A stretch of DNA of 64,000 nt from the NCBI RefSeq assembly GCF_027474525.2, contig NZ_CP114882.2, positions 1,612,001-1,676,000 of the forward strand, given 5' to 3'. A model generated the notes under the pieces. The model searched no databases and was not told the origin of the DNA. It worked only from the letters and a program-made list of their open reading frames with translations. Of this stretch, positions 1 to 64,000 are shown piece by piece; the first letter of the stretch is position 1, and every line of letters starts with the position of its first letter. Made by a program: the position numbers and the translations under genes. The stretch comes from Flavobacterium lacustre. GTDB lineage: Bacteria; Bacteroidota; Bacteroidia; Flavobacteriales; Flavobacteriaceae.

Positions 1-1
1 G

Positions 2-451
2 TCTGACAATTATTGGGCTTCAGCAGATTATCCTTTTGCCTTTAAAATGAGAGATACGAATGGTAATCAAAACTTCTATATTGCACGTTTAGCGGATATT
101 TTATTATTGAAAGCTGAAGCTTTAGTAAGTACTGGTGATGTTTCTGGTGCTATGTCATTAGTAAATCAAGTTAGGGCTAGAGCTGGAATTGCTTCAATTA
201 GCGCTTCAACTCAATCTGATGCAGTAGATAAAGTTCTTGAAGAACGATTAATGGAATTAGCTTTCGAAGGGGATCGTTGGTTTGATTTAAAAAGAATGGG
301 TAAAGCGATTCAATTATTATCTCAACAAAAAGACGGTAATGGAAATGTTTTACCTTTTGCATCCAATATTAATCAAAATAGACTTTTATGGCCTATTCCT
401 CAAGATAAATTAGATGCTAATGCACTATTAACTCAAAATCCTGGATACTAA
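2..451 (+). CDS. SusD/RagB family outer-membrane lipoprotein, C-terminal part (truncated by window start)
   Basis: The reading frame is open from the first bases, so the true start lies outside the window. What is seen is the C-terminal end of a SusD/RagB glycan-binding lipoprotein: the motif RLADILLLKAEAL, a VNQVRARAG segment, the block EERLMELAFEGDRWFDLKRMG, and a terminal NPGY. The second SusD in this window (18489-19970) has the same series of motifs and also ends in NPGY. SusD proteins sit on the cell surface and pair with a SusC porin, so a susC is expected just upstream. A terminator follows at 487-524. The EEP, GH30, GH5 and GH3 genes downstream probably belong to the same beta-glucan locus. 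Confidence 0.93.
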   Translation, partial: SDNYWASADYPFAFKMRDTNGNQNFYIARLADILLLKAEALVSTGDVSGAMSLVNQVRARAGIASISASTQSDAVDKVLEERLMELAFEGDRWFDLKRMGKAIQLLSQQKDGNGNVLPFASNINQNRLLWPIPQDKLDANALLTQNPGY

Positions 452-486
452 TAGTAAATCAGCACTTTAATATAAGATGCTAAAAT

Positions 487-524
487 AAGCTCGGGACAAT
501 CAAAAAGTCCTGAGCTTAATTTTA
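487..524 (+). terminator. Rho-independent-like terminator after susD tail
   Basis: An 11-bp stem (487-497 with 507-517, one G-U pair) closes a 9-base loop and is followed by an AATTTT tract. It lies 35 bases after the SusD stop and probably ends the upstream susCD transcript. Confidence 0.65.
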
Positions 525-718
525 TAACGATAACATTTATAAAGTCTTAACGAAGAAATTAAAGAGATAAAAATGGAAATGTTACTTATAGATATACAAC
601 ATCAGGTATACTACTCGTGTTATATATGTATCTGCATACAATTTAGACCGTTTTATTTTTTTTCAATATTTTAGATTAGAGTTTTTAAATATTGGGTAGT
701 GCGTTTGTTTAGTTAGTT

Positions 719-765
719 CTTCATAAGGAGCTTCTATTTGTAGTTGGGTAGAAGCTTCAATGAAG
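719..765 (+). promoter_or_regulatory. Leader hairpin upstream of the EEP gene
   Basis: CTTCAT (719-724) pairs with ATGAAG (760-765), and inside it AGCTTCTA pairs with TAGAAGCT around a loop of about 12 bases. The hairpin ends about 23 bases before the ATG at 789 and has no U-tract, so it could be a 5' mRNA stabiliser or regulatory structure. No function is assigned. Confidence 0.4.
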
Positions 766-788
766 AATATTAATTGTAATTTTAAAGA

Positions 789-1634
789 ATGAAAAAATCA
801 AAACAAGGAATTATTTCTGTAGTTTTTGCCCTGATAAGTTTGTTCTCTTATGGTCAAAAATTAAAATTAATGACCTACAATATTAGACTTGATGTAGCCA
901 GTGACGCAGAAAACGATTGGACACATCGAAAAGATTTTTGTACTTCCCAAATTCAGTTCTATGGACCAGATATTTTTGGAGTCCAAGAGGCAAAACCCAA
1001 TCAGGTAATTGATATTGAAAATGCTTTACCAGAATACAAGAATGTCGGTATAGGAAGAGAAGGCCTTGGCAAAGGGGAATCTTCCAATATTTATTATAAA
1101 AAAGAACGATTTTCGATACAAGAAAGCAATACATTCTGGCTTTCTGAGACCCCAAATCAAATTTCTAAAGGATGGGATGCCGCCTTCAACAGGGTTTGTA
1201 CCTATGCGCTTTTTAAAGAGTTGAAAACAAAAAAAATGTTTTGGGTTTTTAATACGCATCTGGATCACATGGGGGAAGAAGCAAGAACCAAAGGAATTGA
1301 ACTGATAGTTTCAAAAATTAAAACCTTAAATACAAAAGGATATCCGGTGTTTTTTATGGGAGATTTTAATTCGGAACCTAACGAAGACAGAATTTTGTCA
1401 TTAAAAAAAATAATGAATGATAGCCGCGAAGTGTCCCATGAAAAACCTTTTGGACCATCCGGAACTTTTAATAATTTTAATTATAACGAACCGGTTACCA
1501 AGTTAATCGATTACATTTTTGTTTCTAAAGAAAATGGTATAAAAGTAAAAAAATATGCTATTTTAACCGATTCAAAAAATTTACATTACCCATCGGATCA
1601 TTTTCCGGTTTACATTGAAATTAATTTTAAATAA
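789..1634 (+). CDS. Secreted endonuclease/exonuclease/phosphatase (EEP) family protein
   Basis: The 281-residue protein starts with a signal peptide (residues 1-22, ending FSYGQ), so it is exported. The EEP fold is shown by its motifs in order: LMTYNIRLD near residue 27, DIFGVQEA near 61, NTHLDHMG near 155, FMGDFNSEP near 188, and the C-terminal SDHFPVY with Asp270-His271 as expected catalytic residues. EEP members cleave phosphodiester or phosphomonoester bonds, and the substrate here cannot be read from sequence. It is the first gene of a tight glycosidase run; the next gene starts only 4 bases after its stop. In carbohydrate loci such proteins may remove phosphate from phosphorylated glycans or nucleotides, which is inference. 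Confidence 0.9.
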   Translation: MKKSKQGIISVVFALISLFSYGQKLKLMTYNIRLDVASDAENDWTHRKDFCTSQIQFYGPDIFGVQEAKPNQVIDIENALPEYKNVGIGREGLGKGESSNIYYKKERFSIQESNTFWLSETPNQISKGWDAAFNRVCTYALFKELKTKKMFWVFNTHLDHMGEEARTKGIELIVSKIKTLNTKGYPVFFMGDFNSEPNEDRILSLKKIMNDSREVSHEKPFGPSGTFNNFNYNEPVTKLIDYIFVSKENGIKVKKYAILTDSKNLHYPSDHFPVYIEINFK

Positions 1635-1638
1635 AAAT

Positions 1639-3087
1639 ATGAAAAATAAAAATAATAGTACAAAGGTTTTTCTTATTGCTGTTTTATCAGTCATTTTAGT
1701 CCAATGTTCGCCTGCTACTGATCCTGTAAAACAGAAGCCTACAACTCCAGTAGTTACCAATCAAGTTGATTTTTGGTTGACCAAAGGAGACCAATCCTCT
1801 CGTCTTCAAAAGCAATCTTCTGTTTTAGCATTTGGTTCAGATAAAAATGTGTACACAAATATTGAAGTAGATGATACACAAACTTTTCAAACTGTTGACG
1901 GATTTGGTTTTACGCTCACCGGAGGAAGCGCTGAAGTCATAAACCAATTGAATGCTACAAAAAAACAAGAGTTGTTACAAGAATTATTTGGTGCAGATGA
2001 AAACGCAATAGGCATAAGTTATTTGCGAATTAGCATTGGAGCTTCAGATTTAAATGCCACTCCATTTACTTATAATGATTTACCAATCGGACAAACTGAT
2101 GTCAATCTGGAGCAGTTTAGTTTGGCACCAGACAAGAATAATCTGATACCAATGTTAAAACAAATTGTAGCGATTAATCCCAATATTAAAATTATGGCAA
2201 CCCCATGGTCTCCGCCAGTTTGGATGAAAGACAATGCAAATTTTATTGGTGGAAGTCTAAAACCGGAATATTATAGTGTATACGCACAATATTTTGTCAA
2301 GTACATTCAAAAGATGAAAGAAGAAGGAATTACTATTGATGCGATTACACCACAAAATGAACCTTTGCATCCGGGAAATAATCCAAGTATGTTAATGTTG
2401 GCAGAGCAACAAGCAGATTTTATAAAGAATCATTTAGGACCTGCTTTTAAGGCAGTGAATAGTACCGTTAAAATTGTTGTTTATGATCACAATTGTAATA
2501 AACCGGAATATCCAATAGCAATATTAAATGATGCTGAAGCATACCCATATGTTGATGGCTCAGCATTTCACTTATATGAAGGAGACATAAGCGCTTTATC
2601 AACAGTACACTCAGCTTTTCCTAATAAAAACATCTATTTTACCGAGCAATATACCGCTTCTACAGGAAGTTTTGATGGGGATTTGAAATGGCATATAAAA
2701 AATGTTATTATAGGTTCGATGCGTAATTGGAGTAAAACAGCATTAGAATGGAATTTGGCCAATGATGGTACTTTTGGTCCTCATACCCCAGGAGGTTGTA
2801 CTACTTGTAAAGGGGCATTGACTATAAACAGTAGTGAAAGTTTTACCAGAAATGTAGGGTATTATATTGTGGGACATGCTTCAAAATTTGTTCCTACAGG
2901 TTCTGTAAGGATTTCAAGCACAATTTCTGGGAATTTAAATACGGTAGCTTTCAAAACTCCTGCCGGTAAAAAAGTATTGATTGTAGAAAATGACGGTAAT
3001 ACTACTCAAACTTTTAATATTAAACACAAAGGTGTTTGGGTTTCAACTTCATTAGGTGCAGGTTCAGTAGGAACCTATATTTGGTAA
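1639..3087 (+). CDS. GH30 family glycosidase, surface lipoprotein
   Basis: The start at 1639 is preferred over an in-frame ATG at 1615, because it sits at the head of a proper lipoprotein signal (basic N-terminus, hydrophobic run, lipobox LVQC) and avoids overlap with the EEP gene. The mature protein shows the GH30 plan: the early VDGFGFTLTGGSAEV block, TPWSPPVWMK, the TPQNEP motif carrying the expected acid/base Glu241, and FTEQY with the expected nucleophile Glu336. A beta-sandwich side domain forms the C-terminus. GH30 enzymes include beta-1,6-glucanases and glucosylceramidase-like beta-glucosidases. Next to a second GH30, a GH5 and GH3s, a beta-1,6/beta-1,3-glucan target is most likely. 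Length (482 residues) is normal. Confidence 0.9.
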   Translation: MKNKNNSTKVFLIAVLSVILVQCSPATDPVKQKPTTPVVTNQVDFWLTKGDQSSRLQKQSSVLAFGSDKNVYTNIEVDDTQTFQTVDGFGFTLTGGSAEVINQLNATKKQELLQELFGADENAIGISYLRISIGASDLNATPFTYNDLPIGQTDVNLEQFSLAPDKNNLIPMLKQIVAINPNIKIMATPWSPPVWMKDNANFIGGSLKPEYYSVYAQYFVKYIQKMKEEGITIDAITPQNEPLHPGNNPSMLMLAEQQADFIKNHLGPAFKAVNSTVKIVVYDHNCNKPEYPIAILNDAEAYPYVDGSAFHLYEGDISALSTVHSAFPNKNIYFTEQYTASTGSFDGDLKWHIKNVIIGSMRNWSKTALEWNLANDGTFGPHTPGGCTTCKGALTINSSESFTRNVGYYIVGHASKFVPTGSVRISSTISGNLNTVAFKTPAGKKVLIVENDGNTTQTFNIKHKGVWVSTSLGAGSVGTYIW

Positions 3088-3110
3088 ATAAATAATATAA
3101 TAAACACATC

Positions 3111-4568
3111 ATGAAAAAAATAACAACAGCAGTATTTCTGGCGCTATCACTTTTTGCTTTTTCCCAGCAAAAAAATAAAATACAATCTAAAATATTTTCT
3201 ACAAAAGATAGAAAAGTAACCGTTTATACTACAGCGGACAGTACAAAATTAAGATTGACACCAACAGATAATTTAGTTTTTTCGGCTTCAAAACAACCGT
3301 TAGAAACAGAAATCTCCGTTTTTGTAGAACCAACAAAAACCTTTCAATCCTTTATGGGAATTGGAGGTGCAATAACGGATGCCAGTGCTGAGGTTTATGC
3401 AAAATTATCCAAAGATAAACAGCAAGAATTCATCAATGCCTATTATAACCCAGAAAAAGGAATCGGTTATTCATTGCTAAGAACTACAATCCATAGTTCT
3501 GATTTTAGTAGTGGAAGCTATACTTATATCAAAGAAGGGGATAAGGAATTGAAGACTTTCAATATTGACCATGACAGACAATACCGTATTCCGATGCTCA
3601 AAGAAGCGATAAAAACGGCTGGTGGAAAATTATTGCTTTATGTGTCACCATGGAGTCCGCCTGCTTTTATGAAAAGTACCAATAATATGCTAAGAGGAGG
3701 TACCTTGCTTCCGGAATATTACCAATCTTGGGCTAATTATTATGCAAAATTTATCAAAGCATACGAAAAAGAAGGAATGCCTATTTGGGGACTCACAATT
3801 CAAAATGAACCTATGGCCACTCAAACTTGGGAATCTTGTATTTATACAGCTGAAGCAGAAAGAGATTTTTTGAAAAATTTCTTGGGACCAACACTTAAAA
3901 AAGAAGGTTTAGGGAACAAAAAAATTGTAGTTTGGGATCATAATCGTGATTTAATGAATCAAAGAGCCAATACCATTTTCTCAGATCCAGAAGCGTCAAA
4001 GTATGCATGGGGAATGGGATTTCATTGGTATGAAACTTGGGCTGGAGGAATGCCAATGTTTGATAATGTTCGAAAAGTACATGAGGCTTATCCAACTAAA
4101 AATTTATTATTTACAGAAGGTTGTGTCGAAAAATTTGATGCCAAGAAATACCAATTTTGGGCAAATGGAGAACGTTACGGAACTTCAATGATTAATGATT
4201 TTAATAACGGAACTGTGGGCTGGACGGATTGGAATGTTTTATTGGACCAAAATGGTGGTCCAAATCATGTGGGTAATTTTTGTTTTGCACCAATTCATAT
4301 GGATACCAATTCAGGGGAATTAATTTACACACCAAGTTATTATTATATTGGTCATTTTTCAAAATTCATCCGTCCCAATGCTAAACGAGTGAGTTCAGCG
4401 GTAAGCAGAAGCAGTTTGTTAAGCACTTCATTCCTGAATACAGATGGTAAAATGGTAACGGTAGTGATGAATCAAAGTAGCAAAAGTGTAACTTACAATT
4501 TGATTATAGCCTCAGAAAAAACAGTAGTAACCATTCCGGCTCATGGAATTCAGACATTGGTATATTAA
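3111..4568 (+). CDS. GH30 family beta-glycosidase (glucosylceramidase / beta-1,6-glucanase type)
   Basis: A 485-residue exported protein (signal peptide residues 1-19, ending FAFSQQ, not a lipoprotein). It follows the canonical GH30 glucosylceramidase layout: GIGGAITDASAEV near the start, VSPWSPPAFMK, TIQNEP with the expected acid/base Glu233, the WESCIYTAEAE segment, and LLFTEGC with the expected nucleophile Glu336. It differs clearly from the preceding GH30, so the pair is not a recent duplication. One may attack the polymer at the surface and this one the released oligomers in the periplasm, which is inference. It begins 23 bases after the previous stop, in one operon. Confidence 0.92.
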   Translation: MKKITTAVFLALSLFAFSQQKNKIQSKIFSTKDRKVTVYTTADSTKLRLTPTDNLVFSASKQPLETEISVFVEPTKTFQSFMGIGGAITDASAEVYAKLSKDKQQEFINAYYNPEKGIGYSLLRTTIHSSDFSSGSYTYIKEGDKELKTFNIDHDRQYRIPMLKEAIKTAGGKLLLYVSPWSPPAFMKSTNNMLRGGTLLPEYYQSWANYYAKFIKAYEKEGMPIWGLTIQNEPMATQTWESCIYTAEAERDFLKNFLGPTLKKEGLGNKKIVVWDHNRDLMNQRANTIFSDPEASKYAWGMGFHWYETWAGGMPMFDNVRKVHEAYPTKNLLFTEGCVEKFDAKKYQFWANGERYGTSMINDFNNGTVGWTDWNVLLDQNGGPNHVGNFCFAPIHMDTNSGELIYTPSYYYIGHFSKFIRPNAKRVSSAVSRSSLLSTSFLNTDGKMVTVVMNQSSKSVTYNLIIASEKTVVTIPAHGIQTLVY

Positions 4569-4588
4569 ACGTAAAAAGAGCATACATT

Positions 4589-6325
4589 ATGAAAAAACTA
4601 CTTTTAATTGTATTTGTTTTACTGTCAATTTCAACTTTCGGTCAAGGATTTTTACACCGTGATGGTCAAAATATTATTGATGGTAATGGGAAAAATATAG
4701 TTTTAAGAGGTTTAGGACTAGGTGGTTGGATGGTTCAGGAAGGCTACATGCTGCAAACAGGTGCTTTTGCCGGTCCGCAACATAAAATTAAACAAAAGAT
4801 TACTGATGTAATTGGTGCCAAAAACACCGAAGAATTCTATCAGGCCTATAAAGCAAACGGAATTACCAAAAGAGACATAGATTCATTAGCAGCTTGGGGA
4901 TTCAATTCAATTCGTTTGCCAATGCATTACAATTTATATACACCATCTCTCGAAACCGAAAAAGAAGGCGAAATTACCTGGCTTGAAGAAGGTTTCAAAA
5001 TGACTGATGATCTATTAAGTTGGTGCGCCGATAACAATATCTATTTGATATTAGACTTGCATGCAGCTCCCGGTGGTCAAGGAAAAGATGCTGCAATATC
5101 TGACTATGATGATTCAAAACCATCGCTCTGGGAGAGTGCTGCAAATCAAGATAAAATGGTTGCATTATGGAAAAAGTTAGCAGAACGTTATAAAGATAAT
5201 CCTTGGATTGGAGCCTATGATATTATCAATGAGCCCAATTGGAATTTTACAGGAACGAATCAAAACGGCTGCGACGAAACGTCTAATGCGCCTTTGAAAG
5301 CTCTGCAAGTTCGAATTACAAATGCAATACGAGAGGTAGATAAAAACCATTTGATTTTTATCGAAGGCAATTGTTGGGGTAATAATTATAATGGGATGTT
5401 TCCGTTGTGGGATGAAAATATGGCCTTAAGTTTTCACAAATATTGGAATACTAATGGTACCGCTTCTATTCAAAATATGTTAGATTACAGAACCCGATAC
5501 AATGTACCAATTTGGTTGGGCGAAAGTGGTGAAAATTCTAATGTGTGGTTTGAGCAAGCCATTTCTTTAATGGAATCTAATAATATTGGTTGGGCTTTTT
5601 GGCCAATGAAAAAGATTGAAAATTTAGCCGGAGTTACTTCGGTTACAAAAACACCGGACTACGATAAATTATTGAAATATTGGCAAAACCAAGGCGAAAA
5701 ACCAAATACTGATTTTGCCAAAAAAACACTAATGCAGATTGCTGAGGACTATAAAATGGAGCACCTGACTATCAGATATGATGTGATTGATGCCATGTTC
5801 AGACAAGTGCAAACAAATGAAACCAAAAAATACAAAGACCATCCGCTTCCTGGTAAAATTTATGCTGCCGAATATGATTTAGGACAGAACGGATATGCTT
5901 ATTGGGATAAAGATATTGCTAATTATGACGGCACTAAATTTACTAAATGGAACAAAGGCGGATTCATGAGAAATGATGGTGTTGATATCGAATTGTGTAA
6001 TGACACAACCACCAACGGATTTCATGTAGCTTATATCGAAGACGGGGAGTGGTTGCAATACACGGTTGATGTAGAAAAGCAAACTACTTTTGATGTTGCT
6101 ATTCGTTATGCAAGTAATGTTGCAGAAGGAAAACTTTACTTAGAAGATAAAAAAGGAAGACTTTCTAAAAGCATTACAATTCCTTCTTCGGGTGGATTAA
6201 ATAATTGGAAAACCGTTATTCTAAAAAAGGTAATTTTGAAACCTGGAATCCATAAAATCAAAGTGCATTTCGAAAAAGGGAATTTCAATTTAAACTATAT
6301 GGAATTTAGAAATTCAAGAAAATAA
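4589..6325 (+). CDS. GH5 family glycosidase with C-terminal carbohydrate-binding module
   Basis: A 578-residue protein with a signal peptide (residues 1-19, ending STFGQ). Residues about 25-400 form a GH5 (beta/alpha)8 domain: RGLGLGGWMVQEGY, FNSIRLPMHY, ILDLHAAPGGQG, DIINEP with the expected acid/base Glu215, and WLGESGEN with the expected nucleophile Glu312. The C-terminal 150 residues (AAEYDLGQNGYAYWD, then DGEWLQYTVDVE) look like a CBM6-type beta-sandwich. GH5 members with the GLGLGGW start resemble fungal exo-beta-1,3-glucanase types, which suits the neighbouring GH30 and GH3 enzymes. The exact subfamily cannot be fixed from sequence reading. It sits 20 bases after the GH30 stop, in the same operon. 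Confidence 0.88.
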   Translation: MKKLLLIVFVLLSISTFGQGFLHRDGQNIIDGNGKNIVLRGLGLGGWMVQEGYMLQTGAFAGPQHKIKQKITDVIGAKNTEEFYQAYKANGITKRDIDSLAAWGFNSIRLPMHYNLYTPSLETEKEGEITWLEEGFKMTDDLLSWCADNNIYLILDLHAAPGGQGKDAAISDYDDSKPSLWESAANQDKMVALWKKLAERYKDNPWIGAYDIINEPNWNFTGTNQNGCDETSNAPLKALQVRITNAIREVDKNHLIFIEGNCWGNNYNGMFPLWDENMALSFHKYWNTNGTASIQNMLDYRTRYNVPIWLGESGENSNVWFEQAISLMESNNIGWAFWPMKKIENLAGVTSVTKTPDYDKLLKYWQNQGEKPNTDFAKKTLMQIAEDYKMEHLTIRYDVIDAMFRQVQTNETKKYKDHPLPGKIYAAEYDLGQNGYAYWDKDIANYDGTKFTKWNKGGFMRNDGVDIELCNDTTTNGFHVAYIEDGEWLQYTVDVEKQTTFDVAIRYASNVAEGKLYLEDKKGRLSKSITIPSSGGLNNWKTVILKKVILKPGIHKIKVHFEKGNFNLNYMEFRNSRK

Positions 6326-6387
6326 AATTATTTTGTTTTCTTTACAACATATAATGGTTTGTTTATAAAATAATAAAAATATATAAA

Positions 6388-8613
6388 ATGAAAAAAAACG
6401 TGTCTATAACACTTTTATTAGTTTCCTTTCTGTCCTTTTCACAACCAAAAACGATAGATCAAAAAGTGAATGCTTTGCTGAAGCAAATGACACTCGAAGA
6501 GAAAATAGGTCAACTTAATCAATATACGGGGGATAATGCGGCAACAGGTCCTATAACGATAAATCCGAATAAACAAGCGGAAATTAAACAAGGTTTAATA
6601 GGTTCGATGTTGAATATTTTGGGAACACAACACACCCGACAATATCAAGAATTAGCCATGCAATCCCGATTAAAAATCCCGTTGTTGTTTGGTCAGGATG
6701 TTATTCACGGATACAAAACGACATTCCCACTTCCTTTGGCGGAAGCCGCAAGTTGGGATTTGGATGCAATGGAACTTTCTGCAAGAATCGCAGCAATCGA
6801 AGCTTCTGCCAGCGGAATTCATTGGACATTTGCGCCTATGGTTGATATTTCCCGCGATCCGCGTTGGGGACGTGTTATGGAAGGCGCCGGAGAAGATACT
6901 TATTTAGGGTCTAAAATTGCGTACGCCAGAGTCAAAGGATTTCAAGGGAAATTAGGAGATGTAAATTCGGTAATGGCTTGCGTAAAACATTTTGCTGCTT
7001 ATGGAGCTGCAGTTGGCGGTAGAGATTACAACTCAGTTGATATGAGCGAAAGAATGCTTTGGGAAACGTATTTGCCTCCTTTCAAGTCTGCCTTAGATGC
7101 TGGTGCGGCTACTTTCATGAATTCGTTTAATGATTTGAATGGAATTCCGGCAACCGGGAATAAATATTTACAAAGAGATATCCTGAAAGGGAAATGGAAT
7201 TTTCAAGGTTTTGTAGTTTCAGATTGGGGGTCGATTGGCGAAATGGTCAGTCACGGATATTCAAAAGATAATAAAGAAGCTGCGTTACAAGCCATAACCG
7301 CCGGAAGTGATATGGATATGGAAAGCAATGCGTACCGATACCATTTGGCAGAATTAGTAAAAGAGAAAAAGGTTTCCATCACTTTGATTGATGATGCTGT
7401 AAAGCGAATTTTACGCAAGAAATTCGAATTGGGATTGTTCGATGATCCTTTTAAATATTGTAATCCGGAACGTGAACAAGCAGCGTTGAATAACCCAGAA
7501 CATAGAAAAGCAGCAAGAGATATAGCGGCAAAAAGTATTGTATTGTTGAAGAATGAAAACAGAATTTTACCACTTTCAGAAGAAACAAAAACAATTGCTT
7601 TTATTGGTCCTTTGGTCAAAGAGCGCAAGCAAAATATGGGATTTTGGTCGGTTGAATTGCCAGAAGTAGATTATGACAAACATGTTATTTCGCAATGGGA
7701 AGGAGTTCAAAATAAAGTTGGGAACTTTGCTAAATTGCTTTACGCCAAAGGTTGTGAAATCGAAGGAGATAACAAAGACGGTTTTGCCGAAGCTGTAGCT
7801 GTTGCCAATCAAGCAGATGTTGTGATTTTGAGTATTGGTGAAAGAAGAGACATGAGCGGAGAGGCTAAAAGCCGCAGTAATCTTCGTTTGCCCGGCGTTC
7901 AGGAAGAATTGATAAAAGCGATTCAAGCCACGGGAAAACCAATTGTGGTTTTGATTAATGCCGGAAGACCGCTTATTTTTAATTATACTGCCGATACCGT
8001 TCCTGCAATTTTATACACCTGGTGGTTAGGTACCGAAGCCGGTAATGCCATTGCCGATGTGTTGTTTGGCGATTATAATCCATCGGGGAAATTACCGATG
8101 TCTTTCCCTAGAGAAGAAGGTCAGATTCCTATTTATTACAATCATTTTAATACCGGAAGACCCGCAGCAAATGAAACGGCTACGAATTATGTTTCGGCTT
8201 ATACAGATTTAAAAAACAGCCCTAAATTTCCTTTCGGATTCGGGTTGAGTTACACGACTTTCGATTATTCTGATTTGAAATTGTCTAAAAATAAGATGAA
8301 AAGTACTGAAACCATCGAAGTTTCGATGACGATTACTAATTCAGGAAAAGTCGCTGGTGAAGAAGTCGTTCAGTTGTATTTGAGAGATAAAGTAGGTTCA
8401 GTTGTTCGTCCGATAATTGAACTGAAAGATTTTCAAAAAATAAAATTGAATGCCGGAGAAACTAAAACGGTCAAATTTACTATTGATAAACAAAAATTAT
8501 CTTTTTATAATTCTGATTTAAAATGGATTACAGAACCCGGAGATTTTGACTTGATGATTGGTTCTTCTTCTTCTGATATCCGCTTGAAAGCTACTTTTGA
8601 ACTAAATAATTAA
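6388..8613 (+). CDS. GH3 family beta-glucosidase (BglX-like)
   Basis: A 741-residue exported protein with a signal peptide (residues 1-18, ending SFSQ). The N-terminal barrel carries GQDVIHGYKTTFP, the ISRDPRWGR block, VKHFAAYG, and GFVVSDWG with the expected nucleophile Asp279. The second alpha/beta domain (about 380-600) has KSIVLLKNE, and the C-terminal 120 residues are the usual fibronectin III-like domain (GKVAGEEVVQLYLRD). BglX-type enzymes remove terminal glucose from beta-linked gluco-oligosaccharides, so this would finish products of the GH30 and GH5 enzymes in the periplasm. It lies 62 bases after the GH5 gene and 16 before the esterase-type gene, probably co-transcribed. Confidence 0.94.
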   Translation: MKKNVSITLLLVSFLSFSQPKTIDQKVNALLKQMTLEEKIGQLNQYTGDNAATGPITINPNKQAEIKQGLIGSMLNILGTQHTRQYQELAMQSRLKIPLLFGQDVIHGYKTTFPLPLAEAASWDLDAMELSARIAAIEASASGIHWTFAPMVDISRDPRWGRVMEGAGEDTYLGSKIAYARVKGFQGKLGDVNSVMACVKHFAAYGAAVGGRDYNSVDMSERMLWETYLPPFKSALDAGAATFMNSFNDLNGIPATGNKYLQRDILKGKWNFQGFVVSDWGSIGEMVSHGYSKDNKEAALQAITAGSDMDMESNAYRYHLAELVKEKKVSITLIDDAVKRILRKKFELGLFDDPFKYCNPEREQAALNNPEHRKAARDIAAKSIVLLKNENRILPLSEETKTIAFIGPLVKERKQNMGFWSVELPEVDYDKHVISQWEGVQNKVGNFAKLLYAKGCEIEGDNKDGFAEAVAVANQADVVILSIGERRDMSGEAKSRSNLRLPGVQEELIKAIQATGKPIVVLINAGRPLIFNYTADTVPAILYTWWLGTEAGNAIADVLFGDYNPSGKLPMSFPREEGQIPIYYNHFNTGRPAANETATNYVSAYTDLKNSPKFPFGFGLSYTTFDYSDLKLSKNKMKSTETIEVSMTITNSGKVAGEEVVQLYLRDKVGSVVRPIIELKDFQKIKLNAGETKTVKFTIDKQKLSFYNSDLKWITEPGDFDLMIGSSSSDIRLKATFELNN

Positions 8614-8629
8614 TTAAAAAAACTATACT

Positions 8630-9544
8630 ATGAAATCTGTTTTAATACTTCTTGTAATGCCTCTTTTGCTTTTGGCACAACAAAAAAAAGATAGTATCAG
8701 GGTGTTTTATTTGGGCGGTCAGTCCAATATGGAAGGGTTTGGCTATGTAAAAGGATTGCCGGATTCTTTAAAAAAGAATAAAAATGTTTTTATATATCAA
8801 GGAAATCCTGTTGGCGATAATGATAAAACCGGAGGTTTGGGAAAATGGGATTTGCTGCAAGCCGGACACGGAACCGGTTTTTCATCTGATGGAAAAACGA
8901 ATGTACTTTCTGATCGATTTGGAGTTGAGCTTTCGTTGGCTAAAAGGTTGCAAGAATTATATCCAAATCAAAAACTCGCTTTTATAAAATATGCCAGAAA
9001 TGGTTCCTCAATTGATAGTATCGGAACTGCTGGATTTGGTGCTTGGGAACCTGATTTTAAAGGAGGAAAAGGAAAGAATCAGTACGATTATTTTCTAAAA
9101 ACGGTTAATAATGCCATGGCTGTAAAAGATATAAATGGCGATGGAGTTGAAGATGTTCTGATTCCAAGTGGTATTATTTGGATGCAAGGCGAAAGCGATG
9201 CGGATAAAACAGAGCAAATTGCAAATCAGTATTATTCAAATTTAAAGAGATTAATGGACCTTATGAAAGCTGCTTTTAGAGACGATGATTTACCTGTTGT
9301 AATCGGGAAAATTTCGGATTCTGGCGATGATACAGACGGAAAAGTTTGGGATTTTGGCGAATTGGTTCAGTATAGCCAAGAAAAATTTGCGGCAACAGAA
9401 CCTAATGCAGCCATTGTAAGAACTACAAATAACTATAAATATTCAGATAAATATCACTATGATAATGCCGGATTTATTGACTTAGGCAAGCAATTTGCCA
9501 ATGCAATTTTTCTTCTGAACAATAAAAAAACGAGTAAACTCTAA
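8630..9544 (+). CDS. SGNH-fold carbohydrate esterase (sialate O-acetylesterase-like)
   Basis: A 304-residue exported protein (signal peptide residues 1-16, ending LLLAQQ). GGQSNMEG near residue 29 holds the expected catalytic Ser32, SGIIWMQGESDA carries the oxyanion-side Gly-Glu-Ser block typical of this family, and a C-terminal DKYHYDNAGF gives a candidate catalytic His276. This is the DUF303/sialate O-acetylesterase group, whose members remove acetyl groups from glycans. It ends the plus-strand glycosidase run, so the target polysaccharide may carry O-acetyl groups. The substrate is inferred from context and sialic acid itself is not implied. Confidence 0.85.
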   Translation: MKSVLILLVMPLLLLAQQKKDSIRVFYLGGQSNMEGFGYVKGLPDSLKKNKNVFIYQGNPVGDNDKTGGLGKWDLLQAGHGTGFSSDGKTNVLSDRFGVELSLAKRLQELYPNQKLAFIKYARNGSSIDSIGTAGFGAWEPDFKGGKGKNQYDYFLKTVNNAMAVKDINGDGVEDVLIPSGIIWMQGESDADKTEQIANQYYSNLKRLMDLMKAAFRDDDLPVVIGKISDSGDDTDGKVWDFGELVQYSQEKFAATEPNAAIVRTTNNYKYSDKYHYDNAGFIDLGKQFANAIFLLNNKKTSKL

Positions 9545-10023
9545 AAGTATTTTTGAATTAGAGCACTAAAACGGATTGTTAGAAAAACTAGTGTTAGAAA
9601 ACAGATTTGTTGGATTTTGATATTTTGAAAAAAGAAAAGAAACGCAATTCCTTACTTTCAATATTTTTAAATTCAGAGTGTTATGATTTTTTTTTTTTTG
9701 ATTTTAAAAAAAAAATTCATTTAAGAATCTTGAATTAAAATTCTTAGATGAAATAAAATAAAGGCTTTATAATTCTAAATTAATATATTTGAACCTGTAT
9801 TTTTAATTTATGTTCAAAATGATGGGAAAATGGATGTGAACATAAAATAAAAAAGTATTGACTCTGTCAATTTTCCTAATAAACTTGTAGTTATGGTATT
9901 TAAATTAGGCGACTAAAATTGATTAAGAGAAAATTTAAAATAGAGGTTGTCCTTATCGGGCAACCTCTTTTAAATTTGGTTTCAATACTTTTTTCAACAA
10001 CAATTTCTAACTAACAATTTTTT
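9545..10023. other. Convergent intergenic region between esterase and second GH3
   Basis: This 479-base gap separates two converging genes. It holds an 11-bp hairpin at 9718-9750 (one mismatch) just after poly-T and poly-A runs, and a strong two-way terminator at 9931-9977. No gene or homology to the flanking genes is seen in the rest, which is very AT-rich. Confidence 0.5.
9931..9977. terminator. Bidirectional terminator between convergent genes
   Basis: AGAGGTTGTCC (9942-9952) pairs with GGGCAACCTCT (9958-9968) with one wobble. The flanking AAATTTAAAA and TTTTAAATTT also pair, giving U-tracts on both strands. It serves the minus-strand GH3 and possibly the plus-strand esterase transcript. 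Confidence 0.75.
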
Positions 10024-12354
10024 TTAATTCTGGTTCACTGCTTTTAATATAGCTTCCAGACTTTCTTCTGTAAATTTTCCTCCTGATAATAACATGAATT
10101 TGTTTATTGGCATATCAGCTAGCATGGCCTCAAAGAAAGCTGCTGCTTTTTTCTCATCTTCTGTTTCTGCTTTTTTAGTAGAACCTGTAAAACTTTGAAC
10201 GATTTGTGCGTAGATAGCCACGCTGTTTGGAGCTTTTTTAAATTCTTTAAATAATGATTCACGAGTAAAAACTACTTTGACTGGTTTTGTAGATTGAATA
10301 TCTATGGTTTGTTTTAAAGGTAAGTTACGAGAAGAACTTCCAACTAGAACATCAAATTTTCCTGATTTTATAACCCAATCATGAGATTTTGTATTGTAAT
10401 AAGCAAAGTCACGAGAAGTCAATTTGAAGCTAACTGTTTTTTCTTCGCCAGGAAGTAAGCTTACTTTTTCAAAATGTTTCAATTCATTTTCTGGTCTTGC
10501 AACTTCACTTTCTTGTTCGTGAACATACAATTGAACCACTTCTTTACCAGCTACTTTGCCTGTATTTTTTACTTTTACAGCAATTGTAATTTCATCAGAA
10601 TCTTTGGCAGATGTAGTATTTGCAGTAATGTCAGAATAGTCGAAAGTAGTGTAACTCAAACCGTATCCAAATGGGAAGTTAGGTTCAATTTTCTTTTTGT
10701 CATAATAACGGTATCCGATAAAAACACCTTCGCCATAAATTGCATTTCCGTCTCTTGATGGGAAATCCATTGCAGTTGGAGTATCTTCTAAACGTGCAGG
10801 GAAAGTTTCAGATAATTTTCCGGAAGGATTTACTTTTCCTGTCAATACATCGGCAATAGCTCCACCACCTGCTTGTCCACCAAGATAGGCTTCAACAATA
10901 GCAGTTACATCATTTTTCCAAGGCATAGAAACCGCAGCTCCATTCATCAAAACGACTACAATATTAGCATTTGCTTTTGCTACTTCGGCAATCAATTTGT
11001 TGTGACCAGCAGGCATATCCAGATTGTTTCTGTCGTACCCTTCAGATTCGTAAGAGTCTGGTAAACCAGCAAAAACAATAACTAATTCAGCATTTTTTGC
11101 GTTTTGAACTGCTTCAGCAATTTGTGCGTCATTTGTTTCTCCTGCGGTATTATATCCGGTTGAAAAGCTAAATTGAGTTCCTTTGGCTAATTTTTGTAAT
11201 TCAGTAAGCGCATTTAGAATTTGAGTAGGACGAACTTGTGAACTACCGGCTCCTTGGTAACGAGGATTTTTTCCAAAATCACCTACAATAGCTATTTTCT
11301 TCAAAGATGATTTTAGCGGTAAAATTGCATTGTCATTTTTTAATAATACAATACATTCACTACTTACTTGTCTTGCTAATTCGTTATGTTTTATTTTATC
11401 GACAACAATTCCTTTTTTATGACTGTCTTTTGCTTTTAGCGTAACGGCTAAAACATCAATTACAATTTCATTTAATCGGGCTTCGGATAAAGTTCCTTTT
11501 TTTACGGCATCAACAATTTTTTTGTCATTAAAACCACCGCTTGCTGGCATTTCTAATCCTAAACCGGCATCAACTCCAGCAGCTCTTTCATTTACAGCTC
11601 CCCAATCAGAAACTACAAATCCTTTGAAACCCCATTGTTTCTTTAGAACATCATTTAATAAATAAGGACTTTCAGAAGCGTATACTCCGTTTAATCTGTT
11701 ATAAGAACACATTACGGTCCATGGTTGTGCATTTTTTACAGCCATTTCAAATGCAGGAAAATAGATTTCATTCAGAGTACGTTCATCAACATTTGAACTG
11801 TTAGACATACGTTCCGTCTCTTGACTATTTGCAGCAAAATGTTTCATTGAAGTACCTACACCTTGACTTTGAACTCCATTAATATATGCAGTTGCAATAG
11901 TTCCTGCTAAAATAGGATCTTCAGAAAAATATTCGAAATTTCTTCCTCCAAGCGGAGAACGTTTCATGTTTACTCCCGGACCTAATAATATTTGAACATC
12001 ATTGGCTTGAGATTCGACAGCTAATGCTTCGCCCATTTTTTGAGCCAATGCAGGATTCCAAGAAGAAGCAAGCGCAGATGCTGTTGGGAAACAAGTTGCA
12101 GGAACACTATTTGTGAAATCAAAGCCTTCTGCTTTACGCAAACCGTGAGGTCCATCTGTCATAAAAATGGAAGGAATGCCTAGTCTAGCAATTGCTTTTG
12201 TTGACCATGCAGTTTCTCCAGAACACAAAGAAGCTTTTTCTTCGAGTGTCATTTTTGCAACTAATTTGGCTGCTTTTTCTCTATAATCTACACTTTGGGC
12301 ATACGATTGAGATGACAATGTAAGTCCGATGAGTAGTAAAATGATTTTTTTCAT
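10024..12354 (-). CDS. GH3 family beta-glucosidase
   Basis: A 776-residue exported protein (signal peptide residues 1-19, ending SQSYAQ). It has the GH3 domain order: TDGPHGLRK near residue 65, a GPGVNMKRSPLGGRNFEYFSED block, VKHFAANSQE, MCSYNRLNG, and GFVVSDWG with the expected nucleophile Asp250. The alpha/beta sandwich and a fibronectin III-like domain (GKVAGKEVVQLYVHE) follow. An extra alpha-helical tail of about 75 residues after the FnIII domain is lysine- and glutamate-rich, a feature of some GH3 enzymes. It differs in subgroup from the GH3 at 6388 (NFEYFSEDP type versus BglX type), so the two probably act on different linkages. It is transcribed away from the Nudix regulator. Confidence 0.94.
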   Translation of the reverse strand: MKKIILLLIGLTLSSQSYAQSVDYREKAAKLVAKMTLEEKASLCSGETAWSTKAIARLGIPSIFMTDGPHGLRKAEGFDFTNSVPATCFPTASALASSWNPALAQKMGEALAVESQANDVQILLGPGVNMKRSPLGGRNFEYFSEDPILAGTIATAYINGVQSQGVGTSMKHFAANSQETERMSNSSNVDERTLNEIYFPAFEMAVKNAQPWTVMCSYNRLNGVYASESPYLLNDVLKKQWGFKGFVVSDWGAVNERAAGVDAGLGLEMPASGGFNDKKIVDAVKKGTLSEARLNEIVIDVLAVTLKAKDSHKKGIVVDKIKHNELARQVSSECIVLLKNDNAILPLKSSLKKIAIVGDFGKNPRYQGAGSSQVRPTQILNALTELQKLAKGTQFSFSTGYNTAGETNDAQIAEAVQNAKNAELVIVFAGLPDSYESEGYDRNNLDMPAGHNKLIAEVAKANANIVVVLMNGAAVSMPWKNDVTAIVEAYLGGQAGGGAIADVLTGKVNPSGKLSETFPARLEDTPTAMDFPSRDGNAIYGEGVFIGYRYYDKKKIEPNFPFGYGLSYTTFDYSDITANTTSAKDSDEITIAVKVKNTGKVAGKEVVQLYVHEQESEVARPENELKHFEKVSLLPGEEKTVSFKLTSRDFAYYNTKSHDWVIKSGKFDVLVGSSSRNLPLKQTIDIQSTKPVKVVFTRESLFKEFKKAPNSVAIYAQIVQSFTGSTKKAETEDEKKAAAFFEAMLADMPINKFMLLSGGKFTEESLEAILKAVNQN

Positions 12355-12678
12355 AAATTCTTAATTTGGTAATTTTATTGACTATTTTTAGTTTTTAAAA
12401 CTATGTGTGTTATTTTGACGCAATGTACATATTTTTTTGATTCGAGATACATATAACATATTATTTTTGGTTATTTTTTTTACATATCATTTTTTTAAAT
12501 GATTTTTAAAGGGAAATTCTTTGTTTTTTATGTAAAGTACTGTTTCTATATTTTATTCGGAAAGAGTAAAAAGAAGCGTTTGTACTGCTAATGGATTTTT
12601 GTATTCATTTTTTAGAAAAAAATGAACTAAATTGCACCTCAATAGTTATATTTATAAAGAAAAAAGAATACATATAGT
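12355..12678. promoter_or_regulatory. Divergent promoter region between GH3 and Nudix-type regulator
   Basis: This 324-base AT-rich gap must hold both divergent promoters. A palindrome ATCATTT-TTTT-AAATGAT lies at 12486-12503 and could be an operator for the adjacent regulator, but the sequence is so AT-rich that chance is a fair alternative. No small gene is seen. Confidence 0.4.
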
Positions 12679-13434
12679 ATGCTGAACTCCGTATTGAAAG
12701 ACTCTGAAAAATACCAGCCGGGCTTGTCTATAGACTGTGTTATTTTTGGATTCTATGATAACCAATTAAAAGTTTTATTAATAAAAACCGCCTATAGTGA
12801 TCAATGGGGATTACCGGGAGGTTTTATTCCTAAGGATGAAGATTTAGATCTTGCTGCTAATAGTGTTTTGTTTAAAAGAACAGGATTAGAAGGTATTTTT
12901 CTTAGACAATTTGGCACCTTTGGAGCTGTAAAAAGGAATAAAGGACATTTTAATGATGGTATTTTTGATGCTTTGGATACGCCTTTGGAAGAAAGGAATT
13001 GGTATTTGCAACGGTTTATAACGATTGGTTATTATGCTTTGGTCGATTTTTTAGAAGCTGTTCCGCAGCGAAAAAAAGATACTGAAATTGTAGAATGGAT
13101 TGACCATAAAGCGGTCCCGGATTTAATTTTGGATCACCAAAATATTTTAGATAAAGCTCTAGAAACACTTCGTATGGAATTGAATTTGATGCCCGTTGGA
13201 TATAATTTACTTCCTGAAAAATTCACCATACCTGAATTGCAAAAACTATATGAAACTATTTTGGACAGAAAGCTTGATCGCAGAAATTTTCTACGCAAAA
13301 TAACGGCTATCGGAATCCTGACTAAACTAGATGAAAAGAAAAGTAATGTGGCTCATAAAGCACCAAACTTATATAGTTTTGATAAGGAAAAATATGAAGA
13401 AGTCGTAAAAAATGGATTGCACCAGGGTTGGTAA
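12679..13434 (+). CDS. Nudix-domain transcriptional regulator (NrtR/AraR-type), catalytically dead Nudix box
   Basis: A 251-residue soluble protein with an N-terminal Nudix fold (residues about 15-155) and a C-terminal winged-helix DNA-binding domain (about 165-245: FTIPELQKLYE, then DRRNFLRKI). The Nudix box starts normally (GGFIPKDED, Gly48 and Glu54), but the catalytic REUXEE core reads SVLFKR at residues 62-67, so hydrolysis of nucleoside diphosphates is very unlikely. This matches the NrtR-family plan in which the Nudix fold became an effector sensor; Bacteroidota members are known to sense sugars (AraR type). Its place between the beta-glucan and dextran-like gene sets suggests control of one or both by a sugar ligand. 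Confidence 0.88.
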   Translation: MLNSVLKDSEKYQPGLSIDCVIFGFYDNQLKVLLIKTAYSDQWGLPGGFIPKDEDLDLAANSVLFKRTGLEGIFLRQFGTFGAVKRNKGHFNDGIFDALDTPLEERNWYLQRFITIGYYALVDFLEAVPQRKKDTEIVEWIDHKAVPDLILDHQNILDKALETLRMELNLMPVGYNLLPEKFTIPELQKLYETILDRKLDRRNFLRKITAIGILTKLDEKKSNVAHKAPNLYSFDKEKYEEVVKNGLHQGW

Positions 13435-13558
13435 AGCACATAATTATATCTTTTGTTTTTGTTGTTTTTAGAATAAATACTAGTTTTTTATTCTAAATAA
13501 TAAATTATGTAAAATTTAGATCAATATTTTTTGTACTTTTTATAAAATAATTAAAATA

Positions 13559-15238
13559 ATGAAAGAAGTATACCTAATTAAAAAACTCTTTTTTTTTAAT
13601 TTCTTGATAACTACTACAGTTGCGGTCTGTCAAGAAAATTCAGTTCAGAAAGATTTAATTACTGTCATTAATCAATCCAAAAAATTTGATAGGATTAAAA
13701 AAGCTGAAATTGATAGTTTTAGGATTAAACTGAAGAGAACAAATCAGAACGATTTAATTTCAAAATATCGGTTGAATGCTGAGTTATTTTATAGGTATAA
13801 GTTTTTTAAAAGGGATTCTGCATTCCATTATGGTATACAGTCAAAAATTTTAGCAATTAAAATCAAAGATAAATCACTTATTGCAAATGCAAATATTAAT
13901 CTTGCAGATATTTGCGTTTCTTCTGGAATGTACAAAGAAGCTATTGATTTTCTTGAACCTTTAATTAAGAATGAGTCCAAGGAAAATTATGGTACATTGT
14001 ATTATGGTCTCTTGGGAAGATGTTATGGTGATATGGCTGAATATAGCAATAATTTATATTTTCAAAGTGAGTATAATAAAAAGGCTCGTAAGTATAGAGA
14101 AAAAGCACTTTCATTAACAGAAGATGGATATTTTTTTCATTATTTTCTAAAAGCGTTTAATAAGTCCAAAAATCATCAAATAGAAGAAGCTGTTTTTGAA
14201 TTTGAGAATTTGTTAAAATTAAAAAAACCACCTCATGACCAAGCATTAGTTCATTATATGTTAGGAGAGCTATATCAGCAATTAGGTAGAAATGATCAAG
14301 CAATAAATCATTTGAAAGAAGCAGTAATTCATGATATTTCAACTTCAACAAAAGAATCATTAGCCATAATTAAGTTATCCGAACTATTATTTAAAAAAGG
14401 CGATATTCAAACCGCATCAATTTTAATTCATAAAGCTAATGAAGATGCACTCTTTTATGGAGCGCAACAGAGAAAGATTCAAATCAGCGCTATTCTGCCT
14501 ATAATTGATCAAGAGATTGTTAATATAGTTGAAAAGGAAAAGGATCGTATACAATGGCAATATATTGTAGTCAGCTCTTTTTTAATTCTAGCGATTTGTT
14601 TCATTTTAATTGTTTATTACCAGTATCTCAAATTAAAGAAAGCCAAGAGGCTAATTGCGGATGCGCACGATAATCTGAAAAAAATAAATAATCAATTACA
14701 CAAGGTAAATGAAAAGATTAATTTAAAAAATATTGAAATAAAGCAGGTTAATAAATTATTGTTAGAAGCCAATAAAATCAAAGAAGAATATTTAGGGTTA
14801 TTTTTTACACAGTATGATGGTATTTTTGAAAAATTTAATTCGTTTATAATCTCAATGAAAAAAAGTATTGAAGATGAGAATTATGATAAGGTAAAGCGAA
14901 TCATTTTAAGCTATAATTTGAAACGTGAAAAAGATAAACTTCTTGAAAATTTCGATTTAGCTTTTATTAATCTGTTCCCAAATTTCATTACAGAGTTTAA
15001 TGCTTTGATGAAAGACAAAAATAAAGTTGAAATAAAAAATGGTGAGGTTCTAACTAAAGAGTTGCGAATTTATGCTTTAATCAGATTAGGTATAACACAG
15101 AATGAGATTATAGCTCAAATCTTGGGTTACTCAGTAAATTCGATTTATGCTTATAAGACCAAAATCAGGAATAATTCGATCCTAAATAAAGGTGATTTTG
15201 ATCAAAAATTATTGAAAAAAACTACCCTGAAGCTGTAA
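13559..15238 (+). CDS. SusR-like membrane regulator: TPR sensor, one TM helix, C-terminal HTH (DUF6377-type)
   Basis: A 559-residue protein. An N-terminal signal (residues 1-25, ending VAVCQE) leads to a TPR-rich periplasmic region (about 60-310), then a transmembrane helix at about 332-350 followed by a basic LKLKKAKR stop. A coiled-coil stretch (about 355-405) leads to a C-terminal HTH in which TKELRIYALIRLGITQNEI resembles LuxR-type recognition helices. Proteins of this layout next to susC genes, such as SusR of the Bacteroides starch system, sense oligosaccharide in the periplasm and activate the adjoining susCD operon. It ends 217 bases before susC in the same direction. Target and ligand (probably isomalto-oligosaccharide) are inferred from context. 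Confidence 0.85.
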   Translation: MKEVYLIKKLFFFNFLITTTVAVCQENSVQKDLITVINQSKKFDRIKKAEIDSFRIKLKRTNQNDLISKYRLNAELFYRYKFFKRDSAFHYGIQSKILAIKIKDKSLIANANINLADICVSSGMYKEAIDFLEPLIKNESKENYGTLYYGLLGRCYGDMAEYSNNLYFQSEYNKKARKYREKALSLTEDGYFFHYFLKAFNKSKNHQIEEAVFEFENLLKLKKPPHDQALVHYMLGELYQQLGRNDQAINHLKEAVIHDISTSTKESLAIIKLSELLFKKGDIQTASILIHKANEDALFYGAQQRKIQISAILPIIDQEIVNIVEKEKDRIQWQYIVVSSFLILAICFILIVYYQYLKLKKAKRLIADAHDNLKKINNQLHKVNEKINLKNIEIKQVNKLLLEANKIKEEYLGLFFTQYDGIFEKFNSFIISMKKSIEDENYDKVKRIILSYNLKREKDKLLENFDLAFINLFPNFITEFNALMKDKNKVEIKNGEVLTKELRIYALIRLGITQNEIIAQILGYSVNSIYAYKTKIRNNSILNKGDFDQKLLKKTTLKL

Positions 15239-15397
15239 AATATCTTTATTTTTCTATATGGTTTTTTTGAATAATATTTATATAAGTGTTTGATAATTAA
15301 TATATTTATGTATTATTTTTTATTACAAATGCTTAATTTTTTCTATACTTAATTTTTTAGCGGTTTTCTCTGCTAGTTATTTAAGCAATTTTGTACT

Positions 15398-15422
15398 GAA
15401 TGTTTTTTAATAAAACGCATTC
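15398..15422 (+). promoter_or_regulatory. Short inverted repeat in the susC leader
   Basis: GAATG pairs with CATTC and the intervening T-run with the A-run, giving a weak hairpin about 34 bases before the susC ATG. It is AT-rich and could be chance; it lies where a leader structure or operator for susC would be. Confidence 0.25.
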
Positions 15423-15455
15423 AATTGCTATTTAACTAACCAAAATTAATGTATT

Positions 15456-18400
15456 ATGAAAATTTCTTCATTCGGTAGGGCTAAATGGGCCCTATTATTA
15501 ATTTTTCTTGTCGCCCCATTTATAATGGTGGCGCAAACCGGAAAAATTAAACTATCGGGTAAGGTTGTGGATGAAACTAACCAACCTTTGCCAGGAGCTA
15601 CAATCACACTAAAAAATTCAAGCCAAAGTCTTGTAACTGATCTTGATGGAAAGTTTGATTTATTAGTTCCTCAACAAAATTCAGTTCTAGTTGTCTTTTA
15701 TATGGGATTTCAGAGAAAAGAGGTAGCCACTAATGGGAATAGTTTTATTGAGATTAAACTGCAACAGGAATCGGAAACATTGAATAATGTAGTGGTTATA
15801 GGCTATGGGCAAGTTAGGTCTAAAGACTTAACAGGTTCTATTTCTACAATTAAATTATCTGATATTAGTAAACAACCAGTTGCAAATATAGGTGATGCAA
15901 TACAAGGAAGAGCTGCCGGAGTTCAAGTAATTACTTCTGGAAAACCTGGGGACAATCCCACTTTTAGAATTAGGGGAACTGGTACTATAGGGAATAATGA
16001 TCCTTTAATTGTAGTAGATGGAATGCCTTTAAATGGCGGGCTTAATCAAGTAAATATGAATGATGTAGAGAGTTTACAAGTATTAAAAGATGCTTCTTCT
16101 ACAGCAATCTATGGTTCACGAGGTGCTAATGGAGTTGTGATTATCACTACTAAAAGAGGAACAGTGGGTAAGTCTACTTTGTCGTTAGATGTTTCTTCGG
16201 GAATTTCAGAAGCAACAGATGTTCTTCAGGTTTTAAATGCTAGTCAATTTGCGAGTTTGCATAATGATATATTGAATAATGCAGATTTAACTCCTAATCC
16301 CGCTTTTCAGAACCCAGCTACTTTAGGTGTTGGAACAAACTGGGTTGACGCTTTTTTCAGAAAAGGAATTCAGAATAATTACACTTTATCATATTCTTCT
16401 GGAAATGAGAAATCTAAAGTATATACCTCTTTGAACGTTTTTGACCAAAAAGGGATTATTATTAATACTGATTACAAACGTTATAATTTTCAATTTAATA
16501 GTGATACAAAAGTTTCAGAGAATTTGAAATTTGGGAATAGTATAAAATTAAACCATGATGTAAAATCACAAGGAGAGTATAGTATTCAAAACGCATTACT
16601 TTCATTACCAACACAACCTATTTATAGAGAGAATGGTGATTTTTCAGGGCCTATAGGGCAAGCAATTTATTCGGGTGATATTGATAACCCAATTGGAAAA
16701 GCTTTAATAATTGATAATTCAATAAAAGGATATAATATTCAAGGAAATTTATTTGGAGAGCTTACTTTTTTGAAAGATTTTAAGTTTAAAACTATTCTAG
16801 GTGCTGAAGCTAATTTGTGGAAAAATAGAACATGGGCACCAACTTATAATTGGGATACTAAAGTGGGACAAAATGCATTTTTGTCTGAATCTTCTAATCA
16901 ATCAATTACATTATTGTGGGATAATACTTTAACATATCAGAAAAAATATGATAATGGGATTAGCGTTACAGGAGTTGTTGGTACTAGTGCTCAACAAAAC
17001 AAATTTGAATATATAAGCGGTTCGATTCAAACTTTTCCAAGTGAAAGCACACAGACACTTAATAATGGGCTTAACCAACCGTCATTACATGGTACAGGTT
17101 CTGAATGGGCTATTTTTTCAACATTTGCTAGAGCTAATTTTGATTACAAAAATAAATACTATGCGACTGCAACAGTTAGAAGAGATGGATCTTCTAGATT
17201 TGGTTCAGGAAATAAATATGGAACATTTCCTTCAGGATCATTAGCATGGAGAATATCCAATGAAGAATTTTTCAAATCAAAGTCAATAGATGATTTAAAA
17301 TTACGCTTAGGTTATGGTATCACAGGAAATCAAGAAATAGGAAATTATTCATTCTCTTCAAATTACAATACTTATTTATACAATTTTAATGGAACATATG
17401 TAAGTGCTGCAATTCCAACAGTTCTTCCAAATTCAAATGTTAAATGGGAAGCTCAAGAACAGTATAATATTGGTTTAGACGCATCACTTTTTAATCAAAG
17501 AGTTAACTTGACTTTAGATGCCTATGTTAAAAATACTAATGATATGTTAGTGCCACAATCTGTGCCAGTTACTTCAGGTTACTCAGATATTTATGTGCCG
17601 TATATTAATGCTGGAAAAATCCAAAATAAAGGGATTGAACTTATAATTAATACTAAAAATATTCAGAGAGATAAGTTTGCTTGGACTACTGATTTTGTTT
17701 TTTCATTGAATAGAAATAAAGTTCTTGATTTAAACAGAGATGCTCCATTGGTTACAGGTGGGCTAGGGTTAAATTACAATGTGTCAAGAATTCAAGAAGG
17801 ATATCCGATAAATGTTTTCTACGGATTTGTTCAAGACGGTCTATTTCAAAATCAAGCGGATGTAGATAATCATGCAGTACAAGTTCAAGGTACCTCATCT
17901 GGTAATAGTACCTCTCCGGGCGATGTTAGATTTAAAGATTTGAATAATGATGGTTTAATTACAGATGCAGATAGAACTTTTATTGGAAATCCTAATCCAG
18001 ATTTCTCAGCATCTTTGAATAATACTCTTACTTATGGTAACTTCAATTTAAGTATCTATTTACAAGGGGTATATGGAAATGATATTTTTAATGCCAATAG
18101 ACTTTATACAGAAGCAATGTCCATTACAACTAATCAATCTACAGCAGTATTAGATAGATGGACGGCTTCAGGAACTAGTAATAGTATGCCTAGAGCAGTA
18201 TATGGTGATCCTAATAACAATAATAGAGCTTCATCACGATATATTGAAGATGGTTCTTACATCAGAGTTAAAAATGTAACACTTTCTTACAATGTGCCAA
18301 ATAATCTGTTTGGTAAAAAGATTTTCGATAATGCGAAGATATATCTGTCTGGTCAAAATTTATTGACTTTCACAAAATATACTGGATTTGATCCAGAGGT

Positions 18401-18476
18401 TTCAACTAATGGTATAGATAATAATATTTATCCCGTAACTAGAATAGTATCTCTTGGTTTAAATGTTGGATTTTAA
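15456..18476 (+). CDS. susC: SusC/RagA-type TonB-dependent outer-membrane transporter
   Basis: A 1006-residue protein with a signal peptide (ending VAQTG near residue 30). A CarboxypepD-regulatory-like beta-sandwich follows (about 33-110: GKVVDETNQPLPGATITLK), then the plug domain (VVVIGYGQVRSKDLTGSIS, then DGMPLNGGLNQVNMNDVES and STAIYGSRGANGVVII) and a long beta-barrel ending in Phe. This is the SusC subclass of TonB-dependent receptors, which import oligosaccharides with a SusD lid. The plug and barrel are full length. It is followed by susD 13 bases later. Neighbouring GH66 and SusE/F-like genes point to alpha-1,6-glucan oligosaccharides as cargo, driven by ExbB-ExbD-TonB. Confidence 0.97.
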   Translation: MKISSFGRAKWALLLIFLVAPFIMVAQTGKIKLSGKVVDETNQPLPGATITLKNSSQSLVTDLDGKFDLLVPQQNSVLVVFYMGFQRKEVATNGNSFIEIKLQQESETLNNVVVIGYGQVRSKDLTGSISTIKLSDISKQPVANIGDAIQGRAAGVQVITSGKPGDNPTFRIRGTGTIGNNDPLIVVDGMPLNGGLNQVNMNDVESLQVLKDASSTAIYGSRGANGVVIITTKRGTVGKSTLSLDVSSGISEATDVLQVLNASQFASLHNDILNNADLTPNPAFQNPATLGVGTNWVDAFFRKGIQNNYTLSYSSGNEKSKVYTSLNVFDQKGIIINTDYKRYNFQFNSDTKVSENLKFGNSIKLNHDVKSQGEYSIQNALLSLPTQPIYRENGDFSGPIGQAIYSGDIDNPIGKALIIDNSIKGYNIQGNLFGELTFLKDFKFKTILGAEANLWKNRTWAPTYNWDTKVGQNAFLSESSNQSITLLWDNTLTYQKKYDNGISVTGVVGTSAQQNKFEYISGSIQTFPSESTQTLNNGLNQPSLHGTGSEWAIFSTFARANFDYKNKYYATATVRRDGSSRFGSGNKYGTFPSGSLAWRISNEEFFKSKSIDDLKLRLGYGITGNQEIGNYSFSSNYNTYLYNFNGTYVSAAIPTVLPNSNVKWEAQEQYNIGLDASLFNQRVNLTLDAYVKNTNDMLVPQSVPVTSGYSDIYVPYINAGKIQNKGIELIINTKNIQRDKFAWTTDFVFSLNRNKVLDLNRDAPLVTGGLGLNYNVSRIQEGYPINVFYGFVQDGLFQNQADVDNHAVQVQGTSSGNSTSPGDVRFKDLNNDGLITDADRTFIGNPNPDFSASLNNTLTYGNFNLSIYLQGVYGNDIFNANRLYTEAMSITTNQSTAVLDRWTASGTSNSMPRAVYGDPNNNNRASSRYIEDGSYIRVKNVTLSYNVPNNLFGKKIFDNAKIYLSGQNLLTFTKYTGFDPEVSTNGIDNNIYPVTRIVSLGLNVGF

Positions 18477-18488
18477 TAAATAGAAAAT

Positions 18489-19970
18489 ATGAAATTTATA
18501 AAAAAAATAGTTTATGTATCAGCAATTTTTGCTTTTACTCAGTGTTCAAATGATTTCCTAGAAAAGGCACCATTGGACACTATAAATACTTCTAATTACC
18601 CAACTAACGCAGCCGAATTAGTTACATTAGTTAATGGTGCATATCAACCACTTCAATGGCCTAAGTTGTACAATATGAGAATGTGGACATCTGATATTAT
18701 GGCTGGTAATAGTATTGTAGGTGCTGGTGGTGGATCTGATGGAATTGAAACTCAAGACAATTCTAATTTTGTTACTACTACCGATAATCAAGGTGTTTTG
18801 GATATTTGGAGAGGACCATGGCCAGGAATTTTAATGTCAAATATGGTATTAAAAGTAGCTCCAAATCTATCGATCGATGAAGACATCAAAAACCGCTCAA
18901 TGGGCGAAGCATATTTTTTAAGAGCACATTATTATTTTATTTTGGTACGTTATTTTGGTGATCTACCTTTAATTACCACTCCTCAAAGTTCAGATAGTGA
19001 TTTGTATCCAGAACGAGTTTCAAAAGACTTAATCTATGATCAAATAATTTCAGATTTAGAAAAAGCTGCTGAATTATTGCCTAATAAAAGTGAATATACT
19101 GGTGCTAATGTTGGTAGAGCTAACAAAGGAGCAGCTCTAGGTGAATTAGCCGAAGTGTATCTTACACTTGGAAATAATTGGCAAAAAGTGGTTGATTTGA
19201 CTACTCAAGTTGAAGGTTTGGGTTTTAGCTTAAACACTAATTATGCAGATAATTTTAATCCTTCAAATGAAAATTCTGTAGAATCTCTATTTGAAGTACA
19301 GTATAATAGTAATGGTGGATTTAGTTTTTGGAGCAATGAAAATCAGGCTTCATGGACTAGTACTTTTATGGGACCAAGAGGAAGTAATTTTGTAGGCGGA
19401 GGCTGGGGTTGGAATCAACCTACTCAAGAATTTATTGATTCTTATGAACCAAATGATAGCAGAAAAGATATTACTGTTTTGTATACAGGTTGTCCTGCAT
19501 TTGATGGTAAAACATATCAAGCAACCTATTCAACAACGGGATATAATGTTAGGAAATTTTTAGTGCCTCTTAGTGCTGTGTCATCTTATGATAATAGTCC
19601 ATTGAATTTTCCAATTTTGCGTTTTTCGGATATTTTATTAATGAAATCAGAAGCCTTGAATGAGTTAGGACAGACTTCTCAAGCTGAAGTGCCACTAAAT
19701 AAAGTAAGAAATAGAGCTGGTTTATCTAATATCGCTTCAGGATTGAGTCAAGAGGAATTTAGAAATGCAGTGTTGAAAGAAAGAAGAGTTGAATTAGCTT
19801 TTGAAGGGCAAAGATGGTTTGATTTGATACGTGTTAATAAAGGGCAATACGGTCTTGATTTTCTTCATTCAATTGGAAAGAATAATGCGACATCAAAACA
19901 TTTATTATTTCCAATACCACAGATAGAAAGAGATAGAAATCCAAAATTAACCCAAAATCCAGGGTATTAA
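18489..19970 (+). CDS. susD: SusD/RagB family glycan-binding lipoprotein
   Basis: A 493-residue lipoprotein: signal sequence, lipobox TQC near residue 19, then CSNDFLEKAPLDT. Family motifs follow in order: ANKGAALGELAEVYLTLGN, a RFSDILLMKSEALN segment, NKVRNRAGL, and KERRVELAFEGQRWFDLIR, with the NPGY end. SusD caps the SusC barrel on the cell surface and binds incoming oligosaccharide. It follows susC after 13 bases and precedes the SusE/F-like gene by 12, so the three are surely one operon. The specific ligand is inferred from GH66 to be a dextran-type chain. Confidence 0.96.
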   Translation: MKFIKKIVYVSAIFAFTQCSNDFLEKAPLDTINTSNYPTNAAELVTLVNGAYQPLQWPKLYNMRMWTSDIMAGNSIVGAGGGSDGIETQDNSNFVTTTDNQGVLDIWRGPWPGILMSNMVLKVAPNLSIDEDIKNRSMGEAYFLRAHYYFILVRYFGDLPLITTPQSSDSDLYPERVSKDLIYDQIISDLEKAAELLPNKSEYTGANVGRANKGAALGELAEVYLTLGNNWQKVVDLTTQVEGLGFSLNTNYADNFNPSNENSVESLFEVQYNSNGGFSFWSNENQASWTSTFMGPRGSNFVGGGWGWNQPTQEFIDSYEPNDSRKDITVLYTGCPAFDGKTYQATYSTTGYNVRKFLVPLSAVSSYDNSPLNFPILRFSDILLMKSEALNELGQTSQAEVPLNKVRNRAGLSNIASGLSQEEFRNAVLKERRVELAFEGQRWFDLIRVNKGQYGLDFLHSIGKNNATSKHLLFPIPQIERDRNPKLTQNPGY

Positions 19971-19981
19971 AAAATACTATT

Positions 19982-21442
19982 ATGAAAAATATTTTTATAA
20001 AAAAACTTTCAATTCTTAGTGTCCTATTTATGGCACTTATGAATACATCATGTGAAGATTTATTGAGTGACTCAATTTTTAATTACAATGATGAATTAAA
20101 GCTAACTACTTCAAATGAAGAAGTAGTTTTAGATGAACGTAAACCAAATGAAAACGTAACATTCAAATGGACTACTGGAACAAATAAAGGCACAGGAGCT
20201 GCAATTAGTTATGTTCTTCAAATTGATAAAGAAGGTAATGATTTTGCAACACCTTTGGAATATGAAATGGGAAAAAATGTTTTTTCTTATTCATTGAATT
20301 GGGCTACACTGAATTCTATTTTGATAAATACATTTGGAGTGCAAGCGGGTACAACCCAAATAATGGAAGCTAGAATTATTGCAACAGTCTCCAGCCCAAA
20401 TGTGGAAAAACAAATTTCAAAAATAGCATTTACAATCACAACCTATGTGCCTGTTTCTTCTCAATTATACATGGTTGGTAGTGCAACTTCTGTAGGCTGG
20501 AATGTTTCTGATGCTTTATCAATGACACTTTCTACAACTAAACCGGGGACTTTTATTTATCAAGGGCCTTTGAGTTCTGGGTCTTTCAAACTACCAGTAA
20601 GTAGAGATGGGTGTTGGTGTCAAGATTTTTATACTAAAAGCTCAACCGATGCTAATATAATGGTTCATAATATTGGAGGTAGCGGTCAAGATTTACAATG
20701 GCAAATTACACAAGCGGGGCAATATAAAGTAACTGCAGATTTATTAAATCTTACCATTACTATTGAATCTATTGTAGGGTCATCTTTTTCTCAAATTTGG
20801 ATTGTGGGTGATGCTTCTCCGAGTGGTTGGGATATTGATAATCCTAAAGCATTTACTCAAAGTCAAACGAATCCATTTATATTCACATATGAAGCTAATT
20901 TTACACAAGGAGATTTTAAAATTCTTGCTGGTGCAAAAGGGAATTGGTGTGGCGAATGGTATCGACCATTAACAAATGGTCAGAGTTTGTCATCAACAGA
21001 TGTTGAACAAAATTCGGGCTGTGGTACTGATAATAAATGGACAATTGGCTCAGCTGATGTTGGTAGATATAAAATTACCCTAAATACTCAAAACAATACT
21101 ATTAGTATAAAAAAAGTTGAATTGTATATTATAGGTGATGGTGGTCCAAATGGTTGGAATATAGGAAGTCCTTCAGCGATGACTTATAGTAATGGTAGTT
21201 TTGTTTATACTGGCGCTTTAAATTCAGGAGAATTTAAAATTGCTAAATTTAAAGGAGACTGGTGTGATGGAGACTGGATTAATGCAGCTACTGCAAATCA
21301 AAATATAACAGATGGTAATTACATTATAACACATGGTTGTGATGGACCAGATAATAAATGGAAATTACAATCAGGTGATGCAGGGAATTACGAAATTTCA
21401 ATCAATTTAGATAATGGAACGATGACAATTGTGCATCAATAA
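19982..21442 (+). CDS. SusE/SusF-like surface glycan-binding lipoprotein with three tandem domains
   Basis: A 486-residue lipoprotein (lipobox NTSC near residue 24). An N-terminal SusE-type Ig-like domain (about 35-155) precedes three tandem repeats. Each repeat opens with a phrase such as LYMVGSATSVGWNV, IWIVGDASPSGWDI or LYIIGDGGPNGWNI, carries a Trp-Cys pair in the middle (CWC, NWCGEW, DWCDGDW) and ends in a beta-strand such as YKITLNTQNNTISI. This is the plan of SusE/SusF starch-binding proteins, which hold polysaccharide at the surface without cleaving it. The conserved Cys and Trp suggest disulphides and aromatic binding platforms. It lies between susD and the GH66 dextranase, so the ligand is probably dextran-like. 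Confidence 0.88.
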   Translation: MKNIFIKKLSILSVLFMALMNTSCEDLLSDSIFNYNDELKLTTSNEEVVLDERKPNENVTFKWTTGTNKGTGAAISYVLQIDKEGNDFATPLEYEMGKNVFSYSLNWATLNSILINTFGVQAGTTQIMEARIIATVSSPNVEKQISKIAFTITTYVPVSSQLYMVGSATSVGWNVSDALSMTLSTTKPGTFIYQGPLSSGSFKLPVSRDGCWCQDFYTKSSTDANIMVHNIGGSGQDLQWQITQAGQYKVTADLLNLTITIESIVGSSFSQIWIVGDASPSGWDIDNPKAFTQSQTNPFIFTYEANFTQGDFKILAGAKGNWCGEWYRPLTNGQSLSSTDVEQNSGCGTDNKWTIGSADVGRYKITLNTQNNTISIKKVELYIIGDGGPNGWNIGSPSAMTYSNGSFVYTGALNSGEFKIAKFKGDWCDGDWINAATANQNITDGNYIITHGCDGPDNKWKLQSGDAGNYEISINLDNGTMTIVHQ

Positions 21443-21496
21443 ATTAATTATTGGCCAATTTTTTAATGAATTGGCCTATTTAAAATATAGATTATT

Positions 21497-23242
21497 ATGA
21501 GCGTTTTTAAATATTTATTATTTGCTTTAATTTTAGTAAATTGTAGTAATAGTGATAATAGCATCCCCGTAGATCCCGTGCCTCCTGTTGAGACAATTCC
21601 ATCGATCACAATTAGGTCAGATAAAGCAAAATACAATCCTGGCGAATCGGTTGTTTTTAAGATTGACAAACTTCCCAAAAATAGTACCGTTAGGTATAAA
21701 TATTTAAATGTGACTTTGTCTGAAGAGCCGTTAACTAATGCAAGTTGGAGTTGGACACCTCCAACTCAAGATTACAAAGGATATATGGTAGAGGTGTATT
21801 CGGTAGCTAATAGTGTTGAAACTATTTTGGGAACTATTGGTGTTGATGTTTCTTCTGATTGGACTAAATTTCCTAGATATGGGTTTCTTTCTAATTTTGG
21901 AAGTATTAGTGATAGTCAAATGTCTTTAATACTTGATAATCTTAAAGATTACCACATTAATTCGTTGCAATTTTATGATTGGGGAAACAAACACCATCAG
22001 CCATTAAAAATGGATGGTAGTTTACCTGCTTCAACTTGGTTAGACATATCTGGAAGACCAATGTCATTTAATACAGTCAAAACTTATATTGACAAAGCAC
22101 ATAGTGTGAATATTGCTTCGATGAGTTATAATTTACTTTATGGAGCTTGGAATGATTATAATGTTGATGGAGTTTCAAATCAATGGTTTTTGTATAATGA
22201 TCAAAATCATAGTAATATAAATAAACATGTTTTACCAAGTTCTTGGCAAAGTGATATTTTGGTAACTAATCCAGCAAATACATCTTGGCAAGATTATATT
22301 TTTGATAAAACAAACACTGTGTATCAGAATTTAAATTTTGATGGTTGGCACTTAGACCAACTAGGAGACCGCGGTAATGTTTATGATTATAATGGAAATT
22401 CTGTTCGAATTAATGAAACATTTGGGCCTTTTCTTCAAAACTTGAAACAAAGATTTTCTGCTAAAAAAGCAATCCTAAATGCAGTAGCACAATACGGTCA
22501 GTCAAATATATTGACTGCGCCAGTTGATGTTGCTTATACAGAAGTATGGGCTCCAAGGGATAGTTATAAAGATTTAGCCGATATTATTCAAGAAAACAAT
22601 ACGCTTTCAAATGATAGGTTAAACACGGTTCTTGCAGCTTATATGAATTATGATAAAGCTAATAGCTCAGGTTTTTTTAATACTCCAGGAGTTTTATTGA
22701 CTGATGCTGTAATTTTTGCATTTGGTGGATCCCATCTAGAATTGGGTGAACATATGCTGGCTAAAGAATATTTCCCTAATAATAATTTGCAAATGAATGG
22801 GGAATTAAAAAAATCTTTATTTGAATATTATGATTTTTTAGTAGGATACCAAAATTTATTGAGAGATGGTGGGGTTTTTAATTCACCAATACTGTCTTCA
22901 GGAGATGGCAAAGTGAATTTAAAAAATTGGCCACCCTCTTATTCTAATGTTGCCTTTGTAGGAAAAAAAACTTCAAACAAACAGATTATTCATTTAATAA
23001 ATTTTTCTAATGCTACTAGTTTAAATTGGAGAGATACAAATGGCGAGCAAGCTACGCCAACTAGTAAAAGTAATTTTATTTTAAATCTTCAGAATGCTCA
23101 AACGGTAACAAAAGTCTGGTATGCTTCTCCAGACTTAGATGGTGGAGCATCAAAAGATTTAAGTTTTAACCAGGTTGGCAATAATTTAGTTTTTAAAATC
23201 CCATTGCTACATTATTGGGGTATGATAGTTATTGAATATTAA
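21497..23242 (+). CDS. GH66 family dextranase-type lipoprotein
   Basis: A 581-residue lipoprotein (lipobox VNC near residue 16, then CSNSDNS). An Ig-like N-terminal domain (about 30-115) precedes a GH66 barrel, recognised by FPRYGFLSNF, SLQFYDWGNKHHQP, DGWHLDQLGDRG with the expected nucleophile Asp287, and AYTEVWAPRD with the expected acid/base Glu349. The C-terminal part is a small beta-sandwich. GH66 endo-enzymes cut alpha-1,6 bonds of dextran and some also cyclise products. The lipid anchor and position directly after the SusE/F gene fit a surface enzyme that shortens polymer for SusCD uptake. It is the best single clue to the substrate of this cluster. Confidence 0.92.
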   Translation: MSVFKYLLFALILVNCSNSDNSIPVDPVPPVETIPSITIRSDKAKYNPGESVVFKIDKLPKNSTVRYKYLNVTLSEEPLTNASWSWTPPTQDYKGYMVEVYSVANSVETILGTIGVDVSSDWTKFPRYGFLSNFGSISDSQMSLILDNLKDYHINSLQFYDWGNKHHQPLKMDGSLPASTWLDISGRPMSFNTVKTYIDKAHSVNIASMSYNLLYGAWNDYNVDGVSNQWFLYNDQNHSNINKHVLPSSWQSDILVTNPANTSWQDYIFDKTNTVYQNLNFDGWHLDQLGDRGNVYDYNGNSVRINETFGPFLQNLKQRFSAKKAILNAVAQYGQSNILTAPVDVAYTEVWAPRDSYKDLADIIQENNTLSNDRLNTVLAAYMNYDKANSSGFFNTPGVLLTDAVIFAFGGSHLELGEHMLAKEYFPNNNLQMNGELKKSLFEYYDFLVGYQNLLRDGGVFNSPILSSGDGKVNLKNWPPSYSNVAFVGKKTSNKQIIHLINFSNATSLNWRDTNGEQATPTSKSNFILNLQNAQTVTKVWYASPDLDGGASKDLSFNQVGNNLVFKIPLLHYWGMIVIEY

Positions 23243-23409
23243 TTTTTATACATTTTGCTGCTTGTCTTCACTTGTTTTGTCTCTTTCATCTGCTTTTCAA
23301 TATTAATTTAGGTTAATAGTTTGTTTAAATAAAGTGGTGCGGTTGAATTAGTATATGTATTAGGTTTTTTTAATCAATTGAAGAACAGTAAGACGAGTGG
23401 CTTTTTATT

Positions 23410-23452
23410 AACCCCAGATTTAGTAATAGTATTCTATTACTGTATCTGGGTT
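23410..23452 (+). terminator. Long terminator hairpin after the susCDE-GH66 operon
   Basis: AACCCCAGATTTAGTAATAG pairs with CTATTACTGTATCTGGGTT, with one bulge and two mismatches, around a 4-base loop. It probably separates the operon from the downstream gene, which has its own promoter. The U-tract is weak. Confidence 0.6.
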
Positions 23453-23457
23453 ATAAA

Positions 23458-23490
23458 TTGACGAATAATTCGTTTTTAAATTTATCTTTG
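23458..23490 (+). promoter_or_regulatory. Bacteroidota-type promoter for the six-hairpin glycosidase gene
   Basis: TTG at 23458-23460 and TATCTTTG at 23483-23490 match the -33 and -7 boxes of Bacteroidota sigma-ABfr promoters, with a 22-base spacer. Transcription would start shortly after, about 65 bases before the ATG at 23564. Confidence 0.55.
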
Positions 23491-23563
23491 TTAGTACAAA
23501 ATCCTATTTTTTGGAATAATTGTATTAAAAAGTCTTCAAAATAATAATACCTATATATTTACC

Positions 23564-26227
23564 ATGAAAATTAAAATTAATCTTTCTGCTATGACAATTA
23601 TAGCCGCCAGTATCCTTGTTTCTTCATGTAAAAGTGATGCGCCAGTTTTGTATCAATCACCAAGTTTTAGTATACACCATAATAAAGTGGTTCAAGGTCA
23701 AAATGTAGCCGAAGTACTTTCGCCAATCGCTATCAAATCCAATTATAAAAGCAAGGAAAATGAGCTTTACTCTAATACAATAACCTTCAAATTCAGCATC
23801 AACGAAAAAGATAATGATTTGGCACAAGGAGTGAATCGCCAGATTGTAATAACAAATCAAAAAGAATCTGAGGTTTATGTTTTTGGCCAGCCACAAAAAG
23901 AGACTTTTGATTCCTCTAAAGAAATGCTGCCGGCTGATACTGATTTTACCTTTAAACTGGATATGAGAGCAGTTTTTCAACAGTTCAAAGAAAAAGGATT
24001 TTATGAGTGTCAGGATGGTTCAAAAATTGCCCAAGCTGATTTCAAAGGCGTTTATATTGCAGGTGGTGCTTTGCCGATGACTTGGGATTTTGTGAATTTA
24101 GAGGAGCGTGGACTCCAAATGACCGATGCTAATACTGACGGTATTTTTGAAATTACACTACGACTCAATCCGTTGATTCCTGTTGAGGATAAAACTTGGG
24201 CGCTTACTCAGGATATTTCTACCAAAGCGACTTATACTTCACAGCAGCCTATCGTGGATGCCTTGTATAATCTTTCGTTAGAGGAAGCTAAATTGGCCAT
24301 TGAACCAGATCGTACTTTTAGAACCGGAGCAAAGTGGGCAGGCGTTTGGACCAGAGATATTAGTTATAGTATCGTTTTGGCATTCGCTTATTTAGAGCCA
24401 GAAGTAGCCAAAATCAGTTTGTTGAAAAAAGTAAAGAGAGACCGAATTATTCAGGATACAGGTTCTGGTGGCGCTTGGCCGGTTTCTTCGGATAGAACGA
24501 CTTGGGCATTAGCAGCTTGGGAAGTCTATAAAGCCACTGGCGATAAGGATTGGTTGCAAAAAGCCTATACGATTATCAAGAATTCAGCAGATGATGATTA
24601 TAAAACCATTCGTTCGTCACAAACCGGTATGTATTCCGGAGAATCTTCGTTCTTAGATTGGCGCGAGCAAACCTATCCGAAATGGATGTCCAACATGGAT
24701 ATTTATGTGTCACAGAATTTAGGTACGAATGTGGTGCATTACCAAACCCATCAAATTTTATCGAAAATGGCTGCGATTTTGGGCGAGCCAACAGCACCGT
24801 ATGATGCCATTGCTTTGCAAATAAAAAAAGGAATAAATGAACAATTATGGATGGAAGACAAAGGCTATTATGCACAATATCTTTATGGCAGAAATTTCCT
24901 GACGCCATCTAAACGATACGAAGCTTTAGGAGAAGCTTTGGCTGTTTTATTTGATGTTGCCGATGCTGAGCAAAGTAAATCGATTATTTCAAAAAGTCCT
25001 TTGACAGAATTTGGTGCGACTTGTATTTATCCACAAATCCCGGGAATTCCGCCGTATCATAACAATGCGATTTGGCCTTTTGTTCAATCTTATTGGAATT
25101 TGGCTGCCGCCAAAGTTGGAAACGAAAAAGTGTTGGAGCACGGGTTGGCTTCTGTTTATAGAGCAGCTGGTTTATTTTTGACGAATTATGAAAATATGGT
25201 CGCAGAAACGGGTGATTTCAAAGGAACCGAAATCAATTCTCACCGTATGCTTTGGAGTATGGCGGGTAATTTATCGATGGTATATCGCGTTTTTATGGGA
25301 ATGCATTTTGAAGAAGATCAATTGGTTTTTGCGCCGGTAATTCCAAAAAATTATGGAGGAAACCGAAGTCTGGTTAATTTCAAATACCGCGATGCCATTC
25401 TGGATATAACTGTAGAAGGCCATGGAAATAAAATAGCCTCTGTTACGATTGATGGAAAGGAAGTCGAAAAAGCAATTATTCCGGCAACTTTTACAGGGAA
25501 ACATACCGTAAACATTAAAATGAGTAATGCTGATTTCTCTGGAGACGCGATTAATCGGGTGGAGAATAAATTCACTTTGGCAAATCCAAATGCGACTCTT
25601 ATAGGAAATAAAATAACATGGAACAACGATAGTAATGCTAAAGCGTATTATGTTTATAAAAACGGAAAATTAGCCGAAAAAACTACGGTTCCTGCCTATC
25701 AAATTACAGATGATGCGTATGCTGAATATGCAATTACTGCTGTTGATGCATCCGGAGAAGAGTCTTTCTTGAGCGAGCCTTTGGTTTTTAGTAAATCACA
25801 GCCAATTATTGTTGAACCGGAACATTTTGTAACTAAATCAGATTTGGATTATGTCAACTATTCCGGGAATGGTTTTGTCGAAATTTCGAATGATAAAAAT
25901 ACAAAATTGAGTGTGCCAATTGTTGTTGATGAAAGTGGAGAATATTTTATAACTATAAAATATTCTAATGGAAGCGGCCCTTGGAATACAGATAATAAAT
26001 GTGCTATTCGTTCTTTATATCTTAATGCAGCTTATGCCGGTGTGATGGTTTTTCCTCAAAGAGGAACAAATGAATGGTCGGATTGGGGTTTGTCAAATTC
26101 CCATAAAGTCAATTTAGTAAAAGGGAAAAATCAATTAGAGTTGGTTTTCGAAGAATGGAATAACAATATGAATGTGGAAGTCAATCGCGCCATGATCGAT
26201 TACATTCGTTTGTATAAAGTGAAATAA
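23564..26227 (+). CDS. Six-hairpin ((alpha/alpha)6) glycosidase-like lipoprotein with C-terminal CBM-like domain
   Basis: An 887-residue lipoprotein (lipobox SSC near residue 22). The N-terminal 215 residues form beta-rich domains. The middle (about 240-620) looks like an (alpha/alpha)6 toroid: GAKWAGVWTRDISYSI, GGAWPVSSDRTTWALAAWE, SGESSFLDWREQTYP, and SHRMLWSMAGNLSMVYR. The last 140 residues (VEPEHFVTKSDLDYVNYSG to MIDYIRLYKVK) resemble a CBM35/CBM6-type beta-sandwich, after a fibronectin-like linker. The glycosidase family cannot be named; it resembles GH15/GH63/GH78-clan proteins. It has its own promoter and stands between GH66 and the GH13 gene, so an exo-acting role on alpha-glucan oligosaccharides is the working idea. 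Confidence 0.72.
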   Translation: MKIKINLSAMTIIAASILVSSCKSDAPVLYQSPSFSIHHNKVVQGQNVAEVLSPIAIKSNYKSKENELYSNTITFKFSINEKDNDLAQGVNRQIVITNQKESEVYVFGQPQKETFDSSKEMLPADTDFTFKLDMRAVFQQFKEKGFYECQDGSKIAQADFKGVYIAGGALPMTWDFVNLEERGLQMTDANTDGIFEITLRLNPLIPVEDKTWALTQDISTKATYTSQQPIVDALYNLSLEEAKLAIEPDRTFRTGAKWAGVWTRDISYSIVLAFAYLEPEVAKISLLKKVKRDRIIQDTGSGGAWPVSSDRTTWALAAWEVYKATGDKDWLQKAYTIIKNSADDDYKTIRSSQTGMYSGESSFLDWREQTYPKWMSNMDIYVSQNLGTNVVHYQTHQILSKMAAILGEPTAPYDAIALQIKKGINEQLWMEDKGYYAQYLYGRNFLTPSKRYEALGEALAVLFDVADAEQSKSIISKSPLTEFGATCIYPQIPGIPPYHNNAIWPFVQSYWNLAAAKVGNEKVLEHGLASVYRAAGLFLTNYENMVAETGDFKGTEINSHRMLWSMAGNLSMVYRVFMGMHFEEDQLVFAPVIPKNYGGNRSLVNFKYRDAILDITVEGHGNKIASVTIDGKEVEKAIIPATFTGKHTVNIKMSNADFSGDAINRVENKFTLANPNATLIGNKITWNNDSNAKAYYVYKNGKLAEKTTVPAYQITDDAYAEYAITAVDASGEESFLSEPLVFSKSQPIIVEPEHFVTKSDLDYVNYSGNGFVEISNDKNTKLSVPIVVDESGEYFITIKYSNGSGPWNTDNKCAIRSLYLNAAYAGVMVFPQRGTNEWSDWGLSNSHKVNLVKGKNQLELVFEEWNNNMNVEVNRAMIDYIRLYKVK

Positions 26228-26247
26228 ATTAAAATCAAGATATTAAA

Positions 26248-26288
26248 AACGAAAGGCTGTCAATACGATGGTCTTTCGTTTTTTTTTA
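26248..26288 (+). terminator. Terminator after the six-hairpin glycosidase gene
   Basis: AACGAAAG pairs with CTTTCGTT across a loop of about 17 bases and is followed by a run of nine T. It lies 20 bases after the stop codon at 26227. Confidence 0.7.
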
Positions 26289-26312
26289 TAGGGTAGATTT
26301 TATTTAAAGATG

Positions 26313-26384
26313 TTTTTGTCCAATTTTTTTATGGAATGCATTTTTTTATTATATTTCAAAACATTTTTTGATTTTGGACAAAAA
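26313..26384. promoter_or_regulatory. Pair of inverted 11-bp sites upstream of the GH13 gene
   Basis: TTTTTGTCCAA (26313-26323) and its exact reverse complement TTGGACAAAAA (26374-26384) face each other 50 bases apart, just upstream of the gene at 26435. They could be paired operator sites or the arms of a long hairpin. No regulator is assigned. Confidence 0.4.
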
Positions 26385-26434
26385 TGGAAAATACCTAATA
26401 AATTGTAGTACAAACAAGCAATCTTTATAAAAAT

Positions 26435-28351
26435 ATGCAGCAAGCTGAAAAGTTATCAAAATTGAATATTTTCTTGGAAAACGTAAAAGTTAAAGACAAG
26501 AATTTTCATTTACGATTGGGAGCAAATTTCCCAATTATTAGTGACTTATACCATAAGTTATATTCGAACAGTCCTTATAAAGAGGAAGCTTTTGAATCAC
26601 TGTTAGCATCTTTGGTTAAGAATTTTGAAGAACGTTCTGCCTTGCAAAAAAAGCGAGATATGACCCGTATTTCTTCTCCAAACTGGTATTCCAGCGAGAA
26701 AATCGTGGGGATGATGTTGTATGTAGATCTCTTTAATATTGATTTTAATGGGTTGAAAGAGAAGATTCCGTATCTGTTAGATTTGGGAATTAATACGGTT
26801 CATTTGATGCCTTTTTTGGATGTGCCGGAATTTGAAAATGACGGTGGATATGCTGTTCGTAATTATCGCGAAGTAAATCCAAAATTCGGAACTATGGAGG
26901 AATTTGAAGCTTTGGTCAAGGAGTTTCAAAAAAATGATCTCAATTTAGTTATGGATTTTGTGCTGAATCATTGTGCAGATCAGCATGAATGGGCTGTTGA
27001 AGGGCGAAAAGGACATCCTAAATACAAAGATTTTTTCTATTTTTTTCCAGACAGAAATTTACCAAATGAATACGAAAAAACCATGTTGGATATTTTTCCG
27101 GACACAGCACCAGGGAATTTTACGTATTTGCCAGAAAATAATCAATGGGTAATGACTTTGTTCTATGGATACCAATGGGATTTGAATTACAAAAATCCGA
27201 TGGTTCTGGTTGAAATGATTGACACAATGTTGTTTTGGTCCAATAAAGGAATCGATATTTTCCGTTTTGATGCCGTTGCTTACATGTGGAAGGAAATCGG
27301 GAAGTTCAATCAAAATTTACCCGAAGTTCACTCTTTATTGCAGCTCTTTAAATTATGTGGTCAAATTGTAGCTCCCGGCGTGGCTTATATTGCCGAAGCG
27401 ATTGTGGCTCCCGAAGAAATTATAAAATATTTTGGCGAAGATTTAGCTCAAGGCGACGAATGTGACATTGCATATAATGCTAATTTTATGGCGCTGAGTT
27501 GGGAAGCTTTGGCAACAAAAAGCACCAATTTGCTTAAAAAGTCAATGAAAGCAGTTCCTACAAAACCCAGAAACACCACATGGATAAATTATGCCCGCTG
27601 TCACGATGATATAGGTTTGGGGTTTGACGATAAATTAGTGTCTGAAATGGGCTTGAGTAGTTTGCAGCACCGTTTGTATATTTTGAAACACTATTGTGAT
27701 GGATTTAATGGAAGTTTTGGACTTGGACAACGCTTTATGATTGAGCACGAAACAGGAAATGCGCGAATTTCCGGTTCTATGGCAGCATTATGTGGTTTTG
27801 AAAGGGCAGTAAAAGAAAATAATGATAAAGAGATTCAATTGGCTATAAAACGAATCAATTTACAACATGCCATTATTTTATCTTTAGGCGGTTTGCCAAT
27901 GATTTATAGCGGTGATGAGGTTGCTTTACCTAATAATTATGAGTATCTAAATGATGAAACCAAAAAGTATGATAACCGCTGGTTGCATCGTTCAAAAATG
28001 GATTGGAATTTGGTCGAAAATAAAGATATTCCTGAGTCACCACAAGGGCAGGTCTATCGTAAATTAAAAAAAATGATAGCAATCCGTAAGCAAACAAATG
28101 CTTTTGCCGATTCGAATGATTTGCGCTATGTCGATTATGAAAACAGTCATTTATTGATATTTAAAAAAACAGATAATAAAGGAAAATCCGTTTATGTGAT
28201 TGCCAATTTCTCTGAATATGATACTTTCTTTGAGCGAAGTATATTTGGGGATTTGAATCCAAATAAATCCTATGATTTACTAACGGAAACTAATATTGAT
28301 ATTCAGGAAAGAAATTTTATAAGTGCTTACGATGTGTTGTGGCTTAAATAG
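26435..28351 (+). CDS. GH13 subfamily 4 amylosucrase-type alpha-glucan enzyme, cytoplasmic
   Basis: A 638-residue protein with no signal peptide. An N-terminal helical region (about 1-90) precedes the GH13 barrel: VDLFNIDFNGLKEKIPYL, VMDFVLNHCADQHEW, IFRFDAVAYMWKE with the expected nucleophile Asp279, IAEAIVAPEE with acid/base Glu321, and ARCHDDIGLG with the transition-state Asp391. FRFDAVAYMWK, AEAIV and CHDDIG are hallmarks of amylosucrases, which transfer glucose from sucrose to alpha-glucan; the length matches that family (about 636). A hydrolase or other transglucosylase specificity is possible. It has its own upstream region and is the last enzyme of the island, before a terminator and tRNA-Val. 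Confidence 0.88.
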   Translation: MQQAEKLSKLNIFLENVKVKDKNFHLRLGANFPIISDLYHKLYSNSPYKEEAFESLLASLVKNFEERSALQKKRDMTRISSPNWYSSEKIVGMMLYVDLFNIDFNGLKEKIPYLLDLGINTVHLMPFLDVPEFENDGGYAVRNYREVNPKFGTMEEFEALVKEFQKNDLNLVMDFVLNHCADQHEWAVEGRKGHPKYKDFFYFFPDRNLPNEYEKTMLDIFPDTAPGNFTYLPENNQWVMTLFYGYQWDLNYKNPMVLVEMIDTMLFWSNKGIDIFRFDAVAYMWKEIGKFNQNLPEVHSLLQLFKLCGQIVAPGVAYIAEAIVAPEEIIKYFGEDLAQGDECDIAYNANFMALSWEALATKSTNLLKKSMKAVPTKPRNTTWINYARCHDDIGLGFDDKLVSEMGLSSLQHRLYILKHYCDGFNGSFGLGQRFMIEHETGNARISGSMAALCGFERAVKENNDKEIQLAIKRINLQHAIILSLGGLPMIYSGDEVALPNNYEYLNDETKKYDNRWLHRSKMDWNLVENKDIPESPQGQVYRKLKKMIAIRKQTNAFADSNDLRYVDYENSHLLIFKKTDNKGKSVYVIANFSEYDTFFERSIFGDLNPNKSYDLLTETNIDIQERNFISAYDVLWLK

Positions 28352-28380
28352 GTTTAGTAAATAATTTCGCCATAAGGCAT

Positions 28381-28413
28381 AAAAAAACTCCATTATTTCT
28401 AATGGAGTTTTTT
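28381..28413. terminator. Bidirectional terminator shared by the GH13 gene and tRNA-Val
   Basis: ACTCCATTA (28387-28395) pairs perfectly with TAATGGAGT (28400-28408) around a TTTC loop, with an A-run on one side and a T-run on the other. It lies directly downstream of the minus-strand tRNA and about 30 bases after the plus-strand GH13 stop. Confidence 0.85.
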
Positions 28414-28414
28414 G

Positions 28415-28489
28415 TGGGCGATGAGGGGTTCGAACCCCCGACCCCCTCGGTGTAAACGAGGTGCTCTGAACCAGCTGAGCTAATCGCCC
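28415..28489 (-). tRNA. tRNA-Val (anticodon UAC)
   Basis: The minus strand folds as a full 75-nt cloverleaf. The acceptor GGGCGAT pairs with ATCGCCC, the D arm starts TAGCTCAGCTGG, the anticodon stem CCTCG/CGAGG closes loop TTTACAC with anticodon TAC, and the T arm is GGGGG-TTCGAAC-CCCTC with one G-U pair. The discriminator base is A and CCA is not encoded. Confidence 0.97.
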
Positions 28490-28573
28490 TAAACAATTCG
28501 GTCGTTTTTATTTCCTTATTGCGAGTGCAAATATACACCACTTTTCTTGATTTGCAAGAAAAATATAAAAAAA

Positions 28574-29794
28574 TTATAAAATTTCTGCAACTACAAATGT
28601 GCTTCCGCCAATGTATATAAAATCGGATTTTGTGGCAACTTGCAGTGCTTTTTTATAAGCCTCTGAAACAGAATTAAATACTTCTCCGTGTAATTCGAAT
28701 GTTGTGGCTTTTTGGTATAAAATAGCAGCGTCTAAACCGCGAGGAATATTGGGTTTACAAAAATAATAAATAGCATTTTTAGGAAATAAAGGTAAAACTT
28801 CGTCTAAATCTTTGTCATTTACTACTCCTAATATAATATGTAAAGTATCAAATTTCTCTTTTTGAATTTGGTGCATCACAATTTCAAGTCCGTTTTTATT
28901 GTGTGCAGTATCGCAAATCACTTTTGGGCTGTCGCCTAATTGTTGCCATCTTCCTTGTAATCCTGTGTTTTTTACAACTTGCAACAAACCGGATTTAATA
29001 TCTTCTTGAAATATTTTAAATTCTTTTTGACTATTTAAAACAGCAATAGTTTGAAGCACCGTTTTTTTATTGTGTGTTTGATAATCGCCCATTAAATCAG
29101 AACGAAATTCTTCTGAAATCAAATCGGAGGCAAAATAAATCTCAGCCTGATTCGCTTTGGCTTTTGCTAAAAAAACAGGCTGCGTTTCTGCAGTATATTC
29201 TCCTATGACGACAGGAACATTGGGTTTTATGATTCCCGCTTTTTCACCTGCGATAGCTTCGAGCGTGTTTCCTAAAAACTGAGTATGATCGATTCCGATA
29301 TTTGTTATTACAGAAACGAGTGGTGTAATAATATTAGTAGCATCCAATCTTCCGCCAAGTCCTACTTCGATAACGGCGATATCTACTTTTTCTTTGGCAA
29401 AATAATCAAACGCTAAACCAACAGACATTTCGAAAAAACTCATGTCATTTTCTTCAAAAAAAACTTTGTGCGTATTGATGAACTCACAAACAAAATCTTC
29501 TGAAACCGCAACGCCATTGATTTTGATTCGTTCTCTGAAATCTTTCAAATGTGGCGAGGTATATAAACCTACTTTGTAACCCGCTTCCTGAAGAATTGAA
29601 GCTAGCATATGCGAAGTTGACCCCTTACCGTTTGTGCCCGCTACGTGAATGCATTTTATTTTTTCCTGCGGATTGTTGAGGTGGTTTACCAATAAGATGG
29701 TGTTCGTTAAATCTTTTTTGTAAGCCGAAGCGCCATGAGTTTGATACATCGGGAGCTGGTTAAACATCCAGTTTGTTGTTTCTTGGTAGTTCAT
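28574..29794 (-). CDS. folC: Bifunctional folylpolyglutamate synthase/dihydrofolate synthase
   Basis: A 406-residue cytoplasmic Mur-ligase-family enzyme. VAGTNGKGSTSHML near residue 52 is the ATP-binding P-loop of FolC, IAVIEVGLGGRLDATN is the family signature, and VSVITNIGIDHTQFLG and GEKAGIIKPNVP follow in order. The C-terminal half has the ligase lid domain ending in YIGGSTFVVAEIL. FolC joins glutamate to folates (and to dihydropteroate) for one-carbon metabolism. Length is normal for the family. It diverges from exbB; in related flavobacteria folC is often near the exbB-exbD-tonB cluster (from memory). Confidence 0.96.
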   Translation of the reverse strand: MNYQETTNWMFNQLPMYQTHGASAYKKDLTNTILLVNHLNNPQEKIKCIHVAGTNGKGSTSHMLASILQEAGYKVGLYTSPHLKDFRERIKINGVAVSEDFVCEFINTHKVFFEENDMSFFEMSVGLAFDYFAKEKVDIAVIEVGLGGRLDATNIITPLVSVITNIGIDHTQFLGNTLEAIAGEKAGIIKPNVPVVIGEYTAETQPVFLAKAKANQAEIYFASDLISEEFRSDLMGDYQTHNKKTVLQTIAVLNSQKEFKIFQEDIKSGLLQVVKNTGLQGRWQQLGDSPKVICDTAHNKNGLEIVMHQIQKEKFDTLHIILGVVNDKDLDEVLPLFPKNAIYYFCKPNIPRGLDAAILYQKATTFELHGEVFNSVSEAYKKALQVATKSDFIYIGGSTFVVAEIL

Positions 29795-29924
29795 TTTTTG
29801 GATAAAAAAAGTGGGTGTTTAAAATATTTTTCGATTTTTTTAGTTTAATATTGGAGCGAAAAGTATCTTTATTGCAAAATTGAAATATTTTTTAGAATTA
29901 ATGCGTAAAAATCAATAATAATAT

Positions 29925-30620
29925 ATGTTTAGTTTTATACAATTACAAGCCGACACGATTACTAATGCTGCGTCAAACGTAGTTATAGAAAAAATTGCCC
30001 CAAATACCGAAATCTCTGTTTTGGAATTTATTTTTAAAGGAGGGTTCTTTTTAATTCCAATTTCCATTTTATTATTCTACACCTTTTATTTAATTATTGA
30101 GCGCTATTTGTACATTCATAAAGCGTCAAAAATTGATAACCATTTGATGGTTGATATTAGAGATAATCTCAATTTAGGTAAGTTAGATTTGGCCAGAACT
30201 ATTGCTGAGCGCAGTAATTCGGCTTCTGGTAATATTATAAAAGAAGGGATTTTAGTTATCGGCAGACCAATTACCGAAATTGAGTCGAATATGGATCGTG
30301 CTGCAGATATCGAAATTGGTGAAATGGAAAAACATTTGGGACAACTGGGACTTATTGCCGGAATTGCACCAACATTAGGATTTATTGGAACTATTTCTGG
30401 AGTTATTAAAATATTTTACAGCATTTCGGTTACCGAAAACATTAGTATCGGAAATATCTCCGGTGGGTTGTACGAAAAAATGATTAGTAGTGGTTCCGGA
30501 CTTATAGTGGGTATTATCGCCTATAGCGCATACCATTTATTAAACGGAAAGATTGATAATTTTGCTTTGAAAATCCAAAAGCAAATATTGGAGTTTGTAA
30601 ACATTATTCAAAGATCATAA
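29925..30620 (+). CDS. exbB: MotA/TolQ/ExbB proton channel family protein
   Basis: A 231-residue inner-membrane protein with three hydrophobic segments: about 33-53, 141-165 and 182-205. The conserved core GLIAGIAPTLGFIGTISGVIKIF and ISGGLYEKMISSGSGLIVG marks the ExbB/TolQ channel, which couples the proton gradient to a TonB-type periplasm-spanning protein. It lies 3 bases before the exbD-type gene, the usual pairing. It probably supplies energy for SusC transporters, though a TolQ role cannot be ruled out. No tonB gene follows exbD here; see the TonB-like gene at 47755. Confidence 0.93.
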   Translation: MFSFIQLQADTITNAASNVVIEKIAPNTEISVLEFIFKGGFFLIPISILLFYTFYLIIERYLYIHKASKIDNHLMVDIRDNLNLGKLDLARTIAERSNSASGNIIKEGILVIGRPITEIESNMDRAADIEIGEMEKHLGQLGLIAGIAPTLGFIGTISGVIKIFYSISVTENISIGNISGGLYEKMISSGSGLIVGIIAYSAYHLLNGKIDNFALKIQKQILEFVNIIQRS

Positions 30621-30623
30621 AGT

Positions 30624-31019
30624 ATGTCAATTAAGAGAAAAAGAAGATTTCATGCCGAAGTGGCTACTTCATCATTGAGTGACATTATGTTCTTTTTGTT
30701 GTTGTTTTTTCTAATTATATCTACGTTGGCAAATCCTAATGTTATAAAAATGACATTGCCAAAAGCTAAAACCAACGAAAAAACAAACAAGCAATACATT
30801 AGTTTATCCGTAACCGAAGACAAAAAATTCTACATCGATAAACAGCCTGTTTCTTTTGAAGAATTAGAAACGACATTAATGTCAAAAATGAATACCGAAA
30901 AAGACCAAACGGTTATTGTAAGAATCCCGTTTAATTTGCAAGTTCAAGACTTAGTTGATGTTTTGCAAATTGGTGTCAAAAACAATCTAAAGTTTGTGAT
31001 TGCTACCAGTCCTAAATAA
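30624..31019 (+). CDS. exbD: ExbD/TolR family energy-transduction protein
   Basis: A 131-residue protein with a short basic cytoplasmic N-terminus (MSIKRKRRFHAE), one transmembrane helix at about 18-38 (IMFFLLLFFLIIST) and a periplasmic C-terminal domain. SSLSDIMFFLLLF carries the conserved Asp at the start of the helix that ExbD/TolR uses for proton movement. It follows the exbB-type gene after 3 bases and would form the motor with it. The next gene is on the opposite strand, so the operon has only two genes. Confidence 0.93.
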   Translation: MSIKRKRRFHAEVATSSLSDIMFFLLLFFLIISTLANPNVIKMTLPKAKTNEKTNKQYISLSVTEDKKFYIDKQPVSFEELETTLMSKMNTEKDQTVIVRIPFNLQVQDLVDVLQIGVKNNLKFVIATSPK

Positions 31020-31048
31020 ATCGGTTTTTATTTTCTGGTTAGTATTAA

Positions 31049-31867
31049 TTAGACAGTAAATAAAAGCAATAACAGCCACCATAAAACAGGAATACTTTCT
31101 GTCCAAAAGGAAGTGTAATATTTTGATTTTTTTTCATTGGCAAAAGCCAAAAGTAAACCAATTGTGCTGATTAAGGCAATTGATAAATAGTGGTTTTTGT
31201 TGTTGAAACTGTTGTTTGAAAATTCTAATCCGCAAAAAATTAGTAATAGAAAATAACCTAATTGTTTTGTTCTTTGGATTCCGATTTGCTGAGGGACGGT
31301 TTGTAAATTCGGGTCATCTTGTTTCAAATCAATAATTTCGAAAATAAGAATCAATACAAAAATCACAATAAACCGCTGAATCGCAGTGCTGAAAAAATCA
31401 GTTCCAATAGTTGTATTGGCATTCAAAACGGGTAAAATTACTGTCACACCAACCCAGCACAAAGCCACAATATAAATTTTTACTCCTGCCCAATTTCGGG
31501 CATTTTTTTTATTTGGAAAAAACGGAAGCGTGTACAATAATGTTAATCCCAAAACAAGAATAGAAAATAGTTGCGTTGTTTTTTGTAAACAAAAAAAATA
31601 ATAACCGGCCAATAGCAACGAACAAAAACTAAAAAGAGCAATCGTTTTTAATTGATTTCGCATTTCTAATTTTTTGGTTCTGGCCAAAGCGTCATATTTT
31701 ACAAAATTATATCCTACAATTGTTCCAAAAAGAGCAAAATTAGCCATAGATTCATCATGGGAAATGTGGAACCTCATTTGTGTAATCCGTACCAAGGCAT
31801 AGCAGGATAAACCCACATGAATGCTGCTGTTGATGTAAAAATCGATTATGGTTTTGAAAATCTTCAT
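31049..31867 (-). CDS. UbiA-like prenyltransferase-family membrane protein, degenerate first motif
   Basis: A 272-residue integral membrane protein with about eight hydrophobic segments. The layout and the C-terminal segment IFEIIDLKQDDPNLQTVPQQIG resemble the second Asp-rich motif of UbiA prenyltransferases. The first motif, normally NDxxDxxxD, reads VGYNFVKYDALAR, so metal-prenyl-pyrophosphate binding may be altered or lost. It converges with exbD and is followed by gcvP in the opposite direction. Function is uncertain; a lipid-modifying enzyme is possible, or a divergent member with another role. Confidence 0.6.
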   Translation of the reverse strand: MKIFKTIIDFYINSSIHVGLSCYALVRITQMRFHISHDESMANFALFGTIVGYNFVKYDALARTKKLEMRNQLKTIALFSFCSLLLAGYYFFCLQKTTQLFSILVLGLTLLYTLPFFPNKKNARNWAGVKIYIVALCWVGVTVILPVLNANTTIGTDFFSTAIQRFIVIFVLILIFEIIDLKQDDPNLQTVPQQIGIQRTKQLGYFLLLIFCGLEFSNNSFNNKNHYLSIALISTIGLLLAFANEKKSKYYTSFWTESIPVLWWLLLLLFTV

Positions 31868-32001
31868 TAGACAAATTTAATCAATTGTGAACAAATCAGT
31901 GATTTGGTTGAAAAATCCCTATAAAATCAATCCAAAAAAGGAGATTATTAGGAGATTAATATTTATTTTTGCACCACAAAAAACAACACTTTTATTTCTT
32001 T

Positions 32002-34851
32002 ATGAAAACAGATGCTTTTGCTTTAAGACACATTGGGCCAAGAGAAAATGACCTTCAACATATGTTGAAAACAATCGGAGTTGATTCTATCGAGCAACTC
32101 GTTTATGAAACGCTTCCAAATGATATTCGTTTAAAGGCACCTTTAGCTTTAGATCCGGCCATGACAGAATATGAATTTGCAAATCACATTCAGGCATTAG
32201 GAAATGAAAATAAAATGTTCAAAACGTATATCGGTTTAGGTTACAATCAAGCGATTGTTCCAGCGGTTATCCAAAGAAATGTTTTCGAAAATCCAGGATG
32301 GTACACGGCATATACGCCTTATCAGGCAGAAATTGCTCAAGGTCGTTTAGAAGCAATTTTGAATTTTCAAACTATGGTTATCGAATTAACCGGAATGGAA
32401 ATTGCCAATGCTTCTTTATTAGATGAAGGAACGGCAGCCGCCGAAGCGATGGCATTATTGTTTGATGTAAGAACTCGCGATCAAAAGAAAAATAATACTA
32501 ATAAATTCTTCGTTTCTGAAGAAATACTACCACAAACACTATCTGTTTTACAAACGCGTTCTACGCCAATCGGAGTGGAATTAGTTGTTGGAAATCATGA
32601 AAATTTTGATTTTTCAGCGGATTATTTTGGAGCCATGCTTCAATATCCGGGGAAATTTGGACAAGTTTATGATTATGCCGATTTTATTGCTAAAGCAGCT
32701 TCAAACGAAATAAAAGTAGCCGTAGCTGCCGATATTTTGAGTTTAACAAAATTGATGCCTCCGGGCGAAATGGGAGCAGCGGTTGTATTAGGAACCACTC
32801 AACGTTTCGGAATTCCGTTAGGATATGGTGGGCCACACGCAGCTTATTTTGCTACCAAAGAGGAATATAAACGCAGCATGCCGGGAAGAATTATCGGTGT
32901 TACTGTAGATACAAATGGAAATCGTGCTTTGCGTATGGCTTTGCAAACGCGTGAGCAACACATCAAGCGTGATAAAGCGACTTCAAACATTTGCACGGCG
33001 CAAGTTTTATTGTCAGTTATGGCAGGAATGTATGCGGTGTATCATGGTCCAAAAGGCTTGCAATATATTGCTGATAAAGTACATGCTTCGGCTGCGACAT
33101 TGGCAAATGCATTAGAAAAATTAGGATTCCAGCAAAGCAATACCGCTTTTTTTGATACCATCGTTGTAAAAGCTGATGCTCAAAAAATACGCGCTATTGC
33201 AGAACAAAACGAAGTAAATTTCTATTATATCGATGCGAATACAGTTTCTATTTCTTTGAACGAAACCACAAGCATCGCTGATTTGAATGCGATTGTTGGT
33301 GTTTTCGCTTCCGCAAATAATACGCAGACAACTACAATTGAAGCGTTGACAGAAACCAATCATTTTCCGGAAAACCTAAGCCGAACTTCATCATTTTTGC
33401 AACACGATGTATTTAATAAATACCATTCGGAAACTGCTTTGATGCGTTACATCAAAATGTTGGAGCGTAAAGATTTAGCGTTAAATCACTCTATGATTTC
33501 GCTTGGTTCTTGTACTATGAAATTGAATGCAGCTGCTGAAATGTTGCCTTTAAGCAATCCGCAATGGAATAACATTCACCCTTTTGTACCATTAGATCAA
33601 GCGCAAGGATACCAAGAAATGTTGACTAAGTTAGAGCAACAATTAAATGTTATCACCGGTTTTGCAGGAACCACTTTACAGCCTAATTCTGGTGCGCAAG
33701 GAGAATATGCCGGATTAATGGTTATTCGCGCTTACCACCAATCAAGAGGAGATCACCACAGAAATATCGCTTTAATTCCATCATCGGCACACGGAACAAA
33801 TCCAGCTTCGGCAGCTATGGCGGGAATGAAAGTTATCGTAACTAAAACATTAGAAAACGGAAATATTGATGTTGATGATTTGCGTGAAAAAGCAATTTTG
33901 CACAAGGACAATCTTTCTTGTTTGATGGTTACTTATCCTTCAACTCACGGAGTTTTTGAAAGTGCGATTAAAGAAATTACTCAATTAATTCACGAAAATG
34001 GGGGCCAGGTTTATATGGACGGAGCCAATATGAATGCGCAAGTTGGTTTAACCAATCCAGCGACTATTGGTGCTGACGTTTGTCACTTGAACTTACATAA
34101 AACTTTTGCTATTCCTCACGGTGGAGGTGGACCAGGTGTGGGCCCAATTTGTGTGGCACCGCAATTAGTTCCGTTTTTACCGACAAATCCTGTAATTGCA
34201 ACTGGTGGAGAAAACGCTATCACAGCAATTTCTGCAGCACCTTGGGGTTCTGCTTTGGTGTGTTTGATTTCTTATGGATACATTTCGATGTTAGGAGCTG
34301 ATGGTTTAAAAGAAGCTACCGAATATGCTATATTGAATGCTAATTATATCAAAGAAAAATTAAGCGGTCATTACGATACGTTGTATTCAGGAGAAATGGG
34401 TCGCGCGGCACACGAAATGATTTTAGAATGTCGTCCGTTCAAACAAAAAGGAATCGAAGTAACAGATATCGCTAAACGTTTAATGGATTATGGTTTCCAC
34501 GCACCAACGGTTTCGTTTCCGGTAGCAGGAACTTTGATGATTGAACCAACAGAAAGTGAAAATCTGGAAGAATTAGACCGTTTTTGCGATGCGATGATTT
34601 CTATCAGAAAAGAAATAGAAGTGTCTACTTTAGAAGATAAAAATAATGTTTTGAAAAACGCTCCTCACACATTAGCAATGCTGACAAATGATGTTTGGGA
34701 TTTTCCATACACCAGAGAACAAGCCGCTTTCCCATTAGAATATATTGCCGAAAACAAATTTTGGCCTACAGTTCGTAGAGCAGATGATGCATACGGCGAT
34801 AGAAATTTAGTATGTAGTTGCGCTCCAATTGAAGCGTATATGGAAAGCTAG
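32002..34851 (+). CDS. gcvP: Glycine dehydrogenase (aminomethyl-transferring), P-protein of the glycine cleavage system
   Basis: The start at 32002 ([17 protein letters not shown]) is preferred over an in-frame ATG at 31969, since the extra residues look like leader DNA. The protein has about 949 residues, the length of the fused bacterial P-protein. Signatures are [30 protein letters not shown], and [20 protein letters not shown] with the PLP-binding Lys in HLNLHKTF. It decarboxylates glycine and passes the aminomethyl group to the H protein. A TATTTTTG box at 31964-31971 could be its -7 promoter element. A terminator follows at 34868. Confidence 0.97.
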
Positions 34852-35157
34852 TATTTCAAAAAAAACTTAAAAAATGCCTCGATATTCGGGGCTTTTTTTT
34901 TGAAATAAAATGCTAATAATAAACTTTAGAAATAATGGTTTTGTTGCTTTAAATGAAATTAAAATGAAAAACGACCGAATTAACAATTGTAACAATTTTA
35001 AAAATAAAAATGTAGCGATTATTGCATTTCCTTAAAAAATAATCAATATTTTTGCTAATAAATTAGTATTCTACAATTATATGCATGCATAGTATGTTTT
35101 GTTGTTCTATTCAATTTTTTATAATTAAATTAGCATAAAATTTTTGGAAAAATAGCC
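34852..35157. other. Intergenic region between gcvP and KAS III-like gene
   Basis: This 306-base gap holds the gcvP terminator and otherwise AT-rich sequence, with a TGCATGCA palindrome around 35082. The promoter of the KAS III-like gene is presumably in the last 120 bases, but no clear boxes were identified. No gene is seen. Confidence 0.5.
34868..34901 (+). terminator. Terminator after gcvP
   Basis: GCCTCG pairs with CGGGGC around a short ATATT loop, flanked by an A-run and a run of nine T, 20 bases after the gcvP stop. Confidence 0.75.
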
Positions 35158-36216
35158 ATGAAAATAAAAATAACTGGAATAGGAAGTTATATTCCTGAGA
35201 AAAAAGTAAGCAACACCGACTTCGACAAACATGTATTCTTAAACGAAGATGGTTCTCTTTTTAATTACCCAAATGAAGTCGTAATCAGTAAATTCAAAGG
35301 AATTACCGGTATAGAACACAGGCGTTATGCCGAGGATGAATACACTTCGTCTGACTTGGCTTTTTTCGCTTCCCAGAAAGCAATAGAAAATGCGGGAATT
35401 GATCCCGAAACTATTGATTATATTATTTTTGCCCATAATTTTGGAGATGTAAAATGCGGAACAACCCAATCGGATATGATTCCGAGTCTGGCCACACGTG
35501 TAAAACATAAATTACAAATAAAAAATCCTAAATGCGTAGCATTTGATATCCTTTTTGGTTGTCCGGGATGGATTGAAGGCGTGCTTCAAGCAAATGCTTT
35601 TATCAAATCCGGCATGGCCAAAAAATGTTTGGTAATAGGTGCAGAAACTCTTTCCAGAGTTGTTGATGCACATGACCGCGATTCCATGATTTATTCAGAT
35701 GGTGCCGGCGCATCAATAATTGAAGCTTCAGAGGACGAAACGGGAATGTTGTCTTATGAGAACGCCACTTTTGCAAACGACGAAGCCAGTTATTTATTCT
35801 TCGGGAAATCGTACAATCCGGATTTAGATCCAGACATACGTTACATCAAAATGTTTGGTCGCAAAATCTATGAATTTGCATTGAGCCAAGTTCCTGCCGC
35901 CATGAAAAGCTGTTTGGACAAAAGCGGAATTGCAATCGATGATGTCAAAAAAATTCTGATTCATCAAGCCAACGAGAAGATGGATGAAGCCATAATTCAC
36001 CGTTTTTACAAATTATACGGCAAAACACCGCCCAAAGATGTAATGCCCATGAGCATTCACGAACTCGGAAACAGCAGCGTAGCAACCGTACCAACGCTTT
36101 TTGACTTATTAATACAAGGAAAAATCGAAAATCAGGAAATCCATAAAGGCGACGTGCTAATCTTCGCATCCGTTGGTGCCGGAATGAACGTCAACGCCTT
36201 TGTTTACAGGTATTAA
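35158..36216 (+). CDS. 3-oxoacyl-ACP synthase III-like (KAS III/FabH-type thiolase-fold) enzyme
   Basis: A 352-residue thiolase-fold protein. FDILFGCPGWIEGVLQA carries the active-site Cys, ILIHQANEKMDEAI the catalytic His-Gln, and ELGNSSVATVPTLFDLL the Asn of the Cys-His-Asn triad. It opens with ITGIGSYIPEKKVSN and ends in the usual GDVLIFASVGAGMNVNAFVYRY. It condenses an acyl-CoA starter with malonyl-ACP or acts on a related acyl substrate. Slightly longer than housekeeping FabH (about 320-330), so it may be a paralogue for special fatty acids, flexirubin-type or other lipids. The palindromic repeat at 36245 follows it by 28 bases. Confidence 0.88.
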   Translation: MKIKITGIGSYIPEKKVSNTDFDKHVFLNEDGSLFNYPNEVVISKFKGITGIEHRRYAEDEYTSSDLAFFASQKAIENAGIDPETIDYIIFAHNFGDVKCGTTQSDMIPSLATRVKHKLQIKNPKCVAFDILFGCPGWIEGVLQANAFIKSGMAKKCLVIGAETLSRVVDAHDRDSMIYSDGAGASIIEASEDETGMLSYENATFANDEASYLFFGKSYNPDLDPDIRYIKMFGRKIYEFALSQVPAAMKSCLDKSGIAIDDVKKILIHQANEKMDEAIIHRFYKLYGKTPPKDVMPMSIHELGNSSVATVPTLFDLLIQGKIENQEIHKGDVLIFASVGAGMNVNAFVYRY

Positions 36217-36244
36217 ATGAAAGCCAGAATTAGCTTTTTTAGTA

Positions 36245-36382
36245 GCTAATCCAGCTGTACACTACAATTCCTCACCGCAAAATGTGTTTTTCTCAGGTAA
36301 AAAAAAGCTTCTTTTAGTCGCTTTTTTGTATCCGGAAAAACTACATTTTGCGGCTCCGGGATTTTCGCTTCCATCTGGGCTA
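36245..36382 (+). repeat. Dispersed palindromic element, copy A (138 bp)
   Basis: Starts GCTAATCCAGCTGTAC and ends CCATCTGGGCTA. The ends pair with each other (9 of 11 positions), as do a long arm (CCGCAAAATGTGTTTTTC with GAAAAACTACATTTTGCGG) and an inner stem AAAAAAGC/GCTTTTTT around a loop containing GTC. Copy B at 63809 has near-identical ends and loop but different, still self-complementary arms. It lies between the KAS III-like and methyltransferase genes. Confidence 0.85.
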
Positions 36383-36453
36383 AAAAATGTGCTGTCAATA
36401 CAATTTTATTTATAAATTTGTGCCTTCCTGCCGTTAAGGCAAAATCAAAAAAA

Positions 36454-36978
36454 ATGTACGAGAAAACCTTTCCAAATAAAAGATTCAAACTTACTTTAGA
36501 GTTTCTAAAAAAACACAGCACTACATCAGAAACCATTTTAGATTTAGGTGTAGAAAACCCTTTTTCTAAAATCATGAAAGCCGAAGGGTTTTCGGTAAAA
36601 AACACCACCGGTGAAGATTTAGACAACAATCAATCTGTATTTGCTGCCGAAAAAACAGATGTAACAACTGCCTTCGAAATATTCGAACATCTACTCAATC
36701 CATACACTATTTTAAACGAAATAAAATCCGATAAACTTTTTATTTCTATCCCGATGCGTTTGTGGTTTTCACCGGCTTATCGCAGCAAAACGGATATGTG
36801 GGACAGACATTACCATGAATTTGAAGATTGGCAATTGGACTGGCTTTTAGAAAAAACAGGTTGGAAAATCATCGACAGACAAAAATGGACCAATCCCGTT
36901 AAAAAATTCGGAATTCGCCCCTTGTTGCGAAAATTCACCAACAGGTATTATATTGTTTACGCTGAAAGAATCAAATAA
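36454..36978 (+). CDS. SAM-dependent methyltransferase-like protein
   Basis: The start at 36454 (MYEKTFPNKRF) is preferred over an in-frame ATG at 36418, which would place codons in the AT-rich leader after the palindromic element. The 174-residue protein has ILDLGVENPFSKIM as motif I of a Rossmann methyltransferase and TAFEIFEHLLNP as the later acidic/aromatic motif, with the middle strands shortened. It is a small, divergent member and its substrate is unknown. Its stop overlaps the next ATG by one base (TAATG), so it is co-transcribed with the GT2 glycosyltransferase, suggesting a shared role in glycan or lipid modification. Confidence 0.72.
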   Translation: MYEKTFPNKRFKLTLEFLKKHSTTSETILDLGVENPFSKIMKAEGFSVKNTTGEDLDNNQSVFAAEKTDVTTAFEIFEHLLNPYTILNEIKSDKLFISIPMRLWFSPAYRSKTDMWDRHYHEFEDWQLDWLLEKTGWKIIDRQKWTNPVKKFGIRPLLRKFTNRYYIVYAERIK

Positions 36979-37826
36979 TGAATTATTACATTGTCATTCC
37001 GGCTTACAACGAAGAAGCATTCATTAGTTTAACGCTTCAATCTTTGATATCGCAAACGGTTTTACCCAAAAAAGTAGTGGTTGTCAATGATAATTCTACA
37101 GATAAAACTGCCGAAATTGTTTTGGCTTTCGCCAAAGAAAATCCATTCATCACTTTAGTAAACAAAACGTCGAGTGCGATACATTTGCCGGGAAGTAAAG
37201 TGATTCAGGCCTTTCATAAAGGATTCGAAACATTAGACAACGAATATGATATTATAGTGAAATTAGACGGCGATTTAATTTTGCCCAATAATTATTTCGA
37301 AACAATTCTGAATATTTTCAAAAGTGATTCAAAAATTGGAATGGCCGGAGGTTTCGCCTATGTAGAAAAAAATGGAGAATGGATTCTGGAAAATCTTACC
37401 GATAAAGATCACATTCGAGGCGCTTTCAAAGCCTACAGAAAAGAATGTTTTTTACAAATAGGAAATCTAAAACCAGCCATGGGATGGGATACAGTAGATG
37501 AACTATTGTCTAAATTTTATGGTTGGAAAGTAGTTACTGATGCGTCATTAATTATAAAGCACCTTAAACCAACAGGTGCAAATTATAACAAAGCAGCCCG
37601 TTATAAACAAGGGGAATCCTTTTATACGTTGGGTTACGGATTTTTTATTACCTGTATTTCATCAGCTAAATTAGCGATGATGAAAAAGAAACCATTACTT
37701 TTCTTAGATTATATTCAAGGTTTCTGGAAGGCTAAAGCAGCAAAAACTCCTTTATTGGTTACAAAAGAACAAGCGCAGTTCATCAGAAAGTATCGTTTGC
37801 AAAAAATGAAAGCAAAGATTTTTTAA
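36978..37826 (+). CDS. Glycosyltransferase family 2 protein
   Basis: A 282-residue cytoplasmic protein with the GT-A fold of family 2. It opens YIVIPAYNEEAFISLTL, has VVVVNDNSTDKT, and shows VKLDGDLILP with the DxD-type metal site. EMNRGAFKAYRKE-like acceptor-side sequence (HIRGAFKAYRKECF) and WDTVDELLSKFYG follow. There is no clear membrane anchor. The gene starts on the last base of the methyltransferase stop, so both are translated from one message. GT2 members move sugars from nucleotide donors; the donor and acceptor are not readable here. Confidence 0.85.
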   Translation: MNYYIVIPAYNEEAFISLTLQSLISQTVLPKKVVVVNDNSTDKTAEIVLAFAKENPFITLVNKTSSAIHLPGSKVIQAFHKGFETLDNEYDIIVKLDGDLILPNNYFETILNIFKSDSKIGMAGGFAYVEKNGEWILENLTDKDHIRGAFKAYRKECFLQIGNLKPAMGWDTVDELLSKFYGWKVVTDASLIIKHLKPTGANYNKAARYKQGESFYTLGYGFFITCISSAKLAMMKKKPLLFLDYIQGFWKAKAAKTPLLVTKEQAQFIRKYRLQKMKAKIF

Positions 37827-37908
37827 ATTCTTCTTTCAAAAAACAGCCAACTGCAAACAGTAAACTGCAAACTAATCCTTAATTTAGCCATTAATTATTT
37901 GTAAAACT

Positions 37909-38658
37909 ATGATGATCATTCGCTATATATCGCAGACAGGGAGATACTTCCTGATGCTGAAAGAAATTTTCAATAAGCAAACCAAATGGTCTGTGATGAG
38001 AAGTCTCATCTTTAAGGAAATAGATGATTTAATAATAGGTTCATTGGGAATTGTAGCTTTCATTTCATTCTTTGTGGGTGGAGTTGTGGCGATTCAAACG
38101 GCATTAAACCTTACCAATCCTTTAATTCCAAAATACCTTATTGGTTTTGCTACCAGACAATCCGTAATTTTAGAATTTGCTCCTACTTTTATTTCGATAA
38201 TTATGGCAGGTAAAATGGGTTCTTTTATTACTTCAAGTATTGGTACAATGCGTGTTACAGAACAAATAGATGCATTAGAAGTTATGGGTGTAAATGCCCT
38301 TAACTATCTGGTTTTTCCTAAAATTATCGCTTTATTATTGTATCCATTCGTTATCGGAATCAGTATGTTTTTAGGTGTTTTAGGCGGTTGGATGGCTGCT
38401 GTTTACGGTGGTTTTACTTCGAGTGATGAATTTATTAATGGCGCTCAAATGGATTTTATTCCGTTTCATATTACCTATGCTTTTATCAAAACCCTAATAT
38501 TTGCCATGTTGTTAGCTACAATTCCTGCGTTTCACGGGTATTATATGAAAGGTGGCGCACTAGAAGTGGGAAGAGCGAGTACGGTTTCTTTTGTATGGAC
38601 ATCAGTTTCGATAATTTCTTTTAATTATATACTAACGCAATTGTTATTAGGCTCATGA
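37909..38658 (+). CDS. MlaE-family ABC transporter permease
   Basis: A 249-residue membrane protein with about five hydrophobic helices. FFVGGVVAIQTALNL and FAPTFISIIMAGKMGSFITS with TMRVTEQIDALEVMGVNAL are family signatures of MlaE-type permeases, which move phospholipids or lipids between the membranes. Its last four bases overlap the start of the ATPase gene (ATGA), so it forms an importer/exporter with that subunit. In other bacteria an MlaD-type substrate protein completes the system; none is in this window. The leader carries a repeated 9-mer ACTGCAAAC at 37857 and 37866. Confidence 0.9.
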   Translation: MMIIRYISQTGRYFLMLKEIFNKQTKWSVMRSLIFKEIDDLIIGSLGIVAFISFFVGGVVAIQTALNLTNPLIPKYLIGFATRQSVILEFAPTFISIIMAGKMGSFITSSIGTMRVTEQIDALEVMGVNALNYLVFPKIIALLLYPFVIGISMFLGVLGGWMAAVYGGFTSSDEFINGAQMDFIPFHITYAFIKTLIFAMLLATIPAFHGYYMKGGALEVGRASTVSFVWTSVSIISFNYILTQLLLGS

Positions 38659-39416
38659 TAGAAATAAAAAACATAGAAAAATCATTTGGCGAAAGCAAAG
38701 TGCTCAAAGGCATTTCGACCGTTTTTGAGGCTGGAAAAACGAATTTAATTATTGGTCAAAGTGGTTCCGGAAAAACAGTGCTACTCAAAAGTCTTTTAGG
38801 AATATACGCACCGGATTCAGGAACTATTTCTTTTGATGGCAGAATTTATTCCGAGCTTAGTGCCGATGAAAAGCGAGAATTACGAACTGAAATCGGAATG
38901 GTTTTTCAAGGGAGTGCTTTATTTGACTCGTTGACTGTAGCCGAGAATGTTGGTTTCCCTTTGCGAATGTTTACGCATGACAACAAATCAAAAATCCAGC
39001 AACGGGTAGATTTTGTTTTAAAAAGAGTTAATTTGGTAGACGCACATAATAAACTGCCTTCTCAAATATCTGGTGGAATGCAAAAACGAGTTGCTATCGC
39101 CCGAGCCATTGTAAACAATCCAAAATACTTGTTTTGTGATGAACCTAATTCAGGATTAGATCCTAATACGGCTATTTTGATTGATAATTTAATCAAAGAA
39201 ATTACCGAAGAATACAATATTACCACCGTTGTCAATACGCATGATATGAACTCGGTTATGGAAATTGGAGACAAAATTTTATTCCTGAAAAATGGAGTGA
39301 AAGCTTGGGAAGGTACCAAAGAAGAGATTTTCAGAACGGATAACGAAGCAGTTGTAGATTTTGTTTATTCTTCTGAATTATTCAAAAAAGTGAGAGAAGC
39401 GTATTTAAAAGAATAA
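38655..39416 (+). CDS. ABC transporter ATP-binding protein (MlaF-type)
   Basis: A 253-residue ATPase. It carries Walker A GQSGSGKTVLLKSL, the Q-loop VFQGSALFDSLTV, the ABC signature ISGGMQKRVAIARAI, Walker B YLFCDEPNSGLDP, and the switch NTHDM. It overlaps the MlaE-like permease by 4 bases and is surely its partner. It probably powers lipid movement to keep outer-membrane asymmetry, by analogy with Mla systems. A terminator follows at 39438. Confidence 0.94.
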   Translation: MIEIKNIEKSFGESKVLKGISTVFEAGKTNLIIGQSGSGKTVLLKSLLGIYAPDSGTISFDGRIYSELSADEKRELRTEIGMVFQGSALFDSLTVAENVGFPLRMFTHDNKSKIQQRVDFVLKRVNLVDAHNKLPSQISGGMQKRVAIARAIVNNPKYLFCDEPNSGLDPNTAILIDNLIKEITEEYNITTVVNTHDMNSVMEIGDKILFLKNGVKAWEGTKEEIFRTDNEAVVDFVYSSELFKKVREAYLKE

Positions 39417-39437
39417 GCAAGCCGTATAATGATATGT

Positions 39438-39467
39438 AAAGCTTTCTGTTTCAGGAAGCTTTTTTTG
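39438..39467. terminator. Terminator between MlaF-type gene and SprT-like gene
   Basis: AAGCTTTCTG pairs with AGGAAGCTT, with slight mispairing, around TTTC and is followed by a run of seven T. It lies 22 bases after the plus-strand stop; the minus-strand neighbour ends at 39484. Confidence 0.65.
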
Positions 39468-39483
39468 TTTTCTAAAAAGGGGA

Positions 39484-40083
39484 TTATGAATTCAGTAATT
39501 CTACTTCGGCATTTGGATTAAATAAATAGGTCTTTCCGGAACTGATTTCCAGGCATTCGAATCGTTTCGTTCGAATAGCGATTTTTTTAAAAATTTTTCC
39601 GTTTCCAATTCTAAAAATACTTCCGTAAGGAATTTCGAAAATATAATTTTTATCGTTCTGTTGGTCAAATTGTTTTAAAGCTAATGACAAAGTTGTATCC
39701 GTGTCGCTACTTGCGGTAGGATTCTTGAAATGTCGGGCTAATAATGGCAATAAATGATTGGGGAAAATTTCCGGACGAATAAACGGAATCATCAACCGCT
39801 GAAAAGAATATTTCCATTCGTTTCCATGAGGTTTAATGTTTCTTCCAAATTTTTCAAAAGCAACTAAATGTGAAATCTCATGAATTAATGTGATGAGAAA
39901 CTTGTATTTATTGAGACTTGAATTAACAGTGATTTCATGTTTCCCACTTAATCCTTTTCGGTAATCGCCATGACGGGTCACACGCTCGTTTACAATTTTA
40001 AGATGCACCTGATTGCTGACAATCAGTTCAAAAACTGGTTTTACGGCATGTTCCGGAATATATCTGGCTAGTGTTTCGCTCAA
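39484..40083 (-). CDS. SprT-like zinc metalloprotease-domain protein
   Basis: A 199-residue protein. LITLIHEISHLVAFEKFG carries a zinc-binding HExxH, followed by a His in KPHGNEWK, as in SprT/Spartan-like domains. Eukaryotic Spartan cleaves proteins crosslinked to DNA; bacterial members are little studied. The C-terminal 50 residues (YGSIFRIGNGKIFKKIAIRTKRFEC) are basic and beta-rich. It ends 17 bases before the SDR gene's coding end in the same strand, likely co-transcribed downstream of it. Confidence 0.82.
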   Translation of the reverse strand: MSETLARYIPEHAVKPVFELIVSNQVHLKIVNERVTRHGDYRKGLSGKHEITVNSSLNKYKFLITLIHEISHLVAFEKFGRNIKPHGNEWKYSFQRLMIPFIRPEIFPNHLLPLLARHFKNPTASSDTDTTLSLALKQFDQQNDKNYIFEIPYGSIFRIGNGKIFKKIAIRTKRFECLEISSGKTYLFNPNAEVELLNS

Positions 40084-40099
40084 AACAATTTTTAATTAG

Positions 40100-40777
40100 T
40101 TACGGATTGGTAGATGAAACCTGCAATACTTTTCCGTTGAAATATTTATTTCCGGTCAAAGTAAAATCATAAATATAATTAGCCATTTCACCAGCCGAAA
40201 TTGGTGCTTGATATCCTGGGAATGCTTCGGCTAACATTTCGGTTTGTACAGAACCTAACGCTAAAACATTAAATGAAATTCCTTGTTCTTTATATTCTTC
40301 GGCCAATAATTCGGATAATGTTATAACAGCGCCTTTGCTTGAACTATATGCAGCCAGTCCGGCAAATTTCAGGCTGCCTTGAATACCGCCCATAGAACTT
40401 ATTGTTACCACATGACTCCCTTTTTGTAAATAAGGTAAGCAAATACGAGTCAAGTTGGCAACTCCAAATACGTTGACTCTATAAATATTTTCAAAATCGG
40501 TTTGCGTCGTTTCTGAGAAAGGTTTCAATAGTAAAGCACCGGCATTGTGAACCACTGCATCTATTTTTTTCCAAGATGAAGTCAGGAAATCAGTTACTTT
40601 TTGTAATTCAGATTCTTCGGATAAATCAACCGAAAGGCAGGTTATGTTTTCGTTTCCTAAAAGACCTTGAGGAACTTTTCTGGAAAGTGCTAAAACCTGA
40701 TGTCCTGCGTTAGCAAATAATAAAGCTAATTCAAAACCTATTCCTCTGCTGGTACCTGTTATAATAATGTTTTTCAT
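40100..40777 (-). CDS. Short-chain dehydrogenase/reductase (SDR) family oxidoreductase
   Basis: A 225-residue NAD(P)-binding protein. The cofactor motif reads ITGTSRGIGFELA, VVHNAGALLL is the NAG motif, and the catalytic set is Ser in HVVTISSMGG with YSSSKGA (Tyr-x-x-x-Lys). It is a classical SDR with a shortened C-terminus. The substrate is unknown. It lies between SprT-like and LysE-like genes on the minus strand, a mix that does not identify its pathway. Confidence 0.9.
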   Translation of the reverse strand: MKNIIITGTSRGIGFELALLFANAGHQVLALSRKVPQGLLGNENITCLSVDLSEESELQKVTDFLTSSWKKIDAVVHNAGALLLKPFSETTQTDFENIYRVNVFGVANLTRICLPYLQKGSHVVTISSMGGIQGSLKFAGLAAYSSSKGAVITLSELLAEEYKEQGISFNVLALGSVQTEMLAEAFPGYQAPISAGEMANYIYDFTLTGNKYFNGKVLQVSSTNP

Positions 40778-40834
40778 GTGACAAAAATAAACAAAAGCCT
40801 TAAAAAGAAATAATGTTTCCGGTTTTGAATTGAA

Positions 40835-41473
40835 TCACCGCAAGTATTTTTTGTATACTTTAAATATTTGAAGGCAAGCCAAAACTACAAAAAAGAGCGG
40901 GATGACTATTGGCATAATATATTTTGAAAAACCGACGGTATTTTCGGATAAGGTTTGCAAAAATAAAACTAAGGTAAGCATACCTAAAAAAGTGCCTAGT
41001 ACCGTTCCGAAGATATAATAATACTTCTCTTTTTTTTCGATCGAAATGTAATTCCCATTCATCAAATAGAGATTCCAACCGGTCCAGAACGGCAATTGAA
41101 GAAAATTTAAACAGTTCAAAAAGAAGCCTGCCAGAAACGGAGAATATTTTAGATATACTTCTAAATTGGCTTTGCTTTCGGTCGTTTGATTGGCATGAGA
41201 ATAAAAAGAATACGCTAAAAGCAGTAAAAACAAAATCCCGAAAACATCAATCGCTTTCATTAATTTTTGGTTGGCGACTAACTTTTTGGCAAATAGTAAC
41301 GTAAAATAAATTACAAAAACTTCCACGGAAATAACGCCCAATAAATAGAAAACAAGGGATTTCATTCCTAACTTAGCTTTGATTTCAAATCCAATAATAT
41401 TCAAATAGCCAAGCGGAATTGAGCCAATAAAGCTGACCAAAAAACCAACGATACTATTTTTTAATTTTGTCAT
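40835..41473 (-). CDS. LysE/RhtB-type amino-acid exporter-like membrane protein
   Basis: A 212-residue integral membrane protein with about six hydrophobic helices. SFIGSIPLGYLNIIGFEIKA resembles the LysE N-terminal helix, where a Gly-Pro-rich kink follows the first membrane span. The family exports amino acids or similar small molecules. The substrate cannot be read. It starts 4 bases after the ATP-grasp gene stop on the minus strand, so the two are co-transcribed. Confidence 0.75.
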   Translation of the reverse strand: MTKLKNSIVGFLVSFIGSIPLGYLNIIGFEIKAKLGMKSLVFYLLGVISVEVFVIYFTLLFAKKLVANQKLMKAIDVFGILFLLLLAYSFYSHANQTTESKANLEVYLKYSPFLAGFFLNCLNFLQLPFWTGWNLYLMNGNYISIEKKEKYYYIFGTVLGTFLGMLTLVLFLQTLSENTVGFSKYIMPIVIPLFFVVLACLQIFKVYKKYLR

Positions 41474-41477
41474 CGGG

Positions 41478-42512
41478 TTAAAAATTGACGATTTTTTTGC
41501 TTTGTTCCAGATGTAATCGGTATTGCTTCATTCCGTTTTTTCGAGTCAGATACGGAAACCCATTTTTATGGTTTTGTATACTTATTTCGTACATATACTT
41601 AATGTGTCGGGACAATTCTTTCCAAGCAAAAAACAAAGAATGTTTGGGGTCGTAAATATGCGTGGGCTCACTACCGGCGCCATTTAACTCAACAATAGAA
41701 AAATGGATGCCGTTCTCTAATTCTTCAAAAGTATGGTACATAATATCTAATCTGCCAAAATAGAAACCTTGAATTTGCATACACATTTCATCAATGGTTT
41801 TGGTCAATTTTGGTGTTATCCAATGGCTTCCGTCTATGAATTTTGCGCCTCTGGCATGATTTCCGTAGGGCACTAGATTTAGTTTTTCGCCTTTTGGCAA
41901 AATAGCAAATAATTGCTTACCGTATTCTCGCTTTAGGGATTGTAATTGCAATTCGTAACGTGGATTTTTTCGAATTAATTCTTCAACTGTAGCAATACCA
42001 TCTCCTGTAACAATTAGAAATTCTTTGGAGACAATTCCAGTTATTTTTCCTGATTTTTCGTTGGGATACCGGACATAAAAAATACCAACTTCCTTTTCGT
42101 AAGGAATCAAATCTTGTATTACATAATCAAAATTAGCTTTTTGGGCATACTTTGTTAAATCGGTAACAGCATTTATTTTTCTAACTCCTGAGCCGCGTAA
42201 TCCAATATCCGGTTTGGCTATTAATGGGTATTTAATGCCTGATTTTTCAATTATTTTCAGAATCTCTTTGACGGAAGTCCCTTCTTTTATGAGTGCTGTT
42301 TTTGGATAATAGTGTTGCGGAATCAAGTCATAAATCTCTTTTTTAGATTCCATCATAAAACCTCCATTTTTTATGGTTGGATTTGAGGCATTAAAGAAAA
42401 AAATAGATTTTGCTCTAAGCGAATAATACGCCCAAAGAAAATATATTGGAATATAAACAATCTGAAAAGGCCAATATTCCCAATGGAAAATTTTATGAAA
42501 AAAAAGTCTCAT
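41478..42512 (-). CDS. ATP-grasp domain protein
   Basis: A 344-residue protein. The N-terminus has a short hydrophobic stretch (IVYIPIYFLWAYY). The ATP-grasp fold follows: YPLIAKPDIGLRGSGV is the glycine-rich lid, VIQDLIPYEKEVGIFYVRYP and SIVELNGAGSEPTHIYDP are the metal and ATP site strands. ATP-grasp enzymes ligate a carboxyl to an amine or thiol. The product is unknown. It sits in a run with LysE-like, NRDE and DinB-like genes; a ligase next to an amino-acid exporter is suggestive of a small peptide or amino-acid product, but that is inference. Confidence 0.85.
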   Translation of the reverse strand: MRLFFHKIFHWEYWPFQIVYIPIYFLWAYYSLRAKSIFFFNASNPTIKNGGFMMESKKEIYDLIPQHYYPKTALIKEGTSVKEILKIIEKSGIKYPLIAKPDIGLRGSGVRKINAVTDLTKYAQKANFDYVIQDLIPYEKEVGIFYVRYPNEKSGKITGIVSKEFLIVTGDGIATVEELIRKNPRYELQLQSLKREYGKQLFAILPKGEKLNLVPYGNHARGAKFIDGSHWITPKLTKTIDEMCMQIQGFYFGRLDIMYHTFEELENGIHFSIVELNGAGSEPTHIYDPKHSLFFAWKELSRHIKYMYEISIQNHKNGFPYLTRKNGMKQYRLHLEQSKKIVNF

Positions 42513-42521
42513 TCTTGGTTT

Positions 42522-43232
42522 TTAAACGGTGATAAATGAAGTTGTAAATTCTTGTTCAGCAATTAAATCGTAATGCAATATAGTTCCTTTATTTTTTTCA
42601 ATAACCGATTGTGTGATACTTAACGTTTTCATTTGTTCGTTGCGATTGATGACTAATCCATTTTGTTGATTTTCTTCCTCTGTGTAGCGATGAAAAGAAA
42701 GCATTTTTGTTTTTGAAATCACAGGATTTGCTTCCAAAAAAGTATAAAACCAATCGGCTCGTTGTTTTCTAATTACTTCAGGATACAATGTTGATGATGA
42801 CCAAACGTGATTTTTATGGATGTCTAATTCAAGAGTTTCTTTCTTTATTCCGTTCCATCGCAACTGAAAAAGAGCTTGATTTTGGAATAAAACTAAGGTA
42901 AAAGGTTCAATGTTTTCTAAATTAATTTCTTTCCAAAATTCCTTAGGCGAAGGATTGCTAATCATATCCAAGACAATCAATCCGCGACTTTTTCGGTAAG
43001 GAAGCTGTACTTCATGTTTTTCGGCAGCTCCATTCAGTAACACCAGAACAGTTCCCTGCGTATCGACTGCGTACCAAGTTCCACCAGCTTTTGGATCTTT
43101 TGGAAAAAGAATATCTTTTCCGTTAATATGATATTTTTTTGGAGGAATAGCGCTTGGCCGAATCACTTTTTCATCCCGATTTGAGGTGATGATAACAGCG
43201 TCATTTGTGGCAACAAAACTTACTGTGCACAT
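42522..43232 (-). CDS. NRDE family (TANGO2-like) protein
   Basis: A 236-residue protein of the Ntn-hydrolase-like NRDE family. It opens MCTVSFVATN with the Cys2 that family members share, and holds the naming motif SNRDEK near residue 17. The GGTWYAVDTQGTVLVLLNG segment and HEVQLPYRKSRGLIVLD follow. Function is poorly known; the eukaryotic relative TANGO2 is linked to haem and lipid trafficking. Its 5' end overlaps the DinB-like gene by 13 bases, so the two are translated from one message. Confidence 0.88.
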   Translation of the reverse strand: MCTVSFVATNDAVIITSNRDEKVIRPSAIPPKKYHINGKDILFPKDPKAGGTWYAVDTQGTVLVLLNGAAEKHEVQLPYRKSRGLIVLDMISNPSPKEFWKEINLENIEPFTLVLFQNQALFQLRWNGIKKETLELDIHKNHVWSSSTLYPEVIRKQRADWFYTFLEANPVISKTKMLSFHRYTEEENQQNGLVINRNEQMKTLSITQSVIEKNKGTILHYDLIAEQEFTTSFITV

Positions 43233-43708
43233 TGTCTTCTATATTCGATTGTAGAACGGGCAACGCCAAAATCAGGGTCAATTGTGACATTTTCGAATTG
43301 TAAAACAGCCACTTTTATCAAAGCTTGATGATGAATACAGTGTTCTAAATTGTATAATAATTCTCGGAAATAATTACTTTCAATCCGGATTTCCTCTTTG
43401 TCAATAATTTGTACTAACGTAAGATTTTTGTTTTCTTTTTCGAGATTATTTTGAATGTTCAAAATTTGATTCTGGGCAAAATCCGTATCAGTTTGTATCA
43501 AGATATTGCGCGCTCTTTTGTCATAATTCACAATTCCGGAATCGTATTGGTTTTCTAAACATTGAAACATCTCAACAATATGTCTTGTGTGTTCGCCGAT
43601 GCTGGCTTGACTCAATTCACGACATGGATTTGAATAGTTTACGTTTGATAATTGATTCAGTAAAAGAATCAATTCGTTTAAATTTTTATTTATAGAAGGA
43701 ATCAGCAT
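43220..43708 (-). CDS. DinB-like four-helix protein
   Basis: A 162-residue helical protein. SIGEHTRHIVEMFQCLE and LYNLEHCIHHQALIKVAV hold the two His-containing helices of the DinB/YfiT superfamily, whose members bind a metal with three His (His in GEHTRH and HCIHHQ are candidates). Some members are mycothiol- or bacillithiol-dependent transferases. The role here is unknown. It overlaps the NRDE gene at 43220-43232 and is first in this minus-strand run. Confidence 0.7.
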   Translation of the reverse strand: MLIPSINKNLNELILLLNQLSNVNYSNPCRELSQASIGEHTRHIVEMFQCLENQYDSGIVNYDKRARNILIQTDTDFAQNQILNIQNNLEKENKNLTLVQIIDKEEIRIESNYFRELLYNLEHCIHHQALIKVAVLQFENVTIDPDFGVARSTIEYRRQCAQ

Positions 43709-43847
43709 ATTAGAATTTTAATTTCAACAAATTTTGGATTTGACTTTTATTTAAAAAAATTAAGAGCCCACAACAAATTAAGTTAATTAATGCTAAAATA
43801 AAAAGTGTTTTGTGATTTTGAACTTCAATTAAAGCTTTGCCAAAATA

Positions 43848-43889
43848 CTAAAAACCCTTTCAAAGCGAAAACTTCAAAAGGGTTTTTAG
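43848..43889. terminator. Bidirectional terminator after the acyl-CoA dehydrogenase gene
   Basis: CTAAAAACCCTTT pairs perfectly with AAAGGGTTTTTAG around a loop of about 15 bases, with the T- and A-runs inside the stem. It lies 17 bases beyond the minus-strand acyl-CoA dehydrogenase stop. Confidence 0.7.
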
Positions 43890-43905
43890 GACTTTAATTC
43901 TGAAA

Positions 43906-45048
43906 TTATCCTGCGATAACCGATCTCGAAATTACAATTTTCTGTATTTCGGAAGTGCCTTCATAAATTTGAGTGATTTTGGCATCGCGCATCATTCGTT
44001 CCACATGATATTCCCGCACATATCCGTTTCCGCCATGAATTTGAACCGCTTCAATCGCAGTGTCCATTGCAGTTTGCGAAGCAAAAAGTTTTGCCATTGC
44101 GCCACTGATATCGTAATTATTGTGATTGTCTTTGTCCCAAGCCGCTTTCATACAAAGATGACGAGCCGCTTCGATATTTACCGCCATATCGGCAAGTTTG
44201 AAAGCTATTGCTTGATGATTGCAAATTTCTGTTCCAAAAGCTTTGCGTTCTTTCGAATATTTCAAGGCCAATTCATAAGCTCCAGAAGCAATTCCTAAAG
44301 CTTGAGAAGCAATCCCGATTCTTCCGCCAGCCAAGGTTTTCATGGCGAATTTAAATCCAAATCCGTCTTCACCAATTCTGTTTTCTTTTGGAACTTTCAC
44401 GTCAGTAAACATAAGTGAATGCGTATCGGAACCTCGAATTCCCATTTTGTGTTCTTTTGGACCAATGGCAAAACCGGCCATATCTTTGGTCATAATCAGC
44501 GCATTAATTCCTTTACTTTTTTTCTCTACATGCGTTTGTGCAATTACAATATATACCGAAGCCGTATTACCGTTAGTAATCCAGTTTTTTGTTCCGTTTA
44601 CCAAATAATAATCGCCCATGTCTATAGCCGTAGTTTTTTGCGAAGTCGCATCACTTCCTGCTTCGGGTTCGCTCAAGCAAAAAGCGCCGTGAATTTCACC
44701 TGAAGCTAATCCTGGCAAATATTTTTGTTTTTGTTCTTCGGTTCCAAAAGCCTGTAACCCCCAACATACTAATGAATTATTGACAGACATCACTACCGAA
44801 GCTGAAGCATCGATTTTCGAAATTTCTTCCATCGCTAATACGTAAGAAATCGTATCAAGTCCACTGCCTCCATATTTTGGATCGACCATCATTCCCATGA
44901 ATCCCAGTTGTCCCATTTTTTTGATTTGTTCGGTAGGGAAAATTTGCTTTTCATCTCTTTCAATGACACCGGCTAATAACTCGTTTTGGGCAAAATCCCG
45001 AGCTGCTTGTTGCACCATTAGATGCTCTTCAGTTAGATTGAAATCCAT
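43906..45048 (-). CDS. Acyl-CoA dehydrogenase (FAD-dependent)
   Basis: A 380-residue flavoprotein of normal length. Motifs in order are FCLSEPEAGSDATS, NGTKNWITNG, KMGIRGSDTHSL, and IHGGNGYVREYHVERMMRDAKI followed by IYEGTSEIQ, whose Glu is the expected catalytic base. It oxidises acyl-CoA to enoyl-CoA in fatty-acid or branched-chain amino-acid breakdown. The ATG at 45048 lies opposite anmK. Short-chain (butyryl- or isovaleryl-type) specificity is likely but not certain. Confidence 0.95.
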   Translation of the reverse strand: MDFNLTEEHLMVQQAARDFAQNELLAGVIERDEKQIFPTEQIKKMGQLGFMGMMVDPKYGGSGLDTISYVLAMEEISKIDASASVVMSVNNSLVCWGLQAFGTEEQKQKYLPGLASGEIHGAFCLSEPEAGSDATSQKTTAIDMGDYYLVNGTKNWITNGNTASVYIVIAQTHVEKKSKGINALIMTKDMAGFAIGPKEHKMGIRGSDTHSLMFTDVKVPKENRIGEDGFGFKFAMKTLAGGRIGIASQALGIASGAYELALKYSKERKAFGTEICNHQAIAFKLADMAVNIEAARHLCMKAAWDKDNHNNYDISGAMAKLFASQTAMDTAIEAVQIHGGNGYVREYHVERMMRDAKITQIYEGTSEIQKIVISRSVIAG

Positions 45049-45144
45049 ATTTATATAAAATAAAAGTTGCTTTTTGTTAAAAAAATATGCTCAAAGGTAC
45101 TTTTTTATACTGAAATTTTCAATTTTGAATCGTAAATTTGGCTT

Positions 45145-46212
45145 ATGAAAGAAGATTACTATAACGTTATCGGAGTAATGTCAGGAACTTCGCTGGACGG
45201 GGTGGATTTAGCACATATAAAATTTAAGGTAAACCAAAAAAAATGGGAATTTGAAATCATCGAAAGTGAAACTATTTCCTATAATTCAGCTTGGATCAGT
45301 ACTCTCAAAGCGGCTTTAGATTTCTCTGAAACAGCACTTGAAGACTTAAATCAGGAATATACGAAACTTTTGGCGAAGATTATTTCGGATTTCATCCAAA
45401 GAAATAAAATCGAAAATATTGATGCCGTTTGTTCACACGGACACACGATTTTACATCAGCCACAAAACGGATTTACATTACAAATTGGCAATTTGCCTCA
45501 AATCGCTACTTTGCTTCATCAGAAAGTAGTTTGTGATTTCAGAGTACAAGATGTAAAACTCGGCGGACAAGGAGCTCCATTGGTTCCTATTGGTGATCAG
45601 ATTTTATTTTCACAATATAATTATTGCATGAATTTAGGTGGTTTTTCAAATGTTTCTTTTGAAGAAAATGATAAAAGAATTGCCTTTGATATTTCGCCGG
45701 TCAATACCGTTTTGAATTTTTATGCTAACCAACTCGGATTGGATTATGATGATAAAGGGAAAATTTCAAAATCAGGAAGCAGTAACGAAGAATTATTTAT
45801 AGCATTAAATGCTTTAGATTTTTATAAAAAAACACATCCAAAATCATTAGGTTTTGAATTTGTCAAAGAAACGGTTTTGCCATTGATAGATTATTTCGAT
45901 ATTTCAATTCAAGACAAAATGCATACTTTCACTGAGCATGTTGCTTTTCAAATTGCATTGGCTTTGCCCAATAAAAAAGGCAGTCTTTTTATAACCGGTG
46001 GAGGTGCTTATAATGACTTTCTTATCGAACGCATTCAATACTATTTACCTGAAATGAAAATTATTATTCCATCATCTGAAATTTTAGAATTCAAAGAAGC
46101 TTTAATTTTTGCTTTGTTGGGTGTTTTAAAATTAAGAAATGAAATCAATACTCTGAGTAGCGTGACTGGCGCCAAAGAAGATCATAGTTCGGGATATATC
46201 TATAGTTTTTAA
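45145..46212 (+). CDS. anmK: Anhydro-N-acetylmuramic acid kinase
   Basis: A 355-residue ASKHA-fold kinase. GVMSGTSLDGVDLA at the start is the family signature, AVCSHGHTILHQP and DFRVQDVKLGGQGAPLVPIGD follow, and FITGGGAYNDFLIERI marks the C-terminal ATP domain. It recycles cell-wall sugar by turning anhydro-MurNAc into MurNAc-6-phosphate. Its short leader has a TAAATTTG sequence only 4 bases before the ATG, too close for a standard promoter. The dehydrogenase gene follows after 72 bases in the same direction. Confidence 0.95.
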   Translation: MKEDYYNVIGVMSGTSLDGVDLAHIKFKVNQKKWEFEIIESETISYNSAWISTLKAALDFSETALEDLNQEYTKLLAKIISDFIQRNKIENIDAVCSHGHTILHQPQNGFTLQIGNLPQIATLLHQKVVCDFRVQDVKLGGQGAPLVPIGDQILFSQYNYCMNLGGFSNVSFEENDKRIAFDISPVNTVLNFYANQLGLDYDDKGKISKSGSSNEELFIALNALDFYKKTHPKSLGFEFVKETVLPLIDYFDISIQDKMHTFTEHVAFQIALALPNKKGSLFITGGGAYNDFLIERIQYYLPEMKIIIPSSEILEFKEALIFALLGVLKLRNEINTLSSVTGAKEDHSSGYIYSF

Positions 46213-46284
46213 ATAAATATAAAAAATACATAATTCGCATTATTGTATTTTTTATATTTGTCAAAATTAAACATATCGCAACAA

Positions 46285-47511
46285 ATGAAAGACTTATTAA
46301 AGAAATTCGAAAATAAAGAGCCTGAAATAGTTTTTCATTGGAAAGATGCCGAAACAGAAGCTGAAGGCTGGACAGTAATCAATTCGCTTCGAGGCGGTGC
46401 TGCCGGCGGAGGAACACGAATGCGTAAAGGATTAGATAAAAATGAAGTTTTGTCATTGGCGAAGACCATGGAAGTAAAATTTTCGGTTTCTGGTCCAGCG
46501 ATTGGTGGGGCTAAATCCGGAATTAATTTTGACCCGAACGATCCCAGAAAAAAAGGGGTTTTGCAACGCTGGTACAAAGCAGTTTCTCCGTTATTGAAAA
46601 GTTATTATGGAACCGGAGGCGATTTGAATGTGGATGAAATTCATGAAGTGATTCCCATGACCGAAGAATGTGGCGTTTGGCATCCGCAAGAAGGGGTTTT
46701 TAATGGTCATTTCAAACCTACCGAAGCTGATAAAATCAATAGAATAGGGCAATTGCGTCAGGGCGTAATCAAAGTGATTGAAAATCCAAAGTTTTCTCCG
46801 GATGTAACCAGAAAATATACAATTGCCGATATGATTACGGGTTTTGGCGTCGCACAAGCCGTTCGTCATTATTACACAATTTATGGCGGCGATGTAAAAG
46901 GCAAGAAAGCCATTGTTCAAGGTTTTGGAAATGTAGGTTCTGCAGCAGCATTTTATTTGGCTGAAATGGGTGCAAAAATCATTGGAATTATTGACAGAGA
47001 CGGAGGTTTAATTAACGAAGACGGCTTTACTTTTGAAGAAATAAAAAGCTTATTTCTCCATAAAGACGGAAATAAATTGGTTAGTGAAAATATGATTCCT
47101 TTTGAAGAAATTAATCAAAAAATTTGGACTATCGGAGCCGAGATATTTACGCCTTGTGCTGCTTCAAGATTGGTTACTCAGTCTCAAATTGACAGCCTGA
47201 TTGCGAATGGACTTGAAGTAATTTCCTGTGGTGCAAACGTTCCTTTTGCTGATACTGAAATCTTTTTTGGCCCAATTATGGAACAGGTGGATCACAAAGT
47301 AAGCTTGATTCCTGATTTTATTTCGAATTGTGGAATGGCTCGGGTTTTTGCTTATTTCATGGAAAAGAAAGTCCAAATGACCGATGAGGCAATTTTTAAT
47401 GATACTTCAGAAGTTATAAAGAAAGCAATACAAAAAGCGCATGATTTGAATCCGTCAAAAACAAATATTAGCGCAACTGCTTTTGAAATAGCGTTAAAAC
47501 AATTGACTTAA
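46285..47511 (+). CDS. Glu/Leu/Phe/Val family amino-acid dehydrogenase
   Basis: The start at 46285 (MKDLLKKFENKEPE) is preferred over an in-frame ATG at 46243. The 408-residue protein carries GPAIGGAKSGINFDP with the catalytic Lys region, GTGGDLNVDE, and the NAD-binding GFGNVGSAAAFYLAEMGAK. The family includes glutamate, leucine and valine dehydrogenases; the sequence alone does not fix the amino acid, but the Flavobacterium genes of this group are often called Leu/Glu dehydrogenase. It lies 72 bases after anmK. Confidence 0.92.
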   Translation: MKDLLKKFENKEPEIVFHWKDAETEAEGWTVINSLRGGAAGGGTRMRKGLDKNEVLSLAKTMEVKFSVSGPAIGGAKSGINFDPNDPRKKGVLQRWYKAVSPLLKSYYGTGGDLNVDEIHEVIPMTEECGVWHPQEGVFNGHFKPTEADKINRIGQLRQGVIKVIENPKFSPDVTRKYTIADMITGFGVAQAVRHYYTIYGGDVKGKKAIVQGFGNVGSAAAFYLAEMGAKIIGIIDRDGGLINEDGFTFEEIKSLFLHKDGNKLVSENMIPFEEINQKIWTIGAEIFTPCAASRLVTQSQIDSLIANGLEVISCGANVPFADTEIFFGPIMEQVDHKVSLIPDFISNCGMARVFAYFMEKKVQMTDEAIFNDTSEVIKKAIQKAHDLNPSKTNISATAFEIALKQLT

Positions 47512-47754
47512 AAACTTTTTTTTCTTTAGTCAACTTAATACAATGCGGATTAAATTGGTTTTTTTTAAATCAATTTAGTCCGTTTTTTGTTTTGTAATAA
47601 TGGTTTGCGAAAATTTATTTTTCTGTAAAAGAAATTGAAATTTAATATCAGTACACCAGACTTGTTAATATTGAAGCGGTCGCTTTCTACTCTAAACAAT
47701 TTTTAGTACTTTTCAACGTTTTTATTCATACACTTTTTTAAATTTAAAATCCAA

Positions 47755-48648
47755 ATGAGTTCCACCATTTCATCAGACCAAAAGAAATCATTATTGTTCT
47801 CTTTTCTTTTGTATGCAACGATGTTGTTGATTCTGTTCTTCGTCCGATTTTGGCCGCCTGCAAACTTAGCTGAATTAACCGGCGGTGGAGGTGGAGGCGG
47901 AGTTACCGTAAATTTTGGTGACAGTGATTTAGGTTCCGGAACCAATTATAAAAGTGAAGTTTTGGAGGTGAAAAACCAAGCCAAACAAACTCCAACAAGA
48001 ACAACTCCAGAGGAAGCTATTTTGTCTCAAGAAAATTCTACAGAAGAAAGCGTTGTGATTCCACAAAAAGAAAAACCTAAAAAACCGGTTGTGGCTGTCA
48101 AAGAAGAACCAAAACCTGTTGTTGTAAAACCTAAAGTTTCAAATAATACGAATGATGCTTTGTCCAGCATTCTGAAAGGCTCTAATAAAGGAGGAGATGG
48201 CGATGATAAAACGGCTGGAAACAAAGGAAAAGCAAACGGAAGTTTAAGCGCTACCGGCTATTATGGAACGGGTGGCTCCGGTGGAGGGACTGGCGGAGGG
48301 ACTGGAACTGGTACCGGAATAGGAAACGGAAGTGGTTATGGAGCAGGAAGTGGCGGCGGATCAGGAAATGGATCTGGTGGCGGCTATTCTTTAGGCAATA
48401 GAAAAGCACTTTCTAAACCAGCACCAAAATATACTTGTAATGAAGAAGGAAAAGTGGTAGTTGAAGTTTCTGTTGATAGAAACGGACGGACTATTAATGC
48501 TGTTGCCGGAATAAAAGGAACTACAAATACAGCAAAATGTTTATTAGATCAGGCAAAAATTGCAGCGATGAATACCAAATGGGATGCCAGCAGCGATGCG
48601 CCTGAAAAACAAATTGGTAAAATTGTTTATAATTTTAATTTAAATTAA
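47755..48648 (+). CDS. TonB-like energy transducer with glycine-rich linker
   Basis: A 297-residue protein: a short cytoplasmic N-terminus, one transmembrane helix at about 13-33, then a periplasmic region rich in Pro, Lys and Glu (about 70-130). A strikingly Gly/Ser/Thr-rich spacer (about 160-215) follows, and the C-terminal 80 residues resemble a TonB C-terminal domain (KPAPKYTCNEEGKVVVEVSV, then IGKIVYNFNL). A Gly7 stretch comes right after the TM helix. It would link the ExbB-ExbD motor to outer-membrane receptors, but its partner genes lie 17 kb away at 29925-31019. TolA-like function is an alternative. Confidence 0.8.
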   Translation: MSSTISSDQKKSLLFSFLLYATMLLILFFVRFWPPANLAELTGGGGGGGVTVNFGDSDLGSGTNYKSEVLEVKNQAKQTPTRTTPEEAILSQENSTEESVVIPQKEKPKKPVVAVKEEPKPVVVKPKVSNNTNDALSSILKGSNKGGDGDDKTAGNKGKANGSLSATGYYGTGGSGGGTGGGTGTGTGIGNGSGYGAGSGGGSGNGSGGGYSLGNRKALSKPAPKYTCNEEGKVVVEVSVDRNGRTINAVAGIKGTTNTAKCLLDQAKIAAMNTKWDASSDAPEKQIGKIVYNFNLN

Positions 48649-48693
48649 AAGCTGATTTTCCCCTTTTTAACGTGTATTAAAAAAAATGAAATA

Positions 48694-48724
48694 AAAAAAC
48701 CGAAGTAATTTACTTCGGTTTTTT
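48694..48724. terminator. Bidirectional terminator between TonB-like gene and M3 peptidase
   Basis: CCGAAGTAA pairs with TTACTTCGG around a single-base centre, with A-run and T-run flanks, so it can end both converging transcripts. Confidence 0.85.
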
Positions 48725-48732
48725 AGTTATAA

Positions 48733-50760
48733 TTATAACAATCCAGCACGTTTCAATAACGCATCTGGTTTAGGTTCTTGGCCTCTAAAGCGTTTATACA
48801 AAATCATAGGATGTTCAGTTCCGCCTTTAGAAAGGACATTGTCTTTAAATTTTGTAGCCACTTCTTTATTGAAAATGCCGCATTCCTGAAAATATTCAAA
48901 AGCATCAGCATCTAGTACTTCCGCCCATTTATAGCTATAATAACCCGAAGAATAACCACCTTGAAAAATATGAGAAAAAGAAGTACTCATCGCGTTTTCC
49001 TTTACATCCGGATACAATTGTGTGGCTGCAAATTGTTCGGTTTCAAAAGCTTTGATGTCTTTGATGTTCGAAGGATTTTGTGCATGCCAACCCATATCTA
49101 ATAATCCAAAACTCAATTGGCGCATTGTTGCCATTCCTTCTTGGAAACTTGCACTTTCTTTGATTTTATGGACTAATTCCATCGGAATCATTTCGCCAGT
49201 TTGGTAATGATATGCAAACAAAGCCAAAGCTTCCGGCTCGTAACACCAGTTTTCCATAATCTGGCTTGGTAGTTCCACAAAATCCCAGTATACTGAGGTT
49301 CCCGATAAACTTGGATACGTTGTATTGGCCAACATGCCATGTAAAGCGTGACCAAATTCATGAAACAAAGTCGTCACTTCGTTAAAAGTTAATAACGATG
49401 GTTTTGTTTCGGTAGGTTTTGTGAAATTACACACAATAGAAATGTGTGGTCTTTCGTTGCTTCCTTTTTTGATGTATTGTGATTTAAAAGACGTCATCCA
49501 AGCACCGTTTCGTTTGCCTTTTCTTGGAAAAAAATCAGCATAGAAAACCGCAACCAGTTGGTCGTCTTCATCTTTTACTTCATATGTTTTTACTTCTTCG
49601 TGGTATTTATCGACTTCAAAAGTTTCTTCAAAAGTGATTCCGTATAATTTTTGTGCTACTGCAAAAGCGCCGTCCAGAACTTTTTCTAATTGAAAATACG
49701 GTTTTAATATTTCGTCATCCAAACTAAATAATTGTTGTTTCAGTTTCTCCGAATAATAAGCGCCATCCCATTTTTCGAGCAGCTCAATTCCATGAAGTTC
49801 TTTTGCGAAAGCGGCTAATTGTGCAAATTCTTTCAAAGCTGCCGGCTTGGCTTTTTCTAATAAATCAGTCGAAAATGTTTTTACTTTCTCGGGACTTTCG
49901 GCCATTCGTTCTTCAAGAACAAAATGAGCATGAGATGCATATCCTAAAATTTGAGCTCTGTCAAAACGTAATTTGGCAATTTTAAGTACGATTTCCTGAT
50001 TGTCGAATTCGTTGTTTTGAAAACCTTTGGCACCAAAAGCAATTGCCATTTTTTTGCGCAATTCGCGATTGTCAGCATAGGTTACAAACGGAACGTAACT
50101 GGGATAATCCAAGGTGAAAATCCAGCCTTCTTTTTCTTGGCTTTTCGCCAAAGAACGAGCTGCTTCAACAGTTCCTTCGGGCAAACCGGCCAATTCGGAT
50201 TCAGATGTTATATGTAATTGATAGGCTTGCGTTTCGGCCAAAACATTTTCGCCAAACTGCAAACTCAATTTCGATAATTCTTTGTCGATGGCTCGCAATT
50301 GATTCTTTTTATCTTCCGATAAATTGGCTCCGTTTCTAGAAAAACTTTTATATTTTTTGTCCAAAAGCGTAGTTTGCTCCGCATTGAGATTTAGTTTTTC
50401 TCGTTGCTCATAAACTGTTTTTACTCGGGCAAATAAATCTGGATTAAGACGAACATCGTTTCCAAATTCAGATAATAAAGGAGAAACTTCTTGAGCAATT
50501 TTCTGAATTTCGTCATTGGTTTCTGCTGAATTCAAATTGAAAAATATACTTGAAATTCGGTCTAAAACATCTCCGCTGAAAGCTAATGCTTCAATCGTAT
50601 TTTCGAAAGTTGGTTTTATAGGATTCCTTACAATAGCATCGATTTCGGCTTTTGCCAATTCGATTCCTTTTTGAAAAGCAGGAAGGAAATCTTCGTTTTT
50701 AATTTTCGAAAAAGGCGCAGTATTGTGCTTTGTATTGAAATGGTGGGTTAAGATGCTCAT
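48733..50760 (-). CDS. M3 family metallopeptidase (oligopeptidase A/Dcp-like)
   Basis: A 675-residue cytoplasmic zinc peptidase. FHEFGHALHGML carries the HExxH zinc site (about residue 465), with the third ligand Glu in the following WDFVELPSQIMENW region. RFRGQEPKPDALLKRAGLL closes the protein as in this family. M3 oligopeptidases degrade peptides of up to about 20 residues. No signal peptide is seen, so it acts in the cytoplasm. It is a single-gene minus-strand unit. Confidence 0.95.
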   Translation of the reverse strand: MSILTHHFNTKHNTAPFSKIKNEDFLPAFQKGIELAKAEIDAIVRNPIKPTFENTIEALAFSGDVLDRISSIFFNLNSAETNDEIQKIAQEVSPLLSEFGNDVRLNPDLFARVKTVYEQREKLNLNAEQTTLLDKKYKSFSRNGANLSEDKKNQLRAIDKELSKLSLQFGENVLAETQAYQLHITSESELAGLPEGTVEAARSLAKSQEKEGWIFTLDYPSYVPFVTYADNRELRKKMAIAFGAKGFQNNEFDNQEIVLKIAKLRFDRAQILGYASHAHFVLEERMAESPEKVKTFSTDLLEKAKPAALKEFAQLAAFAKELHGIELLEKWDGAYYSEKLKQQLFSLDDEILKPYFQLEKVLDGAFAVAQKLYGITFEETFEVDKYHEEVKTYEVKDEDDQLVAVFYADFFPRKGKRNGAWMTSFKSQYIKKGSNERPHISIVCNFTKPTETKPSLLTFNEVTTLFHEFGHALHGMLANTTYPSLSGTSVYWDFVELPSQIMENWCYEPEALALFAYHYQTGEMIPMELVHKIKESASFQEGMATMRQLSFGLLDMGWHAQNPSNIKDIKAFETEQFAATQLYPDVKENAMSTSFSHIFQGGYSSGYYSYKWAEVLDADAFEYFQECGIFNKEVATKFKDNVLSKGGTEHPMILYKRFRGQEPKPDALLKRAGLL

Positions 50761-50983
50761 TTGTTTTTTGATAAAAATAATTGATGTTTAAAGGTAACAA
50801 AGGTACGGATTTATTGAAAAATATAGGATTGCTAATAGAATTGATTTGACCCAAAATAGCGAAGATGATTGTGTTATATAAATGTTATTTATTTCGGGAC
50901 ACGGCATAAAAAGCCTAAATTGTAAAAAAAGATTGGTTTTATACAGAACCGAATCGAAGAAACAGTAAATATTTAAAAATCTT

Positions 50984-51655
50984 ATGAATTATCAAATCAC
51001 AATAAAAAGCGCAAATACAGTAGATCAAATTGAAGCATATTGGACTAATGAAGACTATGTTAAATTATTAGAAAAATTCGATTATCCGGATGCTTCCGAT
51101 GCTGATCCGGCCAGTTTAAGAGAACTTCTTTTTATGGCGATCACGGATTTTGAACCCAAAGATTCTGCCGTAATTGTATTAGAATATAAATTATCAGAAC
51201 AGTTGAATGAAGGGCAAATTCAGCAAATTTCAAATGATATGTTTTTGGATAAAGTCTGTGAAGAATATCCGGAAATAGGGCTGCATTCGGCTTTGTTTCA
51301 TGTTAATCAATTGCTTTTTAAAGCATACAATGGTAAATTTCCTAATGCAAAAGCGATAATACTAACAGCTAGTTTTGTGCCTTCCGGAGTTGAAAATGCT
51401 ACGGAATTGACTAAAGAAAATATCTTGAAATTGTTAAGCAATGGATTGTCAGAAAGTAATCTTATCAAAAGATTATTTGATGCTGCAATGAATGAAAATG
51501 CTCCTTTTCCGGAAGCGGAAGCAATTTTGTGGGAAGTAACGACTCCAGATGCTGTAAATTATACAATAACCACATCAGAATATTGGTTGAATAAAGAAGA
51601 CATAATTGCTTCAGAATTTGAAGGAATTCTGGAAGAAATAGTGATTGTTGCTTAA
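50984..51655 (+). CDS. Hypothetical protein, conserved family not recognised
   Basis: A 223-residue soluble, acidic protein with no signal peptide, membrane segment, or recognised motif. A run such as NYQITIKSANTVDQIEAYW opens it, and it alternates helical and strand-like stretches, so it looks like a folded alpha/beta domain, not a chance frame. It stands alone, between the M3 peptidase and purE on the other strand, with its own terminator. The name and function are unknown. Confidence 0.7.
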   Translation: MNYQITIKSANTVDQIEAYWTNEDYVKLLEKFDYPDASDADPASLRELLFMAITDFEPKDSAVIVLEYKLSEQLNEGQIQQISNDMFLDKVCEEYPEIGLHSALFHVNQLLFKAYNGKFPNAKAIILTASFVPSGVENATELTKENILKLLSNGLSESNLIKRLFDAAMNENAPFPEAEAILWEVTTPDAVNYTITTSEYWLNKEDIIASEFEGILEEIVIVA

Positions 51656-51674
51656 GTAATTTAAAATTTACATT

Positions 51675-51704
51675 AAAAAAAGCTCCGTAATTGGAGCTTT
51701 TTTT
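51675..51704. terminator. Bidirectional terminator between hypothetical gene and purE
   Basis: AAGCTCC pairs with GGAGCTT around GTAATT, with A- and T-runs on both sides. It ends the plus-strand hypothetical gene and the minus-strand purE. Confidence 0.8.
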
Positions 51705-51705
51705 G

Positions 51706-52188
51706 TTATTTTTTTAGACTTTCAGAAGCTACATTAACAGCCTCTTTTAATCCTGTTTTGTATTTAATGACTTTTTCTAAGACATTTTTGTTATGACTTC
51801 CAATGATTTGCACGGCCAAAATCCCTGCGTTTTTGGCACCGTTTAAAGCTACGGTTGCAACAGGAACGCCACCCGGCATTTGAAGAATGGATAAAACACT
51901 ATCCCAACCATCGATAGAATTACTGGATTTTATAGGAACGCCAATTACTGGAAGGGGAGACATTGAGGCCACCATTCCTGGTAAATGTGCTGCGCCGCCA
52001 GCTCCGGCAATGATTACCGAAATACCGCGAGTATGTGCATTTTGACTAAAATCAAATAATTTTTCCGGTGTTCTGTGTGCCGAAACGATATCAACTTCTA
52101 TTTCTATGTCAAATCCTTTCAGGATGTCTATTGCTTCTTGCATTACGGGCATATCCGAGATACTTCCCATTATTACGGCTACTTTCAT
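51706..52188 (-). CDS. purE: 5-(carboxyamino)imidazole ribonucleotide mutase
   Basis: A 160-residue class I PurE. It opens VAVIMGSISDMPVMQ, followed by VSAHRTPEKL (the family Ser-Ala-His-Arg motif) and AGAGGAAHLPGM. It moves the carboxyl group in N5-CAIR to give CAIR in purine synthesis, after PurK. purK is upstream on the same strand (gap of 123 bases), in the usual order. Confidence 0.97.
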   Translation of the reverse strand: MKVAVIMGSISDMPVMQEAIDILKGFDIEIEVDIVSAHRTPEKLFDFSQNAHTRGISVIIAGAGGAAHLPGMVASMSPLPVIGVPIKSSNSIDGWDSVLSILQMPGGVPVATVALNGAKNAGILAVQIIGSHNKNVLEKVIKYKTGLKEAVNVASESLKK

Positions 52189-52311
52189 TTTGTTGTTATT
52201 TAAAGATTACTTCGTCCGTTCGCCTTTTTTGGCTTTGGTGAAAAATTTAAAGATTGAAAAATTACATAAAACTACTTTATAATTGTCGTAATTTTTAAAT
52301 TATTAAATCGT

Positions 52312-53478
52312 TTAATTATTTGATTTAGTGCTAATTACTCGAATCGTATTCTTTACATCCTCGGCAATTCTACGGGCTTCTTTAATATCATCATTTACGA
52401 TGGTGACATGTCCCATTTTTCGGAAAGGACGGGTTTGTTTTTTTCCGTAAATGTGTGGTGTAACACCGTTCCAACCTAATATTTTTTGAATATTTTCATA
52501 AACTACATCTCCTGAAAATCCTTCTTCGCCAGAAAGATTGACCATAATTCCTGCTACCTTACTATCGGTATTTCCAAGAGGCAGGTTGAGAATTGCCCGT
52601 AAATGATTTTCAAATTGTGAAGTATAACTGGCTTCGATGCTGTAATGACCTGAATTGTGCGGACGTGGAGCGACTTCGTTAACCAGAATTTCATCGTCTT
52701 CGGTTTGAAACATTTCAACGGCTAATAATCCTACATGGTTGAATTTTTCGGAAACGGTCAAGGCGATGGCTCTTGCTTTTTCGGCTACTGTGTCGTCAAT
52801 TCGTGCGGGACAAATTACATATTCGACTTGGTTGGCTTCGGGATGAAACTCCATTTCAACCACAGGATATGTTTTTATTTCGCCCGATGGATTGCGACAA
52901 ACAATAACGGCCAATTCGTTTTTGAACGGAACCATTTCTTCTGCGATGCATTCTACATTGGCTAAATTTTCTAAATCAGATAGTTGTCGGATGACTTTTA
53001 CGCCGTTTCCATCATAACCAAATTCAGTGCATTTCCATACAAAAGGCAGTTTTAATTTAGATTCTAAAACATCGAAAATTACACTTTTTATATTTTCGAA
53101 TCGTTTATAATTTGCTGTTGGAATAGCATGATGTGCGTAAAAATCTTTCTGAATTCCTTTGTTTTGAATCAGTTTCAACGTTTTTGGCGAAGGATATACT
53201 TTGATGCCTTCGTTTTCTAATTTTTCTAAAGCTTCAAGATTAACCAGTTCAATTTCAAAAGTCAAAACGTCTACTTTTTTACCAAAATTATAAACTGTTT
53301 CAAAATCCATTAAGTCGCCTTTAAAAAATTGATTGCATGCAATTTTGCAAGGTGCTTCGTCGCTTGGATCAAGAACGTAAGTTTGTATATCGAATTTTCG
53401 GGTATCAAACAAAAGCATTTTGCCGAGTTGTCCGCCGCCAAGAATTCCTAATTTAAAATCGGAAGAAAAATAATTCAT
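52312..53478 (-). CDS. purK: 5-(carboxyamino)imidazole ribonucleotide synthase
   Basis: A 388-residue ATP-grasp enzyme. LGILGGGQLGKMLLFD opens the N-terminal domain, DFYAHHAIPT and FVWKCTEFGYDGNGVKVI the ATP-grasp, and NEVAPRPHNSGHYSIEA carries the metal-binding block. It makes N5-CAIR from AIR, ATP and bicarbonate. A CAAAGATA sequence at 53515-53522 (TATCTTTG on the minus strand) is a good -7 box for it. A decayed copy of its 5' end lies at 57217-57385, showing that the region was rearranged. Confidence 0.97.
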   Translation of the reverse strand: MNYFSSDFKLGILGGGQLGKMLLFDTRKFDIQTYVLDPSDEAPCKIACNQFFKGDLMDFETVYNFGKKVDVLTFEIELVNLEALEKLENEGIKVYPSPKTLKLIQNKGIQKDFYAHHAIPTANYKRFENIKSVIFDVLESKLKLPFVWKCTEFGYDGNGVKVIRQLSDLENLANVECIAEEMVPFKNELAVIVCRNPSGEIKTYPVVEMEFHPEANQVEYVICPARIDDTVAEKARAIALTVSEKFNHVGLLAVEMFQTEDDEILVNEVAPRPHNSGHYSIEASYTSQFENHLRAILNLPLGNTDSKVAGIMVNLSGEEGFSGDVVYENIQKILGWNGVTPHIYGKKQTRPFRKMGHVTIVNDDIKEARRIAEDVKNTIRVISTKSNN

Positions 53479-53514
53479 CGGTGTATAGAAATTTATCTGT
53501 AAAAAATGATTTCA

Positions 53515-53522
53515 CAAAGATA
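53515..53522 (-). promoter_or_regulatory. -7 box of the purK promoter
   Basis: TATCTTTG on the minus strand, 36 bases before the purK ATG, matches the Bacteroidota TANNTTTG element. No clear -33 box is seen upstream. Confidence 0.4.
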
Positions 53523-53593
53523 CTTTTAAATGATTAATAATAAAAAATTACGAGTTGTAAAATAGTCAGAGATGTATTTCTATTGATAGGTTT

Positions 53594-55237
53594 TTATCTT
53601 CGGACTATTACTTTTTTAGAAAAATTCCCATTGGTGGTCTCGATTTTTAAAGTATAGAATCCTGAGGGTAAATTTTCAACATTTATTGAAAACTGACTGC
53701 TGTTTAAAGGGTTTCTGTATTTTCCAATAAATTTCCCGTCTATAGAATGAATTAAAATGGTATAAATTTCATTGTTATTTGGAGCATTTACCGTGATGAT
53801 TTCTGAAGTTGGATTTGGATAAACGATAACTTCAGAGGTGTTTTTGAATTCATTTACAGAGAGTAGCTTGTCAGTATAACAGGAGGAATTAACTGTGTTT
53901 TGAGCTTTTATAAAATCAGCTATTTTAATATTTGAAAATCCAGTATTGGTCGTGTTATTGTAAAAAGTTAAATCTAATGTTTGATTGCTTGCTCCAAACC
54001 AATCTTGAAGGATTGTACTGAAAACCCTTCTGTTGTCATGCTGAATTGTTCTAACCTGATAATTATTAGCAGATACTGCTTCTGATAAATTAATGTTTGT
54101 CCCTGAGATGCCAGGATTTATTGCGTTTCCAAAAACAAACATTGGTGCAATTTCGCCATGATCAGTTCCTAGACTGGCATTTTCTCCTGCTTTTCTTCCA
54201 AATTCTGAAAAAGTTACCGAAATAACATCATTTCCCATGTTTTGATTATTTAAATCTGTAATGAAAGTATTAATCGCGTCAGAAACCTGAGTCAAAAGAG
54301 AAGCGTGATTACCTAAATGGGTTGTGTTGTTTGCAGCAACTTGCATATCATGTGTGTCAAATCCTCCTACTTTTACTAAGTAGACTTTGGTTTGAAGGCC
54401 ACCTGAGATAAATCGAGCTACAGTTTTTAATTGATTGGATAAACTTGTATTAGGATAGATCAATGAATTAGATCCTGAATTAAAGGAATTTGAAATACTT
54501 TGCGCATAAGAATTTGTTGAAGTATCATTGTTAATAATGTATTGAAGTAAATTGCCGTATTCTGAATCAGGAATGTTTGCCGGAGGTTCCCCGCTCAAAC
54601 CATTCACAACAGAATAAAACCCTGATAAATCTTGGCCGCTAATGTTTAGAGACATGCCATGTTCTATTTCTCCATGGAAACCAAGTGAATTATCACTGCT
54701 ACCGAGTTGAATTCCCAAGGGGAAGTTTGAGTTTAAAAAATTTGTGTAGTAGTTCTCAAGAAAACGTCCCGTCCATCCACTGACTAAATTATTATTGGCT
54801 ATAGTTCCATCACCTCCGGTTAGCCATAAATCAATAGATTTAAAATGAGATTTGTTTTGGGAAGGATAGCCAACTCCTTGAATAATTCTCATAAAACCTT
54901 TATCATAAAGATTTTTAAATCCAATGAGAGAAGGATGTAATCCTACCTGATCTTTTAAGGCTAAAGTTGAATCCAGATTAATAATGCCATTTGTCATGCC
55001 AATATTATTAAGCTTTATGTTCGGTCGTAACGTTGCATAAGTATCATATTGATTGATGGGTACAATGGTATTTAATCCATCATTAGCTCCTGCGAATTGA
55101 ATCAACACTATTTTTTTTGAACTGGAATCAGGGCACTCTGTCATGCCGGCTGATTTAAAAAGAGCAAAAACTTCTGTAGGCAACAATGAAAGTGCACTAG
55201 CTGTTGAAGTCAATTTAATAAAATTTCTTCTTCTCAT
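53594..55237 (-). CDS. DUF1501 protein with Tat-like signal and type IX secretion sorting domain
   Basis: The start at 55237 (MRRRNFIKLTSTAS) is chosen because it opens a Tat-like signal (RRRNFIK, then a weakly hydrophobic run ending EVFA); an upstream in-frame ATG at 55345 would run through decayed DNA. The 547-residue protein has the DUF1501 core: VLIQFAGANDGLNTIVP, VGGFDTHDMQ, SEFGRKAGEN and LGTDHGEIAP, where the His/Asp residues fit a metal site of the alkaline-phosphatase-like superfamily. The last 75 residues (VIVYPNPTSEIITV, then ETTNGNFSKKVIV) are a type A sorting domain. Its substrate is unknown. It follows the DUF1800 gene, its usual partner. Confidence 0.88.
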   Translation of the reverse strand: MRRRNFIKLTSTASALSLLPTEVFALFKSAGMTECPDSSSKKIVLIQFAGANDGLNTIVPINQYDTYATLRPNIKLNNIGMTNGIINLDSTLALKDQVGLHPSLIGFKNLYDKGFMRIIQGVGYPSQNKSHFKSIDLWLTGGDGTIANNNLVSGWTGRFLENYYTNFLNSNFPLGIQLGSSDNSLGFHGEIEHGMSLNISGQDLSGFYSVVNGLSGEPPANIPDSEYGNLLQYIINNDTSTNSYAQSISNSFNSGSNSLIYPNTSLSNQLKTVARFISGGLQTKVYLVKVGGFDTHDMQVAANNTTHLGNHASLLTQVSDAINTFITDLNNQNMGNDVISVTFSEFGRKAGENASLGTDHGEIAPMFVFGNAINPGISGTNINLSEAVSANNYQVRTIQHDNRRVFSTILQDWFGASNQTLDLTFYNNTTNTGFSNIKIADFIKAQNTVNSSCYTDKLLSVNEFKNTSEVIVYPNPTSEIITVNAPNNNEIYTILIHSIDGKFIGKYRNPLNSSQFSINVENLPSGFYTLKIETTNGNFSKKVIVRR

Positions 55238-55261
55238 GATATTTGTTGTTTTGTTATTAAT

Positions 55262-55345
55262 TATGGGAAATAATACTAAAACATGCGAGATTTGGGGTCT
55301 CTTAATACCTTGGCTGATGCCCGAATTTTTGAAAATACCAAACAC
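55262..55345 (-). pseudogene. Decayed copies of the DUF1800 gene tail
   Basis: On the minus strand the frame ending TAG at 55276-55278 reads AKVLRDPKSRMF then stop, closely like the true DUF1800 end TKILRAPESQVF then stop. The following bases also match those after the true stop. A second short match, AACACTTGAGA at 55341, repeats the bases encoding SQVF. These look like remains of tandem duplications of the DUF1800 3' end. Confidence 0.7.
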
Positions 55346-55401
55346 TTGAGACTTAAATTTTCTTAAATATATTGGTAGTAAAATGGATTATGAAAATAAT
55401 A

Positions 55402-57054
55402 TTAAAACACTTGAGATTCGGGTGCCCTTAATATTTTGGTTACTAGAAGCTTTAATCGAGATTCGACAACCGAACTATTATTAGTGCTAATGAAATTATT
55501 CCAAGCTTCAGTCCAATAATAATTAGAATTCCCTTGCAGGATAAAAGAATTCATAAAGTAGTTAATTCGATCTATGTTTGTTTCCTGAGCGAATAGAGCA
55601 TTGCATAATTCGGAAGTCAATATAAAAGGATCCGAAGGATTAGACACAATTCCAGCATTTTTTATCACATCTGAAATACTTATTTTAGCAGCAATAGTAC
55701 TATTGCCACTAATCCTGTTTACTCCGTCAAGTAGGGATTCTCCTAAACGGTATTTTGCAATTAATGTAGAGGAAGATATCCAGTTTTTATCAAAATCGGG
55801 AGCCTGATAATAAGCTGCGTGACCGGCGACATTTTCAGGGTTAAATAATCCCATATTTGATTTTACTAAAAATGTATTGTATGTAAAAAGATACCAAAAA
55901 GTATTGTAGAAATCCAATGGGTTAGTAATAGGATCTGGAATAGTAGCCTGTAAATAAGTACATATTTCAGATAATTGTTGAATAGGTGATTTAATTATTC
56001 CTCCAATAGTTTCATCGGTTGCATTACTATCATCCAAATCATAAAAATGCTGACTTTCTAATAATTTTTTAATAATTGGAACAATTTCATAACCATTATC
56101 AAAGAGTTCTTGTGCCAAGGGAATTATGATGTCATTTTCTGCCTCAGCCGTAATATTGCTTTTTACAAAATAAGTATATATTTTTCTGCAAATATTTTGG
56201 GCTGTTGCCGGTTGGTTAAAAACCATTTCAATATAATTATCTAATTCAATATCCATCGAAGCAGCATCAGTTGCTGAAGAGATTATTTTGTTGTTAAAAG
56301 CGCCACTAAATGTTTTAGAACTTGTGTGGTGATCTGAAAATTGATTGTAACCTTTTGGGATTCCGGTTTCAGTATCTATTAGATTTCGTTCATATTTTCT
56401 TTTAAATCCTGTTAATACTCTTGCTGCCTGGATGATATCGGATTCGGTGTAGTTTGTATAATTACCGGGAGCAATTTGTATCCCTTTACCAATAGTAAAT
56501 AATTCTAGGAATTCCCGGGCATAGTTTTCATTTGGAGCATTTTTTAAATTTGAAGAATTATTTAAAAAACAAAGCATTGAATTATTAAGCGTCATTTTTT
56601 TTGCTAACTTTTTATAGTTCCCATAGGAATAAAATAAAAGCAATCTTATATAGTCATAAAACTCTGTAGCTGATCCAGATACTTCGGTATTTCCTATTAC
56701 TGTAAATCGAGTTGACAAAAAATGAGAAAGTTTAAATTTTAGTGTTGGATTATTTATAGAATTATACCACCACCAACCCGTTACAATTATAGCTTTCCTG
56801 TTTTGATCAGGAAATGTTGTTGCTAAATTAGTAGACTCAGTCCAATAGCTATCCGGAGCGGTCAATGGTAAAGGGTCGTATGGTAAATTAACGGCAAGAG
56901 GTGTATCGGTTAATAATAAATCTAAAGCTTGGTTTGGAGTCAATATAGAATATTGGTCTATCAAGACTTTGGTGTAAACAAAAGTTGCTCTTCGCAATAA
57001 ATGTTTAGCGTTTTTGATACCTAAAACTGTGGTATTTGGATTTAGTGAAGCCAT
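55402..57054 (-). CDS. DUF1800 domain protein
   Basis: A 550-residue protein with the DUF1800 plan: KNAKHLLRRATFVYTK near the start, KLSHFLSTRFTV, CFLNNSSNLKNAPNENYAREFLELFTIG with the signature NENYAREFLELFTIG, and AARVLTGFKRKY. No signal peptide is visible, though its neighbour DUF1501 has one. DUF1800 and DUF1501 genes are known to occur as pairs in many bacteria, with unknown function. It begins downstream of a leader hairpin (57126-57157), and its stop is 164 bases before DUF1501, with decayed copies of its own tail between them. Confidence 0.88.
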   Translation of the reverse strand: MASLNPNTTVLGIKNAKHLLRRATFVYTKVLIDQYSILTPNQALDLLLTDTPLAVNLPYDPLPLTAPDSYWTESTNLATTFPDQNRKAIIVTGWWWYNSINNPTLKFKLSHFLSTRFTVIGNTEVSGSATEFYDYIRLLLFYSYGNYKKLAKKMTLNNSMLCFLNNSSNLKNAPNENYAREFLELFTIGKGIQIAPGNYTNYTESDIIQAARVLTGFKRKYERNLIDTETGIPKGYNQFSDHHTSSKTFSGAFNNKIISSATDAASMDIELDNYIEMVFNQPATAQNICRKIYTYFVKSNITAEAENDIIIPLAQELFDNGYEIVPIIKKLLESQHFYDLDDSNATDETIGGIIKSPIQQLSEICTYLQATIPDPITNPLDFYNTFWYLFTYNTFLVKSNMGLFNPENVAGHAAYYQAPDFDKNWISSSTLIAKYRLGESLLDGVNRISGNSTIAAKISISDVIKNAGIVSNPSDPFILTSELCNALFAQETNIDRINYFMNSFILQGNSNYYWTEAWNNFISTNNSSVVESRLKLLVTKILRAPESQVF

Positions 57055-57125
57055 AATTATATTATTTTCAATATCCTTTAGTTAAATTTAGGAATAATTA
57101 AATTTAATACAATTTTTTTTCGATT

Positions 57126-57157
57126 AACAGGTCTTTAGGAGCGTCTAAATACCTGTT
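57126..57157 (-). promoter_or_regulatory. Leader hairpin upstream of the DUF1800 gene
   Basis: AACAGGT pairs with ACCTGTT and TTTAG with CTAAA, with one C-T mismatch, around GAGCGT. It ends 72 bases before the DUF1800 ATG and has no U-tract on the minus strand. It could be an operator palindrome or leader structure. Confidence 0.45.
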
Positions 57158-57216
57158 TATTAATAAATTATGTTTTTAGACTGAAATTTTATGGTTGTAT
57201 TATTAAGATAAATAGT

Positions 57217-57385
57217 GCATTAAATCACCTTTTAAAAATTGATTTCAGGCAATTTTGAAGGTGCTTCATTATTTGGGTCAATCACATAGTTTTATGTCGA
57301 ATTTTCGGGTGTCTGACAATAGTATTTTGCCTAATTGTCCACCGCCGAGAATTCCTAATTTAAAATCAGAAGAAAAATAATTCAT
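57217..57385 (-). pseudogene. Decayed 5' fragment of purK
   Basis: The minus strand opens ATG and encodes MNYFSSDFKLGILGGGQLGK, then two substitutions, DTRKFDI, and a frameshift and stop (DIKLCD). After the shift the DNA still matches true purK (GAAGCACCTT, CAATTTTTAAAAGG, GATTTAATG) until about 57217, where similarity stops. It covers roughly the first 57 codons of purK. Confidence 0.93.
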
Positions 57386-57669
57386 TATGATAATGTTTGT
57401 TTTTCTGTCTTTTAAGGGATACATTCTGCAAATGTAAATAATGATTTATTAATGGTTGCTTTTGAATTTTTATTTTATGGATTGTGAGAATAAATTGATT
57501 TTTCTTCAAACTCTTAATTTTCTATTAAATAATGTGGTAAGAGATTATTCTTTTGCTGCTAAATAATAAACTTATGTTTTTTATATATAATGAATTTTTT
57601 ATTTTTTTTTGTATTTTTGCGAAAAATTTGTATTTATTTTAACATAAATACTTCTAATTAAAGAATTAT

Positions 57670-60600
57670 ATGGTTTCATTTAGTCGTTATATTTTAATTG
57701 TACTTTTAATTGCTACAAGTATTGGTTACTCCCAAACCAAAGGTTTGATTTATAAACCTGCAGGGGACGCATTAGGTAAAAGTGTTCTGGATCCTAATGG
57801 AGATGGGTACACTTCATTAACAACCGCTGGGTTTAGTGGTACTGATTATGGTTCTGCATCTGAGCTTAATATGGTGCCTTTGCCAATAATTGGAGCTGAA
57901 CCTACAGGGGATTTGACTACAGGAGGTTCAGGAGGAGCTACGGATATTGTTAGTGTTGGAGAAAACAGTAATCAGTCTTGTTATATTCTTTACAAGACAG
58001 TTGGTGGAATTGATTATTTAATTATCAGGTTCCGGTTAGGAAGTGCTTCGACTGCTGCAAAAGGGTATTCTCTTTTAATGGACACGGATGGGACTTTTGG
58101 CTCGCAATATACTGATCCAAAGAATCCTGGATATGAGAGAGAGATTGTTTTAAATACAGGAAGTTCGAATGCTGTAGTTGTTAATACTTTTTCGGGTTTA
58201 GCAGGAGGAATTACATCTGCTGTAAATTTTAGTAATGAAAATTATACGCAACGCTCTATTGCTTTGACTACTGTAAGTGGGGATTCCGATTATTTTTATG
58301 ATTTTTTTATACCGTATTCTGCTTTAGGGTTGACTACACAGCCGGTTAGAATTGCGGCGGCAACAATTAGCTCTGCGGGAAGTGGTATAACAGGAACCAA
58401 ATCTGATTATAACGGTGTTAATGATAAGTTGTATGGTAATAATTCAACGGCTATTGCAAATGCATTAATTTCAACTTTTCCTGCTACTTCTTTGACTTCT
58501 TTGACTTCGGGTACGAGTTTTGCAAATCCTATTACATTGTCTCCTGTAGTTAATAGTGGTGTTACTGCTTCTAGCACCAGTATTTCGGGTACTAGTACGG
58601 AAACAAACGGTACAGTAATAACGATATACAAAAATGGAACATCTATTGGTACTACAACTGTAACATCAAATTCGTGGACATTAACAAGTGTAAGCGGTCT
58701 TGCAGCGGGAAATATTATTACCGCAAAAGCGCAAGCCGTAGGTAAAGATTTATCGTTGGTTTCTAATAGTATTACAGTAAATGTTGCTGCAATTTGTTTT
58801 ACTCCGGCACCGACAAACTTGGTGAGAACCAATGGTTCTCAGGTTGTTACTGGAAGTTGGTCTCCTGTGAACGGAACGATTACTGCAAGTACGGTTCAAA
58901 TTCGTTTGTGGGAACAATCAGCAACAAATACTTTTAATGAACTTCCATCTTCGGTTTCAGTATACGTTGCTACAAACGGGACTTGGTCTTTTACTGTAAC
59001 TACTACACAAAGTACTTTTAATGGAATGAACGTTTATGCTACTGCTACCTATAATGGTTGTTCATCGGCATATTCAAATGTTGCAATGAAGACTTCTGGA
59101 AGTGGTAGTACTAAAACAGTCAAGCCAACAATGGTAACTTCAACAATTTTGGCTTCGCCAACAGTTGCAAGGACGGTTCAGGTTACAAACGTGGATACAA
59201 GTGCTTCTTATTTGATTTTATATATTAATGGGTATGAGGTGGCAAGAACGACTTCAACTATAGCTTCCAATGCTTCTTATGATTTTAGTTATACTGGATT
59301 TGTTGAAGGCGATGTTGTAGTTGCAAGAGCACAATCGGCATCAGCAAGTTATTTGTTGTCGGATATTTCTACTAGTGTAACTGTTAGTATTACATCAAGT
59401 CCATCAACAGCGCCAGTTATCTCTGGGACCTATATTGCAGGATCTGGAAAAACAGTTACTGGAACGAGTACTGAAAGTGCAGGAACTGTAATATACCTGT
59501 ATAAAGGGGCAACATTATTAGGGTCAACTACGGTAGATGCTTATGGCAATTGGTCAATTTCTGGTTTGACATTGACAGCTGCAGATGTTCTTACAGCAAC
59601 TGCAAAAGCAACTGGAGAAACAATAAGTTCTAGTTCAAATTCGATAACCGTGGCAGCATCAGCGCCTGCAGCTCCAACAGTTTCGGGGACTTCTTATCAA
59701 GCGGGTGCAAGCAGTATTAGTGGTACAGGTGGTCTGGGATCAGGAAACACGTTGACCATATATGTAGATGGTAGTCCAATAGGAACAATTCTTAACGCGC
59801 CGGCGAGCTGGACGCTTAGTGGTATTGCTTCGGGACAATTGTACAAAGGTGCTGTTATAACCGCTACTAATACTAATGTGAGTACTGGAGTTGAAAGTGG
59901 TTTGTCTAATTCTGTTCCAGTTGTAGGGGTAGCTAGTTTCTGTATTACGGATACTTCTGGAAATCTAATAACTGCTAAGCGATCAGGAGAGACTTTCAAT
60001 ATTAAAATTACGGCTATGGATGGTGCAAATTGTTCTGGTAGCGTGTTTACGGGATTTAATGGTACTGTGGTTTTGAGTAGTTCGACTAATATGCTTTTAG
60101 GAGCAGGAACCACGGCGGTATTTGTAAATGGAGTATTGGCTTCACATAGTATTGCTTTGGGTGCTCCAGGTACTGGTATTACTTTATCGGCAATCAATTC
60201 TAATGATCCTTCAACAAAAGGTATAGCAACACTCGATGTAACTGCTGCAATTTGGAAAGGAACAACAAGTACTGATTTTAATACTGCATCAAACTGGACA
60301 GGAAGTTTTGTTCCTGTTTCAGGAGCGGATATTTCGTTTGATTCACTTGCGGATAATGACTGTTATTTAGACCAAAATAGAACAGTTACCAATATTAATT
60401 TTAATAGTACAACCAAAAAATTAAATGTAAACGGAAAAACACTTACTATCAATGGAGCAATTTCAGGAAATGGATCTTCAAGTGGTTTGTTAACCGGAAG
60501 TGATAGTTCAAGTTTAGTGTTTACAGGAACAGGAAATGCAGGTACTATTTATATGGATCAAACTACTTTAGGAACTTCAAACGTGCTTGAAAATTTAACA

Positions 60601-62229
60601 TTAAATAGAACTTCTTCGGGGAGTGTGACTTTAGGAAATGCATTGAGTTTAAGTGGAGTTCTAACAGTGACTGCAGGGACATTCAATACAGGAGATCAAA
60701 TTACTTTTAAAAGCGATGTGAATTCTACAGCTATAGTAGGACCGGTAACAGGAGTTATTAATGGTAAAGTAACCGTAGAACGATTTATTCCGGGACGAAG
60801 AGCATTTCGTTTCTTGTCTTCGGCAGTTACCACTACAACAAGTATTCTTGCTAACTGGCAGGAAGGTGTAAATAATAATACGACAACTACAAACAATAAT
60901 CCAAATCCAGGTTTTGGTACACATATCACAGGTTCTGTTTCCGGCGCCAATGGTTTTGATGCTACACAGACTACAAATGCTTCCATGTATGCATTTAATA
61001 ATAGTTCTGGTGCTTGGGTTACGGTATTAAATACAGATGTAACTACATTAGAATCAGGATTCCCGTATAGACTATTAGTGAGAGGGGATAGAAGTACTAA
61101 CCTAAATACAAATACACCTGCGCTAACCAATACGGTGCTAAGAGCTACGGGAACTTTGTATACAGGAACCAAAGTAATAACCGATCTTAATTCAAATGCA
61201 GGTGGATATAATTTTATTGGGAATCCATATCAATCACCTGTTGACATGAATCAAGTATTGCAGGCGTCAACAAATTTAAATAAGGTTTTTTATTATATAT
61301 GGGATCCTACGTTGAATCTTAGAGGAGGTTACGTTTCTGTTGACGTTGGAACAGGGGACAAAGTTCCTAATACATCTTCGGCAACTAAATACTTGCAACC
61401 TTGGCAAGGCTGTTTTGTGAAAACAGATGTCGCGGGTTCGCCTTCGCTTAGTTTTCAAGAGGCTTATAAACAAGTAAGTACCGCTAATGTCAATGTTTTT
61501 AGAAAGGCAGACGTGACTTCAAGTTTAAGGTTGGAATTATACGAAGCCAATGCTTTTTTAACATCAGGAAAATCTGCCGATGCTTTGTTGATACAATTTG
61601 GTTCGGAGAATAGTAATGAAGTAAACAGTAATGATGCTAATAAATTTACGAACCTTGACGAAAATTTTGCAACCAAAAACAATACAACTTTATTAAGTAT
61701 AGAAAGAAGAGCTTTGCCACAAGCAGAAGAAATAGTTCCGCTTCATGTTAATCAATATCGCAATGCAAATTATACTATTGTTGCTGAAGCAAGTAATATA
61801 GAGGGGGTAACACCATTTTTATTAGACAATTTTACGCAAACTTATACTGAAATTCCAGCAACAGGTGTTGTGACTTATAATTATTCTGTTCTTAGTTCCG
61901 ATGCGCAATCTGTTTCTTCCAGTAGATTTAATATTGTGTTCAAAGCGAGTTCAACATTAGACATTAAATCAAACGAATTAGAATCAGGATTAAAACTTTA
62001 TCCAAACCTAGTTAAAGACGGTTGGTTTATGATGAGTTCAAGTTCTGATATTCAAAATATAGAAATCGAAATTTTTAATGTATTGGGGCAAAAAATACCA
62101 TTTAAGACGACGAATATAGATGCTAATACGCTGAAAATAGAGCCTTCAAAATCATCAGCTAAAGGAGTATATTGGGTAAAAATGAAACAGGAAGGACGAA
62201 TATCTACCCAAAAAATCATCGTTAATTAA
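57670..62229 (+). CDS. Large repeat-rich surface protein with type IX secretion sorting domain
   Basis: A 1519-residue exported protein (signal peptide residues 1-22, ending SIGYSQ). An N-terminal domain (about 25-265, starting GDALGKSVLDPNGDGY) precedes a series of Ig-like repeats with the wording ISGTSTETNGTVITIYKNG (about 300) and VTGTSTESAGTVIYLYKGA (about 595), ending near residue 755. A domain about 855-1000 (IWKGTTSTDFNTASNWTGS) and a globular C-terminal half follow. The last 80 residues (LKLYPNLVKDGWFMM to ISTQKIIVN) are a type A sorting domain, so it is moved outside by type IX secretion. It looks like an adhesin; no enzymatic motif is seen. Confidence 0.85.
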   Translation: MVSFSRYILIVLLIATSIGYSQTKGLIYKPAGDALGKSVLDPNGDGYTSLTTAGFSGTDYGSASELNMVPLPIIGAEPTGDLTTGGSGGATDIVSVGENSNQSCYILYKTVGGIDYLIIRFRLGSASTAAKGYSLLMDTDGTFGSQYTDPKNPGYEREIVLNTGSSNAVVVNTFSGLAGGITSAVNFSNENYTQRSIALTTVSGDSDYFYDFFIPYSALGLTTQPVRIAAATISSAGSGITGTKSDYNGVNDKLYGNNSTAIANALISTFPATSLTSLTSGTSFANPITLSPVVNSGVTASSTSISGTSTETNGTVITIYKNGTSIGTTTVTSNSWTLTSVSGLAAGNIITAKAQAVGKDLSLVSNSITVNVAAICFTPAPTNLVRTNGSQVVTGSWSPVNGTITASTVQIRLWEQSATNTFNELPSSVSVYVATNGTWSFTVTTTQSTFNGMNVYATATYNGCSSAYSNVAMKTSGSGSTKTVKPTMVTSTILASPTVARTVQVTNVDTSASYLILYINGYEVARTTSTIASNASYDFSYTGFVEGDVVVARAQSASASYLLSDISTSVTVSITSSPSTAPVISGTYIAGSGKTVTGTSTESAGTVIYLYKGATLLGSTTVDAYGNWSISGLTLTAADVLTATAKATGETISSSSNSITVAASAPAAPTVSGTSYQAGASSISGTGGLGSGNTLTIYVDGSPIGTILNAPASWTLSGIASGQLYKGAVITATNTNVSTGVESGLSNSVPVVGVASFCITDTSGNLITAKRSGETFNIKITAMDGANCSGSVFTGFNGTVVLSSSTNMLLGAGTTAVFVNGVLASHSIALGAPGTGITLSAINSNDPSTKGIATLDVTAAIWKGTTSTDFNTASNWTGSFVPVSGADISFDSLADNDCYLDQNRTVTNINFNSTTKKLNVNGKTLTINGAISGNGSSSGLLTGSDSSSLVFTGTGNAGTIYMDQTTLGTSNVLENLTLNRTSSGSVTLGNALSLSGVLTVTAGTFNTGDQITFKSDVNSTAIVGPVTGVINGKVTVERFIPGRRAFRFLSSAVTTTTSILANWQEGVNNNTTTTNNNPNPGFGTHITGSVSGANGFDATQTTNASMYAFNNSSGAWVTVLNTDVTTLESGFPYRLLVRGDRSTNLNTNTPALTNTVLRATGTLYTGTKVITDLNSNAGGYNFIGNPYQSPVDMNQVLQASTNLNKVFYYIWDPTLNLRGGYVSVDVGTGDKVPNTSSATKYLQPWQGCFVKTDVAGSPSLSFQEAYKQVSTANVNVFRKADVTSSLRLELYEANAFLTSGKSADALLIQFGSENSNEVNSNDANKFTNLDENFATKNNTTLLSIERRALPQAEEIVPLHVNQYRNANYTIVAEASNIEGVTPFLLDNFTQTYTEIPATGVVTYNYSVLSSDAQSVSSSRFNIVFKASSTLDIKSNELESGLKLYPNLVKDGWFMMSSSSDIQNIEIEIFNVLGQKIPFKTTNIDANTLKIEPSKSSAKGVYWVKMKQEGRISTQKIIVN

Positions 62230-62250
62230 TTATTTTAAATATACAATTTT

Positions 62251-62460
62251 ATGAATAAGACTAAAATGATGTTAGTTGTACTATTTTTAATGACTAATAT
62301 AATTTGTTTCGCAGAGGAGACAGCTCCTGCATTTGATGATAATGTAGAAGATGTGCCTGCATCACCTATAAACGAATGGATTTACGGTGCTTTATTAGTT
62401 GCTTCTTGTTATGCCGGAGTTGTAATTACAAATGGAACTAAAAAAAGCATCAATAAATAA
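62251..62460 (+). CDS. Small signal-peptide/TM membrane protein
   Basis: A 69-residue protein with a signal-like N-terminus (residues 1-21, ending CFAEE), an acidic segment DDNVEDVPASPINEW, and a C-terminal hydrophobic helix about 45-61 followed by Lys residues. It starts 21 bases after the large surface protein and is likely co-transcribed. The DVPxSPI/AEW-like acidic-proline segment before a TM helix is seen in small proteins of Bacteroidota that accompany type IX cargo, but I cannot name the family. Confidence 0.7.
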   Translation: MNKTKMMLVVLFLMTNIICFAEETAPAFDDNVEDVPASPINEWIYGALLVASCYAGVVITNGTKKSINK

Positions 62461-62479
62461 TCTTTAGCAAACGGTTTTA

Positions 62480-62534
62480 TTAGCCACTTCTGTACTGTTT
62501 TTTCTGAAAAAGAGAATAGTACAGAAGTGGCTAA
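62480..62534 (+). terminator. Long perfect inverted repeat after the surface-protein operon
   Basis: TTAGCCACTTCTGTACT (62480-62496) pairs perfectly over 17 bp with AGTACAGAAGTGGCTAA (62518-62534) around an AT-rich loop. It is probably the terminator of the preceding operon, although it lacks a strong U-tract. Confidence 0.6.
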
Positions 62535-62633
62535 ATTATTAGTATTCAAATAAGATCTTGTTATTCGGAATAAATTACTCCAATCAATACGATTACTGAA
62601 TAATTTGATTTGAAAATCCAAATTAATTGTTAG

Positions 62634-62660
62634 TTGTCAAATCCGAATTCAGTATCTTTG
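62634..62660 (+). promoter_or_regulatory. Promoter of hpt-adk
   Basis: TTG at 62634-62636 and TATCTTTG at 62653-62660, with a 16-base spacer, match Bacteroidota -33 and -7 boxes. The hpt ATG is at 62685. Confidence 0.55.
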
Positions 62661-62684
62661 CACATTATTTTAAAATAGTAAATA

Positions 62685-63215
62685 ATGATACAACTTCACG
62701 ATAAACAATTTGTTCCGTTTATTTCTGCCCAAGAAATAGATTTTGCAATCGCTAAAATAGTTGCTCAAGTTCAAGATGATTTTTTCGATGAAACACCAGT
62801 TTTTGTAGGTGTTTTAAACGGTGCTTTCATGGTAGTTTCTGATTTTATGAAATTATACAAGCGTCCCTGCGAAGTATCATTTATAAAAATGGCATCCTAT
62901 GAAGGAACTTCTTCTTCCGAAACCGTAAAAGAACTCATCGGAATCAATCAGGATTTAACCGGACGTACCGTTATTATAATCGAAGATATCGTTGATACCG
63001 GAAATACCCTTTTAGAATTAAAAGAATTATTCAAAAAACAAAACGTAAAACATTTCAAGATTGCTACTCTTTTCTTAAAGCCGGAAGCCTATAAAAAAGA
63101 CCTTAAAATAGACTACGTAGGCATAAGAATTCCAAATAAATTCATCGTAGGTTTCGGACTCGACTATGATGGTTTAGGCAGAAATTTACCAGAAGTATAT
63201 CAATTAAAAGACTAA
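62685..63215 (+). CDS. hpt: Hypoxanthine phosphoribosyltransferase
   Basis: A 176-residue type I phosphoribosyltransferase. VFVGVLNGAFMVVSDFM and VIIIEDIVDTGNTLLEL (the PRPP loop, with the Glu-Asp pair) identify the family, and IPNKFIVGFGLDYDG is the conserved C-terminal block of the hypoxanthine group. It salvages hypoxanthine and guanine into nucleotides. It opens the operon with adk, whose ATG is 18 bases after its stop. The expected neighbour of this pair in flavobacteria is purK, now displaced by the insertion upstream. Confidence 0.96.
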   Translation: MIQLHDKQFVPFISAQEIDFAIAKIVAQVQDDFFDETPVFVGVLNGAFMVVSDFMKLYKRPCEVSFIKMASYEGTSSSETVKELIGINQDLTGRTVIIIEDIVDTGNTLLELKELFKKQNVKHFKIATLFLKPEAYKKDLKIDYVGIRIPNKFIVGFGLDYDGLGRNLPEVYQLKD

Positions 63216-63233
63216 CTACACGCAAAATACATT

Positions 63234-63806
63234 ATGATTAACATTGTTTTATTTGGGAAACCAGGCGCAGGAAAAGGAACACAAGCTGAATTTTTGAAAG
63301 AAAAATACAAATTAACACACATTTCTACCGGAGATGTATTTCGTTACAATCTAAAAAACGATACCCAGTTAGGTAAAGAAGCAAGAGTGTACATGGACGC
63401 TGGCGATTTAGTTCCAGACGAATTGACCACAAAAATGCTGATTGACGAAGTAAACAAACATCCGGATACAAACGGAATTTTGTTCGATGGTTACCCAAGA
63501 ACAATTTCACAAGCCGAAGCATTAGACGCCTTTTTGACGACAATTGGTTCAAAAGTAGCTGCAACAATTGCACTAGAAGCCGATGATGAAATTCTAATCG
63601 CACGATTATTAGAAAGAGGAAAAACCAGCGGAAGAATAGACGATCAAGACGAAGATAAAATCAGAAACCGTTACCAGGAGTACAATGAAAAAACAGCTCC
63701 CTTAATGGATTATTATAAAAATCAAGGAAAATTTCATGCCGTGAACGGAATTGGTTCTATCGCAGAAATTACCGAAAGAGTAAGCAGCGTAATTGACAGT
63801 TTGTAG
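63234..63806 (+). CDS. adk: Adenylate kinase (short form)
   Basis: A 190-residue kinase. FGKPGAGKGTQAEFLKEKY is the P-loop, THISTGDVFR the AMP-binding site, ILFDGYPRTISQAEALD the Asp-Arg segment, and RIDDQDEDKIRNRYQEY the lid. The lid is short and lacks the zinc Cys cluster of long-form adenylate kinases. It converts ATP plus AMP into two ADP. The palindromic element copy B begins 2 bases after its stop, so the element may shape the 3' end of this message. Confidence 0.97.
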   Translation: MINIVLFGKPGAGKGTQAEFLKEKYKLTHISTGDVFRYNLKNDTQLGKEARVYMDAGDLVPDELTTKMLIDEVNKHPDTNGILFDGYPRTISQAEALDAFLTTIGSKVAATIALEADDEILIARLLERGKTSGRIDDQDEDKIRNRYQEYNEKTAPLMDYYKNQGKFHAVNGIGSIAEITERVSSVIDSL

Positions 63807-63808
63807 GA

Positions 63809-63947
63809 GCTAATCCAGCTGTACGTTACAAGTCCTCGCTAAAAAAACTATTTTTCCATACCTCAAAAGGAGCTTCCTCCGGTCGCTCTTTTCAGGCAGG
63901 AAAAATTAGTTTTTTTAGCTCCGGGCTTTTCACTGCCATCTGGGCTA
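63809..63947 (+). repeat. Dispersed palindromic element, copy B (139 bp)
   Basis: Starts GCTAATCCAGCTGTAC and ends CCATCTGGGCTA, as copy A does. Its long arm CTAAAAAAACTATTTTTCC pairs with GGAAAAATTAGTTTTTTTAG, and an inner stem AAAAGGAGC/GCTCTTTT (one bulged G) closes a loop containing GTC. The arms differ from copy A but remain self-complementary. It abuts the adk stop codon. Confidence 0.85.
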
Positions 63948-64000
63948 AAATCAAACAACAGCAAGAGATATTAACGAATACATTAAAAATTGGAAATACT

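Follow-up and report, generated by a model that had tools for sequence, protein, structure and literature searches.

Two long hairpins of Flavobacterium lacustre as a long variant beside Flavo-1, with freely changing paired arms at stable sites

The window analysed here, a 64,000-nucleotide stretch of Flavobacterium lacustre (NZ_CP114882.2, positions 1,612,001 to 1,676,000), contains two copies of a long variant that stands beside the Flavo-1 RNA family (Rfam RF01705). The variant shows covariation, a strand-biased wobble and stable sites, and its arms change both in pairs and as a block. The explanation favored here, to which we give about an even chance, is that the two elements belong to a set of dispersed intergenic hairpins which selection for the minus-strand fold keeps in place. 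That this selection acts on one strand at the RNA level is our best guess. The features are as follows.

36245..36382, minus strand: element 1, long-form Flavo-1 (121.3 bits with long-form covariance model R1), with two neighbours named by eye, one like ketoacyl synthase III (35158-36216, plus strand) and one like a methyltransferase
36359..36382, minus strand: 5' core of element 1, TAGCCC.GAT...ATCC
36245..36270, minus strand: 3' core of element 1
36275..36284: outer arm of element 1, CCGCAAAATG, partner 36344-36353
36344..36353: outer arm of element 1, CATTTTGCGG, partner 36275-36284
36307..36321, minus strand: tip module of element 1, GCGAC-Y-NNN-R-GAAGC
63809..63947, minus strand: element 2, long-form Flavo-1 (137.7 bits with the long-form model, 39.7 bits with RF01705), directly preceded by adk (63234-63806, plus strand, named by eye)
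63839..63850: outer arm of element 2, CTAAAAAAACTA, partner 63907-63918
63907..63918: outer arm of element 2, TAGTTTTTTTAG, partner 63839-63850
63872..63886, minus strand: tip module of element 2, GCGACCGGAGGAAGC
28415..28489, minus strand: a tRNA gene elsewhere in the window

Each element is one long hairpin. Rereading of the sequence confirmed the positions of both, with the common ends and loop words that an earlier note on this DNA had listed. The outer arms differ between the copies, yet they are perfect complements within each (CCGCAAAATG/CATTTTGCGG and CTAAAAAAACTA/TAGTTTTTTTAG), as had been claimed. The further claim that the inner stem changes in step was correct in that the stem is complementary in each copy, but in element 2 (AAAAGGAGC/GCTCTTTT) one base is unpaired. 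The MFE was -44.7 for element 1 (z -6.25) and -48.2 for element 2 (z -6.55). None of 200 shuffles folded as well as either element, which rules out a chance origin of the folds.

The earlier note recognised no named family and placed both copies on the plus strand. An Rfam scan at default settings missed the elements, and a permissive scan was needed. It gave a match to RF01705 over the whole of element 1 on the window's minus strand, which is the strand of the Flavo-1 family (40.2 bits, E 1.4e-7), and the score of element 2 was 39.7 bits; both lie just below the gathering cut-off of 42 bits. The conserved cores, the stepped basal helix and the minus strand are common to Flavo-1 and the window copies. 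In contrast, Rfam models 76 positions, and the extra length of the long form, about 60 nt, consists of the tip module and the free arms. Among the 19 long copies of the host genome, RF01705 was passed at its cut-off by six, ten scored 30.8-40.4 and three had no match at E<=0.05. The window copies are sub-threshold, and were therefore filed as a long variant beside Flavo-1 and not as standard members.

Flavo-1 was described by Weinberg et al. 2010 (PMC2864571), whose table enters it as RNA 'y' and cis-regulatory 'n'; the Rfam type label is Gene; sRNA. According to the Flavo-1 passages of Guerin et al. (PMC9723704), matches lie sense and antisense to transcribed regions, with many beyond them, and the function is open, transcript data having given no functional clue. 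No description of exchangeable centres in Flavo-1 was found in the portions of the open-licence literature consulted.

The family is abundant. Scoring of 150 of 1046 candidates in the host genome gave at least 62 Flavo-1 matches at E<=1, at least 55 of them above the cut-off; the two window copies were not within the 150 scored. Combined with the copies found by the long-form model, the host total is 76 matches, which is a floor. The expectation that a whole-genome search would yield more than two copies, with covariation support, was thus borne out. The sister genomes G199 and G293 have at least 97 and 96 Flavo-1 matches, respectively (150 candidates per genome). In the genus, where 29 candidates per genome were scored and counts are lower bounds, 140 of 150 genomes had a match at E<=0.001, and in the order 58 of 196 genomes did, from 17 of 72 genera. 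This agrees with the occurrence of Flavo-1 in Bacteroidetes.

Short and long forms can be told apart. In short copies the centre between the cores is highly variable in length, with a minimum of 8 nt, as surveyed in 82 copies picked by the 5' half only, long copies included. In the long form, the 15-nt tip GCGAC-Y-NNN-R-GAAGC sits at a near-fixed distance from the base. Among 63 distinct long copies from fetched DNA, all but one (62) had arms of 36-40 and 36-41 nt; about 46 of the 63 are orthologs at the adk and KASIII sites, and the search had a reach of 75 nt on either side. Independently of this survey, a long-form covariance model built from 17 long copies found 19 copies in the host genome, all of 132-137 nt. 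Lower-ranked matches were short copies, 58-108 nt in length, and two mirror matches. At E<=1e-10 the model gave 12 matches in G102, 29 in G291 and four in G325, and 37 of these 45 were 132-138 nt long. Scanned over the window, it returned only the two known minus-strand copies and a weak mirror match.

Other architectures were also seen. Loci L067-L070, L073, L075, L076, L079, L080 and L082 represent another Flavo-1 subtype, in which the core is enclosed by an additional outer stem, GCGTGAGGGAT ... ACGCCC or variants of it. Additional hairpins occur inside the element at the adk site, in the inner stem in L109 (G111) and at the arm base in L091 (G291; CCCGATAATTTTCGGG).

Covariation was scored over the host's 19 long copies, which occupy 19 sites. 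With their alignment fitted to the covariance model, whose training set included 7 of the 19, the score was 0.514, whereas 500 shuffles gave 0.158 (sd 0.014) and slid versions no more than 0.164; 28 of 38 pairs had changed on both sides. The view that the element is structured, with fixed ends and tip and compensatory change at several levels, is supported. Orthologs of single sites gave scores of 0.323 (control 0.121) at adk and 0.224 (control 0.115) at KASIII, each from 25 of 30 loci; the adk alignment was made without L091, L098, L101, L104 and L109, and the KASIII alignment without L274, L277, L279, L280 and L282. At the KASIII site, the outer arms CCGCAAAATG/CATTTTGCGG of the host correspond, for example, to CCATAAAATG/CATTTTATGG in G003 (L261). 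Neither the double-change pairs (nine, reached by 89 of 500 shuffles) nor the pair types (24, reached by 296 of 500) were unusual at this site.

Further copies had been expected to stay complementary. Most do; the exceptions are L098, which has decayed at the adk site, and, at the 36245 site, L254-L260 and L262, whose outer helix is reduced to about 5 bp. For adk, KASIII and site 3, the loci used were the 30 best DNA matches from 365, 299 and 249 genomes scored, with G293 added at site 3; the queries contained the element, and occupancy at these sites is not a genus-wide rate. At lower ranks in one locus search the match was mostly to the synthase gene alone, and one genome scan left 33 of 398 genomes unscored. 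Strong covariation can be produced by block replacement of palindromes as well as by base-by-base compensation.

Both kinds of change were found when the sister genomes G199 and G293 were compared. The element was present in both sisters at all 16 sites for which both flanks were found; the G293 stretches used in this test had been selected for the G293 matches they surround, and six copies (five in G199, one in G293) were unresolved. The lack of any empty site among the 16 resolved orthologous sites suggests little movement of the whole element. Two of the 30 KASIII loci (L279 and L282) are without the element, but their spacers are rearranged.

Pairing by both flanks, in which 65 of 97 G199 copies and 75 of 96 G293 copies were compared, gave 45 pairs; unmatched copies carry no information on absence. 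In 39 pairs the centres could be aligned, giving 612 base pairs. Of these, 579 were unchanged Watson–Crick pairs and seven were unchanged pairs of other kinds. Eight had changed from one Watson–Crick pair to another (three transitions and five transversions, two maybe reflecting slippage), as against about 0.6 double changes expected by chance in a calculation by hand. Three more had other two-sided changes and 15 had one-sided changes (six G.T, three A.C and six other). Divergence was 9.3% in the flanks (400 nt on each side, coding sequence included) versus 37 of 1224 stem sites.

In the remaining six of the 45 pairs, the centre at the same site was unalignable (<70% identity), and one more such case (C18:127403) came from the 16-site test. 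The better cases are C31:48089, C35:46061, C35:338467 and C18:127403; the poorer ones are C29:351669 and C29:207945, where the flanks are weaker or the outer ends differ, and C27:266647, with one short flank. The suggestion that the arms are rewritten was therefore supported in two ways, by paired substitutions and by replacement of whole centres at unmoved sites. At one replaced site (site 3) the element was present in all 31 genomes examined (the best 30 of 249, plus G293), and 30 of the centres (G164 omitted) formed three, seven or 15 clusters at 60, 70 or 80% identity. This natural replacement series makes both the function and the mechanism of exchange testable. Since G236 has both the centre and the odd core of G293, the G199 centre (C31:48089) is derived.

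No donor beyond control level was found for this derived centre in its own or the sister genome. Conversion was considered for G293 C28:36474, whose 34-nt centre equals that of G293 C25:24128; G236, however, has a near-identical centre at the site, so this centre is probably old. The 31-nt site-3 centre of G128 is identical to the centre of G199 C35:395052, at another site. Among 183 parsed elements, 14 identical centres were shared by 33 unrelated copy pairs, whose cores were 0.881 identical, a little more than those of random pairs (0.842, sd 0.056). Convergence may account for some of these centres, 12 of the 14 being A/T-rich, and such pairs could also come from dispersal of whole elements; as evidence for exchange, the shared centres are thin. 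Flavo-1 elements tend to stay at their chromosomal site while their arms undergo change or block replacement, and we infer exchange of centres among copies. As a separate observation, two long-palindrome copies lie 3.6 kb apart in G199 (C14:63747 and C14:67321), are 96% alike and show between them one compensated pair change (A-T to G-C).

The two strands differ in wobble. Single mismatches were counted in 248 distinct centres, G.T and A.C having equal weight in the pairing score. The Flavo-1 strand had 59 G.T versus 24 A.C (p 1.6e-4), and at least eight of the 24 A.C cases fell at one conserved junction position. By set, the G.T:A.C counts were 15:5, 22:10, 12:4 and 10:5 (p 0.041, 0.050, 0.077 and 0.30), each weak singly. 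Two counts on long copies gave 11:3 and 17:6. Column-based counts at two orthologous sites were 27:5 and 39:2. Folds derived from the opposite strand gave 17:5 and 5:9 when their mismatches were scored on the Flavo-1 strand; the second site (A2, 5 GU versus 9 AC) runs against the trend and is less clear. A first ortholog count by single-sequence pairing had placed A.C above G.T (21:41 and 21:26) because of conserved non-canonical positions in the core and tip, and was replaced by the column-based counts. The wobble bias would not be expected if the fold were needed equally on both DNA strands.

It may be, although with less than an even chance, that Flavo-1 sites are permanent docking sites with inherited position and cores, at which the hairpin centre, bounded by the cores, is swapped as a cassette via a strand-specific folded intermediate. 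If so, a recombination system would be reading structure and not sequence. A separate and unlikely reading is that a recombinase or transposase in trans recognises the hairpin in the form of folded single-stranded DNA, with attC-like or REP-like logic. It predicts sequence-free arms, one preferred strand and exchange of centres; the first two were seen, and whole centres are replaced at fixed sites. It would also agree with the absence of a promoter signal before the element, described below, but not with the lack of empty sites at the 16 resolved positions. Orientation relative to replication also speaks against it: with the origin placed at dnaA and the terminus at half, the 76 host copies divide 34 to 42 (p 0.42), and transposition bound to a replication strand was rejected on this ground.

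Nor was dependence on Y1_Tnp seen. The earlier note had proposed a REPIN-like element with an associated RAYT. Y1_Tnp (PF01797) was found in 108 of 150 genus genomes, 103 of 140 with Flavo-1 and five of ten without (Fisher p 0.14); the test covers presence of PF01797 only, RAYTs are not split from IS200 genes, and some genomes are drafts. At E<=0.001 it was absent in G004, G028, G029, G052 and G053, each with at least 29 Flavo-1 matches, and it was present in the Flavo-1-free genomes G017, G032, G075, G083 and G122. A RAYT-driven REPIN was rejected on these data. The sole Y1_Tnp match of the host adjoins a tandem array of the palindrome CTACAAAATGTATCGAGCCGATGGCTC (G000:C1:3156349-3156693, L423), which is likely of REP type and unrelated to Flavo-1.

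It is quite improbable that the pattern comes from a neutral DNA process, namely template switching or conversion within the palindrome and between copies, with a functionless fold. Such a process would account for the five transversions (two maybe slippage) among the eight G199–G293 double changes with full pairing, since transversions have no G.U intermediate. It does not, however, account for the strand bias of the wobble; stem sites change less than flanks, and correction alone is insufficient for tip and base modules and lengths that are conserved across sites.

Copies are intergenic, in every orientation. As judged from gene calls that are crude open frames, host long copies between co-directional neighbours (18 copies had both neighbours called) were antisense in eight of eight cases (p 0.0078), and those of three other genomes in 12 of 15 (of 26 copies; p 0.035). 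Not all of these cases are independent, since the host and G102 have the adk and KASIII sites in common; without these the count was 18 of 21 (p 0.0015). Sets of mostly short copies had a weaker bias (40 antisense versus 26 sense, p 0.11).

The Flavobacterium-type promoter consensus is TANNTTTG. This single motif, the only one scored, was not enriched upstream of the element, read on the element's strand (10 of 249; 0 of 47 within 30 nt), and an sRNA gene with its own promoter was rejected for that reason. An independent trans-acting sRNA gene, as the Rfam type Gene; sRNA and the 'y'/'n' table row of Weinberg et al. 2010 would have it, has little probability, given the lack of a promoter signal and the 76 matches in the host and 96-97 in G293 and G199, at unrelated sites and in all orientations. 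Still less probably, the element terminates transcription of the upstream gene or stabilises the 3' end of its mRNA: copies do often lie a few bases past a stop codon, but neither strand of the two window copies has a U-run after the hairpin, for which an intrinsic terminator was rejected, seven of the host's 18 long copies with both neighbours called lie between divergent genes, and the wobble favors the strand opposite the mRNA in tandem surroundings.

Under selection on the minus-strand fold, the explanation favored here, the arms hold the base core and the tip module a near-fixed distance apart, their sequence being free as long as they pair. The arms change, as seen in the sister genomes, by paired substitutions that preserve the helix or by a swap of everything between the cores while the site stays where it is; such replacement would most likely proceed by exchange among the 70-100 copies of a genome. 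Upon transcription across the site, RNA of the Flavo-1 strand would fold, and a host factor reading base and tip might bind or process it; we propose that the long copies between co-directional genes are mostly antisense because of this folding. Counting against this reading are the missing promoter signal, the sense and antisense matches of Guerin et al., the 5:9 count at A2, the weak wobble tests by set, the derived G199 centre without a donor, the thin evidence from shared centres and the weaker antisense bias of mostly short sets. The data present Flavo-1, labelled an sRNA, as a structural element of high copy number and stable position whose long form resembles a ruler.

REPINs need inverted REP pairs and a RAYT partner, whereas Flavo-1 is without dependence on Y1_Tnp. 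Pneumococcal BOX elements are modular (boxA-B-C), and integron attC sites have the ends RYYYAAC/GTTRRRY; unlike attC, the Flavo-1 long elements have, to our knowledge, no integrase partner. Among known systems, the REPIN spacer is organised most similarly, and according to PMC3116915 it has conserved ends, constrained length and pairing, and common compensatory changes; the long copies likewise have conserved ends around a pairing spacer. The bcr1-type repeats of Bacillus cereus, as presented in the consulted parts of PMC3446304 and PMC2267715, are also intergenic, of high copy number, conserved in fold and often transcribed within transcripts, but are called MITE-like there. BOX elements (the subject of PMC3049150) have conserved outer modules and a changeable middle, whereas the middle of Flavo-1 is a palindrome replaced whole at fixed sites. 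Integron attC (PMC2727003) resembles Flavo-1 in keeping structure with free sequence and in preferring one strand.

Some centres contain the palindromes GGATTGCTTCGTTCCTCGCAATGACA and CCTGAACTTGTTTCAGG or close variants (L185; G293 C29:24166; G146 at site 3). Palindromes of this type, with few mismatches, also occur in fetched DNA away from any nearby Flavo-1 core.
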